Shown in pieces: positions 1-28,806 of a stretch of DNA of 28,806 bases. The stretch's first letter is position 1. The number at the start of each line of letters is the position of its first letter. The notes under the pieces were generated by a model. The model was not told the origin of the DNA. It was given only the letters and a program-made list of their open reading frames with translations, and did not search any database. Where the stretch lies: IMG/VR virus record IMGVR_UViG_3300022562_000514, positions 1-28,806 of that record; one strand, given 5' to 3'. The position numbers and the translations under genes were made by a program. Origin of the DNA: a virus.

Positions 1-215
1 CCTTCCTCTTGCATAACCCAGACAGAAAAGTTTACCGGAGGCAAGAAAAACGCAAGGATATTGCCCATTTCGGTAATTATCTTGCGCATGCTGGCAATAT
101 TCTTTCTCGGACGTTGCGATTTACACCCTAGAGTTGCACATTTCTGACAAAAAAACGCGTACAGCCTACTTCCGGTTGTGCTGGCGCCGGGGCCAACGGG
201 CGAAGGTGACGAAAA
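1..215. other. Non-coding leader of the late operon with an inverted repeat
   Basis: No convincing gene is present; the open frames here are short and on the wrong strand or frame. An imperfect 10-bp inverted repeat lies at 56-65 (GGATATTGCC) and 93-102 (GGCAATATTC), separated by 27 bases. A weak promoter candidate is CTGACA at 144-149 with a poor -10 (TACTTC) 17 bases later. The stretch is richer in A/T than the genes that follow. By position, just before the terminase genes, it is where a late promoter and a cos/pac site would be expected. I cannot identify either one with certainty. Confidence 0.5.
56..102. repeat. Imperfect inverted repeat upstream of the terminase genes
   Basis: Arms GGATATTGCC (56-65) and GGCAATATTC (93-102) pair over 9 of 10 positions around a 27-base loop. 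It could be an operator, a terminase-binding site or a hairpin ending an upstream transcript. There is no T-run after the right arm to argue for a classical terminator. Confidence 0.45.
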
Positions 216-629
216 ATGGGCGAGCGCGGACGTAAATCCCGGGAGGACCTGGCGGTCGTTCCGCAGGTCATCGAGGTTATCCCGCGCGCCAAGCCACCGT
301 CCGATCTCACGGACGAGCAGGCAGACGAGTGGAACGCCGTCGTGGCGCGAATGCCAGCGGATTGGTTCGGTCGCGAAACGCATGGTCTCCTGACGCAGTA
401 TTGCCGTCATGTGGTGGCGAGTCGCAGGGTAGCGGATTTGATTGCCGCGGTCGAGAAGGAGAAAGAGCTGGATCTCGACCAGTACGACAAGCTTCTCAAG
501 ATGCAGGAGCGCGAAGGCCGGGCGATGTCCTCGCTGGCGACGCGGATGCGGCTGTCGCAGCAAACGCAATGGTCGGAGCAGAAGTCACGGAAGGTGACTT
601 CTCCGGTCAAGATGCCTTGGGAAAAGTAG
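216..629 (+). CDS. terS: Terminase small subunit, P27 family
   Basis: 137 residues. The small terminase subunit binds phage DNA and recruits the packaging motor. The protein resembles the P27 family: a basic N-terminus, a PPSDLTDEQADEW segment near residue 27, an alpha-helical body with a QYCRHV segment, and a charged tail ending in MPWEK. It lies 21 bases ahead of the large subunit, the usual partner. The start at 216 is supported by GAAGGTGA at 203-210. No HNH endonuclease gene precedes it, although many P27-type phages carry one; it may lie at the other end of the genome, outside the window. Confidence 0.85.
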   Translation: MGERGRKSREDLAVVPQVIEVIPRAKPPSDLTDEQADEWNAVVARMPADWFGRETHGLLTQYCRHVVASRRVADLIAAVEKEKELDLDQYDKLLKMQEREGRAMSSLATRMRLSQQTQWSEQKSRKVTSPVKMPWEK

Positions 630-650
630 ATCAGCGAGTGCGCGCGGCCG

Positions 651-2177
651 ATGGCAGACCGAGCAGAACGCAACATTGCGTGGATCGAAGAATATTGCCG
701 CGTGCCTGACGGCGAGCACGTGGGCGAACCGATCCACCTGACCGACTGGCAGAAGGACATCATCCGCGCGATCTATGGCAGCCCGACGCGGCGAGCGATC
801 ATCAGCTTCGGCCGCAAGAACGGGAAGACGGCGCTGTCCGCCATGCTGTGCCTGCTCCACCTGGCGGGCAGGGAAGCGCGGGTCAACTCGCAACTCTTCA
901 GCGCGGCGCAATCGCGCGAGCAGGCCGGCGTTCTCTACAACCTCGCCGCCAAGATGGTGCGGCTGAACCCGGTGTTGTCATCGGTCATCACGCCGAAGGA
1001 AAGCGCCAAGGAGCTGGTCTGCGCGGACCTCGGTACGCGGTATCGGGCGCTCTCGGCGGACGCGACAACGGCTTATGGCCTGTCCCCGGTCTTCGTGGTG
1101 CATGACGAGTTGGGGCAGGTCAGGGGCCCGCGCTCAGAGCTTTACGAGGCGCTCGAGACTGGCTCCGCAGCACACGCTGCGCCGCTGTCCATCGTCATCT
1201 CGACGCAGGCGCCGAACGACGACGACCTGTTGTCGGTGCTGATCGACGACGCGAAGGACAACCCGGAAGGAAAGGCGAAGCTATTCCTGTTCACGGCCAA
1301 TGACGACGCGGACCCGTTTTCGGAGGATGCCATTCGGCAGGCCAACCCGGCATATGGAATTTTCCAGAATGCGGAAGAGGTTCGCGAGTTGGCGGAAGGC
1401 GCTCGCCGGATGCCGAGCCGGGAGGCGGAATATCGCAACCTGATCCTGAACCAGCGGGTCGAGACCCAGGCGCCCTACGTAACACGGTCGGTCTGGGACG
1501 CGAACGGCGCCGATCCGGAGCCCTTCACGGGGCCTGTCTACGCGGGGCTCGACCTCTCGGCAACCGCGGACTTGACCGCTTTCGTGCTGGTCGGCAAGCG
1601 GGACGGCGCGGTGAGTGTCCGCCCGACCTTCTGGCTGCCCGCGGAAGGCCTGAGGGAGAAGGCGCGGGCCGATCGCGTGCCCTACGATGTCTGGGCGAAG
1701 GACGGGCACCTGAAGACGTGCCCCGGCGCGACGGTAGACTACAAGTTCGTAGCCGCGGCCATACGGGACGCGCTGCGGTCTCACGACATTCGCAAGATCG
1801 CGTTTGACCGCTGGAACATGAAGAACTTCCGGCCCTGGCTCATCGAGGCCGGGGTGACGGAAGACGAGATAGAGCGCGTTTTCGTCGAATTTGGGCAGGG
1901 CTTCGCGTCCATGTCGCCCGCCCTGCGGGATCTGGACGAAATCCTGCTGAACGGCAGGGCGCGGCACGGAAAGCACCCGGTTCTGAGCATGTGTGCTGCG
2001 AACGCGGTGGTCAAGCCAGACCCCGCCGGCAACCGCAAGCTCGTGAAGCTGGCAAATAACAGGCGGATCGACGGAATGATTGCACTTGCGATGGCGGTCG
2101 CCACGATGGCGGAGGCGGAGGAGCACAACCCGCTTACCCCGTGGGATCTCGACCCCGAATACAGGCTGACGGCGTGA
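651..2177 (+). CDS. terL: Terminase large subunit
   Basis: 508 residues, the usual length for HK97-like (Terminase_1) ATPase-nucleases that pump DNA into proheads. The Walker A motif is GRKNGKT at residues 54-60. The Walker B is FVVHDE with D152-E153. The RNase-H-like nuclease domain starts at about residue 296 with YAGLDLSATAD, giving D301 as the first metal ligand. The stop codon overlaps the portal start (TGATG), so the two are translationally coupled. There is no strong ribosome site before 651, so translation may depend on the upstream small-subunit gene. The long open frames on the opposite strand are shadows of its codon bias. Confidence 0.96.
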   Translation: MADRAERNIAWIEEYCRVPDGEHVGEPIHLTDWQKDIIRAIYGSPTRRAIISFGRKNGKTALSAMLCLLHLAGREARVNSQLFSAAQSREQAGVLYNLAAKMVRLNPVLSSVITPKESAKELVCADLGTRYRALSADATTAYGLSPVFVVHDELGQVRGPRSELYEALETGSAAHAAPLSIVISTQAPNDDDLLSVLIDDAKDNPEGKAKLFLFTANDDADPFSEDAIRQANPAYGIFQNAEEVRELAEGARRMPSREAEYRNLILNQRVETQAPYVTRSVWDANGADPEPFTGPVYAGLDLSATADLTAFVLVGKRDGAVSVRPTFWLPAEGLREKARADRVPYDVWAKDGHLKTCPGATVDYKFVAAAIRDALRSHDIRKIAFDRWNMKNFRPWLIEAGVTEDEIERVFVEFGQGFASMSPALRDLDEILLNGRARHGKHPVLSMCAANAVVKPDPAGNRKLVKLANNRRIDGMIALAMAVATMAEAEEHNPLTPWDLDPEYRLTA

Positions 2178-3415
2178 TGTTCGGTTTTCGGCGCGCGAAA
2201 CCGGAGGAGCGGGCGGCTTCCGTCACCCAGGCGTCGGAGAACGTCGAGTTTCTGCGCGCTGTCGGCCTGCTCGTCGGGGGGTCTGCGTCAGGTCAGGTGG
2301 TGACCATTGACAGTGCCCTGGGGGTTCCGGCGGTGTTCGCGGCGGTGAATTTCATTGCCGGGACGATTGCGGGGCTTCCGCTGCACCTCTACGAGCGGAA
2401 AGAGGCAGGCCGCGAGCGGGTTTCGAGCCCCGTCGCAACGCTTCTGCACGATGCCGTGAGCGACGAAGTAACGTCGTTTCAGTGGCGCTACACGCTGTTT
2501 TTCGGGGTTCTGACGGGCGGCCGCGGGCTTTCGCAGATCGTCCGTAACGGGCGCAACGAGTTGGGTGCGATTGTCCCGATGGCGCCGGACAAGACGACCG
2601 TGAAGATGATATCCGGCGCCCGGTTCTACGAATACAAGGATGGGGATCGTGCGATCCGGCTGGAGGCGGCCGAGGTCATCGACATCCCATTCATGCTCAA
2701 GTCGGACATGGTATCCCATTATGGGCCGATTGCGACGAACCGGCATGCAATCGGGCTCGCGCAGGCGGTGCAGGAATACGCCGGGCGGTTCTTTGCGAAC
2801 GGCGGCGTCCCCCCGTTTGCCCTGATCGGTAACTTCCAGTCCGGCGACGCGCTTCGGCGTGCTGGCGATGACCTTGCGGATGCGGTCAAGAAGGCGTCGA
2901 GCGAGGGCCGACCCGCGCTGACGCTGCCGGCGGGCCTCGAAATCAAGCCGATCGGCACAGACCCGGAGAAGAACCAACTCCTGGAGACGCAGCGGTTCTG
3001 CGTGGAGCAGATCGCGCGCATTTACAGCCTGCCGCCGACGTTCCTGCAGGATCTCACGCACGGAACGTTTTCGAACACGGAGCAACAGGACCTGCACTTC
3101 GTCAAACACACGCTCAAGCGGTGGGTTGAGCAGTTCGAACAGGAACTGAATCTCAAACTCTTCGGTAAGGGCAACCGCCGGTATTTCGTCGAGTTGAACA
3201 TGGACGGGCTGCTTCGGGGCGACTTCAAGACCCGGATGGAAGGCTACGCCACCGGCATTCAGAACGCGATCCTGACGCCGAACGAGGTCCGGCAGAAGGA
3301 AAACCTGCAGGACGATCCGAAGGGCGGGGTGCTGCTCGTGCAAGGCGCGACGGTCCCGCTTGGGACGCAACCAGCGCAAACAGACCCAGGCAAGGGGGCA
3401 CCAAATGGCAGTTGA
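2177..3415 (+). CDS. Portal protein, HK97 gp3 family
   Basis: 412 residues from the ATG at 2177, chosen over an in-frame upstream ATG at 2141 because 2177 overlaps the terminase stop and gives the standard N-terminus MFGFRRAKPEE. The portal dodecamer sits at one head vertex and is the channel for DNA. Family hallmarks are the opening AVNFIAGTIAGLPLHLYER region, the central IGLAQAVQEYAGRFFANGG helix and the late ARIYSLPPTFLQDLTHGTFSN segment, followed by an ELNLKLF region. The C-terminus is disordered and rich in G, P and Q. It overlaps the protease gene by 11 bases. Confidence 0.95.
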   Translation: MFGFRRAKPEERAASVTQASENVEFLRAVGLLVGGSASGQVVTIDSALGVPAVFAAVNFIAGTIAGLPLHLYERKEAGRERVSSPVATLLHDAVSDEVTSFQWRYTLFFGVLTGGRGLSQIVRNGRNELGAIVPMAPDKTTVKMISGARFYEYKDGDRAIRLEAAEVIDIPFMLKSDMVSHYGPIATNRHAIGLAQAVQEYAGRFFANGGVPPFALIGNFQSGDALRRAGDDLADAVKKASSEGRPALTLPAGLEIKPIGTDPEKNQLLETQRFCVEQIARIYSLPPTFLQDLTHGTFSNTEQQDLHFVKHTLKRWVEQFEQELNLKLFGKGNRRYFVELNMDGLLRGDFKTRMEGYATGIQNAILTPNEVRQKENLQDDPKGGVLLVQGATVPLGTQPAQTDPGKGAPNGS

Positions 3416-4046
3416 ACAGCGCGACGGGGCGTCGGCCATCGAGATGCGCGCGGCAAGCGGCATTGAAATCCGTTCGGACGGCGACGGCGTGACCGTTGAG
3501 GGTTACGCGGCGGTTTTCAACCAGGAGGCAGACATCGGCGGCATGTTCCGCGAGCAGATCGCGCCCGGGGCATTCACGGATGCGCTGAAGCGGGACGACG
3601 TGGTGTTTCTCATCAACCACGAAGGCTTGCCGCTCGCCCGCACCCGCTCCGGCACGCTGGAGTTGAAGCAGGACGACAAGGGGTTGCGCATGCGCTCGCA
3701 ACTCGACCCGGCCGACCCGGATGTCATGTCCATCGTGGGCAAGATGAAGCGCGGCGACCTCGACAAGATGTCTTTCGCGTTCATCGCCGACAAGCAGGAG
3801 TGGGACGATACGGGCGACGTGCCGCTGCGGACGATCCAGAGCGCGCAACTCTACGATGTCTCGGTCGTGACGACCCCGGCATATGACGGGACCAGCATTG
3901 GGCTCCGCAGCCTAGAGGCGCACCGTCAGACCAAAGTGAAGGATGCGGAGGCGAAGGCAAACGCCGCCTCGGCGCACCTTCGGCGAATGCGGATGAAAGT
4001 CCGCCACCACCCTGCGTCAAAGCAGGAGGGCGCAGCGCTTCGGTAA
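3405..4046 (+). CDS. Prohead maturation serine protease, HK97 gp4 family
   Basis: 213 residues. It cleaves the scaffold-like delta domain of the capsid protein during head maturation and then degrades itself. The catalytic His is in FLINHEG (H72) and the Ser in DKMSFAF (S123); VEGYAAVF at 31-38 and LYDVSVVTTPAY near 149-160 are typical of the family. I place the start at 3405, where AAGGGGGC gives a good ribosome site, rather than at the in-frame ATG at 3360, which lies deep inside the portal gene. The last ~40 residues are basic and low-complexity. A GC-rich hairpin (4035-4050) spans the stop codon. Confidence 0.93.
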   Translation: MAVEQRDGASAIEMRAASGIEIRSDGDGVTVEGYAAVFNQEADIGGMFREQIAPGAFTDALKRDDVVFLINHEGLPLARTRSGTLELKQDDKGLRMRSQLDPADPDVMSIVGKMKRGDLDKMSFAFIADKQEWDDTGDVPLRTIQSAQLYDVSVVTTPAYDGTSIGLRSLEAHRQTKVKDAEAKANAASAHLRRMRMKVRHHPASKQEGAALR

Positions 4047-4109
4047 GCGCGCGCCAATAACACACCGAAACCCGGCCCGTCGTGAGACGCGCCTGTCCCT
4101 TTGAAGGAG
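4035..4109 (+). promoter_or_regulatory. Two-hairpin leader element, copy 1 (before major capsid gene)
   Basis: Hairpin 1 is GCGCTT-CGGT-AAGCGC (4035-4050, perfect 6-bp stem). Hairpin 2 (4074-4093) has stem GGC.CGTC / GACG.GCC with one C-C mismatch and a GTGA (GNRA-type) loop. The ribosome-site block TCCCTTTGAAGGAG (4096-4109) follows. The same order of parts recurs at 7520-7576 and 14981-15041 and nowhere else that I could see. It probably acts in the mRNA (stability or translation) and not as a terminator, since no T-run follows either hairpin. Confidence 0.7.
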
Positions 4110-4117
4110 TTGGCTCG

Positions 4118-5380
4118 ATGGCTGACATCAAATCCCTGCGCGAAAAGCAGGCGAACATCTGGACCGAAGCCCGGTCCAAACTGGACGAAATCACCGACGA
4201 CACGCCGGAAGACCGCGCGGCGGAAATCGAGCGCGAGTTCGACGCCATGATGGCCGACTACGACAAGCTCGGCGAGCGCATGGACCGCGAGACGAAGATG
4301 GAGGGCCTGAAAAGCGCGCTTGACGCGCTGGACGAGCGCGCCATCAGGTCGAGCGGCACCGCGAAGGGCGTGGATGCGGGTGACGAGATCACCTACCGCG
4401 ACGCCTTCCGTAACTACCTCGGCGCGCAGGGCAACCTCGGCGCGATGGACGCAAGGGCGCGGCGCGTGCTCGAAGGCGGATATGCCAAACTGCCTGAAGG
4501 CGAACTTCGTGCGCAGACGACAACCACGACGGCTGGCGGTTACACCGTCCCGACCGAAATGGCGTCTTTCATCGTCAAGTCGATGGCGGCGTGGGGCCCG
4601 ATGTATGACCCCGGCGTAACCTCGGAGATCATGACCTCCTACGGCGGGCAGATCACTATTCCGACCGTTGACGACACCTCGGTTGTGATGGTGCAGCACA
4701 CCCAGGGCACGACCCTGACCGATGACGGCGGTTCGGACGTGACCTTCGGCCAGAAGACGCTGGACGCCTACGCCTACAACACCGAATGGCTGCGCGTCTC
4801 GAAAGAGTTGGTCGATGACTCGGCGTTCAACATCGAGCAGTTCATTGGTGAATTGCTTGGCGAGCGGATTGCGCGCCGGGTGAACACCGAACTGACGACC
4901 GGCGACGGCACGGGCGACCCGAACGGGATTGTCACGGCCTCGACCTCGGGTGTCACCGCGGCGTCGTCGACGGAAGTGACGGCGGACGAACTGATCGACC
5001 TCCTGCACTCGGTCAACCCGGCTTACCGGGCATCTCCGAAATGCGCGTTCATGGCGAACGACACGACCATCAAGGAGCTGCGCAAGCTGAAGTACGGTGA
5101 CGGCACTTACATCATCCAGCGTGACTTCCAGAACGCGCTGGAGGAGCGCCTGCTTGGCTACCGCCTGATCATGAACCAGGCAATGCCGAACACCGCGACC
5201 GGGCTCAAGGCCATCCTCTTCGGGGACCTTGGCAAATACTACGTCCGCAAAGTCGGCTCGCCGCTGGTCGCCGCGATCCAGGACAAGGACTTCTGGCCCG
5301 GCTTCGGCATCGCCGGCTACGTCCGCCTCGACGGCGAACTGGCCGACACTGGCGCAACCCGCGTCATCACGATGCTCTGA
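4118..5380 (+). CDS. Major capsid protein, HK97 gp5 family
   Basis: 420 residues from the ATG at 4118, which has GAAGGAG at 4103-4109; an in-frame ATG at 4082 has no such site. Residues 1 to about 100 are charged and helical, as expected for the delta (scaffolding) domain removed by the protease. After about residue 130 comes the fold core: TTTTTAGGYTVPTEMASFIV, then a run of beta segments, RVSKELVDDSAFNIEQFIG, TGDGTGDPNGIV and the C-terminal GFGIAGYVRLDGELADTGA. Two intergenic RNA-type elements bracket the gene: the two-hairpin leader before it and a UUCG hairpin after it. This fits a transcript needed in large amounts. Confidence 0.96.
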   Translation: MADIKSLREKQANIWTEARSKLDEITDDTPEDRAAEIEREFDAMMADYDKLGERMDRETKMEGLKSALDALDERAIRSSGTAKGVDAGDEITYRDAFRNYLGAQGNLGAMDARARRVLEGGYAKLPEGELRAQTTTTTAGGYTVPTEMASFIVKSMAAWGPMYDPGVTSEIMTSYGGQITIPTVDDTSVVMVQHTQGTTLTDDGGSDVTFGQKTLDAYAYNTEWLRVSKELVDDSAFNIEQFIGELLGERIARRVNTELTTGDGTGDPNGIVTASTSGVTAASSTEVTADELIDLLHSVNPAYRASPKCAFMANDTTIKELRKLKYGDGTYIIQRDFQNALEERLLGYRLIMNQAMPNTATGLKAILFGDLGKYYVRKVGSPLVAAIQDKDFWPGFGIAGYVRLDGELADTGATRVITML

Positions 5381-5387
5381 CAATAGC

Positions 5388-5407
5388 GGGGCGGCTTCGG
5401 CCGCCCC
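5388..5407 (+). terminator. Perfect 8-bp hairpin with TTCG tetraloop after the capsid gene
   Basis: GGGGCGGC (5388-5395), loop TTCG, GCCGCCCC (5400-5407). The C(UUCG)G loop is among the most stable known in RNA. No T-run follows (the next bases are AAGCCAAGGAG, the ribosome site of the next gene). It is therefore more likely a partial terminator or an mRNA-end stabiliser that raises the dose of capsid mRNA than a full stop. Confidence 0.7.
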
Positions 5408-5425
5408 AAGCCAAGGAGATTCAAC

Positions 5426-5599
5426 ATGGCGAACGTAGACGTTTCTGTGAACCAGGGCGGCACCGCCCTGACTGTCGGCAGCATCGTGTTCACGGCATCC
5501 GGCACCAACATCGTTGTTACCGGCCTTCCGACTTCCGATCCCGCGGTTGCGGGGGCGCTCTGGAGCAACACCGGCGTCGTTACCGTGAGCGCCGGCTGA
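5426..5599 (+). CDS. Small head-region protein, 57 aa
   Basis: Starts ATG GCG AAC with AAGGAG at 5413-5418 and ends MANVDVS...VVTVSAG. It is a short, beta-rich, neutral protein with a GLPTSDP turn and an ALWSNTG segment close to the C-terminus. The GLPTSDP / LW-N-G / VSAG pattern recurs in small phage proteins encoded just after capsid genes, and as a terminal piece of some head-fibre proteins (from memory). A decoration or head-fibre role is therefore possible but unproven. Its stop overlaps the next start (TGATG). Confidence 0.75.
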   Translation: MANVDVSVNQGGTALTVGSIVFTASGTNIVVTGLPTSDPAVAGALWSNTGVVTVSAG

Positions 5600-5772
5600 T
5601 GAAAGTCACCCTTCTGACCTGGCGCACGGGCGGCGGGCAGCCGGGGGACGTGCTCGACCTCTCTGTGGAGGAAGCGCGCAAACTGATCGAGCGCGGGTCG
5701 GCAGAACCGGTCCGCGCCCGCAAGACCGAACGCGCCGTTAAGGCCGCTCGCGCCGAAAGGGCCGCCAAGTGA
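5599..5772 (+). CDS. Small conserved phage protein, 57 aa
   Basis: Begins MKVTLLTWRTGGGQPGDVLD and ends in a highly basic, alanine-rich helix (ARKTERAVKAARAERAAK). The N-terminal half has the pattern of a small beta fold (PGDVLDLS) followed by a helix (EEARKLIERGSAEPV), seen in other head-tail connector clusters. The start overlaps the previous stop, and the end overlaps the GTG start of the connector gene. The function is unknown; a head accessory protein is the simplest guess. Confidence 0.7.
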   Translation: MKVTLLTWRTGGGQPGDVLDLSVEEARKLIERGSAEPVRARKTERAVKAARAERAAK

Positions 5773-6350
5773 CCGTCACATACACCCGGACCGCTGCGCC
5801 CACTGTGGAGCCCGTGTCGCTTGAGTGGGCGCGGGACAACCTGCGCCTGACGGATGACATCGAAGACCTCCTGCTGGCACAGCGGATCATGACCGCGGGG
5901 GAAATGGTTGAGGAAATGATGGGCAAACAGCTCATCACCCAGACGTGGCAGCGGGTATCCCCGGGGGCGTCGGACCGCATCGAGATCGCCAAGACACCGG
6001 TGCAGTCGATTTCGTCCATTTCCTACCAGGACCAGGACGATGCAACGCAAACACTGACAGTCTCGGACTTCTACCTCTACGCGAGCGAGGACCGGGCTTA
6101 TCTGGAGCCGAAGTCAACAGCGCAATGGCCGGTCTTCTACGACCGCGAGGACAGCCTGACCATCACGTTCGTCGCTGGGTTCGGTGACGCCGAATCCGAT
6201 GTCCCGGAGACCGCGAAACAAGCCATTCTGCTTCTCTGCTCGCATTGGTTCGAAAACCGGCAGGTTATGACCGACGCCAGGATGATGCCAATGCCATTCG
6301 GGGTCGAAAGCCTCGTCGGGATGCGCCGCAAAGGGTGGGTCGGCGCGTGA
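5769..6350 (+). CDS. Head-tail connector protein (gp6-like / phiE125 gp8 family)
   Basis: 193 residues with a GTG start overlapping the previous stop. The pattern is the classic connector one: PVSLEWARDNLRLTDDIEDLL, two helices (AGEMVEEMMGKQL), TWQRVSPG, PVQSISSISYQD, then YLEPKSTAQWP, TITFVAGFGD and a C-terminal helix PETAKQAILLLCSHWFENR. These proteins form the ring directly below the portal. Gene order (after capsid, before the head-tail joining gene) supports the call. Confidence 0.88.
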   Translation: MTVTYTRTAAPTVEPVSLEWARDNLRLTDDIEDLLLAQRIMTAGEMVEEMMGKQLITQTWQRVSPGASDRIEIAKTPVQSISSISYQDQDDATQTLTVSDFYLYASEDRAYLEPKSTAQWPVFYDREDSLTITFVAGFGDAESDVPETAKQAILLLCSHWFENRQVMTDARMMPMPFGVESLVGMRRKGWVGA

Positions 6351-6676
6351 GACCCGGCGAGATGGACCAGCGCGTGACGTTCCAGGAGGTCACGCGGGTC
6401 GCCGACAGCATGGGCGGCGCGGCTGAAACATGGGCGAACCTGTCCATCAACCCGACCGTCTGGGCGAAGGTGCAGCCGCTGCGAGGCAACGAGGTTATGC
6501 GGGCCGACCGGGTGGAGGCGCTCGGGCTCTACATCGTGACCATCCGCAACCGTTCGGACATCTCGGAGAAGAACCGGATGGTCTGGGGCAGTGAGAACTA
6601 CAACATCCGGCGGATCGAGCGGCGCGGAACGCGAGCGCTCTACCTGCAATTCGAGGCGGAGCGTGGTGCGGCATGA
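6347..6676 (+). CDS. Head-tail joining (head closure) protein
   Basis: 109 residues from the GTG at 6347, which overlaps the connector stop. This gives the canonical N-terminus MRPGEMDQRVTFQEVT of the phage head-tail joining family (SPP1 gp16-like). An upstream in-frame ATG at 6245 would add 34 basic residues that belong to another frame of the connector gene. The rest is a small beta-barrel pattern: WAKVQPLRGNE, YIVTIRNRSDISEKNRMVW and NIRRIERRGTRALYLQFEAE. It closes the head channel and docks the tail. Confidence 0.87.
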   Translation: MRPGEMDQRVTFQEVTRVADSMGGAAETWANLSINPTVWAKVQPLRGNEVMRADRVEALGLYIVTIRNRSDISEKNRMVWGSENYNIRRIERRGTRALYLQFEAERGAA

Positions 6677-7107
6677 AGCCCGTTATCCAGGTCCGCAATA
6701 TCGAGGCGGTCAAGCTGTTTCTGCACACCGTATCGAACCGGGAAGCGCGGAACATCGCGCGGAACACGATCCACGCCGTCGCGGCGCAGGCGCGGGACGA
6801 GATCCGGGCCGTTGCGCCGGTTGGAACCAAGAACCGCAAAGTCTCAGCCACGAAGCCTTGGCGCAGCCGGCGCCTGCGCAAGAGCATCAAGGCGAAGCGT
6901 AACCGCCCGCGCGGTTCCTACTTCTCCAGCAAGATCGTCGGGTTGTTCTACTGGCGGTTTCTCGAGTTCGGGACGGTGAAGATGACGGCACGTCCCTTCG
7001 TGCGGCCGGTGCGTGAGCGGTTCCGGGAGGAAATGCCCGCGCTGTTCCAGAAAGCTTTTAACGAGAAGGTGGTGGCCCGCATCAACCGCGTGAGGGCGAA
7101 GCGATGA
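6673..7107 (+). CDS. HK97 gp10-like tail/neck protein
   Basis: 144 residues, very basic. The gp10 family signature is visible: a long N-terminal helix (REARNIARNTIHAVAAQARDE), the APVGTKNRKVS...RRLRKSIKAKRN substrate-like basic stretch, then FYWRFLEFGTVKMTARPFVRP, matching the family's 'E-x-G-T-x-x-x-x-A-x-P-F-x-R-P' block. These proteins sit at the head-tail junction or tail completion ring. It is joined by ATGA overlaps on both sides. Confidence 0.9.
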   Translation: MKPVIQVRNIEAVKLFLHTVSNREARNIARNTIHAVAAQARDEIRAVAPVGTKNRKVSATKPWRSRRLRKSIKAKRNRPRGSYFSSKIVGLFYWRFLEFGTVKMTARPFVRPVRERFREEMPALFQKAFNEKVVARINRVRAKR

Positions 7108-7511
7108 ACGGGGCGATGCAGACCGCCATCTACACCGCCCTGACGGCGGACGCGACGCTGGTGGCGCTGGTGGAGGGTATCTACGACGACCACCCGCAGG
7201 ATCTGGACGCACAGGCATCCTCCGCGTTTCCCTACGTCACGATCGGCGATGACATCATCACACCCTTCGCCTCCGATGACTGGTCCGGCGGAACCATCCT
7301 GACCCAGATCGACGTGTGGTCGCGCTACGCGGGCCGCAAGGAGGCTAAGGCCATCCTCGACCGCATCCGGGTGGTGCTGGACCGCGCGACCCTCAGCGTC
7401 ACGGGTTACGAGTTCGTGACCTGCGATTTTGCCGAGTCCTTCGTTGACTTGGACCCGGACGGGGAAACCCGCCACGGCGTTATCCAGTTTCGCACGCTTC
7501 TCGCCGTGTAG
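7104..7511 (+). CDS. Tail terminator / completion protein (DUF3168 family)
   Basis: 135 residues. The DUF3168 pattern is clear: a short N-terminal helix (MQTAIYTALTADATLVALV), IYDDHPQD, FPYVTIGDD, TQIDVWSRYAGRKEAKAILDRIRVVLD and a C-terminal beta hairpin (ETRHGVIQFRTLLAV). These proteins cap the tail tube end and join it to the neck. It starts in an ATGA overlap with the gp10-like gene. The next 72 bases hold the two-hairpin element. Confidence 0.87.
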   Translation: MNGAMQTAIYTALTADATLVALVEGIYDDHPQDLDAQASSAFPYVTIGDDIITPFASDDWSGGTILTQIDVWSRYAGRKEAKAILDRIRVVLDRATLSVTGYEFVTCDFAESFVDLDPDGETRHGVIQFRTLLAV

Positions 7512-7519
7512 CCCGCAAC

Positions 7520-7576
7520 GCGCCTTGGGCAAGCGCCAGAGCCCCGTCGTGAGACGCGGCAATCCCTTTGATGGAG
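7520..7576 (+). promoter_or_regulatory. Two-hairpin leader element, copy 2 (before major tail protein)
   Basis: Hairpin 1 is GCGCCTTGGGCAAGCGC (7520-7536), a GCG/CGC plus CTTG/CAAG stem with a bulged C. Hairpin 2 (7541-7560) has stem GCC.CGTC / GACG.GGC with the same C-C mismatch and GTGA loop as copy 1. TCCCTTTGATGGAG follows (7563-7576). Relative to copy 1, one outer pair is swapped from G-C to C-G with pairing kept, which argues that the folded RNA is what is conserved. Confidence 0.7.
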
Positions 7577-7583
7577 GCCCTCA

Positions 7584-7985
7584 ATGGCTAGTTCCGCTCG
7601 GAGCTTCACGATTGATTGGGCGTCGGTTGAAATCGCCGATGTTCAGTCGAAATCGTTCGAAGTCACAAACTCCCTTGTTGACGTAACGACCGACGATGAT
7701 GATGGGATCGCGACCTATCTCAGCACCATCGGCAAGCAGGAAATGACGGTTTCGATCTCCGGCGTTGCCGCGAGTGAGACGGTTCTGGCGGATGCCTATG
7801 TGATCGCGGATTCCTCGCAGACTGCGATTATCCACCTGCCGTCTACCCTGACGACCCCGGGCAACATTACCGGTACGTTCATCGTTGAGAGTTTCTCCTA
7901 CGATGCGCCGGCGTCCGATGGCACGGTCACGTTCTCGCTGAGCCTACGCCGCAGCGGCTCGGCCACCTACACGGCTAGCGTGTAA
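7584..7985 (+). CDS. Major tail (tube) protein
   Basis: 133 residues, acidic and beta-rich, with the layout of phage tube subunits: an N-terminal strand (ARSFTIDWASVEIADVQ), a long loop (VDVTTDDDDGIATYLSTIGKQ), then TVSISGVA and, at the end, NITGTFIVESFSYDAPASDGTVTFSLSLRRSG. The last block is the typical 'G-x-F-x-V-x-S-x-x-x-x-G-x-x-x-x-E/T-F-S' tail-tube ending. GGAGG at 7573-7577 supports the start. It sits between the tail terminator and the chaperone genes, as expected. Confidence 0.9.
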   Translation: MASSARSFTIDWASVEIADVQSKSFEVTNSLVDVTTDDDDGIATYLSTIGKQEMTVSISGVAASETVLADAYVIADSSQTAIIHLPSTLTTPGNITGTFIVESFSYDAPASDGTVTFSLSLRRSGSATYTASV

Positions 7986-8362
7986 TGGCGACATTCGTCT
8001 ACCGGGGCGAGTCCTACGCCGTGGAAGCGACGTGGGGCCTTTCCAAGAAACTGACAGCAGCCGGGTACGACCCGATGCGCCTTTCCGGACAACTCATCCT
8101 GTCCGTTGGGCGCGGCGTGATGGGCAACACGACGTTCCCGGCAATCGACCTTGCGGAGATCGGCAGCATTTGTCTCGCCGAGGCTGGAGTCAAAGCCACG
8201 CCGGATGAGGTCGGCGAGGCCGCGATGGCGGGTGACGGTTTTTTTCGCCTGGGTGATGCGGTGGTCGCGCTCATCACCGAGATCGTGGCGCCCGACCACG
8301 GCATGGACGATCTGCCGGAGTCGGACGGAAAAAAGGCGGAGCCCAAAGCTGGCGAGATGTGA
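7985..8362 (+). CDS. Tail assembly chaperone, first frame (lambda gpG-like role)
   Basis: 125 residues, resembling the small chaperones found after tube genes in gene transfer agents and Rhodobacterales phages. The body is MATFVYRGESYAVEATWGLSKKL, then helices (FPAIDLAEIGSICLAEAG, GDAVVALITEIVAPDHG). The acidic/basic tail is DLPESDGKKAEPKAGEM. The start overlaps the tube stop (TAATG). Near its 3' end the sequence reads GGA AAA AAG in frame, i.e. the slippery heptamer A AAA AAG. A fraction of ribosomes is expected to shift to -1 and make a longer 190-residue product with the next frame. Confidence 0.88.
   Translation: MATFVYRGESYAVEATWGLSKKLTAAGYDPMRLSGQLILSVGRGVMGNTTFPAIDLAEIGSICLAEAGVKATPDEVGEAAMAGDGFFRLGDAVVALITEIVAPDHGMDDLPESDGKKAEPKAGEM
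8329..8335 (+). promoter_or_regulatory. -1 programmed frameshift site A AAA AAG in the tail chaperone gene
   Basis: In the zero frame the codons are GGA AAA AAG, the exact phase for simultaneous -1 slippage. After the shift the frame reads GGC GGA GCC CAA AGC TGG CGA GAT GTG ATG with no stop, and runs into the frame of the downstream chaperone gene. Helpers are visible: GGAG 8 bases upstream (8317-8320), like the stimulatory Shine-Dalgarno of dnaX, and a possible stem CCAAAGC (8343-8349) with GCTTTTGG (8371-8378). Confidence 0.85.
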
Positions 8363-8556
8363 TGCGCGAGGCTTTTGGCGTGTCCCTGCTTTGGGGTATT
8401 CAGCCTTCTGAGTTTTGGCGCATGTCCATCGTCGAGTGGTGGTGGGCATACGGCGCGCAGATCGAAGCGGCGCCGCGTAAGCCGGGCACGGCGTCCCCGC
8501 GCAAGATGGCCGCCGCCAAGAAGCGCCTGAAGGAGAAGATGCGTGGCAACGGTTGA
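8335..8556 (+). CDS. Tail assembly chaperone, second (-1) frame, T-like domain
   Basis: As the shifted extension it adds 73 residues after residue 117 of the first frame. If it were also read independently, a GTG at 8359 or ATG at 8362 would give about 65 residues. The extension opens SWRDVMREAFGV, then IQPSEFWRMSIVEWWWAYGAQIE, matching small chaperones of gene transfer agents ('W-x-x-x-M-x-x-x-G...P-x-x-F-W-x-x-T/S'). The conserved W lies upstream of any internal start, which favours the fusion product. The basic C-terminus (KMAAAKKRLKEKMRGNG) overlaps the tape-measure start. Confidence 0.85.
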   Translation, partial: GGAQSWRDVMREAFGVSLLWGIQPSEFWRMSIVEWWWAYGAQIEAAPRKPGTASPRKMAAAKKRLKEKMRGNG

Positions 8557-10072
8557 CCCGCTCATAATCGAATTCGGCGCTGACCTGGGGCCGCTCATCC
8601 GCGAGAGCAAGCGGGCGGGCGCAACCGTCGACGGGTTCACGCGGCGGATAGAGGACACGGCCCGCCGGACCCGCGGTTCCTACGACCGCATGACGGCGGC
8701 CTCCAACAATTTCAGCAACAGCAGCCGAATGCTTGCCCTGCAACTGTCGCAGGTCGGTCAGCAGACGATGGCCTCGGGTCACTTCATGCAGGCGCTGGCG
8801 CTGCAGTTGCCTGACATCGGCCTCGCCTTCGGCACCGTGGGCATCGCCGCGGGCCTGCTCGCGGGTGTAACGCTGCCCCTGCTCAGCAGCGCGCTCGGCG
8901 TCGGCTCCGAGGAGGCCCAGAAGCTCGCCAAGGCGATGGAGACCATCGCGAAAAAGACGAAGGATGCAAACGAGGCGTACCGGGTCTTTGTCCGCGGCCT
9001 GAGTTCGACCGAGGAGCTGCGGCTGGTCGATGCCATCGCGGACAAGCAGCGCGAACTCGCGGAGGCGCAGAAGCAGACCATCAACGGCATGATGCTTCCC
9101 GGTCAGAAGGCGCACGTCGAACTGCTCAAGGCCGAGCGGGACGAGCTACAGAAGCAACTGGACACGTTCCGGGAGGCGGAGGAGCGGCGGCGCCACGCGG
9201 TCGAGGATGTTAAGATCCTGACCGACCAGGAGCGCATGCTCGGCGAACAGATGCAGGAGGCGGCACGGCAGGCGGCGCTCGGCGCGACGGAGACCGAACG
9301 GACCCGGGACGCGGCTGCGGAGGCGGCTGCGGAGTTCGTCAAGCTGGTCGCGCTGGCGACGCAGTTCGCCAACGAAGACCTCGTTATGAGCATGCCGGTT
9401 GTCGCGGCCAAGGTGCCGAAGAACCCGTTTGACACGAAGACGACCGGCGGCAGGGACACCACGAGGTCCGATTTCGAGCGCGTGCAGGCGCAGCTCGCGA
9501 CCGAGACCGAGACCATCATGGCCGCCTATGCGGAGCGGCAGGAGGCGCTGGACGCGGCCCTGGAACGGCGGTTGGCGTCGGAGGCGGAATACAAGGACCT
9601 CAGCATCCGCAACGAGAAGGAGCGGAACGACGCGCTGGCGGCCATCGCACAGAAGGCTGAAGCGGAGCGCGCGGGGGCATACTCAGACCTCTTCGGAGCG
9701 CTTTCTGAAATCGCGCAAACCGGCGGCGAGCGGAACCTGAAAATCGCAAAGGCGTTTGGCATTGCCGAAGCGCTCATCAACACTTACCAGGGTGCAACGA
9801 AGGCGCTGACGCTGCCGTTCCCGCAGAACCTTGCCGCATTCGCGCAGACGCTCGCCACGGGGCTTTCGGCGGTCCAATCTATCAAGGGCGTGTCGGCCGG
9901 CGGCGGCGGTTCCGCAGCAGCAGCGTCAGCCGCTGCCCCGGTCGCACCCCCAACCCAGACGGTCAACGTTCACGCGGGCAACCCGTTCTCCGAGGCCGTC
10001 CTGCGCCCGTTCATCGAGGCGGTCAACGAGGCAACCCGCAACGGTGCGCTCGTCAACGCCCGGTTCGCCTAA
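8543..10072 (+). CDS. Tail tape measure protein
   Basis: 509 residues from a GTG with AAGGAGA upstream. The tape measure sets tail length and is later ejected. Seen in the sequence: an N-terminal region ending in SNSSRMLALQLSQVGQQTM, a long hydrophobic stretch at residues ~91-119 (GLAFGTVGIAAGLLAGVTLPLL), extended coiled-coil heptads at ~120-260 and ~300-385 (rich in E, K, A, R, Q), and a C-terminal G/A/P-rich linker before a short domain. The size is small for the class, so a fairly short siphovirus tail is likely. The gene's 3' end meets the antisense lipoprotein gene with a 4-base convergent overlap. Confidence 0.92.
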   Translation: MATVDPLIIEFGADLGPLIRESKRAGATVDGFTRRIEDTARRTRGSYDRMTAASNNFSNSSRMLALQLSQVGQQTMASGHFMQALALQLPDIGLAFGTVGIAAGLLAGVTLPLLSSALGVGSEEAQKLAKAMETIAKKTKDANEAYRVFVRGLSSTEELRLVDAIADKQRELAEAQKQTINGMMLPGQKAHVELLKAERDELQKQLDTFREAEERRRHAVEDVKILTDQERMLGEQMQEAARQAALGATETERTRDAAAEAAAEFVKLVALATQFANEDLVMSMPVVAAKVPKNPFDTKTTGGRDTTRSDFERVQAQLATETETIMAAYAERQEALDAALERRLASEAEYKDLSIRNEKERNDALAAIAQKAEAERAGAYSDLFGALSEIAQTGGERNLKIAKAFGIAEALINTYQGATKALTLPFPQNLAAFAQTLATGLSAVQSIKGVSAGGGGSAAAASAAAPVAPPTQTVNVHAGNPFSEAVLRPFIEAVNEATRNGALVNARFA

Positions 10073-10341
10073 CAGAGAAAATTATAGCCGATATACATCG
10101 AGTTGATGAAGTCGTCGGCGGTCGGGCTGCTGTCCACTGTCCCGGTAAACCGTGATGGGCCGCCGCAGGTTTCATCGGCCTTCATCTGCATCGCTGGCGT
10201 TGGCGAAAACCCGGGCACGCCCCGGACCTGATTCATGGCCCCGCTGATCGTGACCATGTGGCCGTTAAAGGCCGTTACCTCGCCCGCGTAGTCACTCGGC
10301 GCAGCGCAGGCCGCAAGAAAAAGAAGGGGCAAAAATCGCAT
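10069..10341 (-). CDS. Antisense small lipoprotein (moron)
   Basis: 90 residues on the strand opposite to the tail operon. The N-terminus is a compact lipoprotein signal: M-R, a hydrophobic core FLPLLFLA, and lipobox L-A-A-C with C12 as the lipid-bearing residue. The mature part is about 79 residues with two more cysteines (C59 and C90, the very last residue) that could form a disulfide in the periplasm. A good ribosome site (GAAAGGA, 7 bases before ATG on the minus strand) supports the start. It sits in the only gap between tape measure and the next tail gene. Its function is not recognised; lysogenic conversion or superinfection exclusion is an inference from the position and lipid anchor. 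Confidence 0.82.
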   Translation of the reverse strand: MRFLPLLFLAACAAPSDYAGEVTAFNGHMVTISGAMNQVRGVPGFSPTPAMQMKADETCGGPSRFTGTVDSSPTADDFINSMYIGYNFLC

Positions 10342-10379
10342 GGTTCGGTCCTTTCGTAAAATAGAGACATAGGCACCGG

Positions 10380-11618
10380 ATGACCGTTTCGCTAGAATCC
10401 GGCAACAGCCTGACCAACCTCAAGTATGCGCGCGTCCTCCACGCAGGCAACAGGTTTCGGCTCAAGGCCATCACGGCGAGCAGCACGGCGACGGGCTCGG
10501 ACGCGACCGCGCCGGACGACCCGGAGACGTTCGAATACTGGACGGCGTTTGACAATTCGGTGCCGGTGCCGCTGGATTTCAGCGACAGCGCGTGGACTGC
10601 AACGAACGTCACGGTGGCCTCGGACGGGCAGACGGTGACGGATGACGCGACGAACGCGGTCCACAGCCTCTCGGACACCGCGACGACAACGGCGGTTGAA
10701 TGGGTGTTCGGCGTAGAGGTGGAGCGCCAGACGCTGGCGGAGTTCCAGCTCTACCTGAACGACGGGACAACGACCTTCACCTGCTTCTTCGACATGCGGG
10801 ACGGCACGGTCGGCACGGCGTCGAACTGCACGGGGCAGATACAGGACCTCGGCGACAACCGCTTCTATTGCTCGATCTACATGACGGTAGCGGCGGCGTC
10901 CTCCACGTTCGAGTTCCGCGGCTCGGACGGTGCAGAGGCGACGACCTACATTGGCGCGAGCGACACGATCAAGCTTCTGCGGATGGACCTGAACCCGAGC
11001 GCGGCAACATGGGACGCGGACCTTTTCACGGCTACCAGCGGCAACTGCATCTGCCTCGCGGGGCACAACCTCGGGACGCGCAACGGGCGCATCCGCATCT
11101 ATTACGGGTCATCGCCGACGCTGATCGACACGCTGTCGCCCACGGATGACAGCCCCATCATGTTCCTCTTCGACGCGCAGTCGTCGGCGGACTGGCGGGT
11201 GGCGATTGACCGCGCGGCAGGCCCGAAAGTCGCGGTCATCCGCATCGGCTCGGTGCTGACGATGGAGCGGCCATTTTACGGCGGGTTCAGCCCGGCGCAC
11301 TGGAACCGCACGGACCAGCTGACCGGCAACAAGTCGGAGGGCGGGCAGTTCCTCGGGCGCGACATCATCAACCGCGGCTTCGCGGCGCGCTACGATTGGC
11401 AGAACCTCACGGATGCGTGGATACGCACGAACCTGGACGGGATGAACGGGCTGATCCGGGCGGTTCGCAAGGAGCCGTTCTTCATCGCATGGCGCGCGCT
11501 GGAGCAGAACGACTGCGACTATGCGTGGACCGCCGGGCCAGTGGCAGGGCCGGTGTTCTCCGGAACGCGCGACCTCGCGTCGTTCTCGATAGAGGCAGAG
11601 GGGCACGGGTATGAGTGA
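10380..11618 (+). CDS. Tail protein, probably distal-tail-like with a carbohydrate-binding insertion
   Basis: 412 residues. The ends look like a tail-tip structural protein: an N-terminal SLESGNSLTNLKYARVLHAGN segment and a C-terminal half with RIGSVLTMERPFYGGFSPAHWNR, EGGQFLGRDIINRG and PFFIAWRALEQ. The middle (residues ~50-210) has the pattern of a concanavalin-like or CBM fold: VEWVFGVEVERQTLAEFQLYL, TFTCFFDMRDGTVGT and NRFYCSIYMTVAAAS. By position (right after tape measure) it corresponds to the distal tail / baseplate ring protein. The start is ATG at 10380 with a weak AGG upstream. I am confident it is a virion protein, less so of the exact role. Confidence 0.78.
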   Translation: MTVSLESGNSLTNLKYARVLHAGNRFRLKAITASSTATGSDATAPDDPETFEYWTAFDNSVPVPLDFSDSAWTATNVTVASDGQTVTDDATNAVHSLSDTATTTAVEWVFGVEVERQTLAEFQLYLNDGTTTFTCFFDMRDGTVGTASNCTGQIQDLGDNRFYCSIYMTVAAASSTFEFRGSDGAEATTYIGASDTIKLLRMDLNPSAATWDADLFTATSGNCICLAGHNLGTRNGRIRIYYGSSPTLIDTLSPTDDSPIMFLFDAQSSADWRVAIDRAAGPKVAVIRIGSVLTMERPFYGGFSPAHWNRTDQLTGNKSEGGQFLGRDIINRGFAARYDWQNLTDAWIRTNLDGMNGLIRAVRKEPFFIAWRALEQNDCDYAWTAGPVAGPVFSGTRDLASFSIEAEGHGYE

Positions 11619-11622
11619 ACTA
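11611..11622. repeat. 12-bp direct repeat, left flank of the antisense insert
   Basis: ATGAGTGAACTA at 11611-11622 recurs as ATGAGTGAATTA at 11834-11845 (11 of 12 bases). The left copy contains the stop of the upstream tail gene (TGA at 11616-11618), and on the other strand the stop (TAG) of the antisense gene. Confidence 0.75.
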
Positions 11623-11835
11623 CCTCACGTCAAACAACATCGTGATGGTCATTCGCCTTCTTGGCGCCGCGCCGAGACGTTCATCGATGCTGAATGTCGT
11701 GCGCTCACAAGCGACATACGGACACGAGACTAATTCCCTGGCGGCCGAGCAAGCTTCGTTGTGCGTCTCGGCTTGCATCAGAGCCTCAAATAGTTCGCGA
11801 GCGAAGAAATCGGGGGGGGTGGCGATGTTGTCCAT
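11620..11835 (-). CDS. Antisense 71-aa protein with its own promoter, leaderless mRNA (moron)
   Basis: Begins MDNIATPPDFFARELFEALM and ends RRRMTITMLFDVR. The sequence reads like a real small protein: an acidic helix (ARELFEALMQAETHNEACSAARELV), three cysteines (C29, C38, C43) and a basic beta-like end. No signal peptide or known domain is recognised. A minus-strand promoter TTGGAC-N17-TATAAT lies directly upstream, and the A of the ATG is 7 bases after the -10, so the transcript would start at the start codon. There is no ribosome site, which fits leaderless translation. The gene is exactly framed by direct repeats. The overlapping + strand frame of 79 residues is less protein-like. Confidence 0.72.
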   Translation of the reverse strand: MDNIATPPDFFARELFEALMQAETHNEACSAARELVSCPYVACERTTFSIDERLGAAPRRRMTITMLFDVR

Positions 11836-11845
11836 GAGTGAATTA
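11834..11845. repeat. 12-bp direct repeat, right flank of the antisense insert
   Basis: ATGAGTGAATTA, the partner of 11611-11622. On the minus strand it contains the first base of the antisense gene's start codon and most of its -10 box. On the plus strand it precedes the ATG (11847) of the tail hub gene. Removing one repeat unit plus the insert would leave the upstream stop and downstream start almost touching, as at other gene joints here. Confidence 0.75.
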
Positions 11846-11870
11846 TATGCCTGAACGCCTGCCCGTCCAA
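11842..11870 (-). promoter_or_regulatory. Sigma70-type promoter TTGGAC-N17-TATAAT
   Basis: On the minus strand the -35 TTGGAC is at 11870-11865, the spacer is 17 bases, and the -10 TATAAT (perfect) is at 11847-11842. It points at the antisense 71-aa gene, with the predicted start of RNA at or next to the ATG. It is the best promoter match I found in the window and lies inside the 5' end of the tail hub gene, so it could be active in the lysogen when the late operon is silent. Confidence 0.7.
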
Positions 11871-14114
11871 GTGCTCAAAATCGCGCTGCCCAAATGCGCG
11901 AACACGCACGGCACGGCGCCCTGCACGGCCACGCAGACCGACGATGGCAAGTGCTACAACTGCCGCGCGACCTGCAACGACGTGGCGAACTATCGGCAGA
12001 CGCCGGACGGACACCTGACGGCGGACCTCACGAAATACGCAGGAGACGCCATCACGTCAACGGAGCTGACGCGCACCGCCGACCTGTTCGCGGCCTTCGA
12101 CGTGTCCTTCCCGGTGACGCCATCCGGCACCATCTGGGAGCAGGGCGGGTCCGCGGACCAGGCGGCTTATCTCGGCATCACGTCGACGAACCTTGTCTTC
12201 CGCGCCGGGGATGGGACGGCGAGCGACAGCACGACCACTGCCAAAATCAGCGTTGCCTACTCGGCGGTCGCTGGCAAGACTCTTACGCTCTACGTGGAAA
12301 TCGACATCAGCGCGGATACGGTGAACCTTTGGGCCTTCGACCCGGTGGCCCTGACCCTGACCCTGCTCGGCACGGACACCGCGGCCTCGAGCATCACCAC
12401 GTGGGCAGGCACGGACGGCGGGGCGGTCGGCGCTGACGGCGGCTCCAACATCGCGACCGGCGAGGACGGCGGCACGTTCAACGGCACGATAACCGCGGCG
12501 CGGTTCTACGACAGCACGGCGGCGCCGGACATGTCGGACAACTACCGGCTGGACCTCTACTTCGGCCGCAACCAGCAAGGAAAGCCCGCAGACGACATCG
12601 TGGTCTTTCCTTACATCACCAGCATTCAGACGGCGGGCAGCCGCATCAACCTGGCGGGCGGCGACAAGAACTACGAACCCCTAGGCGCGCGGGCGCAGAT
12701 GTCCGTGACGCTGGCGGACGGGCCGTCCTCCGACCGGGTGGTGGACCCCTACCTGTCCGACCGGCTCTACGACCCGCGCGACTTCGGCACCTTCTGGACC
12801 AAGTTCCGGGTGCGCCACAAGTACGGGCAGGTCGGCGCGCTGGTGACGCTCTACGAGGGCTACGACGGCGACCGGCTGGCGGACATGCAGAGCCGGTCCT
12901 ACATCCTCGACCGCATCGACTTCGGCGGTACGGACAGCGTGGGCATCAACTGCCGGGACGTTCTCACCCGCTCGGAACTTAACAAGGCACAGGCCCCGGT
13001 CGCGAGCCCCGGGAAGCTCAAGGATGACATCACCGCGGCAGCAACCGCCTTCACCGTGACCGGGGCCCTCGCTACCGACTACGACGCTAGCGGGACGGTG
13101 CGGATCGGCGACGAGGTTCTGACGTACTCGTCATTCACCGAGAGCGCGAACGGTGACCTGGTCTTTGCAGTAACTTCCCGGGGCTCCGATAACACCACCG
13201 CGGACACGCATTCCGCGAACGACGCGGTGCAACTCTGCCTGCGATACACGGCGCAGGCTCCGAGCGACATCCTGGCGGACCTGCTCGCGAACTACGCCGG
13301 GGTCGAATACCAGTTCCTGAATTTGTCCGATTGGGCGTCGGAAGCCACGAGCTACCTGTCTACCTATGCCCTGACGCGACTCATCACGAAGCCGACCGAG
13401 GTCAAGACCCTGATCGGGGAAATCGCCGAGCAATGCGCGCTTTACGTCTACTGGAACGAACGCACGCAAGCGGTGGACATGAAGGCCATACGCGGGCAGG
13501 TGTCCCAACCGGCCACGCTGGACGATGACAGTCACCTCATCATGGAAAGCGTAACGCTTCGCGAGAGACCGGAGCAGCGTGCCGACCAGGTTTGGTTCTA
13601 CTACAACCAACTGGACCCGACGAAAGACACCGACGAGGTGACGAACTACCAGAACGCCGAGGTCTTCGTCGGGCCGTCGTTCTTCGGCCAAAGCCAAATC
13701 CGGCGCGTCCTGTCCCCGTGGATTCCCTCCGACTCGATGGCACTGGAAACAGCGTCGAAGGTTGCCAACCGCTACCGGGAAGTCCCGCTCGAGTTGTCCT
13801 TCGATCTCGACGCCAAAGACCGCAGCCTTTGGCTCGGCGACACTCGCTACATTACGCACCGCAAATTGGTGGACCGGAACGGGCGGCCGGACACGACGCG
13901 GCTGTTCACGATCATCGAGGCCGAGGACCGGGTGCTGGAAGGCCGCGTCCGCTACGTGGCGGTCGATGCCACGATTGCCGGGTTTATCTACGTGTACATG
14001 GACTCCGGCGACTCGGATTACGTGGGCGACGGGACGGACCAGTTCAACGGCGCTTGGTATACGAACGACGGCGGCGTTTACAATAACGGCGATATGGGGG
14101 CGGTCTACTCATGA
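11847..14114 (+). CDS. Tail tip / baseplate hub protein with N-terminal cysteine cluster
   Basis: 755 residues from the ATG at 11847 (a GTG three codons earlier is possible). The N-terminus has cysteines at 17, 26, 36, 39 and 43 in a C-x8-C-x9-C-x2-C-x3-C pattern with HGTAPC and ATCND. I recall this block from other siphovirus tail-tip proteins, where it may hold a metal or Fe-S cluster. Residues ~55-230 look like a LamG/concanavalin-type domain (WEQGG, LTLYVEIDISADTVNLWAF, GTITAARFYDS). The second half resembles hub domains: YEPLGARAQMSVTL, YDPRDFGTFWTKFRVR, ILDRIDFGG, RSELNKAQAP, then a baseplate-hub ending. It overlaps the next gene by ATGA. Confidence 0.82.
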   Translation: MPERLPVQVLKIALPKCANTHGTAPCTATQTDDGKCYNCRATCNDVANYRQTPDGHLTADLTKYAGDAITSTELTRTADLFAAFDVSFPVTPSGTIWEQGGSADQAAYLGITSTNLVFRAGDGTASDSTTTAKISVAYSAVAGKTLTLYVEIDISADTVNLWAFDPVALTLTLLGTDTAASSITTWAGTDGGAVGADGGSNIATGEDGGTFNGTITAARFYDSTAAPDMSDNYRLDLYFGRNQQGKPADDIVVFPYITSIQTAGSRINLAGGDKNYEPLGARAQMSVTLADGPSSDRVVDPYLSDRLYDPRDFGTFWTKFRVRHKYGQVGALVTLYEGYDGDRLADMQSRSYILDRIDFGGTDSVGINCRDVLTRSELNKAQAPVASPGKLKDDITAAATAFTVTGALATDYDASGTVRIGDEVLTYSSFTESANGDLVFAVTSRGSDNTTADTHSANDAVQLCLRYTAQAPSDILADLLANYAGVEYQFLNLSDWASEATSYLSTYALTRLITKPTEVKTLIGEIAEQCALYVYWNERTQAVDMKAIRGQVSQPATLDDDSHLIMESVTLRERPEQRADQVWFYYNQLDPTKDTDEVTNYQNAEVFVGPSFFGQSQIRRVLSPWIPSDSMALETASKVANRYREVPLELSFDLDAKDRSLWLGDTRYITHRKLVDRNGRPDTTRLFTIIEAEDRVLEGRVRYVAVDATIAGFIYVYMDSGDSDYVGDGTDQFNGAWYTNDGGVYNNGDMGAVYS

Positions 14115-14725
14115 CTTGGAACAGTTACGCCGCCTCGGTTTTTGCCGTTGGCGCGGCAGTCAAGGGCGCAACGCACCTTGGCATGTATAACAACTTCGCC
14201 GCGGTAGCATCCGGCGCCACGAACGCCCCTGTCATCGCCGCCGGCTGGCACCCCTACGACATGGTAGACGTGGGCGACGGCAACGACGGCGTGATCTACG
14301 ACTTCTCGGTTGACGGGGCGGTCGGCAGCGTTGTCACACCGGACTTCGCGGACGGTTACGAATATTGCCTTGTCGGCAAGGCGCTCACCGCGGCGTCATC
14401 GACAACGAGCTTCAGCGTCGACCTCTACCGGGAGACGGATGCCGCCTATACGAACGATGTGGGGCAGCATTCCTACACGAGCGCCAGTTCGGCCACCATT
14501 GACTTCAAGGTTTACCTCCTGTTGCCGCGCGACCTTGCGACCGTCCACGAATCTTCAGGCGGGTATTCATACGAGCGGAGCAACGCGAGCACCAACAACC
14601 TCCTCGGTTCGGTGTTCGACGCGACGGTGCAGGGAATCCTGAAGGCGCGTTTCGCGTTCAACACCGGCAACATCGACGGCGGGACCATCACAATGCTGCG
14701 GCGGCGGGAGTATAGCACGGCATGA
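14111..14725 (+). CDS. Tail-tip associated protein, function unknown
   Basis: 204 residues, no recognised domain. It is neutral and rich in Ala, Ser, Thr, Gly and Tyr, with alternating hydrophobic residues consistent with beta structure (VIYDFSVDGAVGSVVTPDF, YCLVGKALTAAS, IDFKVYLLLPRDL). There are no signal peptide or membrane segments. It is tightly coupled (ATGA) to the hub gene before it and to a small gene after it, so a structural role at the tail tip is the best inference. Confidence 0.75.
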   Translation: MTWNSYAASVFAVGAAVKGATHLGMYNNFAAVASGATNAPVIAAGWHPYDMVDVGDGNDGVIYDFSVDGAVGSVVTPDFADGYEYCLVGKALTAASSTTSFSVDLYRETDAAYTNDVGQHSYTSASSATIDFKVYLLLPRDLATVHESSGGYSYERSNASTNNLLGSVFDATVQGILKARFAFNTGNIDGGTITMLRRREYSTA

Positions 14726-14952
14726 GCAGGATTATAACATGGGAAGACGGCGAAAAGGTGGTGCGTGAGGCGCTGCCGGAGGAAGAGCGCGTCGTTACCC
14801 AGGAGGAGACCGCCGCGCGCCTCGACGCCGAGATGGACGGACTCAGCCGTCCCCTCATCACGCTCGCCGCATGGGTCGCGCAACTGAACGGTAAGACCAG
14901 GGCCGAGGCCATCGCGGAGATGAAGGCACTGCACAAGACCCTGTGGTCCTGA
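14722..14952 (+). CDS. Small acidic helical protein, 76 aa
   Basis: Starts MSRIITWEDGEKVVREALPEE; mostly charged helix (QEETAARLDAEMD, AEAIAEMKALHKTLWS). No family is recognised. Small proteins of this kind often accompany tail-fibre genes as assembly factors. It overlaps the upstream stop by ATGA. The 96 bases after it carry the third two-hairpin element. Confidence 0.7.
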   Translation: MSRIITWEDGEKVVREALPEEERVVTQEETAARLDAEMDGLSRPLITLAAWVAQLNGKTRAEAIAEMKALHKTLWS

Positions 14953-14980
14953 CCGGATCATCTGATCCCCCGCCCATTCC

Positions 14981-15041
14981 GCGCCTTGGGCAAGCGCTGA
15001 GCCCGGCCCGTCGTGAGACGCAGCCATTCCCTTTGAAGGAG
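14981..15041 (+). promoter_or_regulatory. Two-hairpin leader element, copy 3 (before Gp80-like protein)
   Basis: Hairpin 1 GCGCCTTGGGCAAGCGC (14981-14997) is identical to copy 2. Hairpin 2 (15005-15025) has CGTC-GTGA-GACG with an outer GGC/GCC stem reached after a small internal loop. TCCCTTTGAAGGAG (15028-15041) is identical to copy 1. Copies 2 and 3 also share the sequence between the hairpins closely. Confidence 0.7.
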
Positions 15042-15048
15042 GCCCCCT

Positions 15049-15489
15049 ATGACCGCCACGAACCAGTTCGAGGACGACCTCCTCGACCATATCGTAACCA
15101 ACACCACCGCCCCGAACGTCGGGGATGCGACCGGACTTGTCGCATCGACCACTGCCGGGAGTGCACAGATTTCTCTGCACACCGCGGCGCTGAGCGACAC
15201 CGACACGCTCACCACGGCCAGCGAGGCTGCTTATACGTCCTACGCCCGGCAAACCGTGGCGCGCTCGACGACGGGCTGGACTGTCGCCTCCGGTACGGTG
15301 GACAACGATTCCGCGATCACCTTCCCGGCGGCAACCGGCGGTTCAGAGACGGAGACCTACTTCGGCGTTACGCTCCTATCTTCCGGCAACTTCCTGCAAA
15401 TCTGGGGCGCGCTCACCAGCGGCCTCGCGGTGTCCTCGGGCATCACGCCGGAATTCGCGGCGGGCGCGCTCGACATTTCCCTCGACTGA
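15049..15489 (+). CDS. Tail fibre-type protein, Gp80-like family
   Basis: 146 residues. The layout matches the small structural proteins called Gp80-like or phage tail fibre: NQFEDDLLDHIVTNT, then ISLHTAALSDTDT, AAYTSYARQTVA, AITFPAATGGSETETYFGVTL, GNFLQIWGALTSGLAVSSG and FAAGALDISLD. The last two blocks ('G-N-x-L-x-x-x-G-x-L' and 'F-x-A-G-x-L-x-I-x-L-D') are the most typical. GAAGGAGG at 15035-15042 supports the start. Sharing its leader element with the capsid and tail tube genes suggests it may also be made in many copies. Confidence 0.8.
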   Translation: MTATNQFEDDLLDHIVTNTTAPNVGDATGLVASTTAGSAQISLHTAALSDTDTLTTASEAAYTSYARQTVARSTTGWTVASGTVDNDSAITFPAATGGSETETYFGVTLLSSGNFLQIWGALTSGLAVSSGITPEFAAGALDISLD

Positions 15490-15513
15490 TCCAAGCACGA
15501 AAGGAGCCCCGTG

Positions 15514-15783
15514 ATGGGCAAGAAGATTCTGGAAGCCGCCATTGCGACTCGCACGGCCGAACTCGCCGAGGCTGGCGTCGATACCGGCAACGATGCGGTC
15601 AAGAAGCTGGTTCACCGCGAGGTGCGGATGAAGCAGCGGATCGAGCGGATCGACTTCAAGCTTTCCCGCGAGACCACCGGGAAGGACGAGGCCGCCGTGC
15701 TGCGCGAGGAGCGCGAGGAACGCGCGCTAGAAATGGAGCTTGCCACCCGCAAGCTAGCCCGCCACGCCAATGCCGCAGCCTGA
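15514..15783 (+). CDS. Coiled-coil hypothetical protein, 89 aa
   Basis: Begins MGKKILEAAIATRTAELAEAG; AAGGAG at 15501-15506 favours the ATG at 15514 over the adjoining GTG at 15511. Nearly all helix, highly charged, with heptad-like spacing (VRMKQRIERIDFKLSRE, LREEREERALEMELATRKL). Its end overlaps the next gene by 14 bases. The function is unknown; an assembly chaperone or a structural linker of the fibre complex would fit. Confidence 0.72.
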   Translation: MGKKILEAAIATRTAELAEAGVDTGNDAVKKLVHREVRMKQRIERIDFKLSRETTGKDEAAVLREEREERALEMELATRKLARHANAAA

Positions 15784-16255
15784 GATCAACATCCGCACCG
15801 AATGGGACCGCGTGATCGTCTGTGTTCGGGGGGCGCGCGCTACGGGCGAGATCGTCATGCCCTACGCGCAGGCTTTTCAGGTCGCGCAAGGCGCGCGGCT
15901 TGGCGTCAAGGGCGCGAAGCTCATGGCGCGCGATGGAAGCAACTGGCGCGATTACGTCGAGATCCGGGAGATGATCCCGGTCGCGACCGTGCACAACGAA
16001 CAGCGATCAACACGGCTCGACGGCAAATTCGAATGGTCCGTGAAACTGTTCGATCTTGATGAACGGGTGTTCCTGACCTTCGGCAATTATGAACTCGCGA
16101 TGCATTACACGAAGGCCGCGACCTTCGCGGAGGAACTGCGGTCACAGGCGAAGATCGCGAAGGCATGGGCCGGTGACACCGGACGTAAGATGCACGCGAT
16201 GGGAATGCTTTCCGATGCGGCGCGCAACGAAAAGGCCGGCAGGCTGGTGATCTGA
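15770..16255 (+). CDS. Hypothetical protein in tail-fibre cluster, 161 aa
   Basis: No family recognised. The N-terminal half is beta-like (INIRTEWDRVIVCVRGA, EIVMPYAQAFQVAQGARL). Then come a short middle region (KFEWSVKLFDLDERVFLTFGNYELAMHYTKA) and a helical, basic C-terminus. It starts inside the 3' end of the coiled-coil gene without a clear ribosome site, so translational coupling is likely. Its context suggests a virion or assembly protein. Confidence 0.7.
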   Translation: MPQPEINIRTEWDRVIVCVRGARATGEIVMPYAQAFQVAQGARLGVKGAKLMARDGSNWRDYVEIREMIPVATVHNEQRSTRLDGKFEWSVKLFDLDERVFLTFGNYELAMHYTKAATFAEELRSQAKIAKAWAGDTGRKMHAMGMLSDAARNEKAGRLVI

Positions 16256-16273
16256 TGCAAGGATTCGCGGTCA

Positions 16274-17059
16274 ATGCTAATCTGGGACAAGACACTCTAT
16301 GACGCGCTATATAGCGTCAGGGCATGGGAGCATGGGGTGCGAGACTTTCCTCGCATCCCGCGGCATCATTACAGCTGGTTCGTCCAGCAGCCCCGCATCC
16401 TTCGAACCAAGAATGTCATCACGAACCTTTTGGCACAGCCAGGCTTCTCGCAGGTCAGTGACCTGTGCATCGTCGGCGGCGGCATGGGCTGGACGACCGA
16501 ATTGCTGGTTGCGGCGGGGATCAACGTCATCAACGTGGACACCTCGCCTTACGTGTCTGGCAATTGGCAGACCAGCGAGGAGACTGAAATCCGCGCCTGG
16601 CTGACCGCCGATGGCTTCGATCCAGATAACCTTCCGGCCTTCGCTGACCCGGTGGACCCGAATGCAGATGTTGTAGATATCTGGGCGCACTGGCTTCACC
16701 CGTCTGGCGGGCGCGTCGGGCTCGACGGCACGCGGATGGTCTTCGAAGATATCAGCACCAGCGCGGGGCGGCGAGCGGTAAGGCGCGACTATGCCCTGCC
16801 AAACAACATTGACGCGATCATGACGGAACTGGCGCTCGATGGCTTCGATCAGGCCGATGGTGACGGGCCGGTCATCAACTTCGTCGCCAATGTGGACGCG
16901 CTTCGCCCGAACCCCGCGTGCCAGGTTGTCCACATCATCGAGCATAATCCGTTCGATGTCCTGATGATTAACAAGACGTTGGCCGACTGGAAGGCTTGGC
17001 TGACGCTTAACGGCTTCAGTGGGCACTTCGTCGCCGATACCAGTGGGAACTGGCTCTAA
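16274..17059 (+). CDS. Rossmann-fold, methyltransferase-like protein in the tail-fibre cluster
   Basis: 261 residues. Residues 63-73 read DLCIVGGGMGW, a glycine-rich loop after a beta strand as in motif I of class I SAM-dependent methyltransferases. VINVDTSPYV (85-94) supplies the acidic residue expected at the end of strand 2 (D89). The remainder (AHWLHPSGGR, IDAIMTELAL, FVANVDALRPN, DWKAWLTLNGFSGHF) is compatible with the rest of such a domain, but I see no clear substrate motif. AAGGA at 16259-16263 supports the start. The stop overlaps the big fibre gene (TAATG). It could modify the virion or a host surface component, or be a catalytically dead structural relative. Confidence 0.68.
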   Translation: MLIWDKTLYDALYSVRAWEHGVRDFPRIPRHHYSWFVQQPRILRTKNVITNLLAQPGFSQVSDLCIVGGGMGWTTELLVAAGINVINVDTSPYVSGNWQTSEETEIRAWLTADGFDPDNLPAFADPVDPNADVVDIWAHWLHPSGGRVGLDGTRMVFEDISTSAGRRAVRRDYALPNNIDAIMTELALDGFDQADGDGPVINFVANVDALRPNPACQVVHIIEHNPFDVLMINKTLADWKAWLTLNGFSGHFVADTSGNWL

Positions 17060-19401
17060 TGGCCCTTCCGACCACCATAACAGGAATTTCATGGCCTTCA
17101 TTCACGAGAAACATTGGGCCATTCCTTTCGAGCGGCGGAAATGTCTATTTTGTTCAAAAAAGCAGCACTAACAACGCCGCACTCCGCGCGTTTAAAGCAA
17201 CCGATCCGACATCATCTTTTTCAGAGGCGGATAGTTCAAATGCTCCAACATCCGGAGCAGGAAATCCCATTGAAGCACTTGCCTGCAAACAAGTTGGCGA
17301 CCTAATCCACGTTGTCTTTCAGGTTTCAGGCACGAACAATGGACGTGTCCTCTATTCACAATTCAATATGTCGTCCGATACGTGGCTTACTTCTGGCTAT
17401 GGAATCTCGTCCGGCTCGCAGGTCACACTCTACACGCCTACCAACGCCCCCTCTGTTTATGGCTGCGACATCGAGGTTCGCAGTGATGGCGATGTTATCG
17501 CCACCTACCACGGTGAACTCCCGACTACGATGGGCGGCACCTATCAGGAGATTGCCTACAGCCGTTGGGAAGGCTCGTCGTGGACGAACGGTGTCGTGGT
17601 GGCATCGTCAGTGGCAAAGGATGACAACAGGTATTATCCGGCAATAGTAAATGGCTCTAGCGATCAATCGCATATCATTTATTGGTCTGATACTGGTCAA
17701 GATACCCTGCTTAAAGCGCTTTCGAGTGCCAATGCTCTAAGAACCGAAAGAACTGTTTTCAATACCGCGATCACAGGGACGCAATACAATCATAAACCAG
17801 TAATGGCTACCCAAGGCGGAACGGAACGGGTAGTCATCAATTGGAGTTCAAACGACACGAATGCTCGCACGCATGTTATTTATTATACTCATTTTACAGA
17901 TGATAGTTCTCCGACCTTTAATAACTCTCAGCCGGATACCACGAACGCTGTTGCACAATCGCATCAGCAAAACGCTCTGGCTGTAGATGACCTGACTAAT
18001 GATAAGGTTTATGTCGCCGCCATTCATTCGTCAGACAGTGATATTTACCTATACAGCAACGATGCTCTTAGCGGATCGTGGACTGCGGAGAATTCTGGCT
18101 CCGCAATCCGCACAGGCACTGCCAGTGTGATCAGCACGAATATCTACACGCGCAGCGGAAGCAAGGTCGTTGCGTTCGTCTACAACGATGGCTCCACGGT
18201 CAAATATGATGAGTGGTCGCTTTCGAGTGGAAATAATCCAATCACGGGCTCCGTCACGCTAACGATTTCGGGCTCTGCCGCTATTGCCGGTACGGGCGCT
18301 TTGGCCGGTACGTCTACACTGACCGTTGCAGCGGCCGGCGCAATTGTCGGCATCGGCCCAATTACCGGAACAGTGACCGCGACGTTCGGCAATGTTGCAA
18401 CGCTGAGGGCGATTGCACCAGCGAGCGCCGCAGAATCTTTGAGCATCAGCACTGCCGCCGCACTCACTGGAACGGGCGCACTGGCCGGTATTGGGGGGAT
18501 GACGATCTCCGGTTCGGCCACGCTTGCCGGAACGGGTGCCCTGGCCGGGGCCACGGCTATGACCCTGGCCGGTTCGGCATCGCTTGTCGGCATCGGTCCC
18601 ATCGCAGGTGTCACCAGCCTTCAGGTCGGTGCTGCGGGCGTTCTCAGCGGCCAAGGGCTTCTCGCCGGAACATCTTCCATCGCCCTTTCGGCAGCGGGGG
18701 CGCTCACGGGCACTGGTGCCTTGGCAGGAGTCGCGGCGCTCACTCTGTCGCAAGCCGGTCTGCTTGATGGCACCGGCGCGTTGGCGGGGGCCACGTCGCT
18801 GCTTTTCGGCAACCTGGCGACACTGTCCGAGGTAGGCTCGGGTGCGATGGCTGGCACGGCGGCGCTAACGGTGACACCCGCAGGCGCGGTGACGGGGCTC
18901 GGCGCGCTACAGGGTGCAAGTGCGCTGACACTCTCCGGGTCGGCCACGCTCGCAGGCACGGGTGCGCTTGCCGGTGCGGCCGTGCTCGTTCTATCGGCGA
19001 GCGGCACGGCAACATCCGGCGGGCCGAGCCCGATCTCCGGCTCTGTCGCGCTCGCGCTCTCGGCCAGTGCGGACCTCGCTGCCATCGGCGAGCTTGCGGG
19101 AAATTCGACGCTGGTGTTCACGCCCTCTGGCGCGCTGGCGGGATCTGGCGCGCTTGCCGGGGCCGCCGCCGTCGCCATTGTTCCGGCTGCAAGCCTGGGT
19201 GCGCTGGCGTCGATCTCCGGCGCGGCGAGCCTCACCATTCTGGGCACGGCGGAGATCACCCGCATCGGCCTTATCTCCGTCGTGAAGGTCTTCACGGGCG
19301 ACCCGCAGACGATCGGCCCGTCGACGGGCGACCCCTACAGCCCGGGCCTTCCGATAGGCGACCCGGAGAACATCGACCCGGGTACAGGCGACCCCTACTG
19401 A
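17059..19401 (+). CDS. Tail fibre: beta-propeller-like head and long 20-residue repeat domain
   Basis: 780 residues. Residues 1 to ~390 are aromatic- and Ser/Asn-rich with repeated strand patterns (IAYSRWEGSSW, SHIIYWSDTG, KVYVAAIHSSDSDIYLYSND) as in BNR/sialidase-like propellers. Residues ~394-740 are about sixteen tandem repeats of 20-22 residues around 'LTLSGSATLAGTGALAG', with no charged residues for long stretches. The last ~40 residues repeat a GDP motif four times. The first ~1.2 kb is visibly richer in A/T than its neighbours, suggesting that the receptor-binding part was exchanged. A host-recognition fibre is the natural reading; the enzymatic activity, if any, is unknown. Confidence 0.8.
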   Translation: MALPTTITGISWPSFTRNIGPFLSSGGNVYFVQKSSTNNAALRAFKATDPTSSFSEADSSNAPTSGAGNPIEALACKQVGDLIHVVFQVSGTNNGRVLYSQFNMSSDTWLTSGYGISSGSQVTLYTPTNAPSVYGCDIEVRSDGDVIATYHGELPTTMGGTYQEIAYSRWEGSSWTNGVVVASSVAKDDNRYYPAIVNGSSDQSHIIYWSDTGQDTLLKALSSANALRTERTVFNTAITGTQYNHKPVMATQGGTERVVINWSSNDTNARTHVIYYTHFTDDSSPTFNNSQPDTTNAVAQSHQQNALAVDDLTNDKVYVAAIHSSDSDIYLYSNDALSGSWTAENSGSAIRTGTASVISTNIYTRSGSKVVAFVYNDGSTVKYDEWSLSSGNNPITGSVTLTISGSAAIAGTGALAGTSTLTVAAAGAIVGIGPITGTVTATFGNVATLRAIAPASAAESLSISTAAALTGTGALAGIGGMTISGSATLAGTGALAGATAMTLAGSASLVGIGPIAGVTSLQVGAAGVLSGQGLLAGTSSIALSAAGALTGTGALAGVAALTLSQAGLLDGTGALAGATSLLFGNLATLSEVGSGAMAGTAALTVTPAGAVTGLGALQGASALTLSGSATLAGTGALAGAAVLVLSASGTATSGGPSPISGSVALALSASADLAAIGELAGNSTLVFTPSGALAGSGALAGAAAVAIVPAASLGALASISGAASLTILGTAEITRIGLISVVKVFTGDPQTIGPSTGDPYSPGLPIGDPENIDPGTGDPY
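18241..19279 (+). repeat. About sixteen coding repeats of 60-66 bases in the fibre gene
   Basis: Protein-level repeats with a conserved GTGALAG (or GIGPIAG / GSGALAG) turn every ~20 residues; bases have diverged, so these are old repeats kept at protein level. Each unit alternates a Leu/Ile-rich strand with a small-residue turn, as expected for a beta-solenoid or stacked fibre shaft. Confidence 0.75.
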
Positions 19402-19413
19402 CCGGAGCAACGC

Positions 19414-19770
19414 ATGGCACAAAAACTGAATTTTCTCGACAAGTGGGCGAAGGGCGAGGACATCGTATTTGATGCGCTTCTGGTTGACCGCGGCGACAGC
19501 GCGATCGACACCACCGGCGCGACGATCACAATGACGGTGAGCGACGACGCCGCGCGCACGACGGCGGTGTTCACGATGAACGCCTCGCCAGAAGTCACGC
19601 TCGTTGACTCCGCGACCGGGCGCTACCAGTTCCATCCCTCCGATGCGAACGCGCTGCTGCTGCTTCCCGGCGTGCTCTATTACTACGACATCTTTTCGAA
19701 CACGAGCGCCGATGGTGACATGCACCAGTTTCATGGCGCGATCATGTTGCGGCATGCGAGGGGCGGCTAA
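19414..19770 (+). CDS. Small structural protein after the fibre, 118 aa
   Basis: Begins MAQKLNFLDKWAKGEDIVFD. Beta-sandwich-like pattern: DTTGATITMTVSDDAA, TAVFTMNASPEVTLVDSATGRYQFHPSD, GVLYYYDIFSNTSADGDMHQFHGAIMLR. It resembles the N-terminal immunoglobulin-like modules of baseplate-upper (BppU-type) proteins. GGAG upstream supports the start. Probably a virion protein attached to the fibre or baseplate. Confidence 0.68.
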   Translation: MAQKLNFLDKWAKGEDIVFDALLVDRGDSAIDTTGATITMTVSDDAARTTAVFTMNASPEVTLVDSATGRYQFHPSDANALLLLPGVLYYYDIFSNTSADGDMHQFHGAIMLRHARGG

Positions 19771-20099
19771 TGACCAAACTCATGACAGTTGAAATCGCGG
19801 TCGGCAACCTGCGCGAGGCCCTGCGCGAGGCCGGGAAGCTCGACGCACTCGGCGATGATCTGCGCGTCCTGGCGCTGGCTGCGCGCAGCCCCAACACGGC
19901 ATCCGACCAGATGTTCGAGGACGCCGTGTGCATGCGGACCACGAGCGAATGGCTCAAGGACGGGATGACCAACGAGCAGGCATCGACGATCTGCGTCCGC
20001 GCGCGCGAGGTCGCCCGGATCGCCCGGAACGTCCGGACCTTCGCCATCAACCAGCGAAACCAGGGGAAGGCGTCCGATGACAGCGACGGAAAAGGCTGA
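19770..20099 (+). CDS. Hypothetical helical protein, 109 aa
   Basis: No family recognised. Mostly helical (VEIAVGNLREALREAGKLDALGDDLRVL, ASTICVRAREVARIARNVRTF) with a hydrophilic C-terminal tail. It overlaps the previous stop (TAATG), and the next gene begins 23 bases before its stop. It lies between fibre and lysis genes, where small accessory proteins are common. Confidence 0.68.
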   Translation: MTKLMTVEIAVGNLREALREAGKLDALGDDLRVLALAARSPNTASDQMFEDAVCMRTTSEWLKDGMTNEQASTICVRAREVARIARNVRTFAINQRNQGKASDDSDGKG

Positions 20100-20328
20100 A
20101 GCGATCCTCGCCCGTGTGCAGGGCTGGTCTAACCCGCCGGACTGGCTGGTGGCCGACCTGAACGAGTTGCTGCTTTTGATCGCTGCCGGGGGCGGTGCCG
20201 ACACGACGCGGGTCATGGCTCTCTGCGCGCTGACACTTGGCCTTGACCCGAAGGTCGATCTGCAGGCCGCGATCGACAAGGCAGACGAGATTTACGCCGC
20301 GGTCGTCGCGCGCACAGCCACCACGTAA
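20077..20328 (+). CDS. Hypothetical helical protein, 83 aa
   Basis: Starts MTATEKAEAILARVQGW with AGGGGAAGG as ribosome site. Two or three helices (DWLVADLNELLLLIAAGGG, VMALCALTLG, AAIDKADEIYAAVVAR). No signal or transmembrane segment is certain. Function unknown; it forms one transcription unit with the lysis genes. Confidence 0.68.
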   Translation: MTATEKAEAILARVQGWSNPPDWLVADLNELLLLIAAGGGADTTRVMALCALTLGLDPKVDLQAAIDKADEIYAAVVARTATT

Positions 20329-20344
20329 ACCACCGGAGACGGCG

Positions 20345-20557
20345 ATGTCTGAAATTACCACGGCCATCGTATCGGCCGCGAAGAGCCCGGCCGGGGCCTT
20401 GAGTGCAGCGGGCATCAGCGCGCCGCTGTGGTGGACCTGGGTGGTCAGCGTGCTGCCCGTGGTCGGTCAGGTCATCATGTTCGTGCTCGGCCTCGTCATC
20501 GCGGTGCTGACGATCTGGAACAAGGTTCTCGAGATACGGAGCAGGCGGAAGCGATGA
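20345..20557 (+). CDS. Small membrane protein, holin candidate, 70 aa
   Basis: The start at 20345 has GGAG 7-10 bases upstream and gives MSEITTAIVSAAKSPAG. A long hydrophobic region spans residues ~24-57 (two short or one long membrane segment), and the C-terminus is strongly basic (RSRRKR), which is expected to stay in the cytoplasm. Size, topology and position just before the endolysin fit a small holin, but no specific family motif is seen. It ends in an ATGA overlap with another small membrane protein. Confidence 0.68.
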   Translation: MSEITTAIVSAAKSPAGALSAAGISAPLWWTWVVSVLPVVGQVIMFVLGLVIAVLTIWNKVLEIRSRRKR

Positions 20558-20742
20558 CCAAGACCTACAAGCGCGAAGTGGCCGTGGGGATGCTGCTTGC
20601 CCTCTACGCCTTCGGGGTCGCGGCGGCAGCGGGCAACGTGCCGGCGCTGGAGGTGGTGAAGATCCTCAGCGCCCCGACCTTCCTCGCGGTCGCGGGGGCC
20701 TTCGGGTTCCACGCCATCGCCAAGCAATGGAGGCAGCCGTGA
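20554..20742 (+). CDS. Small two-TM membrane protein, holin/antiholin candidate, 62 aa
   Basis: Begins MTKTYKREVAVGM. Two membrane segments are visible (residues ~8-27 and ~39-57) separated by NVPALEVVKIL, with a short basic C-terminus. With the preceding 70-residue protein it forms a pair of small membrane proteins ahead of the endolysin, as in holin/antiholin sets. Which one lyses and which one regulates cannot be told from sequence. It overlaps the next small gene at GTGA. Confidence 0.68.
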   Translation: MTKTYKREVAVGMLLALYAFGVAAAAGNVPALEVVKILSAPTFLAVAGAFGFHAIAKQWRQP

Positions 20743-20870
20743 CGAAGAACGACTTTACCCTCGCGCTCTACGTGCAGAGCGTCCTTGCCGTGGGCGGCGA
20801 ACTCTTTGCCGAGGAAGACCCGGCACCCATGCAGATCGCGAAATATGATGACTGGCTGCGGGGGCGGTGA
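20739..20870 (+). CDS. Very small protein upstream of endolysin, 43 aa
   Basis: A GTG start overlaps the previous stop and the stop overlaps the endolysin start (TGATG), so it lies perfectly in the operon. The product is MTKNDFTLALYVQSVLAVGG then ELFAEEDPAPMQIAKYDDWLRGR. There is a moderately hydrophobic first half and an acidic second half. Its first five residues (MTKND) match those of the 76-residue protein after the endolysin. The function is unknown. Confidence 0.62.
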   Translation: MTKNDFTLALYVQSVLAVGGELFAEEDPAPMQIAKYDDWLRGR

Positions 20871-21493
20871 TGAACCTCTCCGACCAAGGACTGCTGGAAA
20901 TCTGCGAACACGAGGGCATCGTCCCGGCGCCCTACCTCGACAGCAAGGGTATCTGGACCTTCGGCGTCGGGCATACGGCAGCGGCGGGCGGGCCTGACCC
21001 CGCGACCATGCCGCGTGGAATGCCTGCCGATCTGGATGCAGCGATCGACCGGGCGCTTGATCTTCTGAAAGAAGACCTCGCCAAGTACGAGGATCGGGTG
21101 AACAAGGCGATCAAGGTTCCGTTGAAACAGCACCAATTCGACGCGCTGGTGAGCTTTGACCTGAACACGGGTGGCATCTTCAAGGCGAAGCTGACAGAGG
21201 CGATCAACCGCGGTGATGCGGACGCGGCCAAGCACTTCATGGGCTGGCTCAAGCCAAAGGAAATCATCGGGCGCCGCACGGACGAAATGAAGCTGTTCCA
21301 GACCGGCGACTACGCCGCGAACGGTTCGGACATCCCCGTATGGAAGGTCCGCGACGACGGGCGGCTTGCGGGAATGCTGCGCACCATCGACGGCGAGGAC
21401 GTGCTGAAGCGCATGGGGCGGACGCCCGAGCCGCTATTGCTGTCCTGGCTGCGCAAGAACAAGCAGTATAGCCTGTGGAGGTTTTTTGGATGA
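20870..21493 (+). CDS. Endolysin, GH24 T4-lysozyme-type muramidase
   Basis: 207 residues from the ATG at 20870. It cleaves the glycan strands of peptidoglycan for host lysis. The GH24 catalytic layout E-x8-D-x5-T is exact: E15 (EHEG), D24 (PYLDSKG), T30 (IWTFGVGHT). VPLKQHQFDALVSFDLNTG and the ALVSF helix are the usual core of the family. No signal peptide is seen, so release depends on a holin. The ~50 extra C-terminal residues (RTPEPLLLSWLRKNKQYSLWRFFG) extend beyond the core and may bind the wall. Confidence 0.93.
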   Translation: MNLSDQGLLEICEHEGIVPAPYLDSKGIWTFGVGHTAAAGGPDPATMPRGMPADLDAAIDRALDLLKEDLAKYEDRVNKAIKVPLKQHQFDALVSFDLNTGGIFKAKLTEAINRGDADAAKHFMGWLKPKEIIGRRTDEMKLFQTGDYAANGSDIPVWKVRDDGRLAGMLRTIDGEDVLKRMGRTPEPLLLSWLRKNKQYSLWRFFG

Positions 21494-21720
21494 CGAAAAA
21501 CGACGAACCATTCTTCATCGCGCAGACATTTGAGCCGGAACACGTAAATGGCGCGGGTCCGTTGCGGTGGTGGAGAGACCAAGGGCGAAAAGCCGTCTCT
21601 GAGGGCGCTACATGGCCGCGATATTCGTGGCGCGATGATGAGCCCCGCGGAATTTTGATTGAGTGCTGGAAGATTCGTCCTTCGGGCGAAGGCGCCCCAC
21701 GATGGATGCTGACGCCGTGA
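21490..21720 (+). CDS. Hypothetical protein, 76 aa
   Basis: The start at 21490 overlaps the endolysin stop (ATGA). The product begins MTKNDEPFFIAQTFEPEHVN and is rich in Trp, Arg and Pro (LRWWRDQGRK, WPRYSWRDDEPRG, IRPSGEGAPRWMLTP). There is no membrane segment or signal. The function is unknown. It ends in a TGATG overlap with the next membrane protein, so it is part of the lysis unit. Confidence 0.68.
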   Translation: MTKNDEPFFIAQTFEPEHVNGAGPLRWWRDQGRKAVSEGATWPRYSWRDDEPRGILIECWKIRPSGEGAPRWMLTP

Positions 21721-22085
21721 TGGGTTGGCTTCTCAAACTCCTCGGCGGCGGCGTCCTCGATCGCGTGATGGACACCATCGACAAGCGCGTGGATGCTGAG
21801 ACCGAGCGCGACCGGATCAAGGGCGCCGTCATCACGGCACACCTTCAGACCCGCGGCGACTGGATGCGATCTGGCGGCTTCGTGCTCATGCTGCTCTTCG
21901 CCGTGCCGCTGGCGTTCTGGTTTGCCGCGGTGGTTGTCTACTCGGTCTTCTGGTGTGCTGGCTGCGCCTACCCGCAGGGCTGGACCATCGCCGCGCTTCC
22001 CTCACCGCTGGACCAATGGGCGGGGCTCATCATCGTGTCCATCTTCGGCGTTATTGGCATGAACAAGCTTGGCGGGCGCCGATAA
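21720..22085 (+). CDS. Membrane protein of the lysis block, holin/spanin-like, 121 aa
   Basis: The start at 21720 overlaps the previous stop and gives MGWLLKLLGGGVLDRVMDTIDKR; upstream in-frame starts would intrude into the previous gene. An N-terminal charged helix (DAETERDRIKGAVITAHLQTRGDW) is followed by two membrane segments (~residues 52-77 and ~101-117) with a CAGC cysteine pair in between. The architecture recalls the two- or three-TM holins of gene transfer agents and Rhodobacterales phages. With the two proteins before the endolysin, the phage encodes three candidate holin-type proteins. Confidence 0.68.
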   Translation: MGWLLKLLGGGVLDRVMDTIDKRVDAETERDRIKGAVITAHLQTRGDWMRSGGFVLMLLFAVPLAFWFAAVVVYSVFWCAGCAYPQGWTIAALPSPLDQWAGLIIVSIFGVIGMNKLGGRR

Positions 22086-22346
22086 GCAACCCCACAGCTT
22101 TGCAATCATCGGATGCAAGGGTGAGTGCGGGCTGATTATCGGGCGCGGCGCGCTTTCCGGTCCCGAAGCTGGCTTTGCAACGTTGCCCGCCGTCACCTTG
22201 CGGCTGCGGGGCGTAGCCAGTCCTTTCTACATAGCTCGGCGGCGTGGAAGATGTGCCTTCACAGTCACGAACCAGCCGCACTCACTTCCCGAAATCTACG
22301 CCCGAACACGCGCAAGTTCAAGCGCAGGCTGAAAGGAGCCTCAATC
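22086..22346. other. Intergenic region with long stem-loop
   Basis: No gene is supported. Two weak frames on each strand cover it, none with a ribosome site. It contains an ~17-bp imperfect inverted repeat: 22115-22132 (GCAAGGGTGAGTGCGGGC) against 22185-22201 (GCCCGCCGTCACCTTGC). The short word GCTTTGCAA occurs twice (near 22097 and 22172). The strong ribosome site of the protease gene (AAAGGAG, 22332-22338) is at its end. This is the largest non-coding gap in the late region and may mark the junction between lysis genes and an acquired block. Confidence 0.55.
22115..22201 (+). repeat. Imperfect 17-bp inverted repeat (stem-loop)
   Basis: Left arm 22115-22132 and right arm 22185-22201 match with one bulge and two mismatches, with a 52-base loop. 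As RNA it would be a stable cruciform-like hairpin. It is not followed by T's, so a simple intrinsic terminator is not supported. It could also be a dispersed genomic repeat. Confidence 0.55.
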
Positions 22347-23243
22347 ATGGACCGACTCAAGACCCTCTTCGCCAAGTGGGCGGCACTGCCGACGCCAGTT
22401 CGGATCGGCGCCATCGCCTTCGTCATTCTCCTCGGCGCCAAGATGGCCTTCGGGCAGGCGGTGGAGGCGCTGAACCGCACCATTGACCAGACGAACTTCA
22501 TCGTCGGCGCGGGCATGGGCCACTGCTCGGGCGAACTCATCTCGCTGGAGTACCGGCTGATCCTGACGAACAACCACTGCGTCGTCGATAACGTTCGGTG
22601 GGTGGATAAGAAGGAAGTCGTTGACGGCGAGGTGATGACGCGGAAGGTCGAGGTCCGCTATGACATGACGGTTCAGCAGAAGTTCTACGAGGCGGGCAAG
22701 GAGGTCGGACGCTCGACCTACCAGGCGGAGATCGTCTCCTACAACAAGGAACACGACCTCGCGCTGCTGCAGGTCAAGACCGCGAAGCTTCCGAACGAAG
22801 AATACATGCACATCTTCGCCGGCAAGCAGGGCGACCTCCAGCGGGGCTCCAAGGTCTACACCATCGGCAACCCTCTGATGCTCGATGCCAGCGTGATGAC
22901 TGGCGTTGTCGCTTCGGTGAACCGGGTATTCCCGCTGCGCGACGGTGGCGAGTTGGCGTTGATCCAGACGGACGCGGGCATCGCGCCCGGCTCCTCCGGC
23001 GGCGCGCTCGTCAACGAAGACCTGCAGATGATCGGCGTAACCGCCCTCATCGCGCGGGGAACGCAGATCGGCCTCGCGATTGCTTATTGGGACATCCAGA
23101 AGTTCCTGACAGGGGCGTGCTACGAGGATGTCTGGAACCCGGAAGGCCAGTCGCACGCCGACTGCGAGGCCGCGAAGACACCCGCAGACGACGGCAAGAC
23201 CGTCAAGGACCTGCTGCGCGAGCTTGTGGACAAACAGCAGTGA
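22347..23243 (+). CDS. Exported trypsin-like serine protease
   Basis: 298 residues. A hydrophobic segment at residues ~19-36 after a short basic N-terminus looks like a signal peptide or anchor, putting the enzyme in the periplasm. The catalytic triad is complete: H77 in LTNNHCVV, D137 in EHDLALLQV and S217 in APGSSGGALV. C60 and C78 stand where chymotrypsin has its histidine-loop disulfide; a second pair (C258, C273) is near the C-terminus. There is no PDZ domain, unlike DegP/HtrA. AAAGGAG upstream fixes the start at 22347. A longer in-frame extension to 22125 has no ribosome site and reads into the intergenic hairpin. The role in the phage cycle is unknown. Confidence 0.85.
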   Translation: MDRLKTLFAKWAALPTPVRIGAIAFVILLGAKMAFGQAVEALNRTIDQTNFIVGAGMGHCSGELISLEYRLILTNNHCVVDNVRWVDKKEVVDGEVMTRKVEVRYDMTVQQKFYEAGKEVGRSTYQAEIVSYNKEHDLALLQVKTAKLPNEEYMHIFAGKQGDLQRGSKVYTIGNPLMLDASVMTGVVASVNRVFPLRDGGELALIQTDAGIAPGSSGGALVNEDLQMIGVTALIARGTQIGLAIAYWDIQKFLTGACYEDVWNPEGQSHADCEAAKTPADDGKTVKDLLRELVDKQQ

Positions 23244-23464
23244 AGAAGATCGCGCAGTGGCACGCCGCCGAGCGGGTGTGGACGATCTACGAGGGCGGCG
23301 TTCCGGCCGTCGCCCTCACCACACCGGACGAACGGCGGCAGGCGCTCTCTGAGCTTCTGGAGGCGGTGCGGCAAGACCTCGGCGAAGTCGTCGATCCCAG
23401 GAGGGCGCTCGCCCGCCCGCTCTACGAACTGGAGGGCCAGATATTTCACGGGCCGGGTCCGTAG
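23240..23464 (+). CDS. Small protein following the protease, 74 aa
   Basis: A GTG start overlaps the protease stop. The product is MKKIAQWHAAERVWTIYEGG..., one beta-like N-terminal part and a helix (RRQALSELLEAVRQDLGEVVD), ending HGPGP. No domain is recognised. Coupled translation with the protease hints at a partner or immunity-like role, but this is speculative. Confidence 0.65.
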   Translation: MKKIAQWHAAERVWTIYEGGVPAVALTTPDERRQALSELLEAVRQDLGEVVDPRRALARPLYELEGQIFHGPGP

Positions 23465-23475
23465 GAGGTGCGGAG

Positions 23476-24531
23476 ATGGTCGCGCAAAAAGGTCAGCCGT
23501 ATGCGCTGACACCTGAGCATTGCCAGCCGGTAGTCGATGAGTACCGGCGGCAGAACCGCAACGTCTCCGCCACGGCCCGCGCGCTCGGGCGGGGACGCAG
23601 CCCGGTTCGGGAAGCGCTCAGGCGGGCGGTGGACTTCGGCATTCTCGGCGACGAGGAGTTGCACGTCCCAAATCTTCCAATCCACAAGAACTTCACCGAC
23701 GCGCTCGCCCGCAAGGCGCTTGCCTACGAGCACAAGCAGCAGAAGGGGCGGTGGACGCGGCCCGTCAAGGTGCACGTTCCCGCGGGTCCGTTCATCCTGA
23801 AGGTCTTCGGCGACCCCCACCTGGACGACGACGCCTGTGACATCGAGCTGTTCGTCCGCGAGTGGCGCAACCTCGACGAGCAGGCGGGCGTCTGGGGCCT
23901 CTGCGTCGGCGACTGGTTCAATAACTGGCGGCAGTCGCTCGCGCACCTCTGGAAGGAGCAGGGCGACCCGACCGATGCGTGGACCATCTTCGTGCAGATG
24001 ATGTACGAGCGCGGCTCAGCGGTGGTCGGGGCGTGTTCGGGCAACCATGACGACTGGACCGCGGCGCCATATGACCCGGTTCAGTTCATCATGGAACAGC
24101 ATGGCGTCAAGTACCGGCGCGGCGCGATCATGCTGCACATCGGGGCGGAGGACTTCGTGTCCGTCGCTCTGCGGCATAAATGGCGCGGCAACTCGATGTA
24201 TTCAGCCGCACATGGCATGATACGCGCGTGCCGCGAAGGGGTGCAGGCGGATCTCCTGATCGGCGGGCATACCCACCAGACCGAGACCCGCCACTACGTC
24301 CACCAGCATGCGGCGATGGAGGGCGAGATCAGCCAGCTTTTGCAGATCGAAGCGTTCAAGCGGTTTGACGACTTCGCAGACGTGCACGGCTTCATGGGCC
24401 CGTCCATCTCCCCAGTCTGCAACTACGTCTGCCAGCCGCACCTTCCCCGCACCAACCCCGACCGCCTGTCGATCGCCTGGGACCACGACGAGGCCGTGGA
24501 CCGGCTGCGCATTGCGAGGGCGCGGGGTTAG
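23476..24531 (+). CDS. HTH plus calcineurin-like metallophosphoesterase
   Basis: 351 residues with GGAGGTG upstream. Residues ~10-55 form a helix-turn-helix (PVVDEYRRQNRNVSATARALG, RSPVREALRRA). Residues ~105-345 are a metallophosphoesterase: GDPH (D113, H115), GDW (D146), GNHDD (N190, H191, D192), HKW (H234) and GGHTHQ (H265, H267), i.e. the full set of metal ligands. Such enzymes cut phosphodiesters in nucleic acids or nucleotides; with an attached DNA-binding domain a nuclease or regulator is plausible. It is the last gene of the + strand operon, far from replication genes, which is unusual. Its end is convergent with the - strand operon, 19 bases apart. Confidence 0.85.
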   Translation: MVAQKGQPYALTPEHCQPVVDEYRRQNRNVSATARALGRGRSPVREALRRAVDFGILGDEELHVPNLPIHKNFTDALARKALAYEHKQQKGRWTRPVKVHVPAGPFILKVFGDPHLDDDACDIELFVREWRNLDEQAGVWGLCVGDWFNNWRQSLAHLWKEQGDPTDAWTIFVQMMYERGSAVVGACSGNHDDWTAAPYDPVQFIMEQHGVKYRRGAIMLHIGAEDFVSVALRHKWRGNSMYSAAHGMIRACREGVQADLLIGGHTHQTETRHYVHQHAAMEGEISQLLQIEAFKRFDDFADVHGFMGPSISPVCNYVCQPHLPRTNPDRLSIAWDHDEAVDRLRIARARG

Positions 24532-24550
24532 GGGCGCTACATATTGCTGA

Positions 24551-24838
24551 TTATGACTCGGTTGTTTCGGTCGGGGCCTGGCGGATGGCGGCGGCGATGT
24601 CAGATCGAGTTTTGAATGCGTCCCCGAGTTGATAGTCCCACCCTCGACAGTCTATCCCGTCGCCGTCGTAATCCTCCGCCACCTTCGCACACCTCTCCCA
24701 CGCCGCCGCGACGGCTTCGGCGATGAGCGTCTGCACGTGGTCGGTGCGGGTGTAGTGAGCATTTTGCACCGCCCACAGTGGAACGTGAGCCCATTCGTTA
24801 TATTCGTTCGCCCAGATCGTCTCCGGCATGTCGCTCAT
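24551..24838 (-). CDS. Small phage protein, 95 aa
   Basis: Begins MSDMPETIWANEYNEWAHVP and contains YTRTDHVQTLIAEAVAAAWERCAKVAEDY, a common motif of short early phage proteins of unknown function (the YTRTD...LIAEA...A pattern recurs in many tailed phages). It is the last gene of the four-gene - strand operon; its ATG overlaps the upstream stop (ATGA). Confidence 0.78.
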   Translation of the reverse strand: MSDMPETIWANEYNEWAHVPLWAVQNAHYTRTDHVQTLIAEAVAAAWERCAKVAEDYDGDGIDCRGWDYQLGDAFKTRSDIAAAIRQAPTETTES

Positions 24839-25047
24839 CTCAGTCCCTCCGCTACACGCGCCAGGTTCAGCGCGTCCTCGTCTGCCCGGACCAGTGCGCC
24901 CGGGATGTTGGTGTGCCGCTCGCCGTCCGCCGCCTCGATGTCGTAGCTCGGGCGCGCGCAGAAGGTGCGGCCGATGACCCGGCCATGCTGCTCATGCGCG
25001 CCGCGCTCGGGGCGGAAGATGATGCGGTCGTCGGGGAAGTGGGTCAT
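24835..25047 (-). CDS. Small hypothetical phage protein, 70 aa
   Basis: The start is taken at 25047 (MTHFPDDRIIFRPERG), which overlaps the upstream stop; an in-frame start at 25173 would run far into the neighbouring gene. Contents: RVIGRTFCARPSYDIEAADGERHTNIPG and a C-terminal helix ALVRADEDALNLARVAEGLR. Not recognised. Tight overlaps on both sides support translation as part of the operon. Confidence 0.7.
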   Translation of the reverse strand: MTHFPDDRIIFRPERGAHEQHGRVIGRTFCARPSYDIEAADGERHTNIPGALVRADEDALNLARVAEGLR

Positions 25048-25319
25048 GGTTTCGGCGCAATCATCCGAAACCAATGACGGACACCGCTGAACATGCCACT
25101 CACGCGGTCTTCGGACGCCTCCCAAAGCACATTCAAGGGGCCGCTTTTGGCCTGCTCTGGCGAAGCAAAACAACTGTTACCGGCGTAACTGTTGTCGCGA
25201 TCAAGCAGCGGCCACCCGCTAAACAAGCACCCATCCCAGAAGAACGCGACCTCGCCTTCTTCCACGGGGAAGCCATCAACGGTCACATCGAATACCTCGA
25301 TGTCAAAACGCTGGCTCAT
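25044..25319 (-). CDS. Small hypothetical phage protein, 91 aa
   Basis: Begins MSQRFDIEVFDVTVDGFPVEEG. Acidic and aromatic-rich (VAFFWDGCLFSGWPLLDRDN, NVLWEASEDRVSGMF, VRHWFRMIAPKP). The pattern is reminiscent of small phage proteins next to DNA-modification genes, but I do not recognise it. It starts 3 bases after the methyltransferase stop, so it is cotranscribed with it. Confidence 0.72.
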   Translation of the reverse strand: MSQRFDIEVFDVTVDGFPVEEGEVAFFWDGCLFSGWPLLDRDNSYAGNSCFASPEQAKSGPLNVLWEASEDRVSGMFSGVRHWFRMIAPKP

Positions 25320-25322
25320 CTC

Positions 25323-26045
25323 TCAATCCTTTCCTGGTTGTCTCGTATGCCACGCCAAGGTGGCGCCGTGGTTGGTCTCCATCACGGCTCCGATGAATTC
25401 CGCCGCGACTTGCGGAACGATTGCATTGCCGAAGCCGCGTCGAGCCATTGTCGCGGGTATCCCATGCGCCCGCACATCTCTTCCGGACTGCATGTCAGAC
25501 CATGCGAACTCGGCCATTTTTGCATCGACGGCGCGGATTGGTTTGCTGTAGCCGTGGGCGTGGCCGACAAAGTAAAGCCTTGGTCGCGCATGGTCCGCGC
25601 CGACCAAGAGTGCCGTAAGAACGACCGCCGCGAACTCGTAGCCCATCGCTTCCATGTCACGGGCGGCGCGATCGCACCAGGAAGCCTTCGGAACCTGCTC
25701 ACCAAATACAATTCCAGGCGATCTTGCAGCGATGAGCCTGGCGAATTCAGGCCACAAATCTGGGGCGTTGTTTCGACCTCGTGCGGCTGTGCTGCCAAAC
25801 TGGCATGGGCAGGAGCCGGTCCAGACGGGTCGGTCGTCGGGCCAGCCGGCAAGACGAAGGGCGAGAGACCAGCCTCCGATCCCGGCGAACCAGTGCGCTT
25901 GCCGAAACCCGGAAAGGTCATTTGGCGTGACATGCTCGATGCTCCTCTCGTCAACCTCGCCCGCTGCGATCTGTCCGGCCGCGATGAGTTCGCGCAGCCA
26001 AGCCGCCGCTTTCGGGTCGTTCTCGTTGTAGTAGGCGCCTGTCAT
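25323..26045 (-). CDS. Compact cytosine-C5 DNA methyltransferase
   Basis: 240 residues from the ATG at 26045 (MTGAYYNENDPKAAAWLREL, the usual start of the phage family); an upstream ATG at 26072 is less likely. Motif I is FAGIGGWSLAL (53-63), motif IV is GSCPCQ with catalytic C81, motif VI is GEQV (E116), motif VIII is ARPRLYFVG and motif IX/X is GFGNAIVPQVAAEF (204-217). The usual PCQPFS box reads PCQFGS. Only ~30 residues separate motif VIII from IX, so the target-recognition domain is almost absent. It is first in the - strand operon; a promoter and operator-like palindrome lie upstream. It may protect phage DNA, or could be a degraded relic. Confidence 0.85.
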   Translation of the reverse strand: MTGAYYNENDPKAAAWLRELIAAGQIAAGEVDERSIEHVTPNDLSGFRQAHWFAGIGGWSLALRLAGWPDDRPVWTGSCPCQFGSTAARGRNNAPDLWPEFARLIAARSPGIVFGEQVPKASWCDRAARDMEAMGYEFAAVVLTALLVGADHARPRLYFVGHAHGYSKPIRAVDAKMAEFAWSDMQSGRDVRAHGIPATMARRGFGNAIVPQVAAEFIGAVMETNHGATLAWHTRQPGKD

Positions 26046-26121
26046 GCCCCCATCTCCGAGACGCTTTCCCATATATTTACGACCGTGCCGCGCAAGTGGC
26101 TTTCACACAAAAGATTACCGT

Positions 26122-26136
26122 TGCCCACCTTGGGCA
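26122..26136. promoter_or_regulatory. Operator-like palindrome TGCCCA-N3-TGGGCA
   Basis: A perfect 6-bp inverted repeat with a 3-base centre. It lies just downstream of the TATAGT -10 box (26144-26139, minus strand), so a bound repressor would sit over the predicted RNA start of the methyltransferase operon. Confidence 0.55.
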
Positions 26137-26195
26137 CCACTATATTGCCATAAAACGCAGCGCAATCACACAAAAACAAGCCAGATAGACCAGAA

Positions 26196-26271
26196 ATCGT
26201 AATGGCATCGTAATGGAAACGCATATAGAACATGCGGCCAGTACGACCCCCGATTACGACCGGATTACGAT
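26196..26271. repeat. Four RTCGTAAT sites in inverted pairs upstream of the integrase
   Basis: Plus-strand copies ATCGTAAT at 26196-26203 and 26207-26214; minus-strand copies at 26253-26260 (GTCGTAAT) and 26264-26271 (ATCGTAAT). Within each pair the spacing is 11 bases, one helical turn, and the pairs face each other. Their midpoint lies close to the predicted integrase transcription start. This looks like cooperative binding of a dimer or tetramer, e.g. a repressor, Xis or the integrase arm-binding domain. Confidence 0.65.
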
Positions 26272-26273
26272 TC

Positions 26274-27197
26274 GTGGCTTCATTCAGAAAGACCAGGGCC
26301 GGGTGGCAGGCACAGGTCGCGCGCAAGGGCGTGCGGAAGGCCAGGACGTTCGCGACGAGGACTGAAGCGAAGGATTGGGCCGCCCGCGAGGAATATCTCA
26401 TTCTACATGGACAGGGGCAATACGGCCCCGGCACACTCGGCGACCTGTTCATGCGGTACGCGCGCGAGGTCTCGCCGAAGAAGCGCGGCGCGCGCTGGGA
26501 GCAGATCAGGCTCGAGCGGTTCTGCCGCGACCGGCTGGCAAAGGTCCCGGCGAAGGACGCGCGCCCCGCCGACTTCGCGGACTGGCGCGACCGGCGGCTG
26601 CGGGAGGTCGCTGCCGGTTCGGTCAGGCGGGAAATGGGCATCATGTCCGCAGTCATGTCGATCGCCCGCAAGGAGTGGGGTGTCTTCACCGTCTCGCCGA
26701 TGCGGGACGTTGCCAAACCTGCGAGCCCGAGGGCGCGGGACAGGCTGGTCACGGACGAAGAGATTGACCGGCTGGTGGCTGCGGCACGAACACCGATGGC
26801 GCGGCTGGCCGTGCAGGCGTTCCGGTTCGCCTGCGCCACGGGCATGCGGGCCGGCGAGGTCCTGAGCGCAGAGGTAGAGGGCCGGGTGGCGCACCTGTCA
26901 GAGACGAAGAACGGGACCGCGCGGGACGTGCCGCTCTCGGCCGCGGCGCTGGCACTCTGGCCCGAGGGCGGGTTTGACCTGACCTCCCGGCAGCTTGACA
27001 CCACCTTCCGGCGGGTGCGCGACAAGGCAGGGCTGGAGGGGCTGACCTTCCATGACAGCCGACACCGCGCAATCACTGACCTGTCCCGCAAGCTCGATGT
27101 GCTGGCGCTGGCGCGGGTGGTGGGGCATCGGGACATCAAACAGCTCATGGCCTATTACAATGAATCGGTGGCGGATCTAGCCGCCCGCCTCGACTAG
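26274..27197 (+). CDS. int: Tyrosine integrase
   Basis: 307 residues from the GTG at 26274, giving MASFRKTRAGWQAQVARKG, the typical opening of the arm-DNA-binding domain; an upstream in-frame ATG at 26232 would add 14 atypical residues and cover the repeat array. Middle: a core-binding SAM-like domain (~55-150). The catalytic set is complete: R192 (GMRAGEVL), K212 (ETKNG), H260-x-x-R263 (HDSRH), H285 (VVGHRD) and Y294 (MAYYN). The enzyme inserts and excises the phage at an att site, which I could not locate. It ends in a 21-base convergent overlap with the excisionase-like gene. Confidence 0.92.
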   Translation: MASFRKTRAGWQAQVARKGVRKARTFATRTEAKDWAAREEYLILHGQGQYGPGTLGDLFMRYAREVSPKKRGARWEQIRLERFCRDRLAKVPAKDARPADFADWRDRRLREVAAGSVRREMGIMSAVMSIARKEWGVFTVSPMRDVAKPASPRARDRLVTDEEIDRLVAAARTPMARLAVQAFRFACATGMRAGEVLSAEVEGRVAHLSETKNGTARDVPLSAAALALWPEGGFDLTSRQLDTTFRRVRDKAGLEGLTFHDSRHRAITDLSRKLDVLALARVVGHRDIKQLMAYYNESVADLAARLD

Positions 27198-27431
27198 ATC
27201 GCCGCGGCGGAACAGCATCTTCTGCCCCTTGCGCACGACCGGCACGCGGCCCTCGCGGGCGTAGCGGCGCATCGTGTCCTCGTTGACGTGCATCAGCTTC
27301 GCCGCCTCCCGCACGTCGAGCATGTCCTCGGGCGGGCTCAGCCGGGCGGCAAGGGCGTCCAGCTTCTCGGCCAGTTCCTCGACCTTCGCGTGGAGTTCGG
27401 CGATGCCGTGGATTTCAATGATCTGGTTCAT
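27177..27431 (-). CDS. Excisionase-like HTH DNA-binding protein
   Basis: 84 residues. N-terminal coiled-coil helix (IIEIHGIAELHAKVEELAEKLDALAARL). Then a MerR/Xis-type winged HTH: MLDVREAAKLMHVNEDTMRRYAREGRVPVVRKGQKMLFRRGDL, matching the excisionase family pattern ('L-x-x-x-E-A-A-x-x-L-x-V-x-x-x-T-x-R-x...G-x-x-P...K-x-x-R-F-x-x-x-D-L'). GGAGGGGG precedes the start. The neighbouring integrase on the opposite strand supports a role in excision or control of att-site recombination. A general regulator is the alternative. Confidence 0.82.
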   Translation of the reverse strand: MNQIIEIHGIAELHAKVEELAEKLDALAARLSPPEDMLDVREAAKLMHVNEDTMRRYAREGRVPVVRKGQKMLFRRGDLVEAGG

Positions 27432-27499
27432 GTCTCCCCCTCCGCTGCCTTGCAGGCGCGGACCAGTTCAGCCTGGGTGAAGGTGGCGCGCTTGGTCAT
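27428..27499 (-). CDS. 23-residue peptide, probably a truncated small phage protein
   Basis: ATG at 27499 opens one base after the upstream stop and the stop overlaps the excisionase start (ATGA). The product is MTKRATFTQAELVRACKAAE plus GET. The ATFTQAEL-R-A-KAA opening is one I associate with small phage proteins of 50-60 residues, so this may be cut short by a stop or deletion. It may still be kept as a coupling leader, since it carries the ribosome site of the next gene. Confidence 0.5.
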   Translation of the reverse strand: MTKRATFTQAELVRACKAAEGET

Positions 27500-27500
27500 G

Positions 27501-27851
27501 TCAGTCCGCCACGCGGCGCGCTTGCTCCGAGAATGGGTCGAACTCGCGCGCAATCCGCATCTCGTATATGCCAGCGGCTAGATCGTGCGCCTCATGCGCC
27601 TTCGCGGCGTCTTGGCGCAACTGCGTCGGGGCATCAACGATGGCGTAAAGGATACGCATGCCCGCCGGAACGTCCGTGACGCGCTCCATGACAGTCACGC
27701 CCGCGTCATCAATGACGTGGTGGTGACCGCTCTCGCTGTGACTGATGATCCACGTGCCGCCCGTCTTTTCAGCGAAGGGGACAAGCCCATCTGGTAGCGC
27801 ATTGATTTTGCGGACGTAGATCTCGCCTTGGGCAAAACAGTTCAAGTTCAT
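27501..27851 (-). CDS. Conserved hypothetical phage protein, 116 aa
   Basis: The start is at 27851 (MNLNCFAQGEIYVRKINALP) with AAAGGAGA upstream, inside the end of the preceding gene; a longer frame to 27899 lacks support. There is an N-terminal half with WIISHSESGHHHVIDD, a histidine cluster that could bind a metal, and strands typical of a cupin-like or jelly-roll fold. The C-terminus is helical. I do not know its function. It is the second gene of a - strand operon ending in the excisionase gene. Confidence 0.75.
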   Translation of the reverse strand: MNLNCFAQGEIYVRKINALPDGLVPFAEKTGGTWIISHSESGHHHVIDDAGVTVMERVTDVPAGMRILYAIVDAPTQLRQDAAKAHEAHDLAAGIYEMRIAREFDPFSEQARRVAD

Positions 27852-27852
27852 G

Positions 27853-28806
27853 TCAGGTTCTCCTTTCAGGATAGGTAAATTCTGACGCCGGGATGCCAAG
27901 CCGCCAGGCTTGCGCGCCCCTAACCGTCATTTCGTCCAGTTCACGATTGTTGACCGCCTCCATTATTCGGCCGTTTCTCGGGCATATGGCCCGAAGATAG
28001 TACCCGGGCTCGCTGAGACCGGGCAATTGAACGCGGATGAGGTCGCCGCGCTCCGGGTCTGGATCACTGTCAACAATCTCGTGCTGCAGCTTATCCAGCA
28101 TTCGCTCCATGCCGATGATCGCCACGCCAGCGGCGCGCTCCTCGGCGTTCTCTGTTTTCAGTATTTCAACGGGATCAACGTGCGTTCGGTCTTCTATCCA
28201 GTGTCCCGGCACGCGGACGCCATGCCAGTGGTAAAGTGACCAGCCGTCGCGCCAGCGGTGGGATGGCCCCGTCTCGCAGTGCGGTAGATTTTCTGCGTCA
28301 ACATGGATAAATTCCGGAAAGTCTGAGATGATGCAAAACTCCGGATGGAGAACGCGAAAACCACCGTGGATCGCGGCCTGTTCCCAGTGTGCGTATGCGT
28401 TATGTTCTGGCAGGCGTAAGCCCAGTATATCGCGCGCCGCTGTCAGGTAGCACTCGCCGCCCGCCCACATATTTCCTCCTTGATAAGCCATATGCCACAA
28501 CCTTGCGGCAGCAATAGCGCCCGCCCCGCCTAGCTCTCCGGCAGCGCACGCAGCCGAGTACGTGGCCGAGTGCGTGGCCGAGTACGTGGCCAAGCGCGTG
28601 GCCGAGTACGTGGCCGATTGCGTGGCCCAGTGCGTGGCCGAGTCCGTGGCCGAGCGCGTGGCCGAGTCCGCGGCCGAGTACGTGGCCGATTGCGTGGCCG
28701 AGTGCGTGGCCGAGTGCGTGGCCGAGTCCGTGGCCGAGTCCGTGGCCGAGTGCGTGGCCGAGTACGTGGCCGATTGCGTGGCCCAGTGCGTGGCCGAGTC
28801 CGTGGC
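27853..28806 (-). CDS. DUF6745-like protein with N-terminal S-A-T-x repeats (runs off right edge)
   Basis: 317 residues are in the window; the start lies to the right. From the right edge about 21 tetrapeptides of the form S-A-T-x (x = D, H, Q, Y or R) follow one another, then AGELGGAGAIAAARLWHMAY and a conserved body: HGGFRVLHPEFCIISDFPEFIH, DAENLPHCETGPSHRWRDGW, LYHWHGVRVPGHWI, a helical centre, and a C-terminal RVQLPGLSEPGYYLRAICP. The 'DGP/TGPSHR-RDGW-LY-WHG-RVP' block is what I remember of the DUF6745 family, whose members often carry similar N-terminal repeats. An internal ATG at 28470 with GGAGG could also start a short form without repeats. Function unknown. Confidence 0.75.
   Translation of the reverse strand, partial: ATDSATHWATQSATYSATHSATDSATDSATHSATHSATQSATYSAADSATRSATDSATHWATQSATYSATRLATYSATHSATYSAACAAGELGGAGAIAAARLWHMAYQGGNMWAGGECYLTAARDILGLRLPEHNAYAHWEQAAIHGGFRVLHPEFCIISDFPEFIHVDAENLPHCETGPSHRWRDGWSLYHWHGVRVPGHWIEDRTHVDPVEILKTENAEERAAGVAIIGMERMLDKLQHEIVDSDPDPERGDLIRVQLPGLSEPGYYLRAICPRNGRIMEAVNNRELDEMTVRGAQAWRLGIPASEFTYPERRT
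28549..28806 (-). repeat. 12-bp coding tandem repeat (about 21 units) at right edge
   Basis: Units of the form x x x-TSG-GCC-ACG on the minus strand, each coding x-S-A-T (x-W-A-T in two). The block at 28601-28650 recurs exactly at 28757-28806, 156 bases (13 units) away, which shows that units were copied in groups. The array continues past the window. There are no spacers, so it is not CRISPR. Confidence 0.9.

Follow-up and report, generated by a model that had tools for sequence, protein, structure and literature searches.

Gene 1 and gene 2, two adjacent genes of a phage tail operon, overlap in 87 of 96 relatives, whereas in the virus contig analysed here (IMG/VR record IMGVR_UViG_3300022562_000514, 28,806 nucleotides in all, hereafter the window) they lie 219-228 nt apart, which indicates that the extra DNA between them is derived. 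We consider the chances slightly better than even that this DNA, at a joint where insertions recur, represents a small accessory insert that is co-directional and translationally coupled, or the decayed remnant of one. The features on which the analysis bears are the following:

10380..11618, plus strand: gene 1, the upstream tail gene (phrog_11633; also scores just above the cut-off for the NCBIfam phage head spike fiber domain)
11611..11622: left repeat copy ATGAGTGAACTA, comprising the gene 1 stop and the ancestral 8-nt ATGAGTGA overlap
11611..11733, plus strand: 40-codon ORF, starting at the ATG of the ancestral overlap, with GAGGGG upstream
11615..11854, plus strand: 79-codon ORF, a candidate coupled co-directional ORF, with a GTG start and a TGA stop
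11620..11835, minus strand: 71-codon ORF, a candidate gene, taken as a moron in an earlier note on this sequence; without homologues
11623..11833: inserted DNA lying between the two copies of the repeat, with 56% GC where the flanking genes have 64-65%; missing from the joints of 87/96 relatives
11834..11845: right repeat copy ATGAGTGAATTA, what remains of the ancestral start of gene 2 (MSE...), one base out of the gene 2 frame
11842..11870, minus strand: sigma-70-like site TTGGAC-N17-TATAAT, mostly within the coding DNA of gene 2
11847..14114, plus strand: gene 2, the downstream tail fibre gene (phrog_11439)

The gene 1/gene 2 joint in the window and in relatives

The present start of gene 2 is probably ATG 11847, with GTG 11838 as a possible alternative, and gene 1 ends (...GHGYE*) in the overlap motif of the family, tATGAGTGA. 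The 12-bp direct repeats which the earlier note had placed at 11611-11622 and 11834-11845 are present and match at 11 of 12 positions, with a spacing of 223. Further into gene 2, at about 12010-12530, lies an extra N-terminal stretch of about 160 aa which is not found in the aligned cultured phage homologues; the closest IMG/VR homologues align across it.

Relatives of gene 2 were gathered from annotated phages, IMG/VR (80 loci) and GTDB genomes (13 loci), and in each of the 96 relatives counted we determined where gene 1 ends and where gene 2 starts. The two genes overlapped in 87 of these, by 8 nt (n=41), 4 nt (n=27), 1 nt (n=14) or some other length (n=5), the 8-nt overlap (ATGNNTGA) being the commonest; alignment of these joints bears out the earlier proposal that the two genes would all but touch without the insert. 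With overlaps of 8, 4 or 1 nt in nearly all relatives, gene 1 and gene 2 resemble translationally coupled overlapping pairs (PMC6728339, PMC10666635), although in the window, unlike in such pairs, they are split by the insert. Every joint in the nearest relatives of the window (L007-L018) was an 8-nt overlap, often ATGAGTGA, within which gene 2 begins (MSE...) and gene 1 stops (...YE*); in the window, ATGAGTGA is confined to the two repeat copies.

The non-overlapping relatives comprised one with a 19-nt gap and eight with gaps of more than 60 nt, among which L065 (3.4 kb) is not a clear insert. Clear inserts at the joint were present in seven distant relatives (L028, L032, L042, L061, L088, L095 and L099), and in all seven they contained plus-strand ORFs, of 25-154 aa; these small genes were called from ORFs alone. 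Several of them (61 aa in L032, 67 aa in L088, 100 aa in L042, 149 aa in L061 and 154 aa in L099) are similar in size to the candidate frames in the window, at the same joint. The ORFs of L032 and L088 overlap gene 2 by 8 nt at their 3' ends, as does the 79-codon plus frame of the window (+7), and those of L042, L061 and L095 overlap it by 4 nt. The L032 and L088 proteins are 38% identical, so that one small gene recurs at this joint, and neither gave a significant match in PHROGs or Pfam. At the level of ORFs, these relatives show that small co-directional ORFs have been inserted repeatedly at the gene 1/gene 2 joint of this tail-module family.

Origin of the flanking direct repeat

About 8 of the 12 repeated bases are the conserved ATGAGTGA stop/start overlap. 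This sequence serves both as the end of gene 1 and as the beginning of gene 2, and any insert sparing both genes must therefore have the overlap on either side. The left copy ends gene 1 just as in the relatives; in the right copy, ATG 11834 is separated from the conserved Arg of gene 2 by 22 nt, that is, the usual 7 codons of the relatives plus one base, which identifies the right copy as the old gene 2 start, since shifted one base out of frame. Beyond the overlap the repeat extends for four bases only (ACTA and ATTA, 3/4 alike); this match leaves room for a true 12-bp target duplication, and in that respect speaks against the coupled insert that we prefer. When real joints of this gene pair were compared in register, however, at least 11/12 positions matched in 3% of pairs and at least 10/12 in 10%, so the repeat stands only weakly above what the joint motif itself gives. 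The different insert of L088, a Rhodobacterales prophage, is flanked on both sides by an exact 9-bp repeat, CCTATGACT, which we attribute to the same doubled-overlap origin.

The repeat thus agrees with insertion, and as a sign of a transposition-like target duplication it is weak evidence. The earlier note had proposed an insertion with target duplication; the insertion is real and a short duplication does frame the DNA, but the repeat is mostly a doubled overlap. An 8-base gene overlap, combined with an insert that spares both genes, yields a short direct-repeat frame automatically, and a doubled overlap is therefore open to misreading as a transposon-style target duplication.

A small MITE-like transposable element, inserted with a 9-12 bp target duplication, would also account for the 11/12 flanking repeat, and the predicted fold of the insert pairs a short inverted repeat, ACAACATCG, near each insert end. 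We regard such an element as highly unlikely: the inverted repeat is not terminal and its offsets from the two ends differ, no terminal inverted repeats were found beside the repeat copies, no further copy of the insert was found in the window, phages or plasmids, and the flanking repeat is largely coding overlap, which would be doubled anyway. A search of the insert DNA against phages and plasmids returned nothing beyond a 26-base chance match, and no RNA families were found in it.

The coupled-insert explanation begins with an ancestral tail operon in which, as the relatives show, the stop of gene 1 and the start of gene 2 both lay within an 8-nt overlap, ATGAGTGA. A net insertion of 223 bp split the joint, for which a staggered break followed by repair, or short-homology recombination at the motif, are candidate routes. 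With both proteins kept whole, the overlap would have come to stand on both sides, giving rise to most of the 12-bp repeat.

Other repeats and genes of the window were noted in passing. A 34-nt leader, CCCGTCGTGAGACGCG...CCCTTTGAAGGAG, in which a short CGTC-GTGA-GACG hairpin is followed by a Shine-Dalgarno sequence, is repeated at 4076-4109, 7543-7576 and 15007-15040; the first two copies lie where the major capsid gene and the major tail protein gene start, and the third is close to the gene region at about 15049. Paired repeats (D2, D4, D10 and D18) linking 7519-8212 with 14980-15600, with a common spacing (about 7.4-7.5 kb), suggest that a segment of tail genes has been duplicated, and a 12-bp tandem repeat array occupies 28503-28806, up to the contig end. 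The 780-codon gene at 17059-19401 has a third-position GC of 0.61, much lower than the 0.78-0.88 of the other late genes measured, the kind of difference that recent acquisition might be expected to leave. A gene for a trypsin-like serine protease of this temperate phage, matching phrog_11383 and a protease family, lies at 22125-23243.

Reading frames of the insert and the promoter-like site

The earlier note had described a self-contained cassette, consisting of a leaderless antisense gene and its promoter. Its 71-codon minus-strand ORF does lie between the repeats, with the stop codon TAG (11620-11622) inside the left copy; the start codon is partly inside the right copy, as claimed, but shares two bases with it (11835 and 11834) and not one. 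The TTGGAC-N17-TATAAT-like site at 11870-11842 was also recovered, with the -10 TATAAT at 11847-11842, TTGGAC at 11870-11865 and 17 nt between them. TTGGAC agrees with TTGACA at only 3/6 positions, and TGGACG, at 16-nt spacing, at 4/6; with the 16-nt spacing the site scores 10/12 and is the best sigma-70-like match in scans of the window. All of the -35 and of the spacer, along with two bases of the -10, fall outside the insert, in gene 2, however, so the insert does not carry its own promoter and the cassette is not self-contained.

That this ORF is a moron of 71 aa, transcribed from its own promoter, leaderless and expressed in the prophage, we consider improbable. In addition to the presence of both the ORF and a top-ranking promoter-like site, a match to an integrase at 26232-27197 speaks for a temperate phage, and a single-sequence AlphaFold model of the protein (pLDDT 60) contains two moderately confident helices (pLDDT 72-77). 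Set against these are the location of most of the promoter-like site in gene 2 DNA, the finding of 0 terminator-like sites in 10500-13000, the failure of a structure search with the low-confidence model to return a match at E <= 0.001, and the co-directional ORFs in the inserts of relatives. The earlier note had suggested looking for the protein at other insertion points; no relative was found in any collection searched (IMG/VR, GTDB contigs, phages and plasmids), nor in 391 genomes from the order to which G001 (the genome with L088) belongs, a weak search without a positive control. A match in Streptomyces phage Dennebes (E=0.2) runs antisense to an annotated gene and was rejected as a homologue. 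The length of the ORF is also within chance, and the plus frame described below fits both joints. We read the locus as an ordinary insertion at a joint where the overlap of two tail genes is conserved; the moron is a possible but less likely reading, and the minus ORF and promoter-like site are most likely coincidental. There is, in our estimate, only a slim chance that a promoter which already lay within gene 2 was recruited by the insertion and drives, in the lysogen, leaderless production of an orphan 71-aa protein from the strand opposite the tail operon.

On the plus strand, the 79-codon ORF overlaps both neighbours; it shares 4 nt (GTGA) with the gene 1 stop and 8 nt (ATGCCTGA) with the gene 2 ATG 11847, so that its 3' end is exactly the 8-nt overlap typical of the joint. 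Termination-reinitiation coupling is nearly gone at a spacing of about 20 nt in bacteria and archaea (PMC10666635), and no Shine-Dalgarno-like sequence was found before ATG 11847. We reasoned that an insert without a co-directional frame should therefore uncouple gene 2, and this argument, along with the plus-strand ORFs of the relatives, favours a co-directional small gene or its remnant. The insert would supply the frame from GTG 11615 to TGA 11854, by which ribosomes may be coupled from gene 1 to gene 2, or a decayed version of it.

Several properties of this frame count against the coupled insert. It starts with GTG, no homologue of the 79-aa product was found in IMG/VR or phages (or in the same 391 genomes, again by a weak search without a positive control), its single-sequence model is less protein-like than that of the minus ORF (pLDDT 52 as opposed to 60), and its GC1 is lower than its GC2, unlike nearly all other phage genes measured. 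PADLOC, Pfam, PHROGs and NCBIfam gave nothing significant for either the minus or the plus ORF, and codon scores cannot separate the strands, because the plus and minus frames share third positions.

The shorter plus-strand ORF, of 40 codons, encodes HRDGH near its N-terminus, the corresponding residues being HIDGH in the protein of L032 and HVDGH in that of L088. Shuffling gave p=0.001-0.006 for its similarity to these proteins, but in two inconsistent alignment registers, and a profile search detected no significant similarity between the frames of the window and the L032/L088 protein; as a comparison of sequences, the resemblance to the L032 small protein is not convincing.

It is also conceivable, if rather unlikely, that neither strand of the insert carries a gene, the DNA being untranslated or decayed and its frames open by chance, and that gene 2 uses its own weak start. 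Frames of this length do arise readily, in that an open frame reaching 70 codons or more occurs in 34% of base-shuffled inserts, and two or more frames nearly that long in 7%. The absence of homologues for both frames in the collections searched, the weak codon signal (z about 2, compared with about 5-8 for most tail-operon windows tested) and fold energies no better than those of shuffles are all consistent with that reading. An insert devoid of genes would sit less easily with its modest excess of third-position GC, with a plus frame that ends in the 8-nt overlap typical of the joint, and with the open plus frames in comparable inserts of relatives.

Relation to phage morons and to inserts in relatives

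A phage moron is an accessory gene with its own promoter and terminator (PMC2147016, PMC7067206). The insert is like a moron in being extra DNA of differing composition between structural genes of a temperate phage, in being missing from the homologous joint of most relatives, and in holding an ORF that opposes the late genes; it is unlike one in that the promoter-like site is not within the insert and neither a terminator nor homologues were found. In position the insert parallels the small genes of L032 and L088, from which the window differs in that its frames lack significant profile similarity to their protein and its putative plus frame starts with GTG. As a recurrent site of small co-directional genes, the gene 1/gene 2 joint could repay a search for accessory tail or host-interaction proteins.
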